Source: an uncultured Rhodopila sp. (GTDB taxonomy: Bacteria; Pseudomonadota; Alphaproteobacteria; Acetobacterales; Acetobacteraceae). Taken from it: a stretch of DNA of 64,000 nucleotides. The stretch lies in contig NZ_CAJATU010000155.1 in the NCBI RefSeq assembly GCF_903944925.1, positions 1 to 64,000 on the forward strand. Direction: 5' to 3'. A program made the position numbers and the translations under genes. This document shows, piece by piece, positions 1 through 64,000 of this stretch. Numbering within the stretch: position 1 is the first letter of the stretch; every line of letters starts with the position of its first letter. The notes below the pieces were generated by a model. The model did not search any database. It was given only the letters and a program-made list of their open reading frames with translations, and had not been told where the DNA came from.

Positions 1-1
1 A

Positions 2-1612
2 CTGGAGCCGTTCGCGTCAGCCGCTTTCGCCGCGGACAACGTCGCGGTCGCGAAGGGTATCGAGCTGGCACATTCCGATATCTACTTTTCGGGCAATGAC
101 CATGCGTATACGGACGATCTCGGCGCCAAGCCGGGCTGGGCGTCAATCCAGAATGATGGTCGCAAATACAACGCTCTCATGATCCTCGGACGCAAGGGCG
201 ACAAGGGGCGCCTGGTTTCTGTTTGGGACGATTTGACGGTGGACCGCTCGCTCAAGGTCGGCGGGCGCGACATCCTTGCCGAGATCGACAAGATGAGGTC
301 CCTGGCGCTGCCGCGCGATACGGACGGTGCCGTCGCGCTGGACGAAAAGGAGCTTCGGTTGCGCAGCATCAGCGATAACAATCATGTGCTGCGTTGGGCG
401 GGCGGCCGAGGCTTCGCCGGACCGACGATTGACGGGCCCGCGCTTTATGGCTTTACCGGAGGGGTGCTCGGGACAACGCAGGATCCCGCGCCCGGCAAGT
501 CGAAAGAGCGCATTGCTTTGCAGTGGGATTCCGCCGGGCGGATCGGTATCGGCGTCACTCCACCCGGAAACCGGGTCGATATCGCAAACGCGACGAGAAC
601 CGCCACCCACGGCAAGGATTTGGCGCTGTATGTCACCTCGGACAGCCAGGCGGCCGGCGGTGGCGTGGAATTCCGCCACTCCAACGCCAGCCAGGGCATC
701 GGCTTCGGATACTGCACAATCTACGCGACCGGCAGCAACGCGGACCAGGACCTGGTCCTCCAGCCGCGGGGCAATGGTTCGCTGAAAGTGACGGGCGGCG
801 CGATCACGCCCACGGCCGGCACGGGCAGGAACAACGGTATCTTCTTTCCCGAAAATCCCGGCGGCGGCAGCGGCGATGCCGCCTGGCTACGGTACTTCCC
901 GCGAACCGGCGAAGCATGCACGCTCGAACTCGGCATTTCGAACGACGGCGATGACGACATTTTTCTCAACGCGGCCGGCTCGGTGATCATCGGATGCGTC
1001 GATAGAACGGACGGGAAAATCCAGGCCCCAAGCTCGCAGGATAAGTCGGGTGGTTTCCCGCTTCTACAGATCCGGCGGGAAGCTGGGACCAGAACCGGCG
1101 GTAAAGGGGCTTTTCTCGAGCTGTTTCAAGACGACGCCAGCCCCGCCGTAGTTCCCTTTGTGTATCCATACATCCGCTTTCACCATCGTAATCGATTTAC
1201 TAACCGGCTCGAGGGCAGGGACGATGGACTCCACGTCATGGGGCACTGGAGTACTGACGACCACGCGACTTGCTTCGCCAGGGAGTTCAAGACTGCATCG
1301 GACGCCGCCCTGAAAGCCGATATTTCCCCGATCCAAAAAGCCGCCGCCGTGCTCGATCGCGTCCAGCCGGTGCGGTTTCGCTGGCGCAGCGACGGTCCGG
1401 CCGGCAGAATGCAGATCGGCGTTGTGGCGCAGGACGTCGAAGCCGTGCTTCCGGAACTGGTTGCCACCGGTTCCGACGGCATGAAAACTGTCGACTATGG
1501 CGGCCTTACCGCCGTCCTGCTCGGTATCCTGCACGAACAGCGGGACGAGCTTTCGGCGATCAAATCCCGTCTCGGGATCGCACGACCACCCCGCCGACCG
1601 GAGACAACATGA
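2..1612 (+). CDS. Tail-fibre-like protein with C-terminal S74 auto-processing chaperone domain (5' truncated by window edge)
   Basis: The frame is open from the first bases, so the gene begins outside the window; the first internal ATG is at 179. The visible 536 residues are Gly/Asp-rich and look like beta-structured fibre segments (short hydrophobic strands, GxGIGVTPP-type turns). The last ~105 residues match the peptidase S74 intramolecular chaperone: SDAALKADI carries the Ser (nt 1298) and Lys (nt 1313) of the self-cleavage dyad, followed by GVVAQDVEAVLPELV and a VDYGGLTAVLLGIL helix. In this family the domain trimerises a beta-helical fibre and then cuts itself off just before the Ser. 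The stop overlaps the next start (ATGA). A phage-tail, tailocin or surface-fibre role is inference. Confidence 0.8.
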   Translation: MEPFASAAFAADNVAVAKGIELAHSDIYFSGNDHAYTDDLGAKPGWASIQNDGRKYNALMILGRKGDKGRLVSVWDDLTVDRSLKVGGRDILAEIDKMRSLALPRDTDGAVALDEKELRLRSISDNNHVLRWAGGRGFAGPTIDGPALYGFTGGVLGTTQDPAPGKSKERIALQWDSAGRIGIGVTPPGNRVDIANATRTATHGKDLALYVTSDSQAAGGGVEFRHSNASQGIGFGYCTIYATGSNADQDLVLQPRGNGSLKVTGGAITPTAGTGRNNGIFFPENPGGGSGDAAWLRYFPRTGEACTLELGISNDGDDDIFLNAAGSVIIGCVDRTDGKIQAPSSQDKSGGFPLLQIRREAGTRTGGKGAFLELFQDDASPAVVPFVYPYIRFHHRNRFTNRLEGRDDGLHVMGHWSTDDHATCFAREFKTASDAALKADISPIQKAAAVLDRVQPVRFRWRSDGPAGRMQIGVVAQDVEAVLPELVATGSDGMKTVDYGGLTAVLLGILHEQRDELSAIKSRLGIARPPRRPETT

Positions 1613-1803
1613 ACGACAAGTTACAGGCCCGACTCGAACAGCTTCGCAAGGAACAGGCCGCCGGCATCGAGGCGCTCAACGAGATCGAACGCAAGCGGGA
1701 CGAGCTTCGCACCACATTGCTGCGCATCAGCGGTGCGATCCAGGTGATCGAAGAACTGCTTGCCGAACCGTCCCAGGCTCCGACCGACGAACCAGCGGCG
1801 TAA
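1609..1803 (+). CDS. Small coiled-coil protein, 64 aa
   Basis: The ATG overlaps the stop of the S74 fibre gene by four bases (ATGA), so the two are probably translationally coupled. The protein is highly charged and helical: heptad-like Leu/Ile spacing (LQARLEQLRKEQ, then IQVIEELLAE) predicts one long coiled coil, with a short Pro-rich acidic tail. There is no signal peptide or membrane segment. Many fibre genes are followed by a small accessory protein; whether this one binds the fibre is inference. The product is not a recognised family. Confidence 0.6.
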   Translation: MNDKLQARLEQLRKEQAAGIEALNEIERKRDELRTTLLRISGAIQVIEELLAEPSQAPTDEPAA

Positions 1804-1809
1804 CGCGCC

Positions 1810-3069
1810 ATGGCGGGGCCGGTCCTGCTCGTGAACGGCCAGCCGGTGGCGCCCGCGGCCGCGCTCGCGCTTTCGCCCGCGGGCGTCGCGCTGGTGCTGC
1901 GCGTGCCGGCCGGCGAGACGCTGACCAGCGCCACACTGACAGTGACGGCACAAGCCGACGCGCCGGCCACGCTCGACGCGGCTCGCGTCAGGCTGTCCAG
2001 CGATCTGGATGCTTTTCCCGCCCCGGCAGCGGTGCGCGTCGTCAGCGCGTCGTTCGATGGAGAGATCGCGATTCGCGGCCTGAAGCTGCGCGGCGCATCG
2101 GGATTCGCGCGCATCCGCACCTTCAGCAACGGCGCCTGGGCGCCGCTCACGCCGATCGATACCGTCGCTCTGGGACAGGAGCAGGTGTTCCCGGCAGTCG
2201 CGGCGGAGCGGCTGGTCGCTGAATTGCTCGCAGCGCCGTCCGCCGACGCGAAGGTGCCCCCTGTCCCGATTCCGTCGCCGCTTAGCGTGTCGTCCGTGTC
2301 GTTCAAAACGACGGCGCAGCCCTGCCGCGTCTCAGTCTCCGTCGGCGATGACCCGGCGTTCTTCACCCGCGCCGGACCGCTGCCCACCACGCCGGTAGCC
2401 GTCGACGGCCTGGGCCGGATCGCCGCCCGCTGGCTGTCCGAGCATGCCGGCACGACCGATGTGCCGGTAACGATACGAGCAGCCGGCCCGGGGTCCGTCC
2501 TGGTTCATTCATTCGAAGCCGTGTCCGCACCGATGGCGGCTCCGGGCGGTTCCAAGGCGGGCGCCGGCGGTTCCGGGTCCACCCCGCCGGCTCCGCCATC
2601 CGCCCCGGCGACACCGGCCGATACGCTTCGCGCGCTATTGTGCGACCCCGGCCACGCGGCGGCGCATGCCATCGGCGTGGCGGCGACGGGCCGAGCTTTG
2701 CGCGGACTGGCACTTTGGGTGCGGGCGGGTTCTGCACCGGTCTCCGGTACAATAGCGCTGCAACCCGACGCCGATGGCGCACCCGCGAGCGCTCCCGCGG
2801 TCGCCAGCTTCGATTTCATGCTGGAGGGTGGCACACCGCCGCAATGGCTGATGCTGTCCGCCGCCAGCCCGCTTCCCGCAGACGGTGCGAGCTGGGCGGT
2901 CTGCCGCGTCGGCACGGGCGAGCTGCTATGGTACCGCGCGCCGCCCCCCGCCGGCGCGATTGCACCTGTGGTCAGCGTAGACGGTGGCGCGTGGCAGCCG
3001 GCGCCGGCTGATCCGGCCGACCCGGCGCCGGCTGCGTTGCAAGCCATCCCCTTCTGGACACAAGCATGA
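1810..3069 (+). CDS. Unknown 419-aa Ala/Pro-rich beta-type protein
   Basis: This follows the coiled-coil gene by six bases in the same direction, so it is likely the same operon. I do not recognise it. The first ~140 residues read as alternating short beta strands (ALVLRVPAGETLTSATLTVT; FARIRTFSNGAWAPLT). A Pro/Gly/Ser-rich linker at about residues 240-265 separates it from a second beta-type domain ending near residue 415. There is no signal peptide and no transmembrane helix. The two-domain beta layout and position next to a fibre gene would suit a baseplate, collar or carbohydrate-binding accessory, but that is inference from context only. Confidence 0.55.
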   Translation: MAGPVLLVNGQPVAPAAALALSPAGVALVLRVPAGETLTSATLTVTAQADAPATLDAARVRLSSDLDAFPAPAAVRVVSASFDGEIAIRGLKLRGASGFARIRTFSNGAWAPLTPIDTVALGQEQVFPAVAAERLVAELLAAPSADAKVPPVPIPSPLSVSSVSFKTTAQPCRVSVSVGDDPAFFTRAGPLPTTPVAVDGLGRIAARWLSEHAGTTDVPVTIRAAGPGSVLVHSFEAVSAPMAAPGGSKAGAGGSGSTPPAPPSAPATPADTLRALLCDPGHAAAHAIGVAATGRALRGLALWVRAGSAPVSGTIALQPDADGAPASAPAVASFDFMLEGGTPPQWLMLSAASPLPADGASWAVCRVGTGELLWYRAPPPAGAIAPVVSVDGGAWQPAPADPADPAPAALQAIPFWTQA

Positions 3070-3076
3070 GGGCACT

Positions 3077-3898
3077 GTGCTAGCTCTGGCCGAACAGTTC
3101 CTGCTCGCGCGCCTGGCACGGGATCCGGCGCTGCAAAGCGACCCCAAGCCGGTATTGTTCGCGGGCGGCGCGGCGCCGCCGACGGACCGGTCCTCCCCGG
3201 CACTTGCGCTGTGGCTACGCGGCATGCGTGTTCCGCCGCCCGAACCGGATGCGACGGAAGCCGCCCGTAGCGATACGGCGCGGCTGGTGCGGCACCTGAC
3301 CCTCGATCCCGATCCGACGGGACGGGCATTCCGTATCCCGCCGGACAGCTTCTACGAGAAGGTCGATCAACTCGCCGAAGTGTGGGCCGATGGCCGCCAA
3401 TTGCGTGCCGGCGGCGACTACCAGCTCGACGACCTGACGATTCGCTGCCTGCGCCCGCCGGGTGGCCCGCTGACCGTCCGGATTCTGGGCGATACGGTTT
3501 CGGGCTACACCGAACGGAGGGCGGCGGTAATCCGCCTTGTACTGCGGGGCTGGGGCCCATCCAGCGGAACGCCGGACCAGCAGGGCGTGGCTGCGGGCAA
3601 AGCGCTGACCAGGGGGGTCGCGGCCCTGCTGGTGGCCATGGCCGGCCGGGATGTCGCCGATCTGGCAGCCGATGAAGAGGCGGGATTGGAGATGAGGCTT
3701 CTCAAGCCGCGCGCGCTTCTGTGCAGCGTGGCTCGGTTTCCGCAGCGTTCCGACGCCACGGATGCGCCCTCCGCCGAGGCGGTTTTGACGATCAGCGGCG
3801 AACTCGAGCTCACGCTCACGCGTGGCTCCGCGCCTGAGCCGCTCGGAACGATCGAGCGCGTGGAAGTCGACGCGCCGTCCGGTGTGGCGGTTCAGTGA
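3077..3898 (+). CDS. Unknown 273-aa protein, last gene of the fibre operon
   Basis: The best start is the GTG at 3077, because GAGGG lies about five bases upstream and an earlier in-frame start would overlap the previous gene by 85 bases. The product is soluble, Ala/Arg/Leu-rich and not recognised. The middle (PPDSFYEKVDQLAEVWADG, then DYQLDDLTIRCL) looks like a mixed alpha/beta fold; the end (AVLTISGELELTLTRG) is beta-rich. It ends 6 bp before the stop of the convergent lipoprotein gene. Its place after the S74 fibre gene suggests an accessory role for the same structure, which is inference. Confidence 0.5.
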   Translation: MLALAEQFLLARLARDPALQSDPKPVLFAGGAAPPTDRSSPALALWLRGMRVPPPEPDATEAARSDTARLVRHLTLDPDPTGRAFRIPPDSFYEKVDQLAEVWADGRQLRAGGDYQLDDLTIRCLRPPGGPLTVRILGDTVSGYTERRAAVIRLVLRGWGPSSGTPDQQGVAAGKALTRGVAALLVAMAGRDVADLAADEEAGLEMRLLKPRALLCSVARFPQRSDATDAPSAEAVLTISGELELTLTRGSAPEPLGTIERVEVDAPSGVAVQ

Positions 3899-3904
3899 TC
3901 GGCT

Positions 3905-4564
3905 CTACAGCTTGCACCCGCCCGCTTGCGCAGCGTTCGCGATGTCGCGCCGACGCTGCGTGATCGCGTCCGCGTAACCGCCGGGCTGCTGAGACGCATG
4001 GGCCAGCGTGGCCGCCGCACGGTGAAGCGTCTCGCAACTTGTGGGCGGCTGCTCCGACAGCGCTTGCGACACTAGCGCGTCACCGAGGTAGTAATATCCA
4101 GCCGCCTGTGCCGGAGCGGCTTTCACCACCGTAGCGGCCTCGGTCAGCAGTGCACGATTGAACGGCGTGGCTTCCCGGTCCGACCGGCTGTGATCGCGCC
4201 GCCGTAACAGCGCTTCGAGTTCGCCTTTCTGCAACACCGCCAAATCGATCGCGGGATCCGGGAGCTTGAGCTGGGCTGCGACCGCGGCCTGATACTCGGT
4301 AATGGCGCAGTCATACTCCGCGGCTTGCTGCGCCGAGGGCGCATTGTTCCCTAGCGACATGCAGGCATCCGCCTTGATCTGGTGAGACTGAGCGCAGCCT
4401 TGAGACTCAGGCGCGCAGGCGACCCTGGTGTCCGCGATCGCCTGCCAGTTCCTGGCTGCCGCCTCCTGCTTGAAGGTCTCGAGCTGCCCGATCTGCGGAT
4501 TGATCGTCGAACAGGCCGCAACGAGCAGGCTGGCCGATACGACAAGTGGGGTTGCCTTAGGCAT
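3905..4564 (-). CDS. Predicted outer-membrane lipoprotein, 219 aa
   Basis: The N-terminus is a lipoprotein signal: a short basic start, the hydrophobic stretch PLVVSASLLV, then the lipobox LVAAC with Cys18 as the predicted lipidated residue. The mature part is alpha-helical and Ala/Gln-rich with six further cysteines, and its helix pairs (YYYLGDALVSQALSE; CETLHRAAATLAHASQ) resemble TPR/SEL1 repeats. It starts two bases after the stop of the 617-aa membrane protein, so the two are almost certainly co-transcribed with the muramidase upstream. The exact role is unknown. Confidence 0.65.
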   Translation of the reverse strand: MPKATPLVVSASLLVAACSTINPQIGQLETFKQEAAARNWQAIADTRVACAPESQGCAQSHQIKADACMSLGNNAPSAQQAAEYDCAITEYQAAVAAQLKLPDPAIDLAVLQKGELEALLRRRDHSRSDREATPFNRALLTEAATVVKAAPAQAAGYYYLGDALVSQALSEQPPTSCETLHRAAATLAHASQQPGGYADAITQRRRDIANAAQAGGCKL

Positions 4565-4566
4565 GT

Positions 4567-6420
4567 TCAGGGTCCCTGCTCCGTCGGGGCTTGAAGCCGA
4601 GCGTCGACTTCCGCGGTTGTTCTGTTTTCGTCCCAGTTTTCCGCGCGCGCCTGATCAAGCGTCTGCATGACGGCACCAAGACCTTCGGCTGCTTCCGGAT
4701 CGGCGCGCGCACTGTCGGCGGCCTCCAGCATCCCGGACGCACTCATTCCATCCTGCAACACGCCACTCGCATCGTTCAAAACCCGGCGGTCCAGCAGCAC
4801 CTGACGGAACTCGCGCAATCCCTCGGTGCACGCGGCCTCCGATGCAAATCGCGTGGCGAAAGCCGTACGGAATGCCTCGTCGGGCCCGGCTGCACACTGC
4901 GCGATTTCTTGAAGCTTCAGACGGTCGCCTGCCTCCACCTCGGGCTTGAACGCCCGTCCGAAGACCGGCGAGAGCCGCATGGCGGCGACTGCGCTTGCTG
5001 AGTTGATGCTCGCGGGTGGCAGGAACTCCGGCCTGTAGGGGGCTGCGAGAACGCGTGCCTTCCAGCGTTGATATTCAGCTTCACCCAGTTTGCAACCTAC
5101 TGTTATCAAAGCGGAGACGAAGCCGACCGGTGAACCTGACAGCAGGGCGGCGCCCAGCGTCCTGGCGACATCGATCGCCGAGACCTCCTTGACCTGCCCG
5201 TCCGCCTTGCCGCTCTCCCTGAACAGGGTGGTCACTGTACCGACCGCATCCGCGATGGCACGCGCGCCCGAATCCCCCTGCCCCTGAGCAGTGCCCGGCA
5301 TGGCGCCGCGGGCAACCAGGGACGCGGCGGTGCCGGCAAGCCCGGCCAGGGCGCCGCTCGCGGGCAGGACATTCCTGACCGCGGCGGCTGCGACATCGCC
5401 TGCATTGCCGACGAGATCCTCGACAACTTTCTCGCTGGCGCCTTTGATCCCGCCTGTCATAAGCCCGATGCCTGCGTCCAGCGCCAGCCGCGTCGCCTTG
5501 CCAGCGAGCGCGGATGAGACACCTCCTGGCAATAAGGTCATCAGCTCTGATCGGACGTCCCCGACTGTCCCGCCCGCGGCGCTCACTTGTCCGAGCAGTT
5601 TGTCGAACGTTTTAAGCTGCCTTGATTGTTCTTCGGCGAGGCGCTGCCGGAGGTCACGCTCGGCCGCCGCAGGATCCGCGCCCTGCTGCGGTATGAAGAT
5701 GCTCTCGAGTGCGGTGACCAACCGTTCAAGAATGCGATGCACGACCGAAGCGGAGTAGCCGCCGATCAACGCCAGCAGCGGGCGGGTCAGCGTGTCTGAG
5801 GCCGCGGTTCCTTGAGGGAACGGGATCAACTGCGCCAGCATCAGCCCGGCTATCAGGCCGATGCCGATGCGTACCCAGTAGATGCCATCCTGCGCGGGAT
5901 CGTAGTTTCTGTCGGAAACGCTCTGGAACACTTCGAAAAGCGCGCCAAAGGAGACGCCGATCCCCGCCGCGGACAGCAGGAAGGTCATCACCAGGGCGAG
6001 ATCCCACCCGGACGACGTGTAGATATCCTTTGCCAGATTCCCGGGATTGATCCCCGGGTTCAGGCTGGTGAGGAAGAACATCCACGCAAAGCCGAACGCG
6101 GCGAACAACAGGTAGCGGAGCGACGGGACCGCACCGATCCTGTGCAGGGCCGGGTGCTGCTCCGCGTCGAGGCGAATGGCTTTGATGCCGCGGGGGGTGG
6201 CCGGCGCGACGAGGCGCGAAAGTGCGGTATGAAGTCCCGCCAGTACTGCGAGCGATGGCACCGTCGCCACCTCCCGTTCCAGCAAATCTAACGCATCGAC
6301 GATGGATTGGGGCAATTCCTTGCCGCTGGACAGCGCGTAGGCGATCATCAGTTCGCTTTCCAGGTTGAGCTGGGTGCGCAATGCCTCGCCGAGTGAAGCT
6401 GGGGTGGTCAGGCTGTCCAC
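4567..6420 (-). CDS. Multi-pass membrane protein of unknown function, 617 aa
   Basis: The frame starts with GTG (reverse complement of cac at 6418-6420). Four hydrophobic segments are visible at about residues 101-120, 140-161, 182-201 and 211-228. They are followed by a charged helical stretch (about 250-275) and a long Ala/Gly-rich region (about 290-450) that could be amphipathic. The soluble N-terminal 95 residues are helical. I know no family match. It sits between the 52-aa peptide and the lipoprotein on the same strand, so a cell-envelope complex with the muramidase is plausible but unproven. Confidence 0.6.
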   Translation of the reverse strand: MDSLTTPASLGEALRTQLNLESELMIAYALSSGKELPQSIVDALDLLEREVATVPSLAVLAGLHTALSRLVAPATPRGIKAIRLDAEQHPALHRIGAVPSLRYLLFAAFGFAWMFFLTSLNPGINPGNLAKDIYTSSGWDLALVMTFLLSAAGIGVSFGALFEVFQSVSDRNYDPAQDGIYWVRIGIGLIAGLMLAQLIPFPQGTAASDTLTRPLLALIGGYSASVVHRILERLVTALESIFIPQQGADPAAAERDLRQRLAEEQSRQLKTFDKLLGQVSAAGGTVGDVRSELMTLLPGGVSSALAGKATRLALDAGIGLMTGGIKGASEKVVEDLVGNAGDVAAAAVRNVLPASGALAGLAGTAASLVARGAMPGTAQGQGDSGARAIADAVGTVTTLFRESGKADGQVKEVSAIDVARTLGAALLSGSPVGFVSALITVGCKLGEAEYQRWKARVLAAPYRPEFLPPASINSASAVAAMRLSPVFGRAFKPEVEAGDRLKLQEIAQCAAGPDEAFRTAFATRFASEAACTEGLREFRQVLLDRRVLNDASGVLQDGMSASGMLEAADSARADPEAAEGLGAVMQTLDQARAENWDENRTTAEVDARLQAPTEQGP

Positions 6421-6534
6421 GAATGCGCCCCCGTTCTAGGCCCGTTCCGAATGGATTGCCGGCATCCCTTTGTCATCCCCAATCCAGGCCAAGTCCTGTG
6501 TCGCATGGATACCAAGGTGGATAGGTACCATGTT

Positions 6535-6693
6535 TCACCGAGCCGCGATGGTTTTCAGGATTTGTTCGAAGGCATCGGTCGGGACGCTGGTGTCGCCACG
6601 CAACGGGTGGTGCAACGCGACGGCGAAGGCGCACCCGCCGAAGCACAGGGTAACGATGAAAGGCGCCGTATTATGAATCCGGTTGAGTAGCAT
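6535..6693 (-). CDS. 52-aa single-span membrane peptide
   Basis: A very strong ribosome-binding site (AAGGAGGA, about five bases before the ATG) precedes this short frame on the minus strand, ending in TGA. The peptide has a basic start (MLLNRIHN), one hydrophobic span (FIVTLCFGGCAFAVAL) and a polar helical tail (TDAFEQILKTIAAR). It lies between a peptidoglycan hydrolase and a multi-pass membrane protein. Size and topology would fit a pinholin-like or small regulatory membrane protein. Only the SD, context and sensible composition support it. Confidence 0.5.
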   Translation of the reverse strand: MLLNRIHNTAPFIVTLCFGGCAFAVALHHPLRGDTSVPTDAFEQILKTIAAR

Positions 6694-6742
6694 TCGACTC
6701 CTCCTTGACACCCTGCGGCGGGCGCGGCGGGATTGCGACCTG

Positions 6743-7981
6743 TCAAGCCGGTTGCAGTTGCAGCAGCGCTTCGAGCAGAGGACGGCTTATGAGCGGTCCC
6801 GGCGCGATTCCGTGTCTCTGACGAAACAGCGCGGCCGCATTTTCGGTGCGTGGGCCGATCAGGCCGTCGGCGTTGCCGGTTTGCAGACCCGCCTGCGTCA
6901 GCAGCAACTGGAGCAGCGCGACCCGTGGTCGGGTGACTGCCGGTTCCTGCTCGATAACGGAAAGCAGGAACGAGCAGAGCCGCCGGTAGTTGGCCGGTGA
7001 GGGAACCGGATCACCCGTCGCTTCTTCCAGGCTTATCCTTGTGTGCGGACCGTCGCGGCCGTCGATCGGGCCCGGATCGAAATTCAATGCGGCGAGCATG
7101 TGTTGTAACACGAGAATATCGACGCCAGGCGGCTTGCCGGGCATGGCCCTGCTTGTCGCTGATGTGCTCTCAACAGCGGGCGATTCGAGAGCAGCGCCGT
7201 CCGCATGCTGGCTTGCGTTCCAGTCCAGCAAGGCTTTCACAAGATCGCTCGGTTTGGCTGCCACGACCGCGTGCTTCGCCTTGAAGCTCTCGATCGCCGC
7301 AGAGGTCCTGGTGCCCTGAACCCCGTCGATTTGGCCCGGGTTTTCGCCTGCGTAAGACAGCAAAAGCTGAATGGCCCGCGTAGTGAGGTCCGGCAGCCCG
7401 TCGCGCGAAAAGCGGGCATACGCCTCCGCAAGTTTCTGATCGTAGCGGTTGGCGGCGTAGCCCGGACCATTATAGCCGCGGGCGAACCCGGCCCAATCGC
7501 GCGACTGAAGCGGCCGGTGGAGGTCATTCGCCGCTATGAAACGAGCAACGCCCGCCAGATGCTCGTCCTCGGAATCGAGCAGGCGCGCCACCATCGCCTC
7601 AGCCGACTCGTAGCCGGCGGTGTGTGCGTTGAACCCCATGACCTGTCCGAGACCCCATGAGGCGCTTTCGAGTGCTGATTTGCGATGGCACGCGATTGCG
7701 GCGTCCAGCCGGTCATATTGATGGGCGCCGTAGGCTCCGTAGCCGCCCTGCGGTCCACTGATGTCAGGATTGGTGGCGTCGAAACAGCCATCGGTGAGCC
7801 GCCTGAAGATGTGACGCTCGAACAGCACGTACGGCCTGCGGTCGGGCATAAACCCGACGCCCCGTGTCTCTACAGTTACAATAGACCATAGCGTAGCCGG
7901 GGAAGCACGGATCAGCGCGGCGGCACGTTCGATTCCTTCGGCCGTTATTGGCGAAGCGCGGCCGGTGAACGAGTGGGACAT
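6743..7981 (-). CDS. N-acetylmuramidase (DUF3380 type) with peptidoglycan-binding repeats
   Basis: The first ~190 residues match the N-acetylmuramidase (DUF3380) endolysin domain: LWSIVTVETRGVGFMPDRRP contains the catalytic Glu region, followed by LFERHIF, then SASWGLGQVMGFN and FARGYNGPGYA. Three peptidoglycan-binding modules follow, near residues 200-245 (GQIDGVQGTRTSAAIESF), 285-325 (GPIDGRDGP) and 365-412 (NADGLIGPRTENAAALF). There is no signal peptide, as in phage or tailocin endolysins that need another protein to cross the membrane. It is the first gene of the leftward cassette. A lytic function for the neighbouring fibre locus is inferred. Confidence 0.82.
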   Translation of the reverse strand: MSHSFTGRASPITAEGIERAAALIRASPATLWSIVTVETRGVGFMPDRRPYVLFERHIFRRLTDGCFDATNPDISGPQGGYGAYGAHQYDRLDAAIACHRKSALESASWGLGQVMGFNAHTAGYESAEAMVARLLDSEDEHLAGVARFIAANDLHRPLQSRDWAGFARGYNGPGYAANRYDQKLAEAYARFSRDGLPDLTTRAIQLLLSYAGENPGQIDGVQGTRTSAAIESFKAKHAVVAAKPSDLVKALLDWNASQHADGAALESPAVESTSATSRAMPGKPPGVDILVLQHMLAALNFDPGPIDGRDGPHTRISLEEATGDPVPSPANYRRLCSFLLSVIEQEPAVTRPRVALLQLLLTQAGLQTGNADGLIGPRTENAAALFRQRHGIAPGPLISRPLLEALLQLQPA

Positions 7982-8140
7982 CGAAATGCTCCGGGTGTCA
8001 TGCGACGTTCCGTCTCCTTACACCAACAAAAACGTATATGCAATTAGCGCGCTCCGTCATCCAGGGCAATCGGGTGAAAAAGGGGATGACAAACCGCTGG
8101 ACTCTATGGCGATCCTCGATTCGCTGAGCGGGGAACGGCA

Positions 8141-8626
8141 ATGGACGGCGCGACAACCGGCAGGGTAAGGGCTGTTGCTGAATTGATAGCGCAGTTGAGC
8201 GAGTTGGGCCGGTCTTCCCGGTCGCTGCAACGGCGACACGGGCGTAAGGCTTTGCCTGCCCGGCTCAACCGACCTTTACCGCCCGGGAGGGTAGACCAGA
8301 CGGATGGGAGGGGCGAACCCGTGCTGAAGGGCGACATGGAGGTCGCGGCGGCGTCGCTGCAATACAGCGATGCCGGAATGGCCGCCTGTTCGGGCCTGTC
8401 AGCCGGCCTGGCGGTTGGCGCCGTGTGCGTGTTCCGAATCGCCGATGCCTGGCCGGACGGCGTCATCGCGGCCCAAATGGCGGCCATCGCGTGCTGCTTC
8501 TTCGCGACGCAGGACGATCCGGCGCCTGCCATCGTCAATTTCACGCGCTATACCGCGGTCGCCGTGGTGATGGATGCGATTCAGCTTTCCGCCATCCTGC
8601 CCGCCATCGACGGGCTGCCCATGCGC
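8141..8626 (+). pseudogene. Fragment of a FUSC-family (fusaric acid resistance-like) membrane transporter
   Basis: The translation contains a piece typical of FUSC/YccS-like efflux proteins: GLSAGLAVGAVCVFRIADAW, then AAQMAAIACCFFATQDDPAP and IVNFTRYTAVAVVMDAI. The full family has over 600 residues with several membrane spans. Here only about 150 residues survive, with no sensible start and no matching C-terminal part. Homology stops after AIDGLP, where the reading changes to an unrelated sequence (see 8639-8707). This is the remnant of a deletion or rearrangement. Confidence 0.6.
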
Positions 8627-8638
8627 ATCGACGCCGAG

Positions 8639-8707
8639 CGCGTCGTCCCACGCGAATTGAGACAGATCCGGCCGATCCTTGGCCTTCAATTTCGTTTCTT
8701 GCGTCAT
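8639..8707 (-). pseudogene. N-terminal stub resembling a glutaryl-CoA dehydrogenase-type gene
   Basis: On the minus strand an ATG with a good upstream GAAGGA opens MTQETKLKAKDRPDLSQ and continues FAWDDA. This resembles the first residues of alphaproteobacterial glutaryl-CoA/acyl-CoA dehydrogenases, which continue with an acidic loop and a TEEE/DERMIRD helix. Here the sequence switches after about 23 residues into the antisense of the FUSC fragment, so the rest of the gene is gone. The match is from memory and short; the call is tentative. Confidence 0.35.
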
Positions 8708-9393
8708 AGTATTTCCTTCGGCGGTCATTGCTGCACAGCTGTGCCGCAGCGTTGGCCGGCAGATCGTCGAGGCTGAGACCGTCGTGCGCCGCACGGCGCA
8801 GCAAACCTCCGCTTTCGTGCGCATCCGGCCCGAGCTGAGCGAGTGGCGATACTATTCGGCCGCGCCTTGCAAGGGTCGCATCGGCACCGAGGGGCTACGC
8901 CGGTTCGACCCGCACCCGGATACCGGTAGCGCAATAAATGCGCTCGCCGCTCGGCTGCTGATCAAGCGCCGTCGCGGGTATCAGGACCGGTTAGACTGAA
9001 AGAGCCAGACAGTCACGGCAGCGCGCCTGAAAACCGTTGGCTCGCTGCTGACCGCGTCCAGGAAGCTCCGCAACGGTCGCTCCGGCGCTTCGATGTCACG
9101 TGCCTGCCAGGTCTCCAGGTGCCGCGGCCGATCCGGTCGCGTCTGCTTCGAGGCAGCCCACGGTTCGGTCGCGCCATTGACCGGTGCGGCGTCTAGTCGC
9201 CGGGTTGAATGACCGCGGTCACCTTGTGGGTGATGGGATCCGGGTGCCGGAACGGGGCAGCGAAAATCCATCGACCGCCCCGAAGCCGCCATTCGGAATT
9301 CGTGAAGAGTTTCGGACGCGACTGGACGGGCTAGAGATCCCGGCCATGGCGAATGCTGGTACGGTTCATTTCAACCGCACGAGCCGAAAAGCG
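8708..9393. other. Gene-poor degenerate stretch
   Basis: No frame here shows a recognisable domain, a convincing ribosome-binding site or neighbours it would fit. Short open frames exist on both strands, but they are Arg/Pro-rich in the way typical of non-coding frames in GC-rich DNA. It is probably decayed sequence from the rearrangement that truncated the two flanking fragments. Confidence 0.5.
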
Positions 9394-9468
9394 TCAGCGC
9401 AACCCGAAGAAACTCAACACCGCGATCACCACAACCACAAGCCCGACGATATAGATAATATTGTTCAT
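9394..9468 (-). CDS. 24-aa hydrophobic membrane peptide
   Basis: The frame begins MNNIIYIVGLVV and ends AVLSFFGLR, with one membrane span and a basic C-terminus. AGGGAGG lies five bases before the ATG. Tiny proteins with nearly this sequence (xxIIYIVGxVVIVxAVLSFFGLR pattern) recur in many alphaproteobacterial genomes, to my knowledge without a known function. It stands alone between the decayed region and the suf operon. The recurrent sequence and strong SD are the grounds for calling it real. Confidence 0.65.
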   Translation of the reverse strand: MNNIIYIVGLVVVVIAVLSFFGLR

Positions 9469-9565
9469 CCATGCCTCCCTGCGCTGGCATTTGCCAATCG
9501 AACAGGGAATAAACCGGACGCTGGGTTTCTCGTTGCTTCAAGAAGCGGTGTTGCCGCCCGCGCGG

Positions 9566-9934
9566 TCAGACGTGGAAGCTTTCCCCGCAGCCGCAGCGGC
9601 CTTTTTCATTCGGATTGCTGAAGGTGAAACCCGACGTCAGGTTCTTCACCTCGTAATCCATAACGGTACCGATTAGAAACAGCGAGGCTTTGCGATCCAC
9701 CAGGACGGTCAGGTCCTTGTCTTTCACGATCTCATCGCTCGGCGCGGGCGCATCGGTCCAGGTCATGTCATAGGACATTCCGGAGCAGCCCTTGGTCTTC
9801 ACGTCGATCCGCAGCAGCTTGCCCTTGTCCCCCTTCTCATACAGCCCGCGCAGCCGAGCGGCGGCGGCTTCGGTCAGAGTCATCAGGGGTGGCAATTCGC
9901 GGGTCTTGCGGGGGGCGGTCGTTGTGGTGCTCAT
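9566..9934 (-). CDS. sufA: A-type iron-sulfur carrier protein SufA
   Basis: This is a 122-residue HesB/IscA-type protein that carries and transfers Fe-S clusters to apoproteins. The three conserved cysteines are visible: Cys50 in KTKGCSGMSY and Cys114/Cys116 in GRCGCGESF near the C-terminus. The start at 9934 (MSTTTTAPRK) gives the usual length; an upstream extension would read into the sufT end. It is the last gene of the suf operon, 24 bp after sufT. ErpA/IscA-like naming is equally possible; context favours sufA. Confidence 0.9.
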   Translation of the reverse strand: MSTTTTAPRKTRELPPLMTLTEAAAARLRGLYEKGDKGKLLRIDVKTKGCSGMSYDMTWTDAPAPSDEIVKDKDLTVLVDRKASLFLIGTVMDYEVKNLTSGFTFSNPNEKGRCGCGESFHV

Positions 9935-9957
9935 GATCCAGCCTAAATCGCGATTGA

Positions 9958-10329
9958 CTAATACATATTCAACTGCAGCCGGGCTTCCTCGGTCATGCGA
10001 GACGGATCCCACGGCGGATCCCACACGGTCTCGACATGACACGACGTCACGCCATCCAGCGACATGATCGCCTGATGCACCTGCTCCGGCAGTTCCTGCG
10101 CGCTCGGGCAGGCTGGCGCGGTCAGCGTCATCTCCACCTTCACCGCGCCGTCGTCGGCGATCTCGACCACGTAGATCAGGCCAAGGTCATAGATATTCAC
10201 CGGGATTTCCGGGTCGTAGACCGACGCGATCGCCTCGATCAGCGCGTCTTCCGTCGGCAGGTTGGATGCCGCCGCCATGGGCTTTTCGCCGTCAGGAGTC
10301 CACGCGGTCGATGGCGTTATCTCATTCAC
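9958..10329 (-). CDS. sufT: SUF-system assembly factor SufT (MIP18/DUF59 family)
   Basis: The 123-residue product has the DUF59 signature: EDALIEAIASVYDPEIPVNI, DLGLIY, and TLTAPACPSAQELP with the conserved Cys. The family helps mature Fe-S proteins. The start is GTG at 10329, strongly supported by GAAGGAGG six bases upstream; this makes it overlap the end of sufU by eight bases. The ATG at 10278 is an alternative but has no good SD. The N-terminal ~20 residues are a non-conserved extension. Confidence 0.9.
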   Translation of the reverse strand: MNEITPSTAWTPDGEKPMAAASNLPTEDALIEAIASVYDPEIPVNIYDLGLIYVVEIADDGAVKVEMTLTAPACPSAQELPEQVHQAIMSLDGVTSCHVETVWDPPWDPSRMTEEARLQLNMY

Positions 10330-10798
10330 TGCTAGCCTCCTTCGTCCCGTCCAGCGCGGCTATCAGGGCGTGCCAGGGCAGGGTGGCGCACTTCACCCTC
10401 GATGGATATTCGTGAACACCAGCCAGCGGCGCCAGGCGTTCCAGCGGCTCGGCAAGGGCCTGGCCGCAGTCCGGGCAGGCGCCGGTGCGGGCGAGGGTGC
10501 GAAACGCCTCGAACAGCGCCTTCGTGTCCGCTTTGCCCCGCCCCTGCACCGTCTCCGCCATCAAATCGGCCGAGGCGACGCTGATGGCGCAACCCCGTGC
10601 TTCGAACCCGACCCGGCCGAGCCTGTCGCCGTCGAATTTGACCCAGACCTCGACACGATCGCCGCACATCGGGTTATCGCCCTTGGCGGTGGCGTCGAAC
10701 GCCGCTAGCCGCTGCGCGTGGCGCGGCTTGCGGCCGTGGTCCAGGATGACGTCCTGATACAGGTCGCGCAGGTCGTCGAAGGTTTCTGTCTGCGTCAT
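10322..10798 (-). CDS. sufU: SufU-type Zn-dependent sulfur transfer protein
   Basis: This NifU_N/IscU-like protein has 158 residues. In SUF systems of this kind SufU takes the persulfide sulfur from SufS and passes it to SufBCD. The zinc-ligand set is present: Cys45 and Asp47 in PMCGDRVEVW, Cys70 in ARGCAIS, Cys137 in RVKCATLPWHAL. An additional CPDC at 108-111 is not part of the standard ligand set. The start ATG overlaps the sufS stop (ATGA), so translation is coupled. The opening LYQDVILDHGRKPRH is typical of the family. Confidence 0.9.
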   Translation of the reverse strand: MTQTETFDDLRDLYQDVILDHGRKPRHAQRLAAFDATAKGDNPMCGDRVEVWVKFDGDRLGRVGFEARGCAISVASADLMAETVQGRGKADTKALFEAFRTLARTGACPDCGQALAEPLERLAPLAGVHEYPSRVKCATLPWHALIAALDGTKEASSE

Positions 10799-12039
10799 CC
10801 GAAGAATTCCCGCACCCGGTCCAACCCGTCCGCCAGCGCATCGATCTCGCCGTGCGTCGTATAGACGCCGAAGCTGGCGCGAGCGGTGCTGTCGAGGCCG
10901 AGCCGGTGCATCAATGGCTCGGCGCAATGATGCCCGGCGCGCACGGCGATACCCTGCCGATCGAGCAGGGTGGCGACGTCGTGGGCGTGGGCTTTGCCGA
11001 GGACGAAGGAGATTACGCCGCCGCGGTCCTGCGCCTGGCCTATGATGCGGAGATCAGGGACTTTCGACAGCCGGGCAAGGGCGTGCTCGGTCAGCGATGC
11101 CTCGTGTGCCGCCATCGCGTCGTAGCCGATGGATTGCACGTAATCGATCGCCGCCTTCAGGCCGATGCCTTCCAGGATCGCCGGAGTGCCCGCCTCGAAC
11201 TTGTGCGGCACGGCGGCCCAGGTGGATTTTTCATAGGTCACGGATGAAATCATGTCGCCACCGCCGAAGAACGGCGGCATCTGCTCCAGCAATTCCTTCC
11301 GGCCCCAGAGGATGCCGATGCCGGTCGGTCCATACAGCTTATGCCCGGTCCAGGCGTAGAAATCGGCGCCCAGCGCCTGCACATCGATCTTGCGATGCAC
11401 GATCGCCTGCGAGCCGTCGAACATCACCTTGGCACCGTGCGCGTGGGCGATGCTGACGATGCGTTCCGCCGGCGTGACGGTGCCCAGCACGTTCGACATG
11501 TGGGTGATCGCAACAAGCCCGACCTTGCCGTCTTCCAGCAACGCCTCGAACGCCGCCATGTCGAGTTCGCCGGCATCGGTAATCGGCGCGACACGGAGTT
11601 CGATGCCGTGCGCATCGCGCAGCATCTGCCACGGCACGATATTGGAATGATGCTCCATGCCGGAGATCAGCACCGCCTGTCCGGGCTTCAGCACGCCGCG
11701 GCCATAACTGTGCGCCAGCAGATTGATCGATCCGGTGCTGTTGCCGGTGATAACGATCTCCGAACGGTCATTCGCGTTCATCAGCGCGGCGGCAGCATCG
11801 CGGGCGGCTTCATAGGCTTCCGTGGTCCGCTCGCTCATCCAATGCAGGCCGCGATGGACGTTGGCGTATTGCGTCTCCATGGCATTGACCATGGCGTCGA
11901 TCACCACGCGGGGCTTTTGCGCCGACGCGGCGCTGTCGAGGAACACCAGCTTTTTGCCGCGGACGGTTTGCGACAGGATCGGAAAGTCGGCGCGGATACG
12001 CTCGATGTCCAGCGCGGCGGGATTGGTCATGACGTTCAT
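10795..12039 (-). CDS. sufS: Cysteine desulfurase SufS
   Basis: This PLP enzyme takes sulfur from cysteine and leaves alanine plus an enzyme persulfide. In the 414-residue product Lys234 (WTGHKLYGPTG) is the PLP Schiff-base lysine and Cys372 (RAGHHCAEPL) the catalytic cysteine; MEHHSNIVPW and the DGSQ motif also fit. I prefer the ATG at 12039, which overlaps the sufD stop in ATGA; an in-frame ATG at 12057 would give six more residues. It sits between sufD and sufU with overlaps at both ends. Confidence 0.95.
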   Translation of the reverse strand: MNVMTNPAALDIERIRADFPILSQTVRGKKLVFLDSAASAQKPRVVIDAMVNAMETQYANVHRGLHWMSERTTEAYEAARDAAAALMNANDRSEIVITGNSTGSINLLAHSYGRGVLKPGQAVLISGMEHHSNIVPWQMLRDAHGIELRVAPITDAGELDMAAFEALLEDGKVGLVAITHMSNVLGTVTPAERIVSIAHAHGAKVMFDGSQAIVHRKIDVQALGADFYAWTGHKLYGPTGIGILWGRKELLEQMPPFFGGGDMISSVTYEKSTWAAVPHKFEAGTPAILEGIGLKAAIDYVQSIGYDAMAAHEASLTEHALARLSKVPDLRIIGQAQDRGGVISFVLGKAHAHDVATLLDRQGIAVRAGHHCAEPLMHRLGLDSTARASFGVYTTHGEIDALADGLDRVREFFG

Positions 12040-13286
12040 GCTGCCTGCCTTTCCCACCAGCCCTCGACGGCGGCTTCCAGCCGCGCGCGGATTGTTTCAT
12101 CGGCAACGGCATCCAGCGCCTCGGCCAGGAAGGCGCGCACCAGGATGGAGCGGGCTTCGGCCTCCGGCACGCCGCGGCTGCGCAGATAGAACATCTGCTC
12201 GGCATCCAGTTCGCCGACGGTGGCGCCGTGGCTGCACTTGACGTCGTCGGCGAAGATTTCGAGTTCGGGTTTGGAATCAACCTCGGCGAACGGCGACAGC
12301 AGCAGCGCCTGGTTCATCTGGTAGCCGTCGGTTTTCTGCGCCTGCCGCGCGACCTCGATCTTGCCCTGGAACACGCCGCGGGACTTGCCGGCCAGCACGT
12401 TCTTGACGGTCTGCCGAGACTGGCAACCCGGCGCCGTGTGGCCAACAACCGAAGTGAAATCGGCATGCTGCGAACCGGCGAGAAGCTGCGCTGCGTTCAG
12501 GTGCGCGGCACCGCCCTTGCCGGTAAGCTGGGCATGCACCTCGGTCCGCGACAGGCGCGCACCGAGGTTCAGGGTGAAGCTGTCATAGGTCGCGCCGGCT
12601 TCGACATCGGCATAAGTCGTGGAAACATGGAACGCGGATGCCGCTTCATCCTGCAAGCGAATATGCGTCAGCGTGGCGCCCTCGGCGACATGGATTTCCG
12701 CTACGGTATTCAGCAGATACGTGCCCTGGCCAACGGAAATTTCCACCAGCGTGAGACGTGCGCCCCTGCCGAGACGGACACTGTGGCGCGGATGGAAATC
12801 CGCATCCGACGCGGCGATGCTGACAAGTTGAACCACACCGCCGTCGTGATCCGCCGGCACATCCAGCACCGCACCATCTTCCGCCAGCATGGTGTTCAGT
12901 GCCACCATCGGCTCGCGGTCCGGCCAGGTCAGCGTGCCGAAGTCCGGCTGCTGCGCGAACCGGGCGAACCCGGCGGCGGCGATCGCCGAAAGATCGTCCC
13001 TCCAGGCGCCATCGACAAAAATGATACGCGGGGCATCCAGAAGCGGCAACCCGGCCAGGATCGTTTCCGCCTCATGCCGGGGCGCGGCTTCACGCTGGAA
13101 TTTCGCGTCGGCGACCGCCCGAAGACTGGTGTATTTCCACGCCTCGATCCGACGCCCCCTGGAGTCGCCGGGCAAACCGGACGCGCGGAACGCAGCGGCG
13201 GCCGCGGCGCGCAACGCGGAATCGCCCGGCAGCTTGCCAAGGACCCCCTCGAACCGCTCCAGAAAGCCGGAGGCCCCGGTACTCAT
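12036..13286 (-). CDS. sufD: Fe-S scaffold subunit SufD
   Basis: This 416-residue protein is the SufD half of the SufBC2D scaffold on which clusters are built. It shows the SufBD right-handed beta-helix pattern (repeated short strands around residues 140-330) and the C-terminal family signature KCSHGATVGELDAEQMFYL followed by RSRGVPEAEARSILVRAFL. The start overlaps the sufC stop (ATGA). The N-terminal ~100 residues are helical (AWKYTSLRAV is typical). The SufD subgroup rather than SufB is chosen by length and operon position. Confidence 0.93.
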   Translation of the reverse strand: MSTGASGFLERFEGVLGKLPGDSALRAAAAAAFRASGLPGDSRGRRIEAWKYTSLRAVADAKFQREAAPRHEAETILAGLPLLDAPRIIFVDGAWRDDLSAIAAAGFARFAQQPDFGTLTWPDREPMVALNTMLAEDGAVLDVPADHDGGVVQLVSIAASDADFHPRHSVRLGRGARLTLVEISVGQGTYLLNTVAEIHVAEGATLTHIRLQDEAASAFHVSTTYADVEAGATYDSFTLNLGARLSRTEVHAQLTGKGGAAHLNAAQLLAGSQHADFTSVVGHTAPGCQSRQTVKNVLAGKSRGVFQGKIEVARQAQKTDGYQMNQALLLSPFAEVDSKPELEIFADDVKCSHGATVGELDAEQMFYLRSRGVPEAEARSILVRAFLAEALDAVADETIRARLEAAVEGWWERQAA

Positions 13287-14032
13287 GCCGCCTCCGCGAT
13301 CAGTTCCGCGTAGCCGCTCTTTTCCAGTTCCTTCGCCAGCTCCGGCCCGCCGCTGCGGACGATGCGCCCGTGCAACAGCACGTGCACCTTGTTCGGCACC
13401 AGGTAATCCAGCAGCCGCTGATGATGCGTAATGACCAGCGCGGAAAATTCCGGCCGCCGCAGCGCATTGACGCCATCCGCAACGATCTTCAGCGCGTCGA
13501 TGTCGAGGCCGCTGTCGGTCTCGTCGAGAATCGCCAACTTGGGTCGCAACAGCGCCATCTGCAGCACTTCGTTGCGCTTCTTCTCGCCGCCGGAGAACCC
13601 GACATTGACGTTGCGCTTCAACATGTCGTCCGGCATCGCCAGCCGCTTGGTTTCCGCCTTCGCCAGCTTCAGGAACTGCACCGCATCCAGTTCCGACTCG
13701 CCATGCGCCCGGCGGAGCGCATTCAACGCCGTCCGCAGGAAATTGGCATTGTTCACGCCGGGCAATTCAATCGGCGCCTGGAACGCCAGGAACAACCCGG
13801 CCGCCGCCCGCTGCTCCGGTTCCATCGCCAGCAGATCGACGCCATTAAACGTTGCGGTCCCGCCGGTAACGGCATAATCCTCCCGCCCCGACAGAACGTA
13901 GCCGAGCGTTGATTTGCCGGAACCGTTCGGCCCCATAATGGCATGCACCTCCCCCGCCGGCACCTCAAGATCGATGCCATTCAGGATCGGCTTTTCATTG
14001 ATCGAAGCGGCCAGGCCGCGAATTTCCAGCAT
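13283..14032 (-). CDS. sufC: Fe-S assembly ATPase SufC
   Basis: This ABC-type ATPase of 249 residues drives conformational change in SufBCD. Walker A is GPNGSGKST at 34-42, the signature is SGGEKKRNEVLQM, and Walker B is KLAILDETDSGLDID with the catalytic Glu. The start MLEIRGLAASINEK is supported by family length; upstream sequence in frame is the antisense-like tail of sufB. No membrane segments, as expected for a soluble ABC subunit. It lies 5 bp after sufB. Confidence 0.95.
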   Translation of the reverse strand: MLEIRGLAASINEKPILNGIDLEVPAGEVHAIMGPNGSGKSTLGYVLSGREDYAVTGGTATFNGVDLLAMEPEQRAAAGLFLAFQAPIELPGVNNANFLRTALNALRRAHGESELDAVQFLKLAKAETKRLAMPDDMLKRNVNVGFSGGEKKRNEVLQMALLRPKLAILDETDSGLDIDALKIVADGVNALRRPEFSALVITHHQRLLDYLVPNKVHVLLHGRIVRSGGPELAKELEKSGYAELIAEAA

Positions 14033-14037
14033 AGCGA

Positions 14038-15522
<1,485 letters not shown>

Positions 15523-15531
15523 GGCAAAATC

Positions 15532-15996
15532 CTATTCGGCGGCCGCTTGGAACGCGGCCGGGTGCGCCAGATCGGGCGTGCGAAAGGCTGGCAGTAATGA
15601 CATTTGCATATCGGCCAGGGTGATGGACGACAACGCCTTATGGATGGCTTCGTTCACCGGATCCCAGCGGCCGCGCATCGGACACAGGCCCTGAGACTCA
15701 CACCCGGAACCCGAACCCTCGACGCAGGCGGTCAAGGCAATCGGCCCGTCGATCGAAGCGATTACGTCGGCAACCGGGATCGACGACAGGTTCCGGCTCA
15801 ACCGATACCCGCCCCGGGCGCCGCGCTGCGACGAAACAAGATCGCTCGCGGCAAGAGTCTTCAGCACTTTGGCGACCGTCGGTTCAGGGATGCCGGTTGC
15901 CGCGGCAAGCCCGGGCGAGGTCTGCACGCCCTCCATATCCGAGAGGCGCACCAGCACCACGACGGCGTAGTCTGTCAACTTCGACAGCCTGAGCAT
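15532..15996 (-). CDS. Rrf2-family Fe-S-sensing regulator of the suf operon
   Basis: The 154-residue protein has the Rrf2 winged helix (residues 1-70: LSKLTDYAVVVLVRL, then EPTVAKVLKTLAASDLVSSQRGARGGYRL). Three cysteines, Cys91, Cys99 and Cys105 (ACVEGSGSGC...GLC), match the cluster-binding set of IscR/SufR-like members. As the first gene of the suf operon it most likely represses or tunes suf according to cluster status. A 17-bp palindrome lies about 40 bp upstream of its start. Whether it is a true IscR or a SufR-like protein cannot be settled from sequence reading. Confidence 0.9.
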   Translation of the reverse strand: MLRLSKLTDYAVVVLVRLSDMEGVQTSPGLAAATGIPEPTVAKVLKTLAASDLVSSQRGARGGYRLSRNLSSIPVADVIASIDGPIALTACVEGSGSGCESQGLCPMRGRWDPVNEAIHKALSSITLADMQMSLLPAFRTPDLAHPAAFQAAAE

Positions 15997-16034
15997 GGCG
16001 TACGACCCCTCGGTTTCCGCCCGTTGCGGGTAAT

Positions 16035-16051
16035 AGGACCGGTTCAGTCCT
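16035..16051. promoter_or_regulatory. Candidate Rrf2 operator upstream of the suf operon
   Basis: The sequence AGGAC-CGGTTCA-GTCCT is a perfect inverted repeat (two 5-bp arms, 7-bp centre). It lies 39 bp upstream of the regulator's ATG, where an autoregulatory operator would be expected. Rrf2-type Fe-S regulators bind short palindromes of about this size. The exact consensus for this clade is not known to me, so the assignment rests on symmetry and position. Confidence 0.45.
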
Positions 16052-16224
16052 GATTGGAGAAATGGCGCATCCGGCGGACATCGTCAAGGGGTTATATAGC
16101 CGGGTGAGGAATGATTGTGGGGCGGCATACCCGACCGTCACCCCGGCCAGAGGTAGGTCTTATGCGTATTCGTCGTCATATGCGCAGTGTGGTAAGTACC
16201 CAATCGAAAGGACGCCGATCATCG

Positions 16225-16428
16225 ATGCCGAACAGTTGGCAGGTAGCCGAGGTTGTCGTCGTCTCGAAATCCTATTTCAATGCCACACGCCCCAATCTGA
16301 GGAACGCGCTTCTCGCCAACCCTTTCGGTGACCGCGGAGATAGGCTCGACCAGGCGCTCAGCGATGCGCGCGAGGTTCTGGGGGCGGCTGTAACGGTGGC
16401 CGGCGGGCCGGATGCAGATCGTTCTTGA
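16225..16428 (+). CDS. Possible small hypothetical protein, 67 aa
   Basis: An ATG-started frame gives a soluble peptide (MPNSWQVAEVVVVSKSYF, then RLDQALSDAREVLGAAVTV). It has moderately coding-like third-position GC and is not overlapped by another gene. The SD (AAAGGA) is about twelve bases away, which is long. No family is recognised. It may be a fragment of a larger lost gene in the suf to toxin-antitoxin interval; the rest of that 410-bp interval shows nothing else. Confidence 0.25.
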   Translation: MPNSWQVAEVVVVSKSYFNATRPNLRNALLANPFGDRGDRLDQALSDAREVLGAAVTVAGGPDADRS

Positions 16429-16464
16429 TGTGGGACGGGCCGTAGCGCAGTGGCCGATTGCTGC

Positions 16465-16851
16465 CTACCCCGCGCAGGACGCCGCTCGCACGGGATAGAG
16501 GGCGACATGCCGATCATCCGTCACGAATGTGGCGTCTTCCGCGATGGCCTGGGCGATCAGCAAATGGTCGAACGGATCGCGGTGGTGCATCGGCAACGTC
16601 GCCAGCACCCGCAGATGATCGGGGCGCACGTTGATCGAAACGAACCCGGACCGATCGCAGGCACCTTCAATCTCCCGGATGTCGGCCTCCAGCTTGCCGA
16701 CACGCACTTTCACGACGATCTCCCACAGCGATACCACGCTGACCAGAACATCATTGCCGGGATCGGCGATCAGCGCCCGCGCCTGTGAGCCGATCCGGTT
16801 ATCGTCCGACAACCACCAAAGCAGGGCGTGGGTGTCGAGGAGGAGCTTCAC
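16465..16851 (-). CDS. VapC-like PIN-domain ribonuclease toxin
   Basis: The 128-residue PIN-domain protein has the acidic metal-binding set: Asp6 in LLLDTHALLWWL, Glu in SVVSLWEIVVK, Asp in RDPFDHLLIAQA and Asp in FVTDDRH. Family toxins cleave RNA and are kept silent by a co-expressed antitoxin. The start is GTG at 16851, overlapping the antitoxin stop (GTGA). The SLWEI/HHRDPFDHLLIAQA pattern places it in the common Phd-partnered VapC subgroup. Confidence 0.88.
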   Translation of the reverse strand: MKLLLDTHALLWWLSDDNRIGSQARALIADPGNDVLVSVVSLWEIVVKVRVGKLEADIREIEGACDRSGFVSINVRPDHLRVLATLPMHHRDPFDHLLIAQAIAEDATFVTDDRHVALYPVRAASCAG

Positions 16852-17114
16852 TCCCCATCGCCCTCCATCGCGGCCAGGACATCAGCCGGCAGGGTGTCGA
16901 AATCCGGCGCCATGCGAATCTTGCCGCGCAACGACCCGGGACGGCGGGGGGACCGCTGCGCTTGCGCGGGTGGCCGGAGTTCAGCAACCACTTCATCGTG
17001 CGAGGTGATCAAGAAAGAGGTCCCCTGGCGAGCCTGACGCAGAAACCCGGTCATGTTTTCCCGGAACTCCCGCACGCCGACTTTCTCCGGCAGCGGGTAA
17101 TCTTCTTTGGGCAT
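16848..17114 (-). CDS. Phd/YefM-family antitoxin
   Basis: The 88-residue protein starts with the Phd-type DNA-binding fold: KVGVREFRENMTGFLRQARQ, then FLITSHDEVVAELRPP. The C-terminal half, after a basic Pro/Arg linker, ends PDFDTLPADVLAAMEGD, which would bind and inhibit the PIN toxin. It precedes the toxin gene and overlaps it by four bases, the classic order for autoregulated type II modules. Its ATG lies 128 bp from the divergent SDR gene's start, leaving room for a shared promoter region. Confidence 0.87.
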   Translation of the reverse strand: MPKEDYPLPEKVGVREFRENMTGFLRQARQGTSFLITSHDEVVAELRPPAQAQRSPRRPGSLRGKIRMAPDFDTLPADVLAAMEGDGE

Positions 17115-17242
17115 GGGTGAACCCCTTTTTTGTGGGCACAGAATGTGTACTCAAACCCGAACGGCACGTCAAGCAAAACCGTGCGGGTTCACAACCCGCG
17201 CCGTCCCGCCTAGCCTCCCGGTACCAGGCTCAGGAGGAAACA

Positions 17243-18157
17243 ATGGCAGGCATGATGGAAGGCAAGGTCGCGGTCGTCACCGGCGCGGGCGGCGGCATCG
17301 GGCGGGAGATCGCCCTGATGATGGCAGCCGCAGGCGCCAAGGTGATCGTCGCCGACATCGGCGCGTCATTGACCGGTGAGGGCGGTTCGGCCAGTCCCGC
17401 CCAACAGACCAAGCAGTTGATCGAGCAGGCCGGCGGTGCTGCGGAAATCTGCACCGAATCCGTCTCCACCTGGAGCTCCGCGCAGAAGATCGTCCAGGCC
17501 GCACTCGACCATTTCGGCCGCATCGACGCCGTCGTGAACAACGCCGGCATCCTGCGCGATGTGATCTTCCATAAGATGACCGAGGACGACTGGCTGTCCG
17601 TCATCGCCGTGCACCTGAACGGCTCCTTCTTCGTCTCCCGCGCCGCGGCGGAACACTACCGCAAGCAGGAAAGCGGCACCTTCGTGCACATGAGCAGCAC
17701 CTCCGGGCTGATCGGCAATTTCGGCCAGGCGAACTACTCGGCCGCCAAGCTGGGGATCACCGCGCTATCGAAGTCGATTGCACTGGACATGCAGCGCTAC
17801 AACGTGCGGTCGAACTGCATCGCGCCGTTCGCCTGGAGCCGCATGACCAGCTCGATCCCCGCTTCAACGCCGGAGCAGCAGGCGCGGTTGGCGAAAATCC
17901 AGCAGATGACGCCGGACAAGAACGCGCCGATGGCGGTCTACCTGTCCTCCGACGCAGCCAAGGACGTGAACGGGCAGGTGTTCGGCACCCGGATGAATGA
18001 ACTGATCCTGTTCAGCTCCCCGCGGCCGATACGGATCGTCCACCGGTCGGAGGGGTGGACGCCGGAGACCATTGCCGAGCACTGCATCCCCGCGATGAAG
18101 GCATCCTTCATGCCGCTGGACCGCTCCGGCGACGTTATCGGCTGGGACCCGGTCTGA
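17243..18157 (+). CDS. Short-chain dehydrogenase/reductase (3-hydroxyacyl-CoA dehydrogenase-like)
   Basis: The 304-residue SDR has the NAD(P) Rossmann motif VVTGAGGGIGREIAL at the N-terminus, VVNNAGIL, and the catalytic Tyr-x3-Lys in NYSAAKLG preceded by the Ser of SSTSG. AGGAGGAAACA immediately before the ATG at 17243 fixes the start; an upstream in-frame ATG at 17117 lacks an SD. The C-terminal ~60 residues beyond the usual 250-aa SDR core resemble the extension seen in MFE/HSD17B4-like enzymes. The substrate is unknown; fatty or hydroxyacyl thioester is the best guess. Confidence 0.85.
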   Translation: MAGMMEGKVAVVTGAGGGIGREIALMMAAAGAKVIVADIGASLTGEGGSASPAQQTKQLIEQAGGAAEICTESVSTWSSAQKIVQAALDHFGRIDAVVNNAGILRDVIFHKMTEDDWLSVIAVHLNGSFFVSRAAAEHYRKQESGTFVHMSSTSGLIGNFGQANYSAAKLGITALSKSIALDMQRYNVRSNCIAPFAWSRMTSSIPASTPEQQARLAKIQQMTPDKNAPMAVYLSSDAAKDVNGQVFGTRMNELILFSSPRPIRIVHRSEGWTPETIAEHCIPAMKASFMPLDRSGDVIGWDPV

Positions 18158-18272
18158 GGTGTCCACAAAAGGTGACACCCGTCTTCCCATATCGGTTGTA
18201 TTCTGCAAAGTTACTACTACGTGAAACCCGTGTCATGACACCGTGTTCACGTGGAACAGAAAGGGTGACGTC

Positions 18273-19121
18273 ATGGCCGACATAATTACGCGGGTCTACG
18301 GCAGCCACGAAAAAGCCGTGGCGGCGGTTAACGAACTCAAGACATATCGCTTTGAAGACGCCGATATCACCGTCGTGTCCTACCTGGGCGGCTACAAGAC
18401 AGGGGCGAACGCGGCGACTGCCGAGTTCAATGAGATCGTCGGCGCGGTAGCGGCCGGTTTCATCCCCAAGGCCGAGGCGGCGATCTACGCGCTGAGCATT
18501 ACCCGGGGGGCGACGCTGGTCACCGTCCGCGCGCCGTTCGGCACCGCCGGCCGTGCCGCCGCCATACTCGATGGTTACGATCCGATCGAAACCGGGGTTC
18601 CGCTCAAGGAATACAAGCCTTTACGGCAGTGGGACGAGGCGGCGCCGGCATCGTTCTTCCTGGCGCTGCCGGTATTGGTGGACGACACCGCAACGCTGTC
18701 GGCCGTGCTTGGCATACCCATTCTTTTTGAGCGTGGCAGAACTGTGTTTTCTGCATTGCGCATTCCGGAAACGCTGAACGTAGCAAACCTGCTGGGTATC
18801 CCCGCGATCATCAAAGGGACTCCTGCCTTCACGGCCATGCTCGGCCTGCCGATCCTGATCGACGCGAAGGCGCGGTTGTCCTCGCTGCTGCACATCAAGC
18901 TGCTGTTGAGCGACAAGGCGTCGTTGTCGGCGTTCTGCGACATGGGCTGGCTGCGGCCGCTGGCGACACCGCTGTCCTCGGCGTTGCATATCCCGACGTT
19001 GACCAAGGGTACCACCTCGCTGTCCGGACTCGCCGGTCTGCCGACGTTGGCGGGCAACACGGTCCTGTCCTCCCTGCTTGGCATCCCGACGCTGGTGAAA
19101 AGCAGGGTCGCGCGGTCGTAG
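18273..19121 (+). CDS. Repeat protein A: YflT/GSP17M-like N-domain plus degenerate 16-residue repeats
   Basis: First of three tandem paralogues. Residues 1-105 (MADIITRVYGSHEKAVAAVN, then FEDADITVVS and GATLVTVRAPFG) resemble the general-stress YflT/GSP17M domain. Residues ~125-276 are about nine diverged copies of a 16-residue unit, for example PAFTAMLGLPILIDAK, ARLSSLLHIKLLLSDK and TPLSSALHIPTLTKGT. This copy is more hydrophobic (GIP/GLP instead of GW) than the two downstream. No signal peptide. The ATG at 18273 is chosen by alignment with the paralogues; AAAGGG lies upstream. Function unknown. Confidence 0.8.
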   Translation: MADIITRVYGSHEKAVAAVNELKTYRFEDADITVVSYLGGYKTGANAATAEFNEIVGAVAAGFIPKAEAAIYALSITRGATLVTVRAPFGTAGRAAAILDGYDPIETGVPLKEYKPLRQWDEAAPASFFLALPVLVDDTATLSAVLGIPILFERGRTVFSALRIPETLNVANLLGIPAIIKGTPAFTAMLGLPILIDAKARLSSLLHIKLLLSDKASLSAFCDMGWLRPLATPLSSALHIPTLTKGTTSLSGLAGLPTLAGNTVLSSLLGIPTLVKSRVARS

Positions 19122-19127
19122 GTGAAA

Positions 19128-19153
19128 CCGGTGACGCTTGGGCGCGTCACCGG
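19128..19153 (+). terminator. Hairpin after repeat gene A
   Basis: CCGGTGACGC pairs perfectly with GCGTCACCGG around a six-base loop, seven bases after the stop of gene A. There is no T-tract, so it may act as a transcript-end stabiliser or a weak/Rho-assisted terminator. The remaining ~200 bp before gene B contain no other feature I can support. Confidence 0.5.
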
Positions 19154-19356
19154 GCCAAGTCTCCGTCGCCGCGCCGCTTTCGATCACCCCGCCGCCGCGC
19201 CGTGTGGCGTGCCGGGGGGCCGGTGTCGTGCCGCCCTGACTCCGGCCTCCTGAGTGTCACGGATCAAATACGTCAACCAAAGTGGACATAGTGGGTTGAA
19301 GCCGCTCGGGTAATGGGTTAGCAATGTTCTGCCCCCTTTCACGGAAGTGCGGATCA

Positions 19357-20016
19357 ATGACCGTCATCACAACCCGGATATACGACACCCCTCAGAATGC
19401 GAAGGGTGCGGTAACTAAACTGAAAAGCAGCTACTTCTCCGACGACCAGATCGCCCTCGTCAGCGCGGAGGGCAAAGGCCCCGACGCCGTTGTCGCCGCG
19501 ATCACGGCGTTTGGCGTACCCGCCAGCAACGCCAAGGCCTATGCCGAGGCTGTCGGCCGTGGCGCCTCGTTCGTCGCCGTCCGCCCCGCATTCGGGAAGG
19601 CCAGCGAAGCCGCCCAGATCCTCAACAGCTTCAGCCCGACCGATGGCGACGATCTCGTCGTTGCGGACGAAGACGGCGGCTCGCTGTTTGAAGTCAGCGG
19701 CGGCCCGAAGGCAAAGCTTCTGGACGATCCGCACCCGGTGTCGACCTACTTCAAGTGGCCGCTGCTGTCCGAGGACAGGCTCGGCCTGTCCAAGAAGTTC
19801 GGTTGGTCGCTGCTCTCCGGCGACTCGTTCCCGGCCTCCAAGCTGTTCGGCTGGAAGCTGCTCTCGGACGAAGCGACACCGGCTTCCAAGGCGTTTAGCT
19901 GGAAGCTGCTGAGCGACGACCCGACGCCGCTGTCCAGCAAGTACAACTGGAAGCTGCTGATCAACGACCCGACATGGCTTTCGTCGAAGTTCGGCTGGTC
20001 GGTGCTGTCCAAGTAG
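19357..20016 (+). CDS. Repeat protein B: YflT/GSP17M-like N-domain plus six exact-period 16-residue repeats
   Basis: The 219-residue paralogue has an N-terminal domain (MTVITTRIYDTPQNAKGAVT; SFVAVRPAFGKASEAAQIL, about 1-95), a short acidic linker, then six units of exactly 16 residues from residue 126 to the end. They include LGLSKKFGWSLLSGDS, FPASKLFGWKLLSDEA, TPASKAFSWKLLSDDP and TPLSSKYNWKLLINDP. The core is xPLSSKFGWKLLSDDP. The gene ends right at the last unit. The start at 19357 matches the paralogues; an upstream in-frame ATG (19324) would add 11 unconserved residues. Soluble; function unknown. Confidence 0.85.
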   Translation: MTVITTRIYDTPQNAKGAVTKLKSSYFSDDQIALVSAEGKGPDAVVAAITAFGVPASNAKAYAEAVGRGASFVAVRPAFGKASEAAQILNSFSPTDGDDLVVADEDGGSLFEVSGGPKAKLLDDPHPVSTYFKWPLLSEDRLGLSKKFGWSLLSGDSFPASKLFGWKLLSDEATPASKAFSWKLLSDDPTPLSSKYNWKLLINDPTWLSSKFGWSVLSK

Positions 20017-20056
20017 TTGACCGTATCCGCCTGAAAGCGGATCGGGACCGGGCAAG

Positions 20057-20086
20057 AGGCGGAGCGGTGGCAATCACCCTCCGCCT
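20057..20086 (+). terminator. Hairpin after repeat gene B
   Basis: AGGCGGA pairs with TCCGCCT and, after a small asymmetric bulge, GGTG pairs with CACC. A short T-run (GTTTTG) follows about eight bases later. The rest of the 320-bp spacer to gene C shows no convincing gene; a minus-strand frame through it is Ala/Arg-rich without an SD. Confidence 0.45.
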
Positions 20087-20336
20087 CGAAGCCGTTTTGA
20101 CTGCCGCCATGGCCCGGCGCTGCTCGGCCAAAGCCAGGGCCCCGGCCGATTGTAGAATTTCCGCTTTGTGAATAACCTGCGGCCGAACAGGCACGGTTGC
20201 CGGCTCGCCACAGCGTTATCGTTTCCTCACACGCACAACCTCCGCTGCATTTCACATTCTCGCCAACACCCGGGCGCGAAATCCTGGGCCGCGTTTATAT
20301 CACGTCGGCAATTCCAGACGTGAACGGAGTGGTGCA

Positions 20337-21131
20337 ATGCCTGTGACTGTCAGCCGTATCTACGACTCCCCGGAGAAGGCCCAAACCGCCGCCAGCGAGC
20401 TGAAGAAGTACAGCTTCGCGGCCGAGCACATCAACGTCGTCACCCCGAATGGCCATGACACCGAGGCGACGGAGAGCGCCCTCACGAAGGGTGGTATTTC
20501 GGCCGCCCGCGCCAAGGTCTATGCCGAAGCCGTCGGCGGCGGAAAATCCGTCGTCACGGTGCTTCCCACTTTTGGCAAGGCCGCCAAGGCCGCGGAAATT
20601 CTCGATACCTTCGGCCCGGTCGAGACCCATATCACGGATGTTCCGGATACCGTCGAGCGCGGGCCGAAGGCGTCGCGGGGATCCTCAGGTTCCACCGACT
20701 CGGCGTCGCCGCTGTCATCGGCAGCCGGCTGGAAGGTGCTTTCGGACGATCCCACCCCGCTGTCGTCGAAGTTCGGCTGGCGGGTGCTGCTCGACAATCC
20801 CACGCCGCTGTCATCGTGGCTCGGCTGGCGGACCCTTTCTGATAGCCAGACCTCCCGAACGACTCTGAGCCACGACCCGGCGCCGCTGTCGAACCTGCTC
20901 GGCTGGAAGCTGCTGTCGGACAATCCCGCGCCGCTGTCCTCGCGGGCAGGATGGCGCATCATTGCCGATGAACCGGCGCCTTTGTCCAAGAAGTTTGGCT
21001 GGCGGGTACTGTCCGAGAATCAGACCGCTAAGGCGTCCGTACTGCGCAACCCGACACCGCTGTCCTCGGCCCTCGGCCTGCCCGTCCTATCCCAAGAGAG
21101 CTCGTCGGACGACAGATCCAAGGCGGCCTGA
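20337..21131 (+). CDS. Repeat protein C: YflT/GSP17M-like N-domain plus seven WKxLSDxPTPLSS repeats
   Basis: The 264-residue paralogue starts MPVTVSRIYDSPEKAQTAAS and keeps the domain core SVVTVLPTFGKAAKAAEIL (about 1-95). After a Ser/Gly-rich linker, residues 124-253 hold seven units: SPLSSAAGWKVLSDDP, TPLSSKFGWRVLLDNP, APLSNLLGWKLLSDNP, APLSSRAGWRIIADEP and others. The third and sixth units carry the same 10-residue insertion (about 26 residues each, both beginning near SDSQT/SENQT and ending HDP/RNP), which points to duplication of a three-unit block. SD AACGGAG precedes the ATG. Function unknown. Confidence 0.85.
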   Translation: MPVTVSRIYDSPEKAQTAASELKKYSFAAEHINVVTPNGHDTEATESALTKGGISAARAKVYAEAVGGGKSVVTVLPTFGKAAKAAEILDTFGPVETHITDVPDTVERGPKASRGSSGSTDSASPLSSAAGWKVLSDDPTPLSSKFGWRVLLDNPTPLSSWLGWRTLSDSQTSRTTLSHDPAPLSNLLGWKLLSDNPAPLSSRAGWRIIADEPAPLSKKFGWRVLSENQTAKASVLRNPTPLSSALGLPVLSQESSSDDRSKAA

Positions 21132-21152
21132 TTCCCGGCTTTAGCAACACGT

Positions 21153-21180
21153 GTCCCGGAGGAGCCATCTCCTCCGGGAC
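21153..21180. terminator. Perfect 12-bp hairpin between convergent genes
   Basis: GTCCCGGAGGAG and CTCCTCCGGGAC form a perfect 12-bp stem with a CCAT loop, ending three bases before the ppx stop codon on the other strand. It can serve both the rightward repeat gene C and the leftward ppx, although neither side has a long T-tract. Confidence 0.6.
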
Positions 21181-21183
21181 GGT

Positions 21184-22695
21184 TCATTCAGCCCAAACCT
21201 CCGCGAGGCCCTCGCGGGCGTCCGCCTGCAGCCCCAGCGCCTGAGCCAGCCGCTCCAGCCGCCGGATCACGCTTTCCCCGGCAAACACGCCGCTGTTCGG
21301 CTTGAGGTGCAGCACGAGCCGCGTCCCATCGATTCGCAGTTGGGTGCCAGCCAGCAAATCCCTCGTGCCGGCCGACAGCGTGTAGGCGAGTCGAAGCGCG
21401 ATCCCCAGAATCTCGGCGTGGTTCGCCGTTTCGATATCCAGCAAAAGCCGCGCCGGCCGCAGGAAGGCCGCATCCGAATCGGCCTCGTACCGCAATGCGA
21501 CGCTGAGCGCCAGGAATGCCCGCGCATGGTGATCCAGCCCGATGCCCGGCTGGCGCAATACCCGCAGGAAGGCCTGCTCGGCGCGGAATTCCGGGTGATC
21601 GTGGCTGCCGATGTCGGACATCCAGCACATCGCCTCGCGCAGTCTGGCGGCGTTTGCAGGCTCTCCGCGGAACAGCGGTTGTGTCCATTCCACCAGCGCG
21701 GGTGGCAAGAACGGGTCGCGGCCGTGCCTGGCCGCCATCTCCCACGCCGCGCTCAGCAGCGGGTCCTGGTCTCGGATGTCCTTCGGCATCCGCCGCATGA
21801 ACCAGCCTTCACGCAGGCCGCTGGCGCTGAACACCACACGCCGCACCGCGGTCAGCCGCAGTAGCCGCCGCAGGACCACCGCGGCAAACGGCAGATCGTC
21901 CACCCGGCGCCGCGGTGCGCCCGGCAGGCGTTCCAGCACCTTGCGTCCGGCGGTTGAGAGCAATCCTGCGAGATCCCGGGCCTCCTCCCGGCTGATGGTA
22001 TAATGGTGCACCATCGCCAGCGGATAATTGGTCTGCGCCATGTGGATCCGTGCCAGCGCACGCCAGGCACCGCCAACCAGATACAGATCGCTGCCCGGTG
22101 CATGCGATAGCCAGGGAACCGTCCGCATATCCGCCTCGGCGATCGCCCGCGCCCGGATCAGATCGCCGGTCGATCGCTCCGCCAGCCGAATCACGCCCAG
22201 CGGCAGTGTTTGGGATGGTCCCTGAGTACCGCCAACCAGCCGGATCACCTCCAGCGAGCCGCCGCCGATGTCGGCGAGAATCCCGTCCGCGCTGGGAATG
22301 CCGCAGACCATCCCATCCGCCGAGAACCCTGCCTCCTCAACTCCCGACAGGATGCGGATCGGCACGCCCGGCATACGACGCTGCAACGCGTCCACGAACG
22401 CCGGTCCGTTGGCGGCATCGCGCACCGCCGCGGTGGCGAGCACCTCGAACGGATCGCAGCCCATGGCGCGGGCGACGGCGTGATACCGGTGCATTACCGT
22501 CAGCGCCAGGCCGACGCCTTCCTCATTCAACCGCCCGGTCGTCTGCAACCCGCTGCCCAGCCGCAGCACCGCCTTTTCATTGAAGATGGGCATCGGGTTG
22601 CGGGTGTGGCCTTCATAGACCACCAAGCGGACCGAGTTGGACCCGAGATCGACGACACCGCATCGCGGCAGGCTGGGAGGAGGTGCAAACGGCAT
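21184..22695 (-). CDS. ppx: Exopolyphosphatase / guanosine pentaphosphatase family protein
   Basis: The 503-residue Ppx/GppA protein hydrolyses terminal phosphates of polyphosphate (or pppGpp). Phosphate-binding motifs are GVVDLGSNSVRLVVYEG at the N-terminus and GILADIGGGSLEVI near residue 145, with EEAGFSADG between them. The C-terminal helical region (about 310-500) fits the HD-like extension of the family. It starts four bases after the ppk stop. Ppx is preferred over GppA by the ppk neighbour. Confidence 0.9.
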   Translation of the reverse strand: MPFAPPPSLPRCGVVDLGSNSVRLVVYEGHTRNPMPIFNEKAVLRLGSGLQTTGRLNEEGVGLALTVMHRYHAVARAMGCDPFEVLATAAVRDAANGPAFVDALQRRMPGVPIRILSGVEEAGFSADGMVCGIPSADGILADIGGGSLEVIRLVGGTQGPSQTLPLGVIRLAERSTGDLIRARAIAEADMRTVPWLSHAPGSDLYLVGGAWRALARIHMAQTNYPLAMVHHYTISREEARDLAGLLSTAGRKVLERLPGAPRRRVDDLPFAAVVLRRLLRLTAVRRVVFSASGLREGWFMRRMPKDIRDQDPLLSAAWEMAARHGRDPFLPPALVEWTQPLFRGEPANAARLREAMCWMSDIGSHDHPEFRAEQAFLRVLRQPGIGLDHHARAFLALSVALRYEADSDAAFLRPARLLLDIETANHAEILGIALRLAYTLSAGTRDLLAGTQLRIDGTRLVLHLKPNSGVFAGESVIRRLERLAQALGLQADAREGLAEVWAE

Positions 22696-22698
22696 GCA

Positions 22699-25035
22699 TC
22701 AGTCCTGGTTAACGCGGTCCTGCTTCCGGAGGCCCGGGATCCCCGCGGCACTGATGCCGGCAACCGGCGACGGCACGCCCGCGATCTGTGCCCCGGCGGA
22801 TGGGCCGTGCAGCGCCGAACCGCGGCCGGACAGGGACGGGTTGGTCATGAAATAATCATGCGCCGACATCTCCTTGCGCCCCGGATCGACGCGCGTCCAT
22901 GCCCCTTCGGGATTAAGCTCCCAGGATTGCAGCGAGTCCTTCAGGTTGATGACCATGATCTGGTCAAGCACCTGAGCATGCACGGTCGGGTTATGGATCG
23001 GCACCAGCGTCTCGACGCGCCAATCCATGTTGCGCTCCATCCAGTCGGCCGAGCTGATATAGACGCGGGCGTGTCGGCTCGGCAGCGGGTGGCCATTGCC
23101 GAACACGATGATCCGGCCATGTTCCAGGAAGCGGCCGACGATCGACTTGACGCGGATATTGTCCGACAAGCCGGGAACGCCGGGCCGCAGGCAGCAGATG
23201 CCGCGGATCACTGCCATGACCTTTACCCCGGCACCGGATGCTTCGTACAAGGCGTCGATCAGCTCCACGTCGGTCAGGCTGTTCATCTTCAGCCAGATGC
23301 CGGCCGGCTTGCCCTCCCGCGCAAAGGCGATCTCCGCCTGGATCAGCTCCAGCAGGATCTTGCGGGTGGTCAGCGGACTGAATCCGAGTTCCTCCATCCG
23401 CTCCGGCTTGGCGTAACCGGTCATGTAGTTGAACAGCCTGGCGGAATCCCGGGTCAACTTCGGGTCGGTTGTGAAGAAGCTGAGGTCCGTATAGATGCGC
23501 GCGGTGATCGGATGGTAGTTGCCGGTGCCGAAATGCGCATAGGACCGGATGGCGCCGGCCTCACGCCGCACCACCAGAGACAGTTTGGCGTGGGTCTTCA
23601 GGCCGGTGAAGCCGAACACCACCTGCACCCCGGCGGCTTCCATCCGGCGCGCCAGCCGGATGTTCGCTTCCTCGTCGAAGCGCGCCCGTAATTCCACCAT
23701 CGCGGTGACCGACTTGCCGGCTTCAGACGCCTCGATCAGCGCATTGACGATCGTGCTGTCGCGGCTGGTGCGGTAGAGAGTCTGCTTGATCGCGATCACC
23801 GCCGGGTCCTGCGCCGCCTGGCGCAGGAACTGCACGACGACGTCGAAGCTTTCATACGGGTGGTGGACGATGATGTCCTTGGCGCGGATCGCCGCGAAGC
23901 AGTCGCCGCCGAAATCGCGAATCCGCTCGGGAAACCGCGGCGTATACGGCGCGAACAGCAGGTCATGCCGATCATCGACGATCAACTGGCTGAGGTCGGT
24001 CAGGCCGAGCAGGCGCTGATCGTCGTGCACCTCATCCGGTTCGGCGTCGAGCTCATCGATCACCAGGGCCTGCAGCTCGGCCGGCATCGCTTCGCTGATC
24101 TCGACATGGATGGCGACGCCGCGGCGGCGGCGCTTCAGCGCGGATTCGTAGGAGCGGACGAGGTCCTCGGCCTCTTCCTCGAACTCCACGTCGGTGTCGC
24201 GGATCAGGCGGAACATCCCGCTGCCAACAAGGCGGAAGCCGGGGAATACGCGATCCAGGAACAGCACCGCGAGGTCTTCCAGCAGGAAGAACCGGATCGG
24301 CCCGCCAGGTTCCGACGCGGGCAGCCGGACGAAGCGTTCGATCTGGCTGGGCAGCGGCAACAAGGCGCGCATGCCCTGGCCGTCCTCCTCCCGCACCAGC
24401 AGAAGGGCCAGCACCAGGCCCATGTTCGGGATGAACGGGAACGGATGCGCCGGATCGATCGCCAGCGGCGTGACAACGGGGAACACCCGCTCCATGAACC
24501 ATGCTTCAAGCCAGGTCTTGTCGGCCTCCGACAGGTTCTCCCGGGTGCACAACTCCAGCCCCGCGGCGCGCAGCAGGCTGAGCAACTCGCGCAGGATGCG
24601 CTGCTGATCTGCGAGCAGGCTTTCCGCCCGGACCTTGATGTCGGCGAGCTGCCGCACCGCGGTGCGGCCGTCGGCCGAGATATGCGTCGTCCCGGCCTTC
24701 ACCTGGCCAATCAGCGCGGCGACGCGAACGGAGTAGAATTCATCGAGGTTGGAGGCGCTGATCGACAGGAAGCGCAGGCGTTCCAGCAGCGGATGGCGGA
24801 CGTTCTCCGCCTCCTCCAGGACCCGGTGGTTGAAGTCGAGCCAGGAAAGTTCCCGGTTGATGAAGCGGTCCGGGCTGCCGGGCCGCACGGCCGGCTCGTT
24901 GTCAGCCTCCACCTTGATCAGCTTGGGTGAGAAGCCGGCTGCCAGCGGAGTCTTGCCGGAGCGGAGCTTGGCCGATAGCGGCCGGGCGTGCCTGGCGCGC
25001 GCGCTCAGTTCGGTGACTTCGCCCTTGAGCGCCAT
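22699..25035 (-). CDS. ppk: Polyphosphate kinase 1
   Basis: The 778-residue enzyme makes polyphosphate from ATP. Family segments appear in order: [20 protein letters not shown] (N domain), [52 protein letters not shown], and [20 protein letters not shown] with the region of the phosphorylated His. The N-terminal ~50 residues are a non-conserved basic extension. It is in one leftward operon with hda and ppx; the pairing allows polyphosphate synthesis and breakdown to be set together. Confidence 0.95.
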
Positions 25036-25068
25036 GAGTCGCTATCCCCTGCTTTCCGAATCGCGACC

Positions 25069-25806
25069 CTACAGGAACCCGGCGAGCCGCGGCGAGGGGG
25101 GTTCTGATGAAATGAAAAATTCATCCGCATCGGCAACCGCAATTTCCGCCATGTCCAACACCCTTGCCGCGAACGACCGGGTGATCGGCTGTTGACAGGC
25201 CATGCTTGCCCGGTCCAGCCGGGCCACCGCCTCACGCAATGCCGAGGGCGAACGCGGCAGCCGGCGCAGCAGCCACTCCTGCACCGCCTCCCCCATTATA
25301 AGTTGCCGATCGGCTGCCATCCGCATGAGCAGGGCGCGGAGAAGAGCGTCCCCGGGGGGCTGGATTTCGACCGCGGTGATGGCTTTCAGCCGGCTGCGGA
25401 GGTCCGGCAGGCGCACCGGCCAGCGCGCTGGCGGCGTGCGGCCGGACAGCAGCAGGACCAGGCCACGGTCGCGCGCCGTGTTCAGCAGGTGCAACAAAAC
25501 CCGTTCATCCGCGACGGTATCGGCGTCATCCAGCACCAGCGCACCGGTCTCGGGCACGCTGTCGAGGCCGCGCAGCGTCTGGCCGACCAGCAGCGCCGCC
25601 GCGGACTGCTCTGCCCAGACGTTCAGCAGATGCGATTTGCCGCAGCCGCCCTGCCCCCAAACCGCCAGCCGCCGATCGGGCCAGCCGGCGGAGCGGGATA
25701 GCCAGGCCAGGGCGTCCCGGTTCGAATCATCGGGCACGAAGTCGAGCGCCGCGTAGCCGGGCTGGTGCGGAAACGGCAGCGGCAGTTGCAGGCGCTCATG
25801 TGGCAT
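25069..25806 (-). CDS. hda: DnaA-related ATPase, Hda-like
   Basis: The 245-residue AAA+ protein resembles DnaA domain III: Walker A GQGGCGKSHLLN, Walker B ALVLDDADTV, and RLPDLRSRLKA as sensor/arginine region. The start QLPLPFPHQPGYAALDFV resembles the clamp-binding QLxLxF motif of Hda, which together with the sliding clamp turns off DnaA-ATP after initiation. It lacks DnaA's DNA-binding domain IV. It overlaps the permease stop by one base (TGATG). Confidence 0.88.
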   Translation of the reverse strand: MPHERLQLPLPFPHQPGYAALDFVPDDSNRDALAWLSRSAGWPDRRLAVWGQGGCGKSHLLNVWAEQSAAALLVGQTLRGLDSVPETGALVLDDADTVADERVLLHLLNTARDRGLVLLLSGRTPPARWPVRLPDLRSRLKAITAVEIQPPGDALLRALLMRMAADRQLIMGEAVQEWLLRRLPRSPSALREAVARLDRASMACQQPITRSFAARVLDMAEIAVADADEFFISSEPPSPRLAGFL

Positions 25807-26987
25807 CAGACAGCGGGCGGGTCGAGATAGAGCGGGCTGTTCAGGTAGCGCCGCAGCCAGAACCGGCACAGCACGCCGATGGTCGCGGCCACCGGCACCG
25901 CCAGCATCACGCCAAGGAAGCCGAATGCCGCGCCGCCGGCGAACAGCGCGAAGATCACCCAGACCGCCGGCAGCTCCACCCGATCGCCCAGGAATCGGGG
26001 ATAGATAACGTAGCCTTCCAGCACCTGCCCGATCACCAGTACAGCGCCGACAACCATGACGCCGCGCCACAGCGGGAACTGCGCCAGCGCCAGGCCGAGC
26101 GCGGTGACACCACCGGTGATCGAGCCGACATAGGGGATGAACGACAGCAACCCGGCGGTCAGTCCGACGATCAGCCCGAGGTCGAGCCCCGCCACGGTCA
26201 GCGCGCCGGCATAGTATAAGGCGAGGATCATGCAGCACATCGCCTGGCCGCGCACCCAGGCGGACAGGATGCGATCGACCTCTCGCGCCTGGGCCCGGAT
26301 CACGTCCCGGTAGCGATACGGCAGCCACGAATCGATCATTCGCACGACCGTTGGCCAGTCGCGCAGCAGGTAGAAGCCGACGACCGGCGTGACGACCGCC
26401 AGCGACAGCACGTTGAAGATGGCAAAGCCGCTGCCGAACAGCGCGGTGACCGTGGACAGTATGATGCTCAACATGGAGCCGGCCTGGCCGCTGACCACGT
26501 CGCGCAGCTTGTCGTTGACCACGTCCGGGCCGAAATTGTCCTGCAAGTGGGTCAGGACGGTACGCGCCCAGCCCTGCAGCAGGAAGGCATATTGCGGGAT
26601 TCGGTTCACCAGCAGGCCGACCTGCACGATCACCAGCGGATACAGCAGCAGCGCGAACAGCAGCACCGCCAGCAGCAGACCCAGGATCATCAGCATTGCC
26701 GCCATGCTGCGCGGCAGCCCGAGCCGGCACAGCCTCGTCGTCGGCGGATCGAGCGCATAGGCGATCACCGCCGCGGCGACGAACGGCGCGAGGACGGAGG
26801 TGAAAAGCTGCAGCGCCAGCCAGAATGCGACCAGCAGACCGATGATCAGGGCGAAGCGCTGCGTCCGGGTCGATTGTGAATGGACCTGTCGCGGCTGCAC
26901 CGCCACCGGCCGATCGGCTTGCGCCGCGAGCATCTGATCATGATCCGCTGGCGCCACATCAGTCTCCGCGGGCTGTGTTCCACACAT
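25806..26987 (-). CDS. AI-2E family transporter (PerM-type membrane protein)
   Basis: The 393-residue protein has about eight hydrophobic spans, starting FALIIGLLVAFWLALQLF, with the family segment GLLSFIPYVGSITGGVTALG and VIYPRFLGDRVELPAVWVI in the second half. Family members export small molecules or ions (autoinducer-2 or Na+ in different cases); the substrate here is unknown. The ATG at 26987 overlaps the upstream gene by 29 bases; an ATG at 26933 would remove the overlap and is a real alternative. Confidence 0.88.
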   Translation of the reverse strand: MCGTQPAETDVAPADHDQMLAAQADRPVAVQPRQVHSQSTRTQRFALIIGLLVAFWLALQLFTSVLAPFVAAAVIAYALDPPTTRLCRLGLPRSMAAMLMILGLLLAVLLFALLLYPLVIVQVGLLVNRIPQYAFLLQGWARTVLTHLQDNFGPDVVNDKLRDVVSGQAGSMLSIILSTVTALFGSGFAIFNVLSLAVVTPVVGFYLLRDWPTVVRMIDSWLPYRYRDVIRAQAREVDRILSAWVRGQAMCCMILALYYAGALTVAGLDLGLIVGLTAGLLSFIPYVGSITGGVTALGLALAQFPLWRGVMVVGAVLVIGQVLEGYVIYPRFLGDRVELPAVWVIFALFAGGAAFGFLGVMLAVPVAATIGVLCRFWLRRYLNSPLYLDPPAV

Positions 26988-27537
26988 AGGCCGCGCCCGA
27001 GGCCAATGTCGTCGCGGCTACGCACCAGATCAATAGCGTCCTCAAGATGGGGAGGCCGAGGCCAAAGCCGCCCTCCAGCAGGCTGACCGCAACCAGGAGG
27101 ATCTGGAACACGGTGTTCAGCTTGGAGATATAGAGTGGCTTGATCACCACCGCATTCCCCATGACGAACAATATCACGATTCCGCCGACAATCACCACGT
27201 CGCGAAAAACCACCAGGATCGCCAGCCAGTCGGGCAGCACGCCGACGGCCGCGAGCGTGATGTACATCGTCACCAGCAGCGCCTTGTCGGCCACCGGGTC
27301 CATCATCGCACCGATGGAATTGCCACCGTAACGGCGGGCGAGCCATCCATCCAGCGCGTCCGACAGCCCCGCGGCAACGAACAGGAAGAACGCCTGGCCG
27401 ATCCGATGGTCCAGCATGAGCCAGAACGCTGCCGGCACGGCGCAGAGGCGGGCAAAGGTGATGATGTTCGCCGCATTGATCAGCGAGCTCGTACCCGTTT
27501 CGGAGACGCCGCGATCGGCTGGCGGTCCGTCAGGCAT
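26959..27537 (-). CDS. CDP-alcohol phosphatidyltransferase (PgsA-like)
   Basis: The 192-residue integral membrane enzyme has the CDP-alcohol phosphotransferase motif D-x2-DG-x2-AR-x8-G-x3-D-x3-D, seen as [20 protein letters not shown] then DPVADK, plus four to six hydrophobic spans. Such enzymes transfer a phosphatidyl group to glycerol phosphate (PgsA) or inositol/other alcohols. The start at 27537 ([10 protein letters not shown]) avoids the Cys-rich untranslated-looking lead. It is divergent from purM across 119 bp. Confidence 0.88.
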
Positions 27538-27656
27538 TCGGTTTGCTTCCAATTCGTAGTTGCCGCCGCATCCGGTGCATGTACCGCATTGCATTGGACC
27601 GGCTGCCCATGGTTCTGTCGGTCTCCTTTCACCAGCGCCTGGATATAGAGAATGTC

Positions 27657-28748
27657 ATGACAAGTGGGGATCACCAAGGCGCACCTGCCGCGACCGCGCA
27701 TGCGGCCGGCCTGAACTACCGCGATGCCGGCGTGGACATCGGCGCCGGCGATGCGCTGGTCGGGATGATCAAGCCGTTGACCAAGGCGACGAACCGGCCC
27801 GGAGTGCTCGGCGGCCTGGGCGGGTTCGCCGCCCTGTTCGACCTGAAGGCCGCCGGGTTTGCCGATCCGGTGCTGGTGTCGTCCACCGACGGGGTTGGCA
27901 CCAAGCTGAAGGTGGCCATCGAGACCGGCCTGCACGACACCGTCGGCATTGACCTGGTCGCGATGTGCGTCAACGACCTCGTCGTGCACGGCGCCGAGCC
28001 GTTGTTCTTCCTTGATTATTTTGCCACCGGCAGGCTGTCCGTGTTGCAGGCCCATGCGGTGATCGCCGGCGTCGCCAGCGGCTGCCACGAGGCCGGGTGT
28101 GCGCTCGTCGGCGGGGAAACGGCGGAAATGCCGGGCATGTATGCCGACAACGACTATGATCTCGCCGGCTTCGCCGTCGGCGCGGCGGAGCGGGGCGCGG
28201 TGCTGCCCAAAGGGGTTGCGATCGGCGACCACGTGCTCGGCCTCGCCAGCAGCGGGGTGCACTCCAACGGGTTTTCGCTGGTGCGGCAGATCGTCAAGGC
28301 CAACGGGCTGGCATGGTCGGACCCCGCGCCGTTCTCGGCGAGGGAAACCGTCGGCGAGACGCTGATGACTCCGACGCGCATCTATGTGCAGTCCGTGCTG
28401 GCGCTGCATCGGGCCGGATTGCTGAAGGCGGCGGCGCATATCACCGGTGGCGGCCTGCCGGGCAACCTGCCGCGGGTGCTGCCGGACGGCACGGTCGCGG
28501 TGCTGCACGCGAAATGGCCGGTGCCCCCGGTGTTTCATTGGCTCGCGCGCACCGGCCGGGTCGCGGTGGAGGAAATGTTGCGGGTGTTCAACTGCGGCAT
28601 CGGCATGGCGCTGGTCGTGTCCGACCCCGACGCGGCGACCGCGCTGCTGGAGTCGCAGGGTGAGACCGTCAGCCGGCTCGGGACGATCGAGGCGGCGAGC
28701 GGCCCCGCCTCCATCCGCGTCGACTCGCCGTCCGGCTGGCTTGCATGA
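27657..28748 (+). CDS. purM: Phosphoribosylformylglycinamidine cyclo-ligase
   Basis: PurM (AIR synthetase) closes the imidazole ring in purine synthesis. The 363-residue product shows [20 protein letters not shown], the nucleotide/Mg motif [36 protein letters not shown] and [11 protein letters not shown], ending with [15 protein letters not shown]. The ATG at 27657 gives the normal length; upstream in-frame ATGs would add an unconserved extension into the divergent promoter. The stop overlaps purN (ATGA). Confidence 0.96.
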
Positions 28749-29383
28749 AGCGGCGGACCGCCATCCTGATCAGCGGACGCGGCTCGAACATGGAAGCGCT
28801 GATCGCGGCGGCGCGCGACCCGGCCTATCCGGCCGAAATCGTGCTGGTGTTGTCGAACCGGCCCGACGCGCGCGGGCTGACAACCGCCCGCGCCGCGGGC
28901 ATCGCGGCGGAGGCGATCGATCATCGGGACTTCGGCCGCGATCGTCCGGCGCATGAGGCGGCGATCGACTCGAGGCTGCGCGCCGCCGATGCCGAGATCG
29001 TCTGCCTGGCGGGCTACATGCGGCTGCTGACCCCGTTTCTGGTGGGTGCATGGCAGGGCCGCATGCTGAACATCCATCCCAGTCTGCTGCCGTCTTTCCC
29101 CGGACTGCATACGCACGCCCGGGCGTTGCAGGCCGGAGTCAAGCTGCACGGCTGCACGGTGCATCTGGTGACCGCGGAGATGGATTCGGGTCCGATCCTG
29201 GCGCAGGCGGCGGTACCGGTGCTGGACGGGGATTCGGAGGACGACCTGGCCGAACGCATACTTCGGCAGGAGCATGCGATCTATCCGGCGGCCCTGGCAG
29301 CCCTGGCAACAGGGCGGCCGGTCGGGTCGCCCGGGCCGATGGCGGCGCTGTCAAACCCATTGGGGTGGCAGGTGGCCTGCTGA
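28745..29383 (+). CDS. purN: Phosphoribosylglycinamide formyltransferase
   Basis: PurN transfers a formyl group from 10-formyl-THF to GAR. The 212-residue protein has the usual start [40 protein letters not shown], the catalytic Asn/His in [16 protein letters not shown], and the conserved Asp in [18 protein letters not shown]. It is translationally coupled to purM by a four-base overlap. Confidence 0.96.
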
Positions 29384-29470
29384 CCGCAAGCCCACCGCGA
29401 CGCCGCGGCATTTGTGTTTCGCCCGCCGCAGCATCGCCCTAATGTCCCGCCGAAGGCCAGGAGGCAGGTC

Positions 29471-29737
29471 ATGCGGGCAATATTCGTGCAGATCAAATGC
29501 GAAATGGGTGAGGCGTATCGCGTCGCGCGGGAAGCGGCGGATTCGATCCCGGAAATGTCGGAGCTGTTCTCGACATCCGGGCAATATGATCTGCTGGGAA
29601 AATTTTATCTGGAAGCAAACCAAGACATCGGGCTGTTCGTGACCGAAAAGATACAGACGCTCGCGGGCGTGAAGGACACGCACACGATGATTACGTTCAA
29701 TGCGTTTGGCGGTGGCACGCCGCGGGCCGGCGCATAG
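29471..29737 (+). CDS. Stand-alone Lrp/AsnC ligand-binding (RAM) domain protein
   Basis: The 88-residue protein equals the C-terminal effector-binding domain of Lrp/AsnC regulators and has no DNA-binding helix-turn-helix: MRAIFVQIKCEMGEAYRVAR, SGQYDLLGKFYL, and a closing VKDTHTMITFNAFG. Such stand-alone versions form oligomers that bind amino acids. AGGAGG sits upstream of the ATG at 29471. Target and ligand are unknown. Confidence 0.85.
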   Translation: MRAIFVQIKCEMGEAYRVAREAADSIPEMSELFSTSGQYDLLGKFYLEANQDIGLFVTEKIQTLAGVKDTHTMITFNAFGGGTPRAGA

Positions 29738-29810
29738 CTTTGCCGCCTCCGGGTTGGGCGGGCACTGAAACCATTGCAAGGCCGCCATAAAATAGCCTAG
29801 TGCTTGGGCC

Positions 29811-31382
29811 ATGAGATGGCCCGGTTTCCTGTCGCGCGCGCGGCGTTCCGAAGATCCGGTTGCAGCGGCGGAACCGGACCTTCCGCCTGCGTTCGGCATG
29901 AACTATCTGCGCGCGCGGGCTGGCCTGGACTTCCCATCGGACGCACCGCCGGCCTCCAGCCTGCTGGAACTCGCCGCACCGGACGCCACCCCGGCGGAAG
30001 CCACCCAACCCGAGGCCGCCCAACCGGACGCCATCCCGCCGGACCCGCCGCCCGTTGAGACCGGCGCCCCGGACGAAGCGATCACCTGCGAGACCTTCAT
30101 TCGTCAAGCTGAAGAGGCTCTTGCGCGCGGCGACTGGGCCGGGGCGGAACAGATCTGGCGGGCGGTGCGAACGGTGATCCCGCAATTCTGGTATTCCTAC
30201 ACCGGGGGTGCCGCCGCGTTGCGCGGCCTTGGCCGGTACGATGAGGCAAAGCAACTGCTGGCCGAAGCGGCGGTTCTGGTCCCGCAGGAGCGCGCGGTCC
30301 TGCTGGAGCAGGGCCGCCTTGCGATGGATGTTTCGGATTGGCCTGCGGCGGAGGCGCATTGGCGGGCCGCCCTGACTTGCGATGTCCGGCCCTGGTGGGT
30401 CTACACGGAACTGGCCGGTGCGCTGGAACATCAAGGCCGGCTGTCCGAGGCCGAGGCGGTGTTGTTGGAAGCCCGGCTTCGCTGCGACGAGCCTGAGGCG
30501 ATCGCCCTCTATATCCTTCCGGGCCTGCTGGCCTGGAAGCGCGAGGACTGGGCGGCTGCGGTTACCTATTGGGCGGAGGCGAGGCAGCGGTTTCCGGACA
30601 ACGAAGAGTTCCCCGGCCGGCATCACGAGGCATTGATGCGTCTGGCTGAGCACGACCCGGTCGCCCATCAGACGGCCGTGCGGGGGCGTGACATGCCGTC
30701 GCCTGCCGATACAGATGCTCGGGCAATCGTGTTGCGCTTCGAAAGCCTGGGCGGGACCGGGCCGGATGGCGGTTGTGAGTTTGGCTGCTTCCAGCGCGCT
30801 TTCGATGCCGAACCACTGGGTTTGCTCCGCTGGGCGGCGGTATCGCCGGAGGCCCTGATCGCGATGCTGGAGGCGCGTTTCGCGCGCGTTGGCGACGCGG
30901 ATGCCATGTCAGTCGCTCCGCACGAGGGCCAGTGGGAGATCACCGACACTGTCTATGGCACAAAGATGCACAGTTTCGTGTCGAGTCTCACTGTTTCGGC
31001 CGACCAGATGCTGGGCCAAGCGAGCATGCGGATGCGTTTCTTGCGCGACAAGCTGATCGCCGATCTCGATAATCCGGGAAAGATTTTCGTTCTGAAGTCG
31101 GCGTGGCGACCCGTCACCGCAGCCGAGATCGAAGCGCTCGGGCGCGCGATTCGGCGTTACGGCTCGGGGGAGTTGCTGTGCGTCTGCAACGCGGATGCAG
31201 CGCATCCGGAAGGCGATATCGTCGCAGCGGTACCCGGCATTTTCATCGGATACCTGGACTTCTCCGGCCATCCTGATGCGCCGAGCCGCAAACCAGGGTG
31301 GTTGGCACTTTGCCGCAAAATGCTTGGCATAAGCGACGCCACAGCGCGCACGCCGCTATTGGCCGACGCCGGGCCCGGCTGA
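29811..31382 (+). CDS. TPR protein with C-terminal DUF1796-like domain
   Basis: The 523-residue protein has a Pro/Ala-rich linker to about residue 85, then tandem TPR-like helix pairs at about 90-285 (EEALARGDWAGAEQIWRAV; LAGALEHQGRLSEAEAVLLE). A domain starting near 305 carries the FESLGGTGPDGGCEFGCFQR and AEPLGLLRWA motifs, which I associate with DUF1796-type proteins often encoded near glycan-biosynthesis genes. Typical members read FESLGDNCEFG; here several residues are inserted between SLG and CEFG. No signal peptide. Function unknown. Confidence 0.7.
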   Translation: MRWPGFLSRARRSEDPVAAAEPDLPPAFGMNYLRARAGLDFPSDAPPASSLLELAAPDATPAEATQPEAAQPDAIPPDPPPVETGAPDEAITCETFIRQAEEALARGDWAGAEQIWRAVRTVIPQFWYSYTGGAAALRGLGRYDEAKQLLAEAAVLVPQERAVLLEQGRLAMDVSDWPAAEAHWRAALTCDVRPWWVYTELAGALEHQGRLSEAEAVLLEARLRCDEPEAIALYILPGLLAWKREDWAAAVTYWAEARQRFPDNEEFPGRHHEALMRLAEHDPVAHQTAVRGRDMPSPADTDARAIVLRFESLGGTGPDGGCEFGCFQRAFDAEPLGLLRWAAVSPEALIAMLEARFARVGDADAMSVAPHEGQWEITDTVYGTKMHSFVSSLTVSADQMLGQASMRMRFLRDKLIADLDNPGKIFVLKSAWRPVTAAEIEALGRAIRRYGSGELLCVCNADAAHPEGDIVAAVPGIFIGYLDFSGHPDAPSRKPGWLALCRKMLGISDATARTPLLADAGPG

Positions 31383-31398
31383 CGCTTCGGGCTTCCGA

Positions 31399-31557
31399 CT
31401 AAAGCAGGAATACCGCCAGACCGATCAGGACAACGACGACGAACACGACCACGCCGGCGATGGCGGTGGTGAAGCTGGTCCACGTCTTGGCCCGATCCTC
31501 AGTCAGCGCCTCGATCGCTTCGGGTTCGGTGGAGCGGGCATTGCTTTCGCTGGCCAT
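31399..31557 (-). CDS. 52-aa single-span membrane protein, possibly aa3 oxidase subunit IV-like
   Basis: The frame starts MASESNARSTEPEAIEALTE, continues EDRAKTWTSFTTAIAG, then has one strongly hydrophobic helix (VVVFVVVVLIGLAVFLL) to the C-terminus. The layout of an acidic helix, W-x2-F and a terminal span recalls the small alphaproteobacterial aa3-type cytochrome oxidase subunit IV, but no oxidase genes are near. It converges on the TPR gene, 16 bp apart. Confidence 0.5.
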   Translation of the reverse strand: MASESNARSTEPEAIEALTEDRAKTWTSFTTAIAGVVVFVVVVLIGLAVFLL

Positions 31558-31635
31558 GATATCCCTCGACCGGTTTTGTCACTTTGTACGGGCGGACCGG
31601 GTGCCTCGACAAGAGGTTCCGACCCCTGCGCCCGA

Positions 31636-31905
31636 TCACGTGACCCGGTGCCCGCCTTCGGCCACGACGGTCAGGTTGAAGGCGACGTGTCCGAGGCGCC
31701 GCAGCATCTCCGGCAAAGGCGGCTGTTTCGGCATCGGGCCATCCGACAGAAAAGCGTGCCACGCCCGCCAGTCGCGTTCGGTCAGGTTCAACGCGCGGCG
31801 CCGGTCGTCCGGCGTCAGGCTGATCCGGTCGCTGAGGTCGTGAAACAGATCGAGCTGCGACCGCGCAACCTCAAAGCTCGCTTGCCAATCGAGAGCCGGT
31901 ACCAT
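31636..31905 (-). CDS. Hypothetical 89-aa soluble protein
   Basis: I do not recognise this protein. It is helical and charged (SFEVARSQLDLFHDLSDRIS; ALNLTERDWRAWHAFLSD). The ATG at 31905 is preferred because GGAGG lies five bases before it; an in-frame ATG at 31917 has no SD. The TERDWRAWHAFL helix pair is reminiscent of Xre/MbcA/ParS-type antitoxins, but no toxin frame accompanies it. Confidence 0.5.
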   Translation of the reverse strand: MVPALDWQASFEVARSQLDLFHDLSDRISLTPDDRRRALNLTERDWRAWHAFLSDGPMPKQPPLPEMLRRLGHVAFNLTVVAEGGHRVT

Positions 31906-32076
31906 CGTAGCCTCCATCCTGCATCAACGCTCAAAAGATGGATTCGGCACAAGGCGCGATTCGGTGCGGCGGGTGGCCGTTTCGTGGCATCACGTTAAAA
32001 CCGCGTTACCCGCCCGGGCGTGACGGGCCGAGGGCTGTCGCCTATCCTGCGAAGCCGCGGGGGAGGAGAGTCTGGT

Positions 32077-33798
32077 ATGGAACTGGCCCGGGCACGCAAG
32101 GCGCGCATGACGCCTCGTCACGGCGGCAGGGTACTGGCGGACGCGCTGGTGGCCCAGGGTATCGACCATGTGTTCGAGGTCCCCGGCGAGAGTTTCCTCG
32201 ACACGCTCGACGGCCTCTATGACCAGGGCAAGAAGCTGAAGCTGGTGACGTGCCGGTTCGAGGCGGGCGCGGTGAACATGGCCGAGGCATACGGCAAGCT
32301 GACCGGCCGCCCGGCGGCGGCGATGGTGACCCGCGGCCCCGGCGCGTGCCATGGCGCCATCAGCGTTCATGTCGCTTTCCAGGACAGCACGCCAATGCTG
32401 CTGTTCGTCGGCCAGATCCCGCATCAGGACACCGGCCGGGATGCCTTCCAGGAAGTTGACTACCGGCAGATGTTTGCGCCGTTGGCGAAGTGGGTGACCC
32501 AGATCGACTACGCGAAGCGCATTCCGGAAGTGGTCGCCCACGCGGTCGATGTCGCCACCAGCGGACGGCCCGGGCCGGTGGTGATCGCGCTGTCGGAGGA
32601 GATGCAGAAGGATATCGTCACGGTTCCGGACCTGCCGCGCGGTGCGGTCAGCCCGGCTTTCCCTGATCCGGAAGCGATGCTCCGCATGCGGAGCATGCTG
32701 GCGAAGGCAAAGCGGCCGGTCGCGGTCGTCGGCGGATCGTGCTGGAGCGCCGAGGGCCGCGCCGCCTTGCGGGATTTCCTGGTCGCCAACGATATTCCCG
32801 TCACCGTGGGATTTCGGCGGCAGGGTCATTACGACGGCACACAGGCCAATTTCGCCGGCGATCTCGGCGTCGGCTCCGATCCCGGTCTTATCGCCAAATT
32901 CAAGGAAGCCGACCTGATCCTGGCGATCGGCAGCCGGTTGGGCGATGCGGTGACGCAGGGCTACACGCTGCTCGACATGGCCGGCAGCGTGCCGATTATC
33001 CATGTTCTGCCGGATGGCGCGGACATCGGACGGGTGTTCCGGGTAGCGCTCGGGATCGTCTCCGACCTCAACACGTTTGCAATTGCCGCTGCCGGGCTGG
33101 ACCCGGTCAAGCCGGCCTGGAGCCGCTGGACCCGGGAACTACGGTCGTTGCGAGAAGCGCAGCGGGCGGTGCCGAACTACCAGGGACCGTTGAACCTCGG
33201 CACGGCGATGCGGGAACTGGAGGGGATGCTGACCCCGGACGCGATCGTTACGACGGACGCGGGCAACTTCTCCGGCTGGGCGAGCCGGTTCCTGAATTTC
33301 AGCGACGGCCAGCGCTATATCGGACCGACGAACGGCGCGATGGGCTACAGCGTGCCGGCGGCTGTCGGCGCCAAGATCGCATTCCCGGACCGCATGGTCG
33401 TCAGCATGGTCGGCGATGGCGGCTTCCTGATGACCGGGCAGGAGATTGCGACGGCATTTCATAACGATATCGCGCCGATCGTGCTGGTGTTCAATAACGG
33501 CATGTATGGAACGATCCGGATGCATCAGGAGCGCGCCTATCCGTGGCGGGTGTCCGGCACCAGCCTGACCAATCCCGACTTTCGCAAGTACATTGAGGCA
33601 TTCGGCGGACATGGCGAAGTTGTGATCGAAACGGCGGATTTCGCACCGGCCTTCCGGCGCGCGGTGGAGAGCGGCAAGCCGGCGCTGATCGAGTTGCAGA
33701 CCAATCCCGATCAGATCACCACGCGGGCGACGATCGCCGATCTGCGAGCCGGAACGAAACCGCCGAAACGTTCCGCAGCGGGCAAGGCGGAGCGATAG
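32077..33798 (+). CDS. Thiamine diphosphate-dependent enzyme, acetolactate synthase-like
   Basis: The 573-residue protein has the three-domain ThDP decarboxylase/synthase layout. The N-terminal Pyr domain has VFEVPGESFLDTLDGLYD with the catalytic Glu in VTCRFEAGAVNMAEAYG, the middle domain holds VVGGSCWS, and the C-terminal PP domain has VGDGGFLMTGQEIATA followed by VLVFNNGMYGTIRMHQE, the ThDP/Mg motif. GGGAGGAG precedes the ATG at 32077. It stands alone, without the regulatory subunit of IlvBN. Which 2-keto acid it uses cannot be told. Confidence 0.85.
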   Translation: MELARARKARMTPRHGGRVLADALVAQGIDHVFEVPGESFLDTLDGLYDQGKKLKLVTCRFEAGAVNMAEAYGKLTGRPAAAMVTRGPGACHGAISVHVAFQDSTPMLLFVGQIPHQDTGRDAFQEVDYRQMFAPLAKWVTQIDYAKRIPEVVAHAVDVATSGRPGPVVIALSEEMQKDIVTVPDLPRGAVSPAFPDPEAMLRMRSMLAKAKRPVAVVGGSCWSAEGRAALRDFLVANDIPVTVGFRRQGHYDGTQANFAGDLGVGSDPGLIAKFKEADLILAIGSRLGDAVTQGYTLLDMAGSVPIIHVLPDGADIGRVFRVALGIVSDLNTFAIAAAGLDPVKPAWSRWTRELRSLREAQRAVPNYQGPLNLGTAMRELEGMLTPDAIVTTDAGNFSGWASRFLNFSDGQRYIGPTNGAMGYSVPAAVGAKIAFPDRMVVSMVGDGGFLMTGQEIATAFHNDIAPIVLVFNNGMYGTIRMHQERAYPWRVSGTSLTNPDFRKYIEAFGGHGEVVIETADFAPAFRRAVESGKPALIELQTNPDQITTRATIADLRAGTKPPKRSAAGKAER

Positions 33799-33811
33799 GG
33801 CAAGCCTGCCA

Positions 33812-33838
33812 ACGGGCGCGGCAGTTCATGCCGCCCGT
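33812..33838 (+). terminator. Hairpin after the ThDP enzyme gene
   Basis: ACGGG pairs with CCCGT and CGGCA with TGCCG around a short loop with a two-base bulge, 14 bp past the stop codon. There is no T-tract. The remaining 200 bp before the next gene contain only a candidate promoter-like AT-rich patch near 33965-34010 and no gene I can support. Confidence 0.4.
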
Positions 33839-34040
33839 AACGCCGTGGCGCTTCCATTGCACAAGCCACATTCCCGGTATTGCCAAGACGGTGGAAATTC
33901 ATGTGATCGAGCCCGAGGGCCATCAAACACGACAAATGCGCCGGAAGTAAACTTGATGCGGATTGCAAACTATATGCATTGACCTGCTCAATGTAAACGA
34001 ATATGGAGGCAAAGTTACACCACCACAGGGGTAAGGTCAC

Positions 34041-34271
34041 ATGATGACGAGGTCACACGTTCTGATCCTGGCGACGGCCGCTTTCACACTTTCCGCGGCC
34101 AATGTTTTCGCCCAGCAACCCGCCACCAGCCCAAGCTCACCTGCCGCGAGCGGTGCCGCTACCGGCGCGCCGGCAGCTAATCCCGCGGCCAATCCCGTCG
34201 TGAGTGGAGACAGGTCGACGATCTCCGGCGATAAGGCCGCTACGACAGACCAGAAGACCGAGCAGCAATAA
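34041..34271 (+). CDS. Small secreted Ala/Pro/Ser-rich protein, 76 aa
   Basis: A Sec signal peptide is clear: basic start, hydrophobic LILATAAFTLSAA, cleavage after VFA in ANVFAQQ. The mature ~52 residues are disordered and low-complexity (Ala, Pro, Ser, Thr, Asn; then GDRSTISGDKAATTDQKTEQ). AAGGTC precedes the ATG. A similar signal-peptide plus low-complexity protein lies at 50023 on the other side of the glucan island. Function unknown; periplasmic and probably unstructured. Confidence 0.6.
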   Translation: MMTRSHVLILATAAFTLSAANVFAQQPATSPSSPAASGAATGAPAANPAANPVVSGDRSTISGDKAATTDQKTEQQ

Positions 34272-34346
34272 GACCGCCCGAGCAGTGCCGTGGCTGACGC
34301 CTGAGGATTGCGGATAACCTTCGCTCAGCCGCTGTTCTAACCGCGC

Positions 34347-34391
34347 AAACTCCGTACCGGCGTTACCTGCAGGTACGGAGTTTTGCTTTTT
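34347..34391 (+). terminator. Rho-independent terminator
   Basis: AAACTCCGTACC pairs perfectly with GGTACGGAGTTT (12 bp, 13-base loop) and is followed by TTTTGCTTTTT. It ends the transcript of the small secreted protein and insulates it from the glgE promoter downstream. Confidence 0.85.
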
Positions 34392-34533
34392 GAGGAAGGT
34401 CACTTTCGGTATCCCCGCCTCGCCAACACTGACAGGCCATGGTCACTGATCTACACGCGACATTTATGGTTTCGTTTCAGATTGGGTTCCCGCAGATAAC
34501 ATGCAGTTGAACCCGACATGACTGGTCTCCCCT

Positions 34534-34558
34534 GGAACTCCGTTGGTATCCCGGCGTT
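34534..34558 (+). promoter_or_regulatory. EcfG-type (general stress response) promoter of the glgE-treS-glgB operon
   Basis: GGAAC at 34534-34538 and CGTT at 34555-34558 are separated by 16 bases, the exact GGAAC-N16/17-CGTT consensus of alphaproteobacterial sigma EcfG. Transcription would start near 34565, only about five bases before the predicted ATG at 34570, implying a very short leader. That fits the lack of a good SD. Confidence 0.75.
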
Positions 34559-34569
34559 CTTTCGGGGTG

Positions 34570-37500
34570 ATGAACCTGTCCCAGCCCGGGTTTCCAAAGG
34601 CCAAAACCGACTGGTCAGCTCCCTCCGGCGAGAGGGGGCGCCATTCCGCGGTCAACGTGTATCATCTTCACCCGCTGGCGGCCGGTCCGCTCGCGGGATG
34701 GGTCGATACGTTCGCGCGCATTGCCGCCATGGGCTTCAGCCACGTGTGCGTCGCCCCTCCGTTCGAACCTGGCGCGGGCGGCGACATCTTCATCCACGCA
34801 ACGTTCGACCGGTTGCACCCGGCGCTGGGGTTCGAGGGTTCGGCCGAGCAGGGAATAGCGCTCGCCGCCGATTTCGCCACCAGGACGGGTCTGCGGCTGA
34901 TGCTGGACATCGCCCCCGGCCAGATCGCCGTCGATTCACCGTTGCGGCAGCGTCAGTCGGACTGGTTCGCCTCCCCTGCCGAAGCGGGTGGCGCCGATCC
35001 CAGGCGCGCGCCGCAACGGGTTGACGTCGCGCTGCCGCGGTTCGAGCGCACGTCTCTGACCGATGCCGTCTCGGGCTGGTGGGCCGAACGCATGTCGGTG
35101 TTTGTGCGGGCCGGCGTGGCGGGTTTTCGCTGCCTGACGCTCGATCGCGTCCCGGCGTCTTTTTGGCGCCGCCTGCTGGGGTCCCTCCGAGCGGCGAACC
35201 CGGACACGTTGTTCCTGGCATGGACCCCCGGGGTGGATTGGGGCGCCGTCCGCTCCCTGGCCGGGGCGGGGTTCGACCTGACCTGTTCCTCTGCCGGCTG
35301 GTGGGACGGGCGGGCCTCCTGGTTCCTTGACGAACACGCCTTGCTGCGGGACGTGGCCCCGGCGCTCGCCGGACCGGAGCCGTCATTCCTCGAACGGTTG
35401 GCCCGGCGTCTGCCGCCCGGGGCGGACCATGCTGCCGCCTACCGCTTCGCCCTGGGTGTCGCGGTCGCGACCGGCGCGGGCCTCTTTCTCCCCATGGGTT
35501 TTGAATACGCAGCCGATCGGCGGTTCGATTCGGCACGGGCGAACCAGGAGGATATGGAGGCGGTTCGGCGGGATGCGCCGCTGGACCTGTCGGGCGACAT
35601 CGCCGCGGCCATCCGACTGAGCCGGACCATGCCGGAGGCCAGGATCTTGCGCCCGCTGACCGGGCCGGAGTCGCCTGTATCGGCTCTGCTGCGGTCCGAT
35701 GCGGCGGATATCCGGGACGCGGACGAGGCGGACCTGCTGCTGATCAATCCCGACACCGTCTATCCCGCTGCCCTGCCGTTTTCGCTCTCACCGTTGCCGG
35801 CGGCGGCCGGGGCGGCGTTTGAGGTGGACGATGCCGCCGATAGTGCGTTGCGCCCCGGGGAGGTTCGGATTCTGCGGTGTCGCAGGACTCCGGACATCGC
35901 CGGCGGCGGTTCGTCCGAGTTGTCCCGCGCCTGGGCCGAATCGACCCGTATCGCGGTCGAGGCGGTGCGGCCGGTGGTTCTGGGCGGCGACTTTCCGGTC
36001 AAGACGGTCGTCGGCAGGCGCTTCACCGTCAGCGCCGACGTGTTTGGCGACGGGCATGATGTGCTGGCCGCCGATTTGCTGTGGCGGCCCGCGGACCAGT
36101 CCGCATGGCAGCGCATCCCAATGGCAAAGCTTATCAACGACCGGTGGGAAGCCTCGGTCGGGTTGGAACGGGTGGGGCTTTACCATTTTGCTGTAGAGGG
36201 CTGGTGGGATCAGTGGGGCACCTTCACCCATGACCTGCATGCGAAGGCGGCAGCCGGCCAGGACGTCAGCCTGGAGATCCAGGAAGGCCGCCATCTGATC
36301 GAGCTCGCGGCCGCCCGCTCCACCGGCCCCCTGGCCGAGCGGCTGGCCGCCGCCACGTCGGCTGATGCGGAGACGCTGCTGTCGGATGACCTGAAGGCGG
36401 CGATGAAGCAGGCCGATGCCCGCCCCTTCGCCGCCCGCAGCCCGATCTACTCAGCCCGTGCCGATCGGCCGGCGGCGGAGTTCGCGAGCTGGTATGAATT
36501 GTTTCCCCGCTCGGCGACGCATGATCCGGCGGTCCACGGCACCTTCCGCTCGGTCATCCAGCGGCTGCCGGACATCCGCGCCATGGGCTTTGACGTGCTG
36601 TATTTCCCGCCCATCCATCCCATCGGCCGGGTGAACCGCAAGGGACGCAACAACAGCCTGAAGGCCGGGCGTGACGATGTCGGCAGCCCCTACGCCATCG
36701 GCAGCGCCGAGGGCGGGCATGATGCGGTGCATCCCCAGCTTGGCACGCTGGAGGACTTCCGGGCGCTGTTGCGGGCGGCCCATCAGCACGGGCTGGAACT
36801 GGCGCTGGATTTCGCCATCCAATGCGCGCCGGACCACCCCTGGGTCACCGAACACCACGACTGGTTCCGCTGGCGGCCGGACGGATCCATGCGCTATGCC
36901 GAAAACCCACCGAAAAAGTATGAGGACATCGTCAACCCGGACTTCTACGGCGAGGCCTCGTTCCCCGGCGTGTGGCTGGCATTGCGCGACGTGATCCAGT
37001 TCTGGATCGACCAGGGCGTGCGCATCTTCCGCGTGGATAACCCGCACACCAAGCCGCTGCCGTTCTGGCACTGGATGATCGCCGACATCCAAGGCCGGCA
37101 CCCGGACGTGCTGTTCCTGGCCGAAGCGTTCACCCGGCCCAAGCTCATGTACCGCCTGGGAAAGGTCGGATTCTCGCAGTCCTACACCTACTTCACCTGG
37201 CGTGAGACGAAGTACGAACTGACCGAGTACCTCACCGAGCTGACCAGCCCGCCGGTCGCCGACTTTTACCGGCCGAATTTTTTCGTCAACACGCCCGACA
37301 TCAACCCGGTCTACCTGCAGCACGCCAACCGGGCGGCCTTCCTGATTCGCGCCGCACTGGCGGCGACCCTGTCCGGCCTGTGGGGTGTCTATTCCGGCTT
37401 CGAGATCTGCGAATCGGCCCCTCTGCCGGGCCGCGAGGAATACCTGGATTCGGAAAAATACGAGATCCGCCCGAGGAACTACGCCGCACCGGGCAACATC

Positions 37501-37851
37501 GTCGCGGAGATCGCGGCGCTGAACCGAATCCGCCGCCTGAATCCGGCGTTGCAGAGCCATCTGGGCCTGTCCTTCCACCCGGCGTTCAACGACCAGATCA
37601 TCCTCTACAGCAAGCCCGACCCGTCCGGCGGCAGCGTCATCCTGGTGGCCGTCAGCCTGGATCCGAACACCGCGCAAGAGGCTGCGATCGAGGTGCCGCT
37701 GTGGCGGCTCAACCTGTCCGACCAGGCCGCGGTGCGCGGAACCGATCTCATGCGGGATCAAAGTTTCACCTGGTATGGGAAATATCAGCGCATCCGACTT
37801 GATCCGGGAGACATGCCGTTCTCAGTATGGCGTCTCACCGGAGCAGCCTGA
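34570..37851 (+). CDS. glgE: Maltose-1-phosphate maltosyltransferase GlgE with an extra N-terminal degenerate GH13 domain
   Basis: GlgE extends alpha-1,4-glucan using maltose-1-phosphate. The 1093-residue product has a DUF3416-type beta domain from about residue 455 and a GH13_3 barrel from about 637. The nucleophile is Asp823 (FRVDNPHTKP), the acid/base Glu852 (FLAEAFTRP), and a third acid is Asp910 (FVNTPDINP). Residues ~25-430 form an additional GH13-like barrel in which the region-II Asp (GFRC-L-TLDRVP) and region-III Glu (AW-T-PG) are replaced by Leu and Thr, so it should be inactive. Typical actinobacterial GlgE lacks this part. The stop is immediately followed by treS (TGAATG). Confidence 0.93.
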   Translation: MNLSQPGFPKAKTDWSAPSGERGRHSAVNVYHLHPLAAGPLAGWVDTFARIAAMGFSHVCVAPPFEPGAGGDIFIHATFDRLHPALGFEGSAEQGIALAADFATRTGLRLMLDIAPGQIAVDSPLRQRQSDWFASPAEAGGADPRRAPQRVDVALPRFERTSLTDAVSGWWAERMSVFVRAGVAGFRCLTLDRVPASFWRRLLGSLRAANPDTLFLAWTPGVDWGAVRSLAGAGFDLTCSSAGWWDGRASWFLDEHALLRDVAPALAGPEPSFLERLARRLPPGADHAAAYRFALGVAVATGAGLFLPMGFEYAADRRFDSARANQEDMEAVRRDAPLDLSGDIAAAIRLSRTMPEARILRPLTGPESPVSALLRSDAADIRDADEADLLLINPDTVYPAALPFSLSPLPAAAGAAFEVDDAADSALRPGEVRILRCRRTPDIAGGGSSELSRAWAESTRIAVEAVRPVVLGGDFPVKTVVGRRFTVSADVFGDGHDVLAADLLWRPADQSAWQRIPMAKLINDRWEASVGLERVGLYHFAVEGWWDQWGTFTHDLHAKAAAGQDVSLEIQEGRHLIELAAARSTGPLAERLAAATSADAETLLSDDLKAAMKQADARPFAARSPIYSARADRPAAEFASWYELFPRSATHDPAVHGTFRSVIQRLPDIRAMGFDVLYFPPIHPIGRVNRKGRNNSLKAGRDDVGSPYAIGSAEGGHDAVHPQLGTLEDFRALLRAAHQHGLELALDFAIQCAPDHPWVTEHHDWFRWRPDGSMRYAENPPKKYEDIVNPDFYGEASFPGVWLALRDVIQFWIDQGVRIFRVDNPHTKPLPFWHWMIADIQGRHPDVLFLAEAFTRPKLMYRLGKVGFSQSYTYFTWRETKYELTEYLTELTSPPVADFYRPNFFVNTPDINPVYLQHANRAAFLIRAALAATLSGLWGVYSGFEICESAPLPGREEYLDSEKYEIRPRNYAAPGNIVAEIAALNRIRRLNPALQSHLGLSFHPAFNDQIILYSKPDPSGGSVILVAVSLDPNTAQEAAIEVPLWRLNLSDQAAVRGTDLMRDQSFTWYGKYQRIRLDPGDMPFSVWRLTGAA

Positions 37852-40800
37852 ATGAACGTCGCCCATCCCCGTCCGCATGCCGCGGCCCAAACGGCAGCGC
37901 TCGACCCGCTATGGTACAAAGACGCGATCATATACCAGATTCACGTCAAGTCATTCTTCGATTCAAACAATGACGGGATTGGCGACTTCCCCGGATTGAT
38001 TTCGAAGCTCGACTACATCGCCGAAATGGGCGTCAACACCATCTGGCTATTGCCGTTTTATCCGTCGCCGCGGCTCGATGACGGCTACGACATCGCCGAC
38101 TACCGGGGCGTCCACCCGGATTACGGCACGCTGGCGGACGTCAAGCGCTTCATCGCCGCCGCGCATGACCGCGGCATCCGGGTGATCGCCGAACTTGTGG
38201 TGAACCACACCTCCGACCAGCACCCCTGGTTCCAGCGCGCCCGCACCGCCAAGCCGGGATCGATGTACCGCGACTTCTATGTCTGGTCGCAAACCGACCG
38301 GAAATATGCAGGCACACGCATCATCTTCGTGGATTCGGAGCGCTCCAACTGGACCTGGGACGACACCGCGCACGCCTATTACTGGCACCGCTTCTACCGC
38401 CACCAGCCGGACCTGAACTACGACAACCCGCGGGTGATGCGCGAGGTGCTGTCCGTGCTGCGCTACTGGGCGGAGATGGGCGTCGATGGTCTCCGCCTCG
38501 ACGCGGTTCCCTACCTGGTGGAGCGCGAGGGCACCAACAACGAGAACCTGCCTGAAACCCACGTCGTGCTGAAGCGTATCCGTGCCGAACTGGAAGCGCA
38601 TTACCCGGACAAGATGCTGCTCGCCGAAGCGAACCAATGGCCCGAGGATACCAAGGACTATTTTGGCGACGGCGATGAATGCCACATGGCGTTCCATTTC
38701 CCGCTGATGCCGCGCATGTACATGGCGATCGCCCGGGAAGACCGCTTTCCCATCAGCGATATCCTGCGCCAGACCCCCGACATTCCGCCGAACTGCCAAT
38801 GGGCGATCTTCCTGCGCAACCACGACGAACTCACGCTGGAAATGGTCACCGAATCCGAGCGTGACTTCCTTTGGGAAACCTACGCTGCGGATCGCCGTGC
38901 GCGTCTGAACCTGGGCATCCGGCGGCGCCTGGCACCGTTGCTGGAACGCGACCGCCGGCGCGTCGAATTGATGAACTATCTGCTGCTCTCCATGCCCGGC
39001 ACCCCGGTCATTTATTACGGCGACGAGATCGGCATGGGCGACAACATCCATCTCGGCGACCGTAACGGCGTGCGCACGCCGATGCAGTGGTCCTCCGACC
39101 GCAACGGTGGATTTTCGCGCGTGGCGGATCCGTCGCGGCTGGTGCTGCCGATGGTGATGGACCCGCTCTACGCGTTTCAGACGGTGAACGTCGAGGCGCA
39201 GGCATCCGATCCGCACTCGTTGCTGTCATGGATGCGGCGGACCATCGCGATTCGCCGCCAGTACAAGGTGTTCGGCCGCGGCGGCTACCGGCTGCTGTAT
39301 CCGAAGAACCGCAAGATCCTGGCCTACCTGCGGGAAAGCGAAGACTCGGTCATCCTGTGCGTCGCGAACCTGTCGCGGACGCCGCAGGCCGTCGAACTCG
39401 ATCTCTCGGAATTCAACGGCCGCGTCCCGATCGAGCTTGATGGACACTCGGTTTTTCCGCCCATTGGGCAGTTGACGTATCTGCTGACCCTGCCACCCTA
39501 CGGCTTCTACTGGTTCGAGCTTTCGAAGGCCAATGAGTGGCCGTCCACCCATACGCCGGCACCGGAACCCATGCCCGAATACCAGACCATCGTTATGCGC
39601 CGCGACCTCGCGGAGGCCATCCACGCGGTCAAGCCATTGATCGAGCGTGACATCCTGCCGCAGTATCTGGCGAAGCGCCGCTGGTACGCGCTGAAGGACC
39701 AGAAGCTGCTCTCCGCCAGGATCGCACTGACGACCCGGCTGCTGGCCGAGGACGTGCTGCTGCTGGAGATCGAAACCGAAACCGCGTCCGGCAAGGCCCG
39801 CTGGCTGCTGCCCATCGGCATTGTCTGGGGCGACTTGCCGGCGCCTCCCTTGCCGTCGCAACTCGCCCTCGCCCGCATTCGCCGCGGTCCGAAGGTGGGC
39901 CTTCTGACCGATGCCTTCGCGCTGCCCGGGTTCGCCCTCGGCGTGCTGACGGCGCTTGCGGACAAGGACGTGATCGCCACCGAGCATGGCGTGCTGCGGT
40001 TCGAACCGACCTCCCGGATCAAGGATGTCGTCGTGCCGGACGGTGTGGAGCTGAACTGGATCTCGGCCGAACAGTCCAATTCCTCGGTGATCGTCGGCGA
40101 GATCGCCATCGTGAAAATGTTCCGCCGGGTGACCTCCGGCCCACATCCGGAAGCCGAGATGGGCCGGCATCTGACCGAACAGGGCTTCGCGTACACGCCG
40201 GCGCTGCTGGGCGAGGTCGTCCGGGTCGATCCGGCCGGCGTGCGTCATGCGCTGGGAATCGCCCAGGCTTTCGTGCGCAACCAGGGCGATGCCTGGACCT
40301 GGACGCTGGAGCTGCTCGTGCGGGGGTTGTCGGACATCACCGCGGGCGACGAGAGCGTGCCGGTCGATGTGACCAACCATGCGGATTATGCGCGGTTCGC
40401 CGCCCTGCTGGGCAGCCGCCTGGGCGAGATGCACCAGATCCTGGCACGGCAGTCGCCCGATCCGGCGTTCGAGCCGATCACCGCCACCGCGGCCGATGCG
40501 CTGGTGTTCGCCGAACGTGTGCGCGACCAGCTCCTGGATGCCTACCGGGCGATCGATGCGACGGCGCAGATGGATCCCGCGGCCGAGCAGGATCGCACCA
40601 CAATGCTGGAGACCCGGGAGGCGCTGCTATCCCGGCTGCCGGCGCTGGCCGAGGTGGCAGTGGGTACGACCCTGACCCGCATCCATGGCGATCTGCACCT
40701 CGGCCAGATCCTGGTGGTCAACGGCGACGTGTCGATCATCGACTTCGAAGGCGAGCCCGCCCGGCCGGTCGAGATGCGGCGGGCCAAGGATCAGCCGCTG

Positions 40801-41151
40801 CGCGACGTCGCCGGAGTGCTGCGGTCCTTCGCCTACGCCGCGGCCGTGGTGAAGCGGCGCAGCCTTGCCAGCCATGCCCATTTGCAGGACGACAAGGTGG
40901 CGGCTTTTCTCGACAGCTTCGTCGCCCGCTCGACGGAAGCCTTTACGGCAGGCTATCGGGATGCCATTGCATCGACCGAAGCGGAAGCGCCTATTGCCCT
41001 GGTATCGGAGTTGCTGGATTTGTTCCTGATCGAAAAGGCGGCCTACGAGGTGGTCTATGAATCGGCCAACCGGCCGACATGGATCGACGTTCCGTTGCAC
41101 GGGCTTGCCGCTCGCACGCGCCATCTGCTGGGTATCGAGGCTGTTGCATGA
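37852..41151 (+). CDS. treS: Trehalose synthase-maltokinase fusion (TreS-Mak/Pep2)
   Basis: The 1099-residue fusion interconverts trehalose and maltose and then phosphorylates maltose to maltose-1-phosphate, the GlgE substrate. The N-terminal GH13_16 half starts [20 protein letters not shown] and carries Asp217 ([10 protein letters not shown]), Glu259 (LLAEANQWP) and Asp325 (NHDELTLEM). From about residue 590 ([20 protein letters not shown]) a maltokinase domain follows, with kinase-fold residues Asp947 ([10 protein letters not shown]) and Asp964 (IIDFEGEP). The stop overlaps glgB (ATGA). Channelling between the two activities is inferred from the fusion. Confidence 0.95.
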
Positions 41152-43343
41152 ATGACATTGTCGTGATCCCGTCGATCTCTCCGGAGCAGTCCTGGCAGCT
41201 TTCGCATGGCTGCCTGCGCGATCCGTTCGCGGTGCTCGGGCCGTTTGAAACCGGCGCCGGCCGCTATGTGCGGGCCTTCCTGCCCGGCGCCGAAGCCGTG
41301 GAGGTCGTCGCGCGCAGCGACGGGCGGCGTCTCGGCACGCTGTCGCCGACGGAGCCGGCCGGCCTGTTCATGGGCCGGGTGGAGGGGCACGAGCCCTACC
41401 GCTTCCGCATCGAGTGGCCGGGCGCGGTGCAGGAGGTCGAGGATTCCTACTCCTACGACCTGCTGCTGAGCGAAACCGACCTGCATCTGTTCAACGAAGG
41501 CCGGCTGTTCGAGATCGCCTTCACCCTGGGCGCCAACCCGATGACGATCGACGGGGTGCGGGGGACTCGGTTCGCCGTCTGGGCGCCGAATGCGCGCGCG
41601 GTCTCGGTCATCGGCGACTTCGACACCTGGGACAACCGCCGCCACCCGATGCGGCTGCGCTATCCGTCCGGGGTCTGGGAATTGTTCCTGCCGCGCGTCG
41701 GGCCGGGCACCCGGTATAAATTCGCGCTGGTCGGGCCGGATGGCGCCCGTTTGCCGGACAAAGCCGATCCGCTGGCGAAGGCGACGGAGCAGCCGCCGGC
41801 CACGGCATCGGTGGTGGCCAATCCGGAGCCGTTCGTCTGGCACGACGAAGCCTGGATGGAGAGCCGCGCGCCGCGGCATCGCTACGACGCGCCGCTGTCG
41901 ATCTACGAAGTCCATTGCGAATCCTGGTTCCGTCCCGGCCACGGCCGCATCGCCAGTTGGGACGAACTGGCCGATCGGCTGGTGCCCTACGTGGTGGAGC
42001 TGGGGTTCACGCATGTCGAGCTGATGCCGATCGCGGAATATCCGTTTGGTGGGTCGTGGGGGTATCAGCCGCTTGGGCTGTTTGCGCCGTCCGGCCGGTT
42101 CGGGCCGGTGGAGGGGTTCGCCCGCTTCGTCGATACCTGCCACCGCGCCGGTGTCGGCGTGATCATCGACTGGGTGCCGGGACATTTCCCCACCGATGCG
42201 CACGGCCTCGCCCGCTTCGACGGCACGCCGCTGTTCGAGCACGCGGATCCCAAGGAAGGATTCCACCAGGACTGGAACACCTTCATCTACAATTTCGGCC
42301 GGCGGGAGGTGCAAGGCTTCCTGATCGCCAGCGGCGTCCATTGGCTGGAGTATTTCCATGTCGACGGCCTGCGCGTCGATGCGGTCGCCTCGATGCTGTA
42401 CCGCGATTACAGCCGCAAGGAAGGCGAGTGGATTCCCAACATCTACGGCGGCCGGGAAAACCTGGAGGCCATCGGCTTTCTGCGCCACTTCAACGCCGTG
42501 GCGGAGGAGCGCAGCCACGGCGCCATGACGATCGCCGAGGAATCGACGGCCTGGCCGGGCGTGTCACGCCCGATCCGCGATGGCGGCCTGGGGTTCACCT
42601 TCAAGTGGAACATGGGGTGGATGCATGACACGCTGCACTACATGGAGTTCGCGCCGATATTCCGCAGCTATCACCACAACGAGATGACGTTCGGCCTGCT
42701 GTATGCGTTCTCCGAGAATTTCGTGCTGCCCTTGTCGCACGACGAAGTGGTGTACGGAAAAGGCTCGCTGATTAACAAAATGCCAGGCGACAACTGGCAG
42801 CGTTTCGCCAACCTGCGTGCGTATTTCGGTTTCATGTGGGGCCATCCCGGCAAGAAGCTGCTGTTCATGGGCGGCGAGATCGCGCAATGGAGCGAATGGA
42901 ATCACGATGCCTCGATTGACTGGAATTTGCTCGATTACGACACGCATCGTGGCATTCAAACACTGGTGCGTGACTTAAACGCGCTCTACCGTGAATACCA
43001 TGCCTTGCATGAACGCGATTCCATATCGAGCGGCTTTCGCTGGGTCATCGGCAACGACACAGCCAATTCAGTGTTCGCTTTCCTGCGGCAAGGCCATGAA
43101 GAAGGCCGGGTGGTGCTTGTCGTTTGCAACATGACCCCGGTTCCCCGGCTGGGCTATGGCATCGGCGTCCCGCGCCCCGGCTTCTGGCGGGAACTGCTCA
43201 ACACCGATGCGTCGATTTATGGTGGCTCGAACATGGGCAACAACGGAGGCGTCAAAACCGTGCCGGTGCAAATGCATGGCGAAGCGCAGTCACTGTCTCT
43301 TACGCTGCCGCCGCTTGCGGTGCTGTATCTCGCTCTCGACTGA
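41148..43343 (+). CDS. glgB: 1,4-alpha-glucan branching enzyme
   Basis: GlgB makes alpha-1,6 branches in the glucan. The 731-residue protein has an N1 region, a CBM48 domain ([20 protein letters not shown], about residue 145), and a GH13_9 barrel with Asp411 ([11 protein letters not shown]), Glu464 ([10 protein letters not shown]) and Asp532 ([10 protein letters not shown]); [19 protein letters not shown] is diagnostic. The ATG at 41148 overlaps the treS stop. It closes the first operon and is followed by a strong terminator. Confidence 0.96.
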
Positions 43344-43350
43344 GCGGCCC

Positions 43351-43373
43351 GGCCGGGTTTCCCGGCCTTTTTT
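43351..43373 (+). terminator. Rho-independent terminator after glgB
   Basis: GGCCGGG-TTT-CCCGGCC forms a 7-bp GC stem directly followed by six T residues, eight bases after the glgB stop. It separates the glgE-treS-glgB transcript from the treZ promoter. Confidence 0.88.
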
Positions 43374-43395
43374 GGACCAATTCGCACGGAGCGGT

Positions 43396-43420
43396 GGAAC
43401 GACGCGGGCGGGGGCCCGTT
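43396..43420 (+). promoter_or_regulatory. EcfG-type promoter of the treZ-malQ-treY operon
   Basis: GGAAC at 43396-43400 and CGTT at 43417-43420 are separated by 16 bases, again the exact EcfG consensus. It is placed 23 bp after the upstream terminator and about 115 bp before the treZ ATG. It is the second perfect match in front of a trehalose/glucan operon in this window. Confidence 0.75.
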
Positions 43421-43535
43421 TCGGAAACAGACGTCGCTGCCCGATGAAACGGCTTGCGGCATAGATGCGATATTTGACCGCTGTCGATCGCAAGGTTCGC
43501 CTAGGAAGCGTGCGACGCGGGCGAGGAAGACAGGC

Positions 43536-45272
43536 ATGAACAACAAGACGTTCCCTGCGTGTCGGTTCGGTGCGATAAAGCTTGATACCGGGACCGTCGC
43601 GTTTCGCCTTTGGGCACCGGCACAGGAGACGGTTTCGGTGGCCATCGACGGCGGCGGGCTGCTGCCGATGCAGCGCTCGGCCGATGGCTGGTTCGAGGCG
43701 ACCGCCCCGGTTCCGCCCGGGACGAAATACCACTACCGCCTGTCCGACGGCCTGATGGTGCCCGATCCGGCGTCGCGGGCTCAGGCGCCGGATGTGCACG
43801 ATGCCAGTGTCGTCGTGTCAGACGACTTCGTCTGGCGGCACCAGGAGTGGCGCGGCCGGCCGTGGACGGAGTCCATCATCTATGAGGTTCACGCCGGAGC
43901 CGCAGGCGGGTTTCGCGGCATCCGCGACGACCTGCCGCGGCTGAAACGCCTCGGCGTCACCGCGATCGAACTGATGCCGGTCAACGATTTCCCGGGCCGC
44001 CGAAACTGGGGCTACGATGGTGTGCTGCCCTTCGCTCCCGATTCGGCCTACGGCACGCCGGAGGATCTGAAGGCCTTGATCGACACGGCCCATGGCCTTG
44101 GTCTGATGATGTACCTGGACGTGGTGTACAATCATTTCGGCCCCGATGGTAACTACCTTGGCAGCTACGCCCCGCAATTCTTTCGCGACGACGTGCATAC
44201 GCCGTGGGGCCCGGCCATCGACTTTCGCCGCCACGAGGTGCGGGAGTTTTTCATCAGCAACGTGCTGATGTGGCTGATGGAGTATCGCTTCGACGGGCTG
44301 CGCTTCGACGCCGTCCACGCCATCCAGGAGCAGGACTGGGTGGAGGAAATGGCCGCCGTGGTGCACACCACTGTCGAGCCGGGACGGCATGTGCACCTGA
44401 TCCTGGAGCATCACAACAACGCCTCGCATTTGCGCAAGGCAGTCGATGCGCAGTGGAACGACGACGGCCACAATGTGCTTCATGTTCTGCTCACCGATGA
44501 GGACGGCGGCTACTATGCCGACTATGCCGGCGACCCGGCCGCGAAGCTCGCCCGCGTCCTGGCGGAGGGTTGGGTGTACCAGGGCGAGCGGTCCGAGTAT
44601 CTCAAGACTGACCGCGGCGAACCCTCAGCCGATATCCCGCCCCACGCGCACGTCCTTTTCCTGCAGAACCACGACCAGATCGGCAATCGCGCATTCGGCG
44701 AGCGGCTGACGACGCTCACCTCCGCACCGGCGCTGGAGGCGGCAATCGTCCTGCAAATGCTCTGCCCGCAGATACCTCTGCTGTTCATGGGCGAGGAGAT
44801 CGCGTGCACGACACCGTTCCTGTTCTTCACCGACCATCACAACGAGCTTGCGGACGCGGTGCGCGAGGGACGCCGGCAGGAATTTGCCGGATTTCCCGCC
44901 TTCGCCGATCCGGAGAAGCGCGAGCAGATTCCGGACCCGAACGCGGCGGCTACTTTTGCCGCCTGCCTGCCCCGCCCCGCCGGCTCCGAATCGGATGAGC
45001 GCTTCGCGTTGTATCAACGATTGATCGAACTGCGGCTGCGTGAGATTGCGCCCCGGCTGCGCGGCACGACGTCGACCGGCGCCAGGGCGATCGGACCGAA
45101 AGCGGTTATCGCGGGCTGGCGCCTGGGTGACGGCTCGCGTCTGACGATTGTAACGAATTTGGGAGCGGAGACGGTTTCGTTCGATGTCCCACCGGGCCGT
45201 CTGCTCTATGCGTCCGGCGACCCGCGGGGTCCCGGACCGGTGACAGCCGCCTATCTGGAGAGTGGTGCATGA
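43536..45272 (+). CDS. treZ: Malto-oligosyltrehalose trehalohydrolase
   Basis: TreZ releases trehalose from maltooligosyl-trehalose made by TreY. The 578-residue protein starts with a CBM48-like domain (VAFRLWAPAQETVSVAIDGG), then the GH13_10 barrel: IYEVHAGAAGGFRGI, ELMPVNDFPGRRNWGYDG, Asp258 (GLRFDAVHAI), Glu291 (LILEHHNNAS) and the NHDQIGNRAFGERL motif. The stop overlaps malQ by four bases (ATGA). First gene of the second island operon. Confidence 0.95.
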   Translation: MNNKTFPACRFGAIKLDTGTVAFRLWAPAQETVSVAIDGGGLLPMQRSADGWFEATAPVPPGTKYHYRLSDGLMVPDPASRAQAPDVHDASVVVSDDFVWRHQEWRGRPWTESIIYEVHAGAAGGFRGIRDDLPRLKRLGVTAIELMPVNDFPGRRNWGYDGVLPFAPDSAYGTPEDLKALIDTAHGLGLMMYLDVVYNHFGPDGNYLGSYAPQFFRDDVHTPWGPAIDFRRHEVREFFISNVLMWLMEYRFDGLRFDAVHAIQEQDWVEEMAAVVHTTVEPGRHVHLILEHHNNASHLRKAVDAQWNDDGHNVLHVLLTDEDGGYYADYAGDPAAKLARVLAEGWVYQGERSEYLKTDRGEPSADIPPHAHVLFLQNHDQIGNRAFGERLTTLTSAPALEAAIVLQMLCPQIPLLFMGEEIACTTPFLFFTDHHNELADAVREGRRQEFAGFPAFADPEKREQIPDPNAAATFAACLPRPAGSESDERFALYQRLIELRLREIAPRLRGTTSTGARAIGPKAVIAGWRLGDGSRLTIVTNLGAETVSFDVPPGRLLYASGDPRGPGPVTAAYLESGA

Positions 45273-47338
45273 GCGACGAAGTCCTACGCGATCTCGCCCG
45301 TAGGGCGGGCATCGCGGTCGAATGGCAGGACTATGCGGGTCGGCCGCACGTTGTTTCGGCGCCGGTTCTGCGCCGTGTGCTGGCCGCCCTGGGGCTTCCC
45401 GCGGATACCGGTCGCGAGTTGTCGTCCAGCCGCCGGGTCCTGAGCAAACGCAGCAGCCTGGCGGACCTGCCGCCATTGGTGACCGCCGTGGCGGGACGCC
45501 CGACCCGCCTGGATGTCGGCGGCAATGAATCGCAGCCGGCCGAGCTGCTGCTGGAACGCGGCGACGTGCGTGAGATCGCCCTGTTGCCCGCCCGCGGCCG
45601 CCTGCGCATTCCCGCCATCGCCGAGATCGGCTATCACCGCCTTCGCGTCGAAGACCGGGAGATCGTGCTGGCGGTGTCGCCCGCGCGGTGCCGCTCGATT
45701 GAGGACGTGGTTCCCGATGCGCGCCTGTGGGGCCTGGCGGCACAGCTTTACGGCCTCAACCATCCCGGCGACGTCGGTATCGGCGATCTTGCGGGCGCGG
45801 CCGAACTGGCACGCGTGGCCGGGCAGCGGGGGGCCGATGCCATCGCGCTGAGTCCCATGCACGCATTGTATGCCGCGGACCCGGAGCGATTCGGGCCCTA
45901 TTCGCCGTCGAGCCGGCTGTTCATGAATCCGCTGCATGCGGCGCCGGAGCTGGTCTTCGGCAAGCCCGCCTACGCTGCGGCACTCAGCGCAGTGCCCGGC
46001 GCCGAGCCGGGGCTATCGAACGGCCTGATCGACTGGCCGGCGGCTTCGGCGGCCAAATATGCCGTGCTGCGCAAGCTGTTCGACAGCTTCCTGGACGGTG
46101 GCGACTGGGACGGCGCCCTGGGCGCGGACTTCGCGCGGTTCCGGGCGGATCAAGGTCCGCTGCTTTATGAACACGCGTGCTTCGAGGCGCTGCACGCCGC
46201 ACGCATGCCGAAGCGGCAGTGGCGCACCTGGCCGGCCGATTTGCGCGATCCACGCTCCGCGGCGGTGGCGTTCTTCGCCGAGTCGCAGCCGGAAGAAATT
46301 TTGTTTCACCAGTTCCTGCAATGGATAACCGATCGTTCTGTCAACGAGACACAGCTCGCCGCGCGGCAGGCCGGCATGCGAATCGGGCTCATCGGCGACC
46401 TCGCCGTCGGCATGGACCCCGAGGGCAGCCACGCCTGGAGCCGCCAGGGCGACATCCTGCTCGGCCTGACCATCGGCGCGCCACCGGATCTGCTGAACCC
46501 CAAGGGCCAGGACTGGGGCCTGACCGGATTTTCGCCCCGCGCGATGGAAGACAACGGGTTTGCACCGTTCCTCGCCACGTTGCGCTCGGCCATGCGTCAC
46601 GTCGGCGGTATCCGGGTCGATCATGCGATGGGGCTGGCGCGGCTGTGGCTGGTGCCGGAGGGCGCGTCACCCGCCGACGGCGCCTATCTGAACTACCCGG
46701 TTGTCGATCTGTTGCGCCTGCTGGCGTTGGAGTCGGTCCGACACAACGTCGTCGTGATCGGGGAAGACCTTGGAACCGTGCCTGAGGGTTTCCACGATAT
46801 GCTGGAACAAGGCGGGATCCACGGCATGCGTGTTCTATGGTTCGAGCGTGATACGCAGGCTGATTTCATCCCGCCGCGCGGCTGGGGCAGCAGCGCGGTG
46901 GCGATGACCTCGACCCACGACCTTCCGACCGTTGCGGGCTGGTGGAAGGGCAGCGATATCGAGGTCCGGCATGAACACGGCCGCCTTGGCGAAGGCGTCG
47001 ATCCCGCCGCCATTCGTGCCGAACGCGAAAAAGATCGGCCTTTGCTTTGGGACGCCTTTTTGCGCGAGCACGTCGGCGAGGGACCAGTTCCGTCCCCGGA
47101 AGAAACCGGTCGCGTCGTGGATGCCGCGGTGAAATACGTTGCGAAGACGGAAGTTCCATTGTCGCTGATCCCGCTTGAAGATTTCCTCGGCGAGGAGGCG
47201 CAGCCGAACCTGCCCGGTACGGTGACGGAACATCCAAACTGGCGCCGGCGGCTGCAGGTCCCGGCGGCCGAGATCCTGCAGGAGGAAGCGGTGGCGCGGC
47301 GGATAGACTTCATGGCGGCGGAGCGACCGCGGCAGTGA
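45269..47338 (+). CDS. malQ: 4-alpha-glucanotransferase (amylomaltase)
   Basis: MalQ disproportionates maltooligosaccharides, recycling the short chains left by TreY/TreZ. The 689-residue GH77 protein has LWGLAAQLYGLNHPGDVGIG, Asp451 as nucleophile (GGIRVDHAMGL), Glu499 (VVIGEDLGTVPEG) and the STHDLPTVAGWW motif. The N-terminal ~130 residues are the variable MalQ extension. It is overlapped by both neighbours (treZ stop; treY GTG start). Confidence 0.95.
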   Translation: MSDEVLRDLARRAGIAVEWQDYAGRPHVVSAPVLRRVLAALGLPADTGRELSSSRRVLSKRSSLADLPPLVTAVAGRPTRLDVGGNESQPAELLLERGDVREIALLPARGRLRIPAIAEIGYHRLRVEDREIVLAVSPARCRSIEDVVPDARLWGLAAQLYGLNHPGDVGIGDLAGAAELARVAGQRGADAIALSPMHALYAADPERFGPYSPSSRLFMNPLHAAPELVFGKPAYAAALSAVPGAEPGLSNGLIDWPAASAAKYAVLRKLFDSFLDGGDWDGALGADFARFRADQGPLLYEHACFEALHAARMPKRQWRTWPADLRDPRSAAVAFFAESQPEEILFHQFLQWITDRSVNETQLAARQAGMRIGLIGDLAVGMDPEGSHAWSRQGDILLGLTIGAPPDLLNPKGQDWGLTGFSPRAMEDNGFAPFLATLRSAMRHVGGIRVDHAMGLARLWLVPEGASPADGAYLNYPVVDLLRLLALESVRHNVVVIGEDLGTVPEGFHDMLEQGGIHGMRVLWFERDTQADFIPPRGWGSSAVAMTSTHDLPTVAGWWKGSDIEVRHEHGRLGEGVDPAAIRAEREKDRPLLWDAFLREHVGEGPVPSPEETGRVVDAAVKYVAKTEVPLSLIPLEDFLGEEAQPNLPGTVTEHPNWRRRLQVPAAEILQEEAVARRIDFMAAERPRQ

Positions 47339-49926
47339 CGCAGACCGGTTTCGCCCGTCCGCGGGCGACGATGCGGCTTCAGCTCCACAAGGATTTCACC
47401 TTCGCCGATGCGAAGTCGCTGATCCCGTATCTTGTCGATCTGGGCATCAGCCATGTCTATTCGTCGCCGATCCTGACGGCTCGGGCGGGATCGATTCACG
47501 GATACGATGTGGTGGACCCGACTTCGGTGAATCCGGAACTGGGCGGGGAGCCGGAGCTGCGCAATTTCGTTTCTGCGCTGCGAGCCGCGGGGCTGGGGCT
47601 GATTGTCGATATCGTGCCGAACCATATGGCGGTGGGGGGCGCCGACAATCCCTGGTGGACCGAATTATTGCGGCATGGCCGCGCCAGCCGGTATGCCAAT
47701 TTCTTCGATGTGGACTGGGAGTGCGGCGATCCTGACCTGCGCGGCAAGGTGCTGGCGCCATTCCTGGGACGCCCGTACGGAGAAGCCCTGGCGGCCGGGG
47801 AGATCCGGCTGGCGCAATCGCCCAAGGGCGAGCCGGTTGTTCGTTACTTCGATAACGATTTTCCCATCGATCCCAACGACTATGCCCATGTTGCCGAGTG
47901 CGGGTTCGAATCGTTCGATACCGCCAACCCGAGCGGTCGCTGCCAGCTTCATACGCTGCTGGAACGTCAGCATTACCGCCTGGCGTGGTGGGGCGTGGCC
48001 GGTGACGAGATCAACTGGCGGCGGTTCTTCGACATCAACGGCCTCGCCGGGCTGCGGATCGAAGATCCGAACGTGTTCGAAGAAACCCATGCCACGTTGT
48101 TCCGGCTGTATGCGGATGGCCTGATCGACGGATTCCGGGTGGACCATGTGGATGGTTTGTCCGACCCGCCGGGATATTGCCGCCGCTTGCGCCAGCGTCT
48201 CGATGAACTGGCACCGGATCGACGGGCCTATCTGGTGGTGGAAAAGATCCTCGGCGCGGGCGAGTCGCTGCCGCCGGATTGGGACGTTGACGGCACCAGC
48301 GGTTACGACTTCATGGATCAGGTCAGCGCGGTGCAGCACCATGCCTCGAGCGAGGACGCGCTGGCACGGCTTTGGCACGACCTGACGCAGCGGCCGGCGG
48401 CGTTCGAGCAGGAAGAAGTCACCGCCCGCCGGGAAATCCTGCAGCGCGGATTCGAGGCTCAGCTTGGCGCGGTGACATCCGCGCTGCACACATTGGCGCG
48501 TCTCGATAACAGGACCCGGGACACCTCGGCGGCGGCGATCCGGCGCGGGCTCATTGCGCTTCTCTCGCATTTCCCGGTCTATCGCGGATATGCCGCAGGA
48601 CTGAAACGATCGGCTTTGGATCAGGTCGCATTCGGCAAGGCTTTGGACGCCGCGAAGGCTGGCTCACCGGGTTCGGCGCATGCCGTATTGGATCGCATCG
48701 ATCGCTGGCTGGGCGGCGATGAGGGCGGCCGCAACACGTTGCAGTTGCGCAAACTGGCCGGCACGCGGTTCCAGCAACTCAGTGCCCCGGTCGCCGCCAA
48801 GGCGGTGGAGGACACAGCGTTTTACCGCTACGGGCGTTTGCTGTCGCGCAACGATGTCGGTTTCGATGCCGCCCGCCTCGGTGCATCCATCGACTCGTTC
48901 CATCAAGCCAACGCCGAACGGCTGGCTGCGTTTCCGGACGGGATGCTGGCAACGGCGACGCACGACCATAAGCGGGGCGAGGATCTGCGTGCCCGCCTCG
49001 CGGTGATCAGCGAGGTGCCGGCGGCGTGGGACGCATTCGTCCGCCGGTGCCTGGAGCTGGATGCGGGCGCTGGCCGCCCCGATCCGGGCGACGAGATCAT
49101 GTTGTACCAGATGATCGTCGGGGCCTGGCCGCTGGACCTCGACGCGTCCGATCCGGCCGGAATTGGCAATTTCGTCGAACGGCTGGCGGCCTGGCAGCAA
49201 AAGGCGTTGCGCGAGGCGAAACTTCGCACCGACTGGACCGAACCGCATGAGGACTACGAGACGATCGCACGGGATTTCCTGCACCGGTTGTTCGAACCGG
49301 CAACCGGCTTCCTGCAGCTTGCGCTTCCATTCATCGACTTGATCGCACCGGCAGGGGCCGTGAACGGACTGTCCCAGGCCGCGCTGAAAATGACCGTGCC
49401 GGGCATGCCGGATTTCTTCCAGGGCACCGAGTTCTGGGATTTCAGCCTGGTCGATCCCGACAATCGCCGCCCGGTCGATTACGACCGCCGCCGCGCCGCG
49501 CTGGCAGCCGAACCGGAAGCACCGTCGCTGCTGGAATCGTGGTGCGACGGACGGGTCAAGCAGGCGCTGATCCATGCGGTCTTGGATCTGCGGCGGCAGG
49601 CCGAGCCATTATTCGCTCGGGGGTCCTACCTCCCGTTGGCGGTCGATGGACCGTTGGCCGACCGGTTCATTGCCTTTTCTCGGGTGGATACATCCTCCGC
49701 GATGATCGTTGTGGCGCCTCGCCTGGTGCACGGCCTGTTGGGTGACGGGTTGCAGTTGGACCCCGACGCCCTGCGGCAAAACACGCTTCTCCTGCCCCCG
49801 GACCTGCACAGCCGATTGGCGCGAAGTGTTTTTGGCGGGGCGGTAACGACGCAGCCGGAGCTTCGTATCGACACGCTGTTGGCGCACTTTCCCGTGGCCG
49901 TGCTGCATATGATTGAGTCTGCGTGA
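47335..49926 (+). CDS. treY: Malto-oligosyltrehalose synthase
   Basis: TreY turns the reducing-end alpha-1,4 bond of a glucan chain into a trehalose-type alpha-1,1 bond. The 863-residue GH13_26 protein starts RATMRLQLHKDFTFADAKSL, with SHVYSSPILTARAGSIHGYD, Asp270 (DGFRVDHVDGLSDP), Glu303 (LVVEKILGAGE) and TATHDHKRGEDLRARL. The start codon is GTG, overlapping the malQ stop in GTGA. It is the last gene of the island. Confidence 0.95.
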   Translation: MTQTGFARPRATMRLQLHKDFTFADAKSLIPYLVDLGISHVYSSPILTARAGSIHGYDVVDPTSVNPELGGEPELRNFVSALRAAGLGLIVDIVPNHMAVGGADNPWWTELLRHGRASRYANFFDVDWECGDPDLRGKVLAPFLGRPYGEALAAGEIRLAQSPKGEPVVRYFDNDFPIDPNDYAHVAECGFESFDTANPSGRCQLHTLLERQHYRLAWWGVAGDEINWRRFFDINGLAGLRIEDPNVFEETHATLFRLYADGLIDGFRVDHVDGLSDPPGYCRRLRQRLDELAPDRRAYLVVEKILGAGESLPPDWDVDGTSGYDFMDQVSAVQHHASSEDALARLWHDLTQRPAAFEQEEVTARREILQRGFEAQLGAVTSALHTLARLDNRTRDTSAAAIRRGLIALLSHFPVYRGYAAGLKRSALDQVAFGKALDAAKAGSPGSAHAVLDRIDRWLGGDEGGRNTLQLRKLAGTRFQQLSAPVAAKAVEDTAFYRYGRLLSRNDVGFDAARLGASIDSFHQANAERLAAFPDGMLATATHDHKRGEDLRARLAVISEVPAAWDAFVRRCLELDAGAGRPDPGDEIMLYQMIVGAWPLDLDASDPAGIGNFVERLAAWQQKALREAKLRTDWTEPHEDYETIARDFLHRLFEPATGFLQLALPFIDLIAPAGAVNGLSQAALKMTVPGMPDFFQGTEFWDFSLVDPDNRRPVDYDRRRAALAAEPEAPSLLESWCDGRVKQALIHAVLDLRRQAEPLFARGSYLPLAVDGPLADRFIAFSRVDTSSAMIVVAPRLVHGLLGDGLQLDPDALRQNTLLLPPDLHSRLARSVFGGAVTTQPELRIDTLLAHFPVAVLHMIESA

Positions 49927-49944
49927 AGCCGCCGCGCGCACTAT

Positions 49945-49969
49945 AGAACCGAAAGCACGGGATTGCGTT
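49945..49969 (+). promoter_or_regulatory. Near-consensus EcfG promoter before the small secreted protein
   Basis: AGAAC at 49945-49949 and CGTT at 49966-49969 are separated by 16 bases: one mismatch to GGAAC in the -35. It lies 54 bp upstream of the ATG at 50023. Weaker than the two perfect matches, but well placed. Confidence 0.4.
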
Positions 49970-50022
49970 CAGGAGACGATACCGCGCGATACTCGCCCGG
50001 TTCGTTTTGAAGGACGACATTG

Positions 50023-50364
50023 ATGACTTTTATCTCACGCTCGCTGCTGCTGTCGGCGGCGTTGCTCGCGGCGCCTTTGACGGGCGCGATGGCGCAAAAC
50101 AGCAATCCGGCAGGGAATTACGGCAGCAACCGGTCAGCGACGGCTGCGCCGGGCACGGCCGACAGCACAGCCTCGTCCGGAATGACCACCGGTGACGTGC
50201 ACTCGCGCGGGACCATGCAAAGCTACTCGGGCACGGCAGCGAATCCGCGAGTGCCGGGCGGGACGGGCCGAACCGTGGTTCCCGGGTCCAACAGCAGTCA
50301 GGCGCGCGCCGCAACCGGAACCGGAAACATGCGGACTGACGCGACGACCGGCGGCAGCAGGTAG
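50023..50364 (+). CDS. Small secreted Ser/Thr/Gly/Asn-rich protein, 113 aa
   Basis: It has a Sec signal peptide (basic start, SLLLSAALLAAPLTG, cleavage after AMA in GAMAQ) and then ~88 disordered residues rich in Ser, Thr, Gly, Asn and Ala. It has no cysteines or tryptophan. AAGGA lies eight bases before the ATG. Composition and location mirror the 76-aa protein at 34041 at the other end of the glucan island. A periplasmic stress-related role is suggested only by the nearby EcfG-like promoter. Confidence 0.6.
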   Translation: MTFISRSLLLSAALLAAPLTGAMAQNSNPAGNYGSNRSATAAPGTADSTASSGMTTGDVHSRGTMQSYSGTAANPRVPGGTGRTVVPGSNSSQARAATGTGNMRTDATTGGSR

Positions 50365-50377
50365 GTTGTCGGCGTCG

Positions 50378-51091
50378 TTATGACCCGAGCGTGACGTCGC
50401 CCGCGACGATCCGCAGGCGACCGGACGGGGTGTCCAAAAGCAGTGCCCCGTCCGCGTCCATGCCGGCAAAGGCGCCCGTTACGGGCTTGCCGCCGGAGTT
50501 CGCCCGGATTGCGGCGCCTACTGGATATGACCGCTTCAGCCATTGGTCGCGTATCGGTGCAAATCCCTCGCGCGACCAGGCTTCCACATGGCGGGCGAGG
50601 CGATCCAGCAGGATATCCCGCGCCCCCTCCACCGAGGCGATACCGCCGGACGCGACGATGGTGGTCGCCTTGTAAGGGATGTTTGTCGGCGCTTGCAGGA
50701 CATTCAGGCCGATGCCGATGATGGTAGCCTCATCCACCTGCTCCAGCAAAATACCGGCGATTTTTGCGCCGGTTACCAGTACATCGTTTGGCCATTTCAG
50801 CGTCGCGCGGGTTTGCGGCGGCAACAGCGTGTCCACCGTGTCGGCGACTGCCAGCGCGGTGACAAAGCTCAGTTCAGCGGTGCGGAAAGCTGGCTCGCCG
50901 GTGCGCAGCAGGATCGAGATATACAGATTTCCTGGCGGGCTGACCCAGGTATGCGTGAGCCGCCCGCGACCGGATGATTGTTCGTCGGCGTGGACGACCG
51001 TGCCGTGCGGGGCGCCCTCGGCGGCCAGCCGGCGGGCTTCGTCGTTGGTGGAGCCGATGATCTTGTGATGCGTTACGCTGAACAAGCCCAT
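50378..51091 (-). CDS. birA: Biotin-[acetyl-CoA-carboxylase] ligase
   Basis: The 237-residue enzyme attaches biotin to the carboxylase carrier protein. Key segments are STNDEARRLA, the adenylate-binding ADEQSSGRGRLTHTWVSP, LKWPNDVLVTGAKIAGILLE, and the C-terminal SH3-like domain (GKPVTGAFAGMDADGALLLD). It has no N-terminal helix-turn-helix, so unlike E. coli BirA it cannot be the biotin repressor. It is the last of three leftward genes. Confidence 0.94.
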   Translation of the reverse strand: MGLFSVTHHKIIGSTNDEARRLAAEGAPHGTVVHADEQSSGRGRLTHTWVSPPGNLYISILLRTGEPAFRTAELSFVTALAVADTVDTLLPPQTRATLKWPNDVLVTGAKIAGILLEQVDEATIIGIGLNVLQAPTNIPYKATTIVASGGIASVEGARDILLDRLARHVEAWSREGFAPIRDQWLKRSYPVGAAIRANSGGKPVTGAFAGMDADGALLLDTPSGRLRIVAGDVTLGS

Positions 51092-51152
51092 GCGATCCTA
51101 GCCCCGTGCCAGCGTCCGCCATAGCACTGTCGCGACCGGACGCCGATGGGGG

Positions 51153-51713
51153 TCAACTCTCCAGTTCGCTGTCCCAGTACAGGTAATCGCGCCAGCTCTG
51201 GTGCAGGTAGTTGGGCGGGAACGCGCGGCCGTTATCCTGCAGCTCCCACGTGGTGGGCTGCCGGGGCGCCGAGCGCGGGAACATGCGGATTTCCCGCGGC
51301 AGGTACGACCCCTTGCGCAGGTTGCAGCTTCCGCAGGCGGTGACGACGTTTTCCCAGGTCGTGCGGCCACCGCGGCAGCGCGGAATCACGTGGTCGAAGG
51401 TCAGGTCCGGTGCCGGGTAGCGGTTCCCGCAATACTGGCAGTGAAAGGCGTCGCGCAGGAACACGTTGAACCGGGTGAAGGCCGGGCGGCGGGCGGACGG
51501 GATGTAGTCCTTCAGCGCGATGACGCTGGGCAGGCGCATCGTCATGCTGGGCGAGTGGACCTCGGTCTCATACTCGGACAGCACCGAGACGCGATCCATG
51601 AACACCGCCTTGACCGCGTCCTGCCAGGACCACAGGGATAACGGAAAGTAGGAAAGCGGACGAAAGTCCGCATTCAGCACAAGCGCGGGAAAATGCTGTC
51701 CGCCGTCAGGCAA
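51153..51713 (-). CDS. HNH endonuclease family protein
   Basis: The 186-residue protein has the HNH fold at about residues 85-140: FHCQYCGNRY and CGSCNLRKG supply four zinc-binding cysteines, and LTFDHVIPRCRGG with WENVVTAC supplies the catalytic His-Asn-His set. The N-terminal part (ALVLNADFRPLSYFPLSLWS) is typical of a widespread chromosomal group with unknown target. It is not part of a visible restriction or mobile system. Confidence 0.88.
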   Translation of the reverse strand: MPDGGQHFPALVLNADFRPLSYFPLSLWSWQDAVKAVFMDRVSVLSEYETEVHSPSMTMRLPSVIALKDYIPSARRPAFTRFNVFLRDAFHCQYCGNRYPAPDLTFDHVIPRCRGGRTTWENVVTACGSCNLRKGSYLPREIRMFPRSAPRQPTTWELQDNGRAFPPNYLHQSWRDYLYWDSELES

Positions 51714-51870
51714 GCGCTGCTCCCATTCACTCGGAACGCAACACCCGGGCGGTTATCCATCGTCCAGCCGCCAGATATTGTGCGCCGCCGAAAACCTATC
51801 CGCTTTATGACAGACGCCCATCCGCGCCGCAACCCGCGTTATCAACAGCCCGTGGAACGTCACTGTTTCA

Positions 51871-52512
51871 TCACGAAAACCCCTTCTGCAGTGCCAGCGC
51901 GCCGAAGGAGATTCCGGTGTCGTCGATCCCGTGGCCAAGCCGCGCGATATAATGCGCCTCCACGGGCACCGCGGCGGCCGTCAGTGCGGCCTCGGCATCG
52001 CGGGAGCGGGCGACCGGGACGACCTCGTCGGCCTCCCCGTGCACCAGCAGCACCGGGGCGTGGTTCCTGATCTCCTTCGACAGCGACTCCGGGGCGACCA
52101 GGGCGCCGGAAAATGCCAGGATGGCGCGCGGGGCGGCGGCGTGTCGCAGGCCGGTGAACAGCGACATCATCGCCCCCTGGCTGAAGCCCATGATCGCGTA
52201 GTCGGTCAGCTCCAGCCGCGCCAGTTCGGCGTCGAGGAAGCCGTGCAGGTAAGGCGCAGCGGTCCGCACGCCGGCTTCCATGACGGCCGGCGAGCGATCC
52301 GCGACGCTCCACCATTGGCGGCCGAAAGCGGAATCGTGCGGGAAGGGTGCATGCACCGAGGCGAAGATCGCGTCCGGGCAGGCCTGCGCCCAGGATGGCG
52401 CGAGGTCGATCAGGTCGAAGGCATCGGCGCCGAGGCCGTGGCACAGCACGACAAGCTGCTTCGGCTTGGCCTTGGAGGCCGGTCCCCAATGGATGGCGTC
52501 AAGCGTCGGCAT
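51871..52512 (-). CDS. Phospholipase/carboxylesterase (alpha/beta hydrolase)
   Basis: The 213-residue hydrolase of the acyl-protein thioesterase/YpfH-like group has LVVLCHGLGADAFDL (oxyanion), nucleophile Ser in IMGFSQGAMMS, Asp in VHGEADEVVPV and His in RLGHGIDD. No signal peptide, so cytoplasmic. It is divergent from gluQ across 44 bp. The substrate is unknown. Confidence 0.88.
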   Translation of the reverse strand: MPTLDAIHWGPASKAKPKQLVVLCHGLGADAFDLIDLAPSWAQACPDAIFASVHAPFPHDSAFGRQWWSVADRSPAVMEAGVRTAAPYLHGFLDAELARLELTDYAIMGFSQGAMMSLFTGLRHAAAPRAILAFSGALVAPESLSKEIRNHAPVLLVHGEADEVVPVARSRDAEAALTAAAVPVEAHYIARLGHGIDDTGISFGALALQKGFS

Positions 52513-52556
52513 GCTGGTGTCTCCCGTTGGATGGAGGTTACGGTAATGTGGTGCCG

Positions 52557-53408
52557 ATGTCAGTTACCACACGCTTCGCGCCCAGCCCGACCGGATACCT
52601 GCATCTGGGCCACGCTTTCTCCGCCTTCAACGCCCGCAAGCGGGCGCGGGACGCCGGCGGGCGGTTCCTGTTGCGGCTGGAGGATATCGATCCGGCCCGC
52701 TGCCGCCCGGAGTTTGCCGCCGCCATAGTGGAAGATCTGAACTGGCTCGGACTCGATTGGGACGGCCCGGTGCGGGTGCAATCCGAGCATCTGGCCGAGT
52801 ATCGCGCCGTGCTGGATCGCCTGGCCGCGCAGGGCCTGGTCTATCCGTGCTTCTGCACTCGGTCCGACGTCATGCGGGAGCTGTCCGCATCGGCGGCCGC
52901 ACCGCATGCGCCGGACGGTGCGCCGCTATACCCCGGCACCTGCCGCCGCCTCTCCCCCCGTCAACGCGCCGATCGGCTGGGCGCCGGGGAACGGTGGGCG
53001 TTGCGGCTGGATATGGCGGCTGCGCTGCGGCCCGGGCTGTTTTATGAGGAAGCCGGGGAAGGCCGCATCGCCTGCCATCCGGAGGCGTTCGGCGACGTGG
53101 TGCTGGCCCGGAAGGATGCGCCCGCCAGCTACCATTTGTGCGTGACGCACGATGATGCGGTGCAAGGGGTTACCCTGGTGACCCGCGGCGAGGATTTGCG
53201 GCCGTCAACAGACCTGCACCGCCTGATCCAGGCATTGATGGGCTGGCCGGTTCCCGCCTATGCGCATCACAGGCTCATCGTTGACACCGACGGCAAGCGT
53301 CTCGCGAAGCGGAACCGCGCGGTAACGTTACGCGACATGCGGGAACGCGGCATCCCGCCAATGGAGATTATCGAGCGGCTGCGGGCAGAGGCTCCGCCCG
53401 CGCCCTGA
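52557..53408 (+). CDS. gluQ: Glutamyl-Q tRNA(Asp) synthetase
   Basis: This is a truncated class I synthetase that glutamylates queuosine in tRNA-Asp. The 283-residue product has the HIGH-like motif in APSPTGYLHLGHA, the zinc-site cysteines in YPCFCTRSD and YPGTCRR, and a KMSKS-like DGKRLAKRN. It lacks the anticodon-binding domain of GluRS. A GGAGG at 52533 is better spaced for the in-frame GTG at 52548, so the true start may be three codons earlier. Confidence 0.93.
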   Translation: MSVTTRFAPSPTGYLHLGHAFSAFNARKRARDAGGRFLLRLEDIDPARCRPEFAAAIVEDLNWLGLDWDGPVRVQSEHLAEYRAVLDRLAAQGLVYPCFCTRSDVMRELSASAAAPHAPDGAPLYPGTCRRLSPRQRADRLGAGERWALRLDMAAALRPGLFYEEAGEGRIACHPEAFGDVVLARKDAPASYHLCVTHDDAVQGVTLVTRGEDLRPSTDLHRLIQALMGWPVPAYAHHRLIVDTDGKRLAKRNRAVTLRDMRERGIPPMEIIERLRAEAPPAP

Positions 53409-53439
53409 ACCCGGGCGCGGAACGGAGGCACCCTATGGC

Positions 53440-53637
53440 TCAGTAGTAGTGCCAATGCCCGTGCTGCCAGTGGCGATGGTGGTAGTGGTGGTGGTCATAA
53501 TAGTAGTCCACACTCGTAACCAGCCCGTGGGCCGGAGCGACATGGAGTGCCGCGGCGGACGGAGCGGCCGAGGCATGGGTGGCCGTCATCGCGAACAAGC
53601 CTCCCAGTGCAGCGGCGGCAATAAGCATTTTACGCAT
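53440..53637 (-). CDS. Histidine-rich secreted peptide, 65 aa
   Basis: A signal peptide (MRKMLIAAAALGGLFAMTAT, cleavage near ASA-APS) is followed by a ~40-residue mature peptide. Its last third is almost only His and Tyr (DYYYDHHHYHHRHW, then QHGHWHYY). CAGGAGC precedes the ATG. Such peptides bind divalent metals such as Ni, Zn or Cu in the periplasm. The start is fixed by the signal peptide and SD; a longer upstream frame has no support. Confidence 0.7.
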   Translation of the reverse strand: MRKMLIAAAALGGLFAMTATHASAAPSAAALHVAPAHGLVTSVDYYYDHHHYHHRHWQHGHWHYY

Positions 53638-54004
53638 CGAAACGTGCTCCTGTGTTGGTGACGGATATAAGGCGGCTGAGTTGGCCGGAAGGGCGACAAC
53701 ATCAAGGCATGTTCGCGACGTTTGGTTGCGAACTGTGCCACCCGGCAGCTTGGCCGGGGAGTGAGTTTCCGGACGACGCCTTCCGTTGACGCAGGGCAAC
53801 CAATTCCGCTTGCCACTTTCCATCGAAGGAAGCAGGTTTTGTTGCACTGTTGAGCTGCGTCAATGAAGCCGGACGCGAACAGGCGCCAGTTCAGTGCAAT
53901 TGTCGATGTCTCTCTGACCGAAGGCCGCCATGCAATGTTGAACGCCGGGGATCGGGAACGCCCGTTGTCGCCGCTTCCGGTGGCCCCTGCGGAGACACCG
54001 TCCC
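53638..54004. other. 367-bp spacer without a recognisable gene
   Basis: It lies between the divergent His-rich peptide gene and the antiporter gene and must hold both promoters. Short frames are present but have no SD and no recognisable sequence. No perfect EcfG element is found here. Confidence 0.5.
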
Positions 54005-55222
54005 ATGTATGAAAATGCCGCGATCCTCGCCGCTGTCGTGCTGATTTACAGCGCGGCGGCCGGGCGTGTGGAGCGCTCCTGGCTGAGCGGTCCCATCCTG
54101 TTCACGGTCTTCGGGCTGGTGCTCGGGCCGGCCGGTTTCGGTGTGCTGCAACTGCAACTCACCTCGGAGAACCTGCGTACGCTCGCTGAACTCGCGCTGT
54201 CGATGGTGCTGTTCACCGATGCGGCCCGGGCCGATCTTGGGGTTGTCCGGCGGACGGTTGCGTTGCCTGAAAGGCTGCTGCTCATCGGCTTGCCGCTGAC
54301 CATCGTACTCGGGTTCCTCGTCGGCCTCGTGGTGTTTCCCGGCATCGATATCCTGGAGGTCGCGTTGCTCGCCGCGCTGCTCGCGCCGACGGACGCGGCG
54401 CTTGGCGCCCCGGTGGTGAGCAATGCGGCCGTGCCGTCGGCCACGCGCGAGGCGCTCAACCTGGAAAGCGGACTGAACGACGGGATCTGCGTGCCGGTCG
54501 TGATCATCCTGCTCGATTTCGCCATCGGCCATGAGATCACCGGCGGCACCGCGCAGCACATCCTCTTCGTCGTCACCGAGGAGATCGGCATTGGCCTGCT
54601 GACCGGGCTGGTGCTGACCGGCCTCGCGGCGGTGCTGCTCAAGTTTGCGGTTCGGCGGGGTTGGAGCGGCATGCATTGGGAGCACATCCCGGTCGTCGCG
54701 CTCGCCGCCCTCTGCTTCACCGCCGCGCAGGCGCTTGGCGGCAGCGGCTTCATCGCCTGCTTCACCGGCGGATTGCTGTTTGGATCTCTGCAAGGCGAAC
54801 GCAAGCAGGAGCTGCTGGGTGGCGCGACCAGCACGGGTGAGGTTCTGGCGCTGCTGACATGGGTGGCATTCGGCGGTCCGGTGCTTGGCAGGCTGCTGGG
54901 ACAGATCACCTGGCAGGCAGCGCTCTATGCGGTGCTGAGCCTGACCGTGATTCGGATGCTTCCGGTGTTTCTGTCGCTTGCCGGGACGGGCATGAGCACC
55001 GGCCGGAAGTTGTTCATCGGCTGGTTCGGGCCGCGCGGCCTCGCCAGCATCGTGTTCGCCGTCATTGTCTTCGATGCCGGATTGCCGGGGCGCAGCACGC
55101 TGGCCGTGACGACCGCATGCACTGTCCTGCTCAGCGTGATTGTGCACGGCATGACGGCGAACCCGGTGATCGCGGCCATGTGGGGCAGCGGCCGAGGGGA
55201 AGGCGGGGAAAAGTCCGGCTGA
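54005..55222 (+). CDS. CPA1-family cation:proton antiporter
   Basis: The 405-residue membrane protein has 11-12 hydrophobic spans. Diagnostic segments are VLFTDAARADL, LLAPTDAALGAPVV (family PTDxxL) and EALNLESGLNDGICVPVVII, whose ND motif marks electroneutral Na+(K+)/H+ exchangers. The end FIGWFGPRGLASIVFAVIV is also typical. There is no C-terminal regulatory domain. It probably helps with pH or Na+ homeostasis in the inner membrane. The next gene, hemW, follows after 68 bp. Confidence 0.9.
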   Translation: MYENAAILAAVVLIYSAAAGRVERSWLSGPILFTVFGLVLGPAGFGVLQLQLTSENLRTLAELALSMVLFTDAARADLGVVRRTVALPERLLLIGLPLTIVLGFLVGLVVFPGIDILEVALLAALLAPTDAALGAPVVSNAAVPSATREALNLESGLNDGICVPVVIILLDFAIGHEITGGTAQHILFVVTEEIGIGLLTGLVLTGLAAVLLKFAVRRGWSGMHWEHIPVVALAALCFTAAQALGGSGFIACFTGGLLFGSLQGERKQELLGGATSTGEVLALLTWVAFGGPVLGRLLGQITWQAALYAVLSLTVIRMLPVFLSLAGTGMSTGRKLFIGWFGPRGLASIVFAVIVFDAGLPGRSTLAVTTACTVLLSVIVHGMTANPVIAAMWGSGRGEGGEKSG

Positions 55223-55290
55223 GATTGCCGCACGCCGGCCGGTGCGGAATGTTGTAGACAGTTCGGCTAACCTCTGCACCCGGTTGGACA

Positions 55291-56472
55291 ATGATGCCGC
55301 ACGATTTCGACGCGCTCGCCGCCGGTCCCGGCCTGGCGCTCTACATTCATTGGCCATTCTGCCTGGCGAAGTGCCCGTACTGCGACTTCAACTCCCACGT
55401 GCGCGACCGCATCGATCAGGAGCGGTTTGCCCGGGCGCTGCGCCGGGAACTGGCGACCGAGGCGGCCCGCCTGGGGCGGCGGCGGCTGACATCGGTGTTC
55501 TTCGGCGGCGGCACGCCCAGCCTGATGGACCCGGCGACCGTCGCGGCGATCCTCGACGACGCGGCGCGGCACTTCGATGCGGCGGACGATCTGGAAATCA
55601 CCCTCGAAGCCAACCCGACCAGCATCGAGGCGGGCCGCCTCGCGGACTACCGGGCCGCGGGCGTCAACCGTGTCTCCATCGGCATCCAGAGCCTCGATGA
55701 AACCGGTCTGCGCACCCTCGGGCGGCAGCACTCCGCCGCGGAGGCGGTTACGGCGCTGAGCCTGGCGCGGCGGCTGTTCCCGCGCGTGTCGTTCGATCTG
55801 ATCTACGCCCGCCCCGGGCAGGATTTGCCGTCCTGGCGGGCGGAACTGCGCGCCGCGCTGGCGATCGCGTCGGACCACCTGTCGCTGTATCAATTGACCA
55901 TCGAGCCGGCGACGCCGTTCGCCGCGCTGCACCGGCAGGGCCGGATCGTCCTGCCCGACGACGACACCGCCGCCGCGCTGTATGAAGCGACGGAGGAGGA
56001 ATGCGCCCGCTCCGGCCTGCTGGCCTATGAGATCTCCAACTACGCACGGCCCGGCCAGGAGAGCCGGCACAACCTCGCGTATTGGCGCTACCACGATTAC
56101 GCCGGCATCGGCCCGGGCGCGCACGGACGCGTCACGATCGATGGCGCCTTGCGGGCGACTCGGCGCCACCGGGCACCGGAGCCGTGGGCCGAGCGGGTGG
56201 AACGCTCCGGCGAAGGGACGACCTCCGACGAGGCGATCGAGGCGCCGGAACGGGCCAGGGAGGCGCTGCTGATGGGGCTGAGGCTGGCGGAAGGCATCGA
56301 CCTGGCGTGGTTTGAAGCCCGCACCGGACAGACGCTCGCCCAGTCGGTCGATGGCGACGTCCTGGCGCATGCGATTGACGCCGGTTATCTGACGGTGACA
56401 CCAAATCTTCTTATTGCGACGAAGGCGGGGCGGATACGACTGGACTCGCTGCTCGGCCTGCTGGTGGTGTGA
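55291..56472 (+). CDS. hemW: Radical SAM heme chaperone HemW
   Basis: This protein is related to coproporphyrinogen III dehydrogenase but acts in heme delivery. In the 393-residue product the cluster cysteines are Cys24, Cys28 and Cys31 in CLAKCPYCDFNSH; the fourth residue of that motif and the absence of HemN's N-terminal extension mark HemW. FFGGGTPSLM and EANPTSIEAGRL, then RVSIGIQSLDETGLRTLGRQ, fit. Two adjacent ATGs (55291, 55294) are possible starts. Confidence 0.93.
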   Translation: MMPHDFDALAAGPGLALYIHWPFCLAKCPYCDFNSHVRDRIDQERFARALRRELATEAARLGRRRLTSVFFGGGTPSLMDPATVAAILDDAARHFDAADDLEITLEANPTSIEAGRLADYRAAGVNRVSIGIQSLDETGLRTLGRQHSAAEAVTALSLARRLFPRVSFDLIYARPGQDLPSWRAELRAALAIASDHLSLYQLTIEPATPFAALHRQGRIVLPDDDTAAALYEATEEECARSGLLAYEISNYARPGQESRHNLAYWRYHDYAGIGPGAHGRVTIDGALRATRRHRAPEPWAERVERSGEGTTSDEAIEAPERAREALLMGLRLAEGIDLAWFEARTGQTLAQSVDGDVLAHAIDAGYLTVTPNLLIATKAGRIRLDSLLGLLVV

Positions 56473-56475
56473 AGG

Positions 56476-56802
56476 CTATTCCTTCGCGGCGCCGGACATT
56501 TTGGCGAAGGCCATGCGGTCCTTGTTCTCCCGCATCAGCATCGTGAAGCCCGGGATCGTGTCCAGCCCGAAATTCAGCGGCAGCCCGGTATCCTCGTCCG
56601 CCTGGATCTTGGCATAGCTCTGACCGGCGACCTTTTCCCACTTGCCGGCGGGCTTCTTGACCTCCAGGTTCGCCACGGTCGCCTTGAACACCATCCGGAC
56701 GATCGCCTCCTGCGGGCGGGACGGCTTGGTCAGGCTCGGGCAGCCGGCAATGAGCTGCCAGCCGTTGCGCATTGCCCACTCGGTCAGTTCGTCCTTGTCC
56801 AT
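56476..56802 (-). CDS. Hypothetical 108-aa soluble protein
   Basis: I do not recognise this family. It starts MDKDELTEWAMRNGWQLIAG and continues PQEAIVRMVFKATVANLEVK and WEKVAGQSYAKIQADEDTGL. It is an acidic/basic mixed soluble fold with alternating helices and strands. Upstream GGGGA supports the ATG at 56802. It converges on hemW, three bases apart. Confidence 0.65.
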   Translation of the reverse strand: MDKDELTEWAMRNGWQLIAGCPSLTKPSRPQEAIVRMVFKATVANLEVKKPAGKWEKVAGQSYAKIQADEDTGLPLNFGLDTIPGFTMLMRENKDRMAFAKMSGAAKE

Positions 56803-57000
56803 GCCGCGTCCCCATATGACCCTGATACCGTAGAGGCTGCGCCGCCGCCGGACCAGCCCCGCGATGCAATATCGCAATGTTGCCTTGCGGTTGTCGCTCG
56901 TGATGCTCATGTAGTGTCCGGTTGGTATCCGGTTCGGCGAACGCAATTTCGTCCGCGTCATCATCCGCCGCCGGAGCTCAGCGCTGACAGGGAAATTGAA

Positions 57001-57471
57001 ATGACGAATTCGAACGCCTTCGCCTTGAGAGAATCCGGCCTGAACGACTTCCTGTTTGCCGAAGTGGGCACGGAACTCAACGGCTCGCGGCTGACCATCC
57101 TGTCGGTGCTGGCCCGGCTCGGGCAGGATCCGTGGGCGGAGGCGGCGCGCTGGGCAAAGCAGCCGAAGGCCGCGACGATCGACAAGCTGGCGCAGAGCAT
57201 TGCCCAGATGCCGTTGGAACCCGAGGCGATTGCCGACGCCCGTACCACCGCTTCCCGGCTTATCCTGCTGCTGCCGTCGCAGGTTCAGGCGCCTCGTTCC
57301 GACAATAAGCCGGCTGCGGCGAAGACCAAATTGCCGCAATGGGCGTTGCTGGCGGTGTTCGGCGTGGCGCTTGTCCTGGGCATAACCTTCAGCCTGATGC
57401 CATCGATGACCCACACCGAGTCGGTCATGCCGTTGTCGGCGCTTTCGACCCAGCCCGCTCCGGCAAAGTAG
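57001..57471 (+). CDS. Hypothetical membrane-anchored protein, 156 aa
   Basis: The N-terminal ~100 residues are a soluble helical domain (ESGLNDFLFAEVGTELNGSR; LTILSVLARLGQDPWAEAAR). After a Lys/Ala linker, one transmembrane helix follows (WALLAVFGVALVLGITFSLM, about residues 118-137), then a short tail. CAGGGAA precedes the ATG. No family recognised; it lies divergently from the 108-aa gene. Confidence 0.65.
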   Translation: MTNSNAFALRESGLNDFLFAEVGTELNGSRLTILSVLARLGQDPWAEAARWAKQPKAATIDKLAQSIAQMPLEPEAIADARTTASRLILLLPSQVQAPRSDNKPAAAKTKLPQWALLAVFGVALVLGITFSLMPSMTHTESVMPLSALSTQPAPAK

Positions 57472-57508
57472 GCCGGTTATCCCGGCTGGGGGCCAGGCGG
57501 CCTGCGGG

Positions 57509-58981
57509 TCATTTTTTCCGCGGTTTTGTGAAGGCCGGCGGTTCCAGCGTCGTCACCAGGGCTGCCCGAACCTTCTCCAGCGGCTCGTCCCAGGCGCCGG
57601 GCTTTTGTTGCCGGAACAGCCTGACGGTCGGGTACCACGGGGTATCCTCACGCTCCAGCAGCCAGCGCCAATCGGCCGCCTTGGGGATCAGCACCCAGGC
57701 CAGCTTGCCCAGCGCGCCGGCCAGATGACCCACCGCGGTATCGACGGTGATGATCAAATCGAGGTTCTCCATCAGCGCCGCCGTCTCGCCGAAATCCGTC
57801 AGGTCATTGCTGAAATCGGTCATGCCCGGGAACAGCTTCAGGCTATCAAGATCGCGCGCCGGCATCGGCTTTTGCAGCGACACGAATGACGCGGGTCCGG
57901 CATTGCCCAGCGCCTGCAGGTGCGCCAGCGGCATGGAGCGCCGGCGATCGTTCGGATGCGTCGGCCGGCCGGTCCAGGCCAAGCCGATGCGTTTGACATC
58001 TCGCGGCAGCGACTCGTCCAAACGCTGCCGCCAATGCTCGATCCGAGCCGGATCGGCCTTCAGGTAAGGAATTTCGGCGGGAATAGTGTCCAGCCGGGTA
58101 TGGAACAGGTATGGCAGGCTGGACAGGCGGCAATGCACCGCGTGGCCAGGGACATCCGTCCAGCGATGGCAGTAGCGCGCCACGCCGGGGATGTTGGACA
58201 GCAACGGCGCCATCTCCGCGCTGCAGCCGACGATCACCTCCTGGCAGCGTTTGGCCGCCATCGGGATGTAGCGGGCGAACTGGATCGTATCGCCATAGCC
58301 TTGGTCGCCCACCAGCAGCAGCTTGCCGTTCGGGATGTGCATGCCGTTCCAGACCGCCGAGGTCATCGCCGGCATCGTCGTCTTGCCCGCCTCGGTCAGG
58401 TTGCGCCACTCATACTCAATCCAGCCGGCATCGAAATCGCCCGCGGCGAGCAGCGTCTGCGCCAGCGCGAGGTGGCCGTCGGCATGGTCGTGCTTCAGGC
58501 CGATGGCTCGCAGCAGGCAGGCGGTGGCGCGCTCGCGGTCATCGACATCGACGAATATGAGTGACAGATTGACCAGATGTTCGGGATTGTTGGGATCCAG
58601 CCGGATCGACTCCTGGCCCGCGGCCAGCGCCTCCTCCATCCGGTAGGTCGCGCGGCAGAGTGAGCTGAGATGCGCATACCATGTCGCGTTGCCCGGCCGC
58701 AGCTCGATCGCCCGGCGCAACAGCGCCACGGCCGCATCGGAATTGCCGGCCATGCCGGTGATGATCCCCTGGAGCGCCAGCGCTGCGGGGTGATCCGGCG
58801 CGGCGGCGAGAACGTCGGCGCAGATGCCGCTCGCCTCATGCAGCCGCTTTGCCTGGGCCGCCGCCTGGGCGCGGGCCAGCGCCTGATCCGCGGTTTCGCC
58901 GCTGCTGGTGGTGACGGCGGGGGCCGGCTGGGGCCGCGCCTGGCCGTTGGTTGATTGCGGAAGGGGATTGGTTGCGCTCAT
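57509..58981 (-). CDS. TPR-repeat protein with C-terminal glycosyltransferase 9/41-like domain
   Basis: The 490-residue protein has four to five TPR units at about 30-200 (RAQAAAQAKRLHEASGICAD; LLRRAIELRPGNATWYAHLS). A GT-B-like C-terminal half follows: LLLVGDQGYGDTIQFARYIP, RIGLAWTGRPTHPNDRRRSM, and LDLIITVDTAVGHLAGALGK, which is the nucleotide-sugar-binding segment of heptosyltransferase/OGT-like proteins. The target may be a protein or glycan; unknown. It points away from tRNA-His. Confidence 0.82.
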   Translation of the reverse strand: MSATNPLPQSTNGQARPQPAPAVTTSSGETADQALARAQAAAQAKRLHEASGICADVLAAAPDHPAALALQGIITGMAGNSDAAVALLRRAIELRPGNATWYAHLSSLCRATYRMEEALAAGQESIRLDPNNPEHLVNLSLIFVDVDDRERATACLLRAIGLKHDHADGHLALAQTLLAAGDFDAGWIEYEWRNLTEAGKTTMPAMTSAVWNGMHIPNGKLLLVGDQGYGDTIQFARYIPMAAKRCQEVIVGCSAEMAPLLSNIPGVARYCHRWTDVPGHAVHCRLSSLPYLFHTRLDTIPAEIPYLKADPARIEHWRQRLDESLPRDVKRIGLAWTGRPTHPNDRRRSMPLAHLQALGNAGPASFVSLQKPMPARDLDSLKLFPGMTDFSNDLTDFGETAALMENLDLIITVDTAVGHLAGALGKLAWVLIPKAADWRWLLEREDTPWYPTVRLFRQQKPGAWDEPLEKVRAALVTTLEPPAFTKPRKK

Positions 58982-59113
58982 GCCCGGGAACTTGCCCTGT
59001 CAGTGCGGCTTGCCGCAAGTGCTGCCTCCGACAATCGTATGCGCGGCTTTCCGCCGCGCCGGACGGAATCTTGACGGCGGCTGGGGAATGGGCCTAAACC
59101 GCGCTCCTTGGAT

Positions 59114-59190
59114 GGCGGGCGTAGCTCAGTTGGTAGAGCGCCAGGTTGTGGTCTTGGATGCCGTGGGTTCGAGTCCCATCGCTCGCCCCA
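59114..59190 (+). tRNA. tRNA-His (anticodon GTG)
   Basis: The cloverleaf folds well: acceptor GCGGGCG/CGCTCGC, D-arm GCTC...GAGC, anticodon stem CCAGG/CTTGG with loop TTGTGGT, and T-arm GTGGG-TTCGAGT-CCCAT. The anticodon GTG reads His codons. Position 59114 is the extra G-1 that pairs with discriminator C73 (59187), the identity element peculiar to tRNA-His. CCA is encoded. Confidence 0.97.
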
Positions 59191-59206
59191 TCTTTCCCCT
59201 TCCCCT

Positions 59207-59791
59207 ATGACGGCGCATCGGATCGCCGGCTTGGTGTTGGCCGGTGGCCAGGCGCGACGCATGGGCGGCGGCGACAAGGGGCTGCTGACGGTCGGCGGCC
59301 GCAGCATGCTCGCGGCGGTGATCGCGGCTCTGGATTTGCCGGTCATGGCGATCAGCGCCAACGGCGATCCGTCGCGGTTCGACGGGTTCGGGTTGCCGGT
59401 TTTGCCGGATGGCGAATTTGCCGATCAGGGGCCGCTCGCCGGGGTGCTGGCCGGGTTGGAGTGGGCTGACGGGCAGGGGATGACGGCCTTGCTGACGGCG
59501 CCTTGCGATACTCCGTTTCTTCCGCGCGGGTTGGCCGATGCGCTTTGGCCGCCGCCATGCGGGGTTTCGAGCGGCGGGAGGCGGCATCATTTGGTGGCAT
59601 GCTGGCCCGTTGCCTGTAGCGTTGAGTTGCGTGCCATGCTTTCGGTGCCGGGCAGCAGGAGCGTGGGCCGGTTCGCTGAGCGGATTGGCATGCGATACAA
59701 GGGGTTTTGCGAGCACGAAACCGATCCGTTCATGAATATCAACACGCCTGATGAGCTCGGCAAGGTGCGGGCGTTTGAGGCCAAGGACTGA
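59207..59791 (+). CDS. mobA: Molybdenum cofactor guanylyltransferase
   Basis: MobA adds GMP to molybdopterin to form the bis-MGD cofactor. The 194-residue protein starts AGLVLAGGQARRMGGGDKGL, the nucleotide-binding loop, with the Mg Asp in LLTAPCDTPFLP and the C-terminal NINTPDELGKV typical of the family. It starts 16 bp after tRNA-His and has no clear SD in that short gap. No molybdoenzyme is encoded in the window. Confidence 0.92.
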   Translation: MTAHRIAGLVLAGGQARRMGGGDKGLLTVGGRSMLAAVIAALDLPVMAISANGDPSRFDGFGLPVLPDGEFADQGPLAGVLAGLEWADGQGMTALLTAPCDTPFLPRGLADALWPPPCGVSSGGRRHHLVACWPVACSVELRAMLSVPGSRSVGRFAERIGMRYKGFCEHETDPFMNINTPDELGKVRAFEAKD

Positions 59792-59913
59792 CCTCCGCTG
59801 ATGTCGACGGCTCCCCTGCTCCAGGCCCGAAGCTCGGCTTGATGCAGACCCGAAAGTGCTTGCTCGATAGCGTCATTGTCACTATCACCGCGGCATTCCG
59901 ATAACCGATCCAT

Positions 59914-61008
59914 TTGTCCAAGGCCGCTATCGTGATTCCCCTTGAGCCGGCGACACGCTTGCTTATCCGATGTCCCCTCTGCGGCGGATTCAATCATGCC
60001 CCGCTTTACGAGCATTTTCTCAGGTGCAAACTGTGTTCGCTGGCGTTTCCCAAAATCGGGGTCGTATTGCCGCCGTTGACTGACTTTCAGATCGCCGGGT
60101 CGAAATTCCGATTTAAATCCTGGAACAACTGGTTGAGCAGATCGATCGGATACCTCCCGCTTGCTTCACGGGATGATGCTTATTTCGCGCCAACGGCCGT
60201 GCGTATGTTTGCTGCCCGAGAGAATGGTTACGCGTCGGCGGTGCGAAGCAGTGTACCGTTACTTCCAATTTTCGTGCCCTGGCGATTCGGACAGACGATC
60301 CAGTGCAACATCAATCTTCGGTCCCGCAGAGACGCAAGCGCCCCGGACCCGAGACTGACGCTTGGCGTCATCGCGGCACCCACCGCAAGGCGTGATGTCA
60401 TTGATCTATGCGCCGATTTGGCCAAGCTTGCCGGACGGGTCGTTGTTGTGCTCGATACGGTCGACGCAGCCGCAGCCGCGACGCTTGAAGAGGAACTGCG
60501 GGCCTCCCTGCGCGAAGCCGGCGATGGGCTGGTCCTGGTCGTCGGCCGCCAACTGGACGGCGATTTTGCAACTCAACGCAACCAGATCCAAGAGCGCGCT
60601 GTCACCGACTGGGTCCTGCAACTTGATTGCGACGAACGGCTGACCGACGGGACGAAAAGGCGTCTGGCAGCCATGATCGACGATGCCGAGCGCGAAGGCT
60701 GGTCAGCGGTGGGACTGACCCGGCGCAACGTTGTCGATGGCATGGTTTCGGCTCTGTATCCCGACGTCCAGTATCGTCTGTTGCGCCGATCCGTTCGATA
60801 CACCCGGGCGGTGCATGAATATCCGCTGCTGCGCCATGACCAGAAGTCGTTCGTCCACCTCGGTGCCGAGATCATCCACCGCCTGGACGGCGAACGCCTG
60901 CTGCGGCGGGAAGCGTTTTATGAGGCGATACAGGACGGAGCCGGCCGAACCGATGACACGGCCCTGCTGCGCATGCCTCTCGAAAGCGACGTCCGCCTGC
61001 CGGCTTGA
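59914..61008 (+). CDS. GT2-like glycosyltransferase with N-terminal zinc-ribbon-like segment
   Basis: No ATG fits: the frame can start at TTG 59914 or GTG 59932. The first ~45 residues hold two Cys pairs (RCPLCGGFNH; RCKLCSLAFP) spaced like a zinc ribbon. From ~150 the protein resembles a WaaE/KdtX-type GT2: RNQIQERAVTDWVLQLDCDE contains the DxD metal site, followed by YPDVQYRLLRRSVRYTRAVH and EIIHRLDGERLLRR. It is 364 residues from the TTG. An unusual domain pairing or a damaged 5' end are both possible. Confidence 0.7.
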   Translation: MSKAAIVIPLEPATRLLIRCPLCGGFNHAPLYEHFLRCKLCSLAFPKIGVVLPPLTDFQIAGSKFRFKSWNNWLSRSIGYLPLASRDDAYFAPTAVRMFAARENGYASAVRSSVPLLPIFVPWRFGQTIQCNINLRSRRDASAPDPRLTLGVIAAPTARRDVIDLCADLAKLAGRVVVVLDTVDAAAAATLEEELRASLREAGDGLVLVVGRQLDGDFATQRNQIQERAVTDWVLQLDCDERLTDGTKRRLAAMIDDAEREGWSAVGLTRRNVVDGMVSALYPDVQYRLLRRSVRYTRAVHEYPLLRHDQKSFVHLGAEIIHRLDGERLLRREAFYEAIQDGAGRTDDTALLRMPLESDVRLPA

Positions 61009-61032
61009 CGATTTTCCCGGGGTTATCGATCA

Positions 61033-61998
61033 ATGAACGCCAGCTTGCCGCTTGTGATCGCAGTCGTGCTGAACTGGAACAAGGCGGAACAGAGCGCGAA
61101 GTGCGTTTCGGCGCTCAGGTGCCAGCATTATCCAAACCTCCGCATTATCGTCGTCGACAACGGCTCGGCGGAGGGCTCCCTGGCCGCGCTGGAGGATCTG
61201 AGTATTCCATTTATTCTGTTGCGAAACAAATGTAACCTTGGGTTTGCGGGGGGTGTCAATGTTGGCATTGGCCGGGCGCTTGCGGACGGAGCGGATTACA
61301 TCTGGCTCTTGAACAACGACGCAGAGGCAGCCCCTGATGTGCTTGACAGGATGCTGCCGGTCTTGGAAGCAGACAGCACGATCGGGTTGGCCAGCCCGCT
61401 GATCCGCAACGGCGACGCTAACGATGAAATCGAGTTCTGCGGCGGATTGTGGCAGAACAACTCCTTCGATACCACGGACGATCCGCTGACTTATCTGGCC
61501 TGGGCCGGTTCGCAACCGCGACGTATTTGGCTCGTCGCCACAGCAGTACTGCTGCGCCGAAGCGCGGTCGAGAAGATTGGTTTGTTCGACGAACAACTCT
61601 TTGCTTACTGGGAAGACAATGACTATTCGGTCAGGAGCATCAAGGCGGGGTTTCGTAATGTGGTCGTCCCCGAGGCCGTGGTGCGGCATTGGTCCGGCAG
61701 GCCAAAGACGGACGCTGCTTCGAAGCCCCCGCACTATTACTATTATATGGCACGAAACGAGATTTTGTTCATTCGGAAGTATGGCAGCCTTCCCCGGACG
61801 GCGAAACCGCTCTATTGGGCCCTGATGCGTCAACTAACGCTGGCGAAGAGGTTGCACGACTATGAAGCCGGATTGGACGCGATCTTGTGCGGACTCCGGG
61901 ACGGCGCGCTTCGCCGCGGCGGCGCTTTCGGTCACGGGAAGCACGTCTGGCCAGTGGCAATCCGGCTTTTGCGGCTGTACGCGAGACCGGAACGTTAA
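61033..61998 (+). CDS. GT2-family glycosyltransferase (rhamnosyltransferase-like)
   Basis: The 321-residue GT-A protein starts VIAVVLNWNKAEQSAKCVSA and has IIVVDNGSAEGSLAAL, NLGFAGGVNVGIGRALADGA, the DxD-like WLLNNDAEAAPDV, and an acceptor-side FAYWEDNDYSVRSIKAGF with the catalytic acidic pair. Enzymes of this subgroup add rhamnose or related sugars to O-antigen/exopolysaccharide chains. It is cytoplasmic or membrane-peripheral and starts 25 bp after the previous glycosyltransferase. Confidence 0.88.
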   Translation: MNASLPLVIAVVLNWNKAEQSAKCVSALRCQHYPNLRIIVVDNGSAEGSLAALEDLSIPFILLRNKCNLGFAGGVNVGIGRALADGADYIWLLNNDAEAAPDVLDRMLPVLEADSTIGLASPLIRNGDANDEIEFCGGLWQNNSFDTTDDPLTYLAWAGSQPRRIWLVATAVLLRRSAVEKIGLFDEQLFAYWEDNDYSVRSIKAGFRNVVVPEAVVRHWSGRPKTDAASKPPHYYYYMARNEILFIRKYGSLPRTAKPLYWALMRQLTLAKRLHDYEAGLDAILCGLRDGALRRGGAFGHGKHVWPVAIRLLRLYARPER

Positions 61999-63332
61999 AC
62001 TTCGATTTCGAACGTCGGGCTGTTCGCGCAAAATTCCTTCCGCCGCCTGTTTTCCTGGAAGATTTCCAGTATCCGCGCGGTGACGTGTGCGAGGGCGGTG
62101 GGCCAGTCACGAGGCATCGTGAAAGCCGCAGCCGGGTCGTGCCCGGTCGTGATGCGGTTGCCGGCCTCGACCAGACAGGCCGCGATTTGCTTGCTGTCCG
62201 GAGGGGCGGCGATAATGTTGGACGATATCTGTTGCAGCCGATCTTTTGTTTTCGTGGCAAACGTATTGGTTATCGTGATCCCGCCACTGGCAACCATTTC
62301 CAGCGACGGGTAGGATGTATGCGGGGACAGCATCAGGCAGAGAAGAATATCCGACTCCCTGATAAGCTTCGCATATTCGGAAAAGGCCATCCACGGCGCT
62401 GGCCGAATTTGCTTGCCATTGGACAGGGTCATGACTGGCAGGTTGTCGCTGCCGAGCGACTGAAACTCCCATCCCTCGGCGAAGACCGGGTCAGCGGCGG
62501 CGAGACGCAGCGCCTCAAAGCCGAGACCTCGCATGTTACGGCCGGGTCGAGCGTAGAACAGCAGCCGGCGGGGCGCATTGCCGGGGCGCGAACCAGAATA
62601 AAAATAACGCCGATCAACCGCGGGTTCGAATACGGCGCCGCGTTCGATAAAGCCCGGATCGGCGAAACGCCCTGAGCCGCTCATACGCAGAAAATCCGCC
62701 AGCATGGATTCATTGATGATTGGACGGAATTTCAGATCATAGGTGGCGAGCGCGAGCGCATAATTGCTCGACCACGGATAGAAAGCCGGTTCGAAATCTT
62801 GAATAAGATAGATAAACTCCTTGATATTGGTCAGGCGTAAACAGTGTCCGATGCGGCTTGCGGTGGTCCAGTATGTCGCAAGGAACATGTCGTTCGAGCC
62901 GATCGGCAACGGCGCTTCCGGATCGCAGCAGTGCCCTATGCTCAAGCCTGACAACCCTTCGTCCGACCCGGTAAGGTCCCGCAGATAGCGCCGGAACCAA
63001 TCGCGGCCGGGCTCCAACTTTTCGTCCATTGCCACGAGCCTGACAGGGACGCCGCTCGCCGCGATCTGAACCGCCATGTTCACCGCAGTGTTGGGACCGC
63101 CTGTCATGACGGGCCTGACGGCTGGCAGCATCACGTTCAGCGACGGGTGTTCCGACATCGCAGGATCGATCGTGATATTCGGCAGTTCGAATCGTTCGAT
63201 GTCGAGCAATTTCCTTTCGAATTCCAAGGGATGTCTGCTGTAATAGCGATTCGAGAAGAACTGCTGCGGGTCAGTGGACAGAAGCCGGAGTTGGGCGAGG
63301 ACCTTTGCGGGAAATTTACTGAAGCCAGCCAT
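61995..63332 (-). CDS. WsaF-like glycosyltransferase
   Basis: The 445-residue protein resembles the rhamnosyltransferase WsaF: LNVMLPAVRPVMTGGPNTAV, FIYLIQDFEPAFYPWSSNYA, and RLLFYARPGRNMRGLGFEAL, plus the C-terminal ILLCLMLSPHTSYPSLEMVA, a GT4-like donor site. The ATG at 63332 with AAAAGG upstream is chosen; a TTG nine codons earlier would overlap the neighbour. It converges with the GT2 gene, overlapping by four bases at the stops. Confidence 0.8.
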   Translation of the reverse strand: MAGFSKFPAKVLAQLRLLSTDPQQFFSNRYYSRHPLEFERKLLDIERFELPNITIDPAMSEHPSLNVMLPAVRPVMTGGPNTAVNMAVQIAASGVPVRLVAMDEKLEPGRDWFRRYLRDLTGSDEGLSGLSIGHCCDPEAPLPIGSNDMFLATYWTTASRIGHCLRLTNIKEFIYLIQDFEPAFYPWSSNYALALATYDLKFRPIINESMLADFLRMSGSGRFADPGFIERGAVFEPAVDRRYFYSGSRPGNAPRRLLFYARPGRNMRGLGFEALRLAAADPVFAEGWEFQSLGSDNLPVMTLSNGKQIRPAPWMAFSEYAKLIRESDILLCLMLSPHTSYPSLEMVASGGITITNTFATKTKDRLQQISSNIIAAPPDSKQIAACLVEAGNRITTGHDPAAAFTMPRDWPTALAHVTARILEIFQENRRRKEFCANSPTFEIEV

Positions 63333-63346
63333 CGCGCAGGACCTTT

Positions 63347-64000
63347 TCAGCTTGGCCAACCCCAGTTATTGTTCATCTTGGCTTGGCGTTCGAAGTTTGA
63401 GGGATCGTCGTTGGGACCCTTCCGGATGATGATCAGATTATGCTCAAAAGCGATGCTCTTGATGGTCTTCGCAAAGGCAAGGCGGCGTGCGTCCAGTCCT
63501 TCCTTCGAAAAGAACTCATTGTGATTCAGATATTTCGCCAACTCCAGGAATTCGCCGACACAGGATTGGCGGAAGGCCGGATCGAATATCGTTGTTCCAC
63601 CAAAAAATCCGGGCCAGAACGAAGTCTGCACGTCCTCGATGATGTACAGACCACCGTTCCTGAGAACGGGGAACATCTCATAGAAGGTCAAGATCTGATG
63701 AGCACTCAGGTGCGATCCGTCGTCTATGATGATATCGAAGGGACCCATCTTCTGACATAGTAGCTGTAGATCCGTGGTCCGGCTCTGATCCGCCAGGAAG
63801 GTGGAAATTCGCCCCCGCTCAAACCTGGTTTTCGGCTCAATGTCGCTTCCGATGAACCGGCCTCGCGGAAAAAATGCCCGCCACGACAGCAGTGAGGCCC
63901 CGTTCAGGACGCCGATCTCGAGCAGGGTTACAGGTTTGTATCGGAACTGGACAAGTTCCCGGTGATACGTTGCGCCATACTGATGATCGCCTACGGCCTG
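63347..64000 (-). CDS. Class I SAM-dependent methyltransferase (start beyond the window)
   Basis: The frame stays open to the window edge, so the N-terminus is missing. The visible 217 residues show the SAM-binding motif VTLLEIGVLNGASLLSWRAF, an acidic residue in FIGSDIEP, and DIIIDDGSHLSAHQIL with LRNGGLYIIEDVQTSFWPGF. These are typical of small O-methyltransferases in sugar/macrolide and surface-glycan clusters. Start codon and full length unknown. Upstream of the WsaF-like gene in the same direction. Confidence 0.85.
   Translation of the reverse strand, partial: QAVGDHQYGATYHRELVQFRYKPVTLLEIGVLNGASLLSWRAFFPRGRFIGSDIEPKTRFERGRISTFLADQSRTTDLQLLCQKMGPFDIIIDDGSHLSAHQILTFYEMFPVLRNGGLYIIEDVQTSFWPGFFGGTTIFDPAFRQSCVGEFLELAKYLNHNEFFSKEGLDARRLAFAKTIKSIAFEHNLIIIRKGPNDDPSNFERQAKMNNNWGWPS

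Follow-up and report, generated by a model that had tools for sequence, protein, structure and literature searches.

A tandem-repeat protein family associated with LH2 genes in Alpha- and Gammaproteobacteria and its candidate role as an accessory antenna subunit

Three adjacent repeat-protein genes in Rhodopila

The window analyzed here, a 64-kb stretch of DNA from an uncultured Rhodopila sp. (a purple bacterium), carries three adjacent genes (A, B, and C) that each encode a common N-domain of about 100 residues followed by a 16-residue repeat, at the place given by the original prediction. We refer to the family as REP. Gene B has two possible starts, 19324 or 19357, and homology begins at 19357. 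In a tree of N-domains, A grouped with the puc-linked genes of G008 and G036 (support 88/92, under the mark for strong support). A appears to be the original copy, with B and C as further paralogues in the window's clade; the number of paralogues was three in the window and two in G770, and G115 has several tandem modules.

Table 1 Features of the REP genes and their upstream regions in the window.
Feature	Position	Strand	Remarks
PpsR-like site TGTCCACAAAAGGTGACA upstream of A	18160..18177	+	weak
REP gene A	18273..19121	+	282 aa; N-domain and about 8 units, GIPxL type
N-domain of A	18273..18587	+	beta-alpha-beta-alpha-alpha-beta-alpha (AlphaFold, family HMM)
Repeat tail of A, 16-residue units	18642..19103	+	
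PpsR-like site CGTCAACCAAAGTGGACA upstream of B	19271..19288	+	weak, 2 mismatches
REP gene B	19357..20016	+	219 aa; N-domain and 6 contiguous 16-residue units
Repeat tail of B	19732..20013	+	five steps, each exactly 16
REP gene C	20337..21131	+	264 aa; N-domain and 7 units, two 10-residue insertions
Repeat tail of C	20706..21104	+	

The sites upstream of A and B were sought with what we take to be the PpsR consensus. The site upstream of A was the sole match to TGTCAN8TGACA with at most one mismatch within 64 kb, and the TGTN12ACA pattern at this site was kept in G007 and G024 and absent in G029. The window contained seven TGTN12ACA occurrences against 5.25 expected, and 12 two-mismatch PpsR-like matches against about 14 expected by chance. 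Because the one good site is missing from R. globiformis, control of gene A by PpsR is only weakly indicated and was set aside.

The repeat and its constraint

At lag 16, the tails of A, B, and C showed 36, 44, and 40 identities against shuffle means of 13.7, 8.3, and 12.5 (z 6.8, 13.4, and 8.6, respectively), values reached by none of 2000 shuffles for each tail. Tandem Repeats Finder recovered 48-nt units in B and C, and none in A. A unit matrix, derived from a faulty 52-unit set but giving positions that agree with those of a 30-protein set, placed eight units in A (steps of 16, 28, 16, 16, 32, 16, and 15), six in B (all five steps of 16) and seven in C (steps of 16, 16, 26, 16, 16, and 26, corresponding to the two insertions). 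The six units of B thus run without insertion, as had been predicted, and the exact 16-residue period claimed for all three proteins holds strictly for B but not for A and C, in which other step lengths are present. Across the family, 120 of 184 steps were exactly 16 (41 proteins, excluding the truncated REP of G320), as were 88 of 138 in a second unit set (30 proteins). L, F, A, M, or I predominate at position 7 of the consensus, and Ser occupies positions 4 and 5. The frequencies of Pro at position 2 and of Ser at 4 are inflated because the seeds demanded these residues, and serine is absent from some units.

No Pfam or NCBIfam family matched the repeat above cut-off in the copies searched, consistent with the earlier view that it is no named repeat, and our searches of the open-access literature found no description of the REP family. 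DUF6301 (PF19818) gave sub-threshold matches within two of the tails (E 0.33 in B and 0.13 in C) and matched three of 12 REP members (best E 0.013), all far under the cut-off of 27.2 bits and spanning only 23–37 residues.

Orthologues of A, B, and C are under purifying selection, with Ka/Ks values of 0.07–0.18 for whole genes in two relatives and 0.13–0.17 for the tails in one pair (G000–G024). AlphaFold modeled the N-domain of A with block mean pLDDT values of 72–93, and assigned no structure to the tails of A and B (pLDDT about 30–45, from shallow alignments of 12–14 sequences, which may hide a fold). The beta-solenoid or string of hairpins first proposed for the tails has no counterpart in these low-confidence models and was not retained. 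Tails that are constrained and predicted to be unstructured are as expected for a ribbon that becomes ordered on a partner, although low AlphaFold confidence at this alignment depth is weak evidence for anything, an accessory subunit included.

The N-domain

The repeat was always accompanied by the same N-domain (41 of 41 family proteins in the comparison, including the 13 used to train the model). Its resemblance to YflT (PF11181), which the original prediction had also named GSP17M (general stress protein 17M), stands as a likeness, since nine of 12 REP members matched with E values of 1 or less (9.7e-5 for the best), but not as an assignment of A, B, and C, whose matches (E 0.03–0.12, 13.3–15.2 bits) lie below the gathering cut-off of 26.2 bits; YflT, unlike REP, has no repeat tail. 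The best Foldseek matches included PII/ACT/CutA folds, none below E 0.03. Seventy-four of 249 Acetobacteraceae genomes had only other matches to profile A1, which among the matches listed covered profile positions 1–136, the N-domain part; two of these N-domain-only proteins (G000 C122 and G024 C158), both of which were read, contain glycine-rich inserts.

REP genes adjoin the puc operon in most carriers

The REP family was found in 30 genomes, and in 26 of them the gene lies within 0.5 kb of the LH2 alpha/beta genes (pucBA) or pucC. The four genomes with unlinked REP (G000, G007, G024, and G029) make up the window's Rhodopila clade. Linked loci occur in Acetobacteraceae, other families of Alphaproteobacteria, and Gammaproteobacteria, with the gene order pucB-pucA-pucC-REP or pucB-pucA-REP-pucC-def, and Pfam confirmed PUCC, LHC, and deformylase at one locus (L111). 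In G320 the contig starts inside REP; pucC and def were seen there, and pufLM elsewhere.

By reading of the gene maps, pucC directly adjoins REP in 19 of the 26 linked loci. According to the accessible text of PMC4949548, PucC is an oligomer-forming factor of LH2 assembly. REP might accordingly be an assembly factor acting with PucC: while the ring is being built, its repeats would hold several new alpha/beta polypeptides of LH2, or several PucC molecules, at the cytoplasmic face, and REP would be absent from the finished complex; PucC's own assembly activity and oligomerization agree with such a role, and multivalent, predicted-unstructured tails would fit a holdase. However, REP does not adjoin the puc genes, pucC among them, in six LH2-positive genomes (five of the 18 from the family draw, and G407 from the class draw; adjacency cannot be judged in G191 and G237, whose contigs end at the puc genes), and LH2 can therefore do without REP. 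Nor did mimicry by the unit, whether of the N-terminal segment of PucC or of the N-terminus of LH2 alpha, stand out: among 318 non-repeat neighbor proteins scanned with the 16-residue matrix, PucC came no higher than 8th (L079, recognized by eye) and LH2 alpha no higher than 9th, and the idea was rejected because both ranks arose through other segments. An assembly role would also make the 16-residue match with LH2-gamma, described below, a coincidence, and we consider it rather unlikely.

REP co-occurs with LH2

In the genus, five of 33 genomes have REP and the same five have LH2, while the remaining 28 have neither. Among 249 Acetobacteraceae genomes, REP was present in at least 11, all 11 of them within the 18 with a strong LH2 alpha (E below 1e-17); the other 231 yielded no REP with profile A1 among the matches listed (Fisher 7e-15), a search by this single profile that divergent REP in LH2-negative genomes could escape. 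Within pufLM-positive genomes, REP was found in 10 of 15 with LH2 versus 0 of 65 without it. REP thus tracks LH2, not phototrophy.

Eight of 12 LH2-positive genomes in the class draw have REP when the REP genes of G375, G427, and G617 are left out, since these were found only by inspecting puc loci and would introduce ascertainment bias (Fisher 4e-14, or 4e-13 with G562 as a counter-example). The G562 match was dropped because its frame is of low complexity and lies opposite an ORF of greater length. In the order of the Chromatiales MAG, REP accompanied LH2 in two of two genomes, a count that holds for this LH2 type only because 11 of 13 alpha matches were weaker and were dropped (E 4e-5 to 8e-4; possibly LH1 or LH2 of another type); three of 21 alpha matches in the family draw and one of 13 in the class draw were dropped likewise. 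Conversely, LH2 alpha was seen in 29 of the 30 REP genomes, the exception being G320.

The LH2 alpha chains of REP loci are closest to those of PDB entries 7ze8 and 7zcu. Both entries list nine copies, and the REP-linked LH2 is accordingly taken to be of the nine-membered type; in the draws examined, REP occurred only in genomes with an alpha of this type, the ring size being deduced from the PDB chains.

Two features of LH2 alpha were also compared between genomes with and without REP. Gly at W-3 occurred in 22 of 25 versus two of five (Fisher 0.04), and Cys/Thr at W+1 in 21 of 25 versus one of five (Fisher 0.01); G008 (of 26 with REP) and G276 (of six without) are left out because the pattern did not read their alpha, and related genomes are not independent. 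An association of these residues with REP is suggestive only.

These distributions bear on a general stress-type or regulatory protein kept near puc genes by chance, a reading close to the stress-protection or scaffold role originally proposed. The weak YflT similarity, the PII/ACT/CutA folds among the Foldseek matches, and the absence of puc linkage in the window would suit it, but REP was confined to LH2-positive genomes in the draws examined, unlinked cases included, which makes it very improbable. The genomic context, namely puc linkage and co-occurrence with LH2, points to the LH2 antenna instead.

Comparison with LH2-gamma

The closest known counterpart of REP is LH2-gamma of Rhodopseudomonas palustris, described in the available part of PMC9618040 as an extended ribbon on the cytoplasmic side over six of nine alpha-beta pairs, and reported there by its authors only in Rhodopseudomonas. 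The gamma repeat is exactly 16 residues (PDB 7zcu chain S), the step that REP shares in 120 of 184 cases and B in all five. 7ze8 and 7zcu are two of the four PDB entries that contain gamma, so that both proteins go with nine-membered-type LH2 and related alpha chains. The gamma gene (RPA1495) is, judged by locus numbers, likewise near a pucBA pair, three numbers from pucAe, which the accessible text of PMC5069747 gives as RPA1492. In the best register, a G-x-P-hydrophobic core of the two units is aligned.

Homology between REP and gamma was not adopted, as none of three tests was significant: the REP HMM had no match to gamma, column permutation of the REP unit against gamma gave p 0.07, and with a gamma HMM over 711 sequences REP ranked first at E 0.12, followed by a non-REP protein at 0.29. 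The two also differ in build. Gamma has 97 residues and six repeats with no N-domain, which REP carries; its Mg-ligand Ser stands directly before the Gly, whereas REP is mostly hydrophobic at this position and has Ser 3–4 positions earlier.

Small proteins encoded by additional gene(s) of the puc operon are also present in Rhodobacter capsulatus (PucD/PucE), to which we liken REP by their general description. To our knowledge, the parts of LH2, one of the best-studied antenna complexes, are alpha and beta, with gamma in one genus.

A candidate accessory subunit of LH2

The association of REP with LH2 is well supported. On balance we favor, with some reservation, the reading that REP belongs to the LH2 peripheral antenna as an accessory subunit, its extended tail placing one unit on every alpha-beta pair; that the tail wraps the ring is drawn from the analogy with gamma. 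The N-terminal ferredoxin-like domain would stay on the cytoplasmic face. Seemingly without a fold of its own, the tail would form an extended ribbon on the cytoplasmic-side rim of the LH2 ring. Each 16-residue unit would touch one alpha-beta pair, as in the LH2-gamma arrangement with the same step; its conserved residues (L/F, G, W/L, and L) would be directed towards lipid or protein, and its linker of acidic and prolyl residues towards water. More speculatively, and as in gamma, each unit might hold an extra bacteriochlorophyll via a conserved serine. In the window's clade, where the genes lie away from the puc operon, the apparent original A and its paralogues B and C could provide three ribbon variants (about eight, six, and seven units) to decorate the rings. 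Several findings weigh against the accessory-subunit reading: the lack of significant similarity to gamma, the differing place of the serine, the N-domain that gamma does not have, the LH2-positive genomes in which REP does not adjoin puc, and the unlinked genes of the window.

The same multivalency could instead serve a cytoplasmic linker whose units bind different rings, bridging LH2 rings to each other or to core complexes and shaping the photosynthetic membrane. The several paralogues of some genomes (the window, G770, and G115) and the 10-residue insertions between unit groups of C would be in keeping with this, but bridging separate rings needs no rigid 16-residue step and no direct evidence points to it; we regard a linker as improbable.

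Beyond the accessory-subunit reading itself, we raise as a tentative and rather doubtful extension that a second, apparently unrelated and far more widespread family, in Alpha- and Gammaproteobacteria, evolved the 16-residue register of gamma, set by alpha-beta spacing, and added a cytoplasmic domain. It would place extra bacteriochlorophylls on nine-membered LH2, and the three variants of the R. globiformis clade would give rings of differing composition. Ring-wrapping, pigment-carrying LH2 ribbons would in that case not be confined to Rhodopseudomonas.

REP is a third puc gene common to two bacterial classes for which the copies searched returned no Pfam or NCBIfam model; if the accessory-subunit reading is true, many LH2 complexes have a subunit that has gone unnoticed. 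The 16-residue step common to REP and gamma would represent a geometric rule by which each alpha-beta pair receives one unit, a rule that bears on the tuning of B800 absorption, ring stability, and packing.

Repeat architecture and constraint

The adjacent genes A, B and C are flanked by a short-chain dehydrogenase gene and an opposite-strand ppx/ppk pair (neighbours named by eye). Each encodes an N-domain of ~100 residues followed by a C-terminal tail of 16-residue units, and lag-16 identity in all three tails far exceeded that of shuffled sequences. The consensus of 156 units from 30 proteins of this family (REP), obtained with seeds that demanded Pro 2 and Ser 4, was [T/A]-P-[L/F]-S-[S]-x-[L/F]-G-[W/L/I/M]-[P/K/R]-[L/V/T]-L-[S]-[D]-[D/N]-[P]. 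Among 184 unit-to-unit steps in 41 REP proteins, 120 were exactly 16 residues and 15 were 26, the length of one unit with 10 residues inserted. None of the Pfam or NCBIfam families matched the tail above the cut-off; DUF6301 matched parts of it weakly in 3/12 members (best E 0.013), and the N-domains of A, B and C resembled YflT below the cut-off. Three sequence searches of solved structures with REP gave no significant match (best E 0.86, 0.58 and 0.13).

AlphaFold models, built from 14 sequences for B and 12 for A, confidently predicted a beta-alpha-beta-alpha-alpha-beta-alpha N-domain, to which B adds a last strand. PII, ACT and CutA ferredoxin-like folds were among the best Foldseek matches of B, none below E 0.03. 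The tails of A and B had pLDDT values of about 30–45, and tail Ka/Ks between G000 and G024, two genomes of the window's Rhodopila clade, was 0.13–0.17. The REP tails are constrained, though without a predicted fold.

Coordinates of features in the window and at REP loci (L-numbers).
Feature	Location	Strand	Remark
A	window 18273-19121	+	
B	window 19357-20016	+	
C	window 20337-21131	+	
Perfect palindrome GTGTCATGACAC	window 18230-18241		upstream of A; G024 copy differs by one base
Candidate PIN-type toxin and Phd-like antitoxin	window 16465-17114	-	by eye; in L020 the matching region holds a different PIN-like ORF
Low-G+C stretch	window 60001-64000		G+C down to 0.59 and 0.57 vs 0.62-0.71 in other 2-kb blocks; perhaps mobile or foreign
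Peptide deformylase	L111:6167-6676		Pfam match PF01327
G427 REP	L115:6939-7625		
G604 REP	L112:8009-8731		

Genomic context of REP

Among named relatives, the window's genome is closest to Rhodopila MAGs and to Rhodopila globiformis DSM 161. According to an excerpt of work on the R. globiformis LH1-RC, the chromatophores were first treated and excess LH2 was removed, so LH2 of this species exists as a protein (PMC9640540). The window's genome has pufLM and also, at a distance of ~9 kb on contig C42, two LH2 pucBA pairs and pucC; no REP gene was found beside these puc genes.

In G008 and G036 a REP homologue comes after a PucC-type gene; a Granulosicoccus homologue lies between LH2 alpha and pucC. 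Of the 30 genomes that yielded REP genes, 15 belong to the window's family, ten to other Alphaproteobacteria and five to Gammaproteobacteria. A tblastn map showed LH2 alpha/beta or pucC no more than 0.5 kb from REP in 26, and the four unlinked genomes (G000, G007, G024 and G029) form the window's clade; for the last three the map covered 12.8 kb around REP, and their LH2 alpha genes are on other contigs. In the N-domain tree A and its orthologues grouped with the puc-linked copies in G008 and G036 (support 88/92, not strong), so A probably represents the original puc gene, now relocated. The pairing of B with C was weak (82/56).

The family's 11 linked loci read pucB-pucA-pucC-REP as far as their contigs extend (those of G107 and G008 are truncated), and those outside the family mostly pucB-pucA-REP-pucC-deformylase. 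Variants include a second pucBA between REP and pucC (G604, G427), REP upstream of pucBA (G317, G770), REP and pucBA divergent (G378, G375) and ~2.3 kb from REP to pucC (G344); the G320 contig begins within REP. G115 carries several tandem REP modules after pucC, with two in one fused ORF. A rival explanation is that REP is a holdase partnering PucC. Among titles and abstract openings of the open-access literature searched, no paper describing a REP-like gene was found, and a term search of PMC5783997 gave no match.

Peptide deformylase genes lay downstream of pucC in 13/26 puc-linked loci. In Rbl. acidophilus LH2 alpha, B800 is bound through a carboxylated N-terminal methionine, as described in an extract of PMC12817894, and by analogy a dedicated deformylase in puc loci would make sense; no open-access paper on a puc-linked deformylase was found. 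LH2 alpha has C-terminal extensions of ~60–80 residues at six Acetobacteraceae loci (L061, L062, L064, L066, L067 and L083).

Co-occurrence with LH2

LH2 alpha was detected with profile A2, itself made from REP-linked alphas. In the genus draw, LH2 was present in 5/33 genomes and REP in the identical five. The family draw (n = 249) gave strong LH2 alpha in 18 genomes, three weaker matches being left out, and REP in 11, all among those 18. Eighty genomes had pufLM over the cut-off; of these, REP occurred in 10/15 with LH2 vs 0/65 without. The eleventh REP genome, G036, has pucBAC-REP and no pufLM match. Among the seven LH2-positive genomes lacking REP, five have puc genes without it, whereas in the other two the contig stops at the puc genes.

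The class draw (n = 385) gave strong LH2 in 12 genomes and REP matches in eight of them; one match outside these was spurious. Direct reading of the other four LH2 loci revealed three further REP genes, and the G375 protein, found by reading its puc locus, has a single clear unit. In the order of the Chromatiales MAG (n = 147), strong LH2 alpha and REP occurred in the identical two genomes, a count that leaves aside 11 further genomes with weak alpha matches. All four gammaproteobacterial carriers tested (G317–G320) have pufLM. This co-occurrence indicates that REP tracks a particular LH2 type, not phototrophy. Because the genomes are related, Fisher values overstate independence; a better argument is that REP is spread across two classes and many families.

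Comparison with LH2-gamma and proposed role

PMC9618040 describes gamma as an extra LH2 polypeptide of Rps. palustris, stretched out as a ribbon on the cytoplasmic face, where it surrounds six of the nine alpha-beta pairs; serines in its repeats bind six additional bacteriochlorophylls. Its motif is printed there with 15 letters, and the repeat step of the chain in PDB is exactly 16. The gamma locus, RPA1495 (PMC9618040), is three locus numbers from pucAe, RPA1492 (excerpt of PMC5069747). The best matches of REP-adjacent LH2 alpha chains were chains of gamma-containing PDB entries, which list nine alpha copies. REP thus resembles gamma in its 16-residue step, in the type of LH2 that accompanies it and in its gene neighbourhood, and these similarities point to the same geometry. 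However, no REP-gamma sequence homology was found, the REP serine is at another place in the unit and REP has a conserved extra N-domain, which together rule against membership of the gamma family.

The tails of the G427 and G604 proteins consist partly of another short repeat, of HIFGEPKLxS type, with a shorter step and G-x-P-x-L kept. The G427 protein was the top match of the gamma model, not significantly.

The puc operon position in 26/30 carriers, LH2 co-occurrence, the exact step and the constraint are direct observations. A rival places REP as a linker between LH2 rings. In the gamma-like arrangement that we propose, the N-domain would be cytoplasmic and the tail would run along the rim of the LH2 ring, with one repeat unit per alpha-beta pair. 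REP would then be a putative part of LH2, with putative pigment binding.
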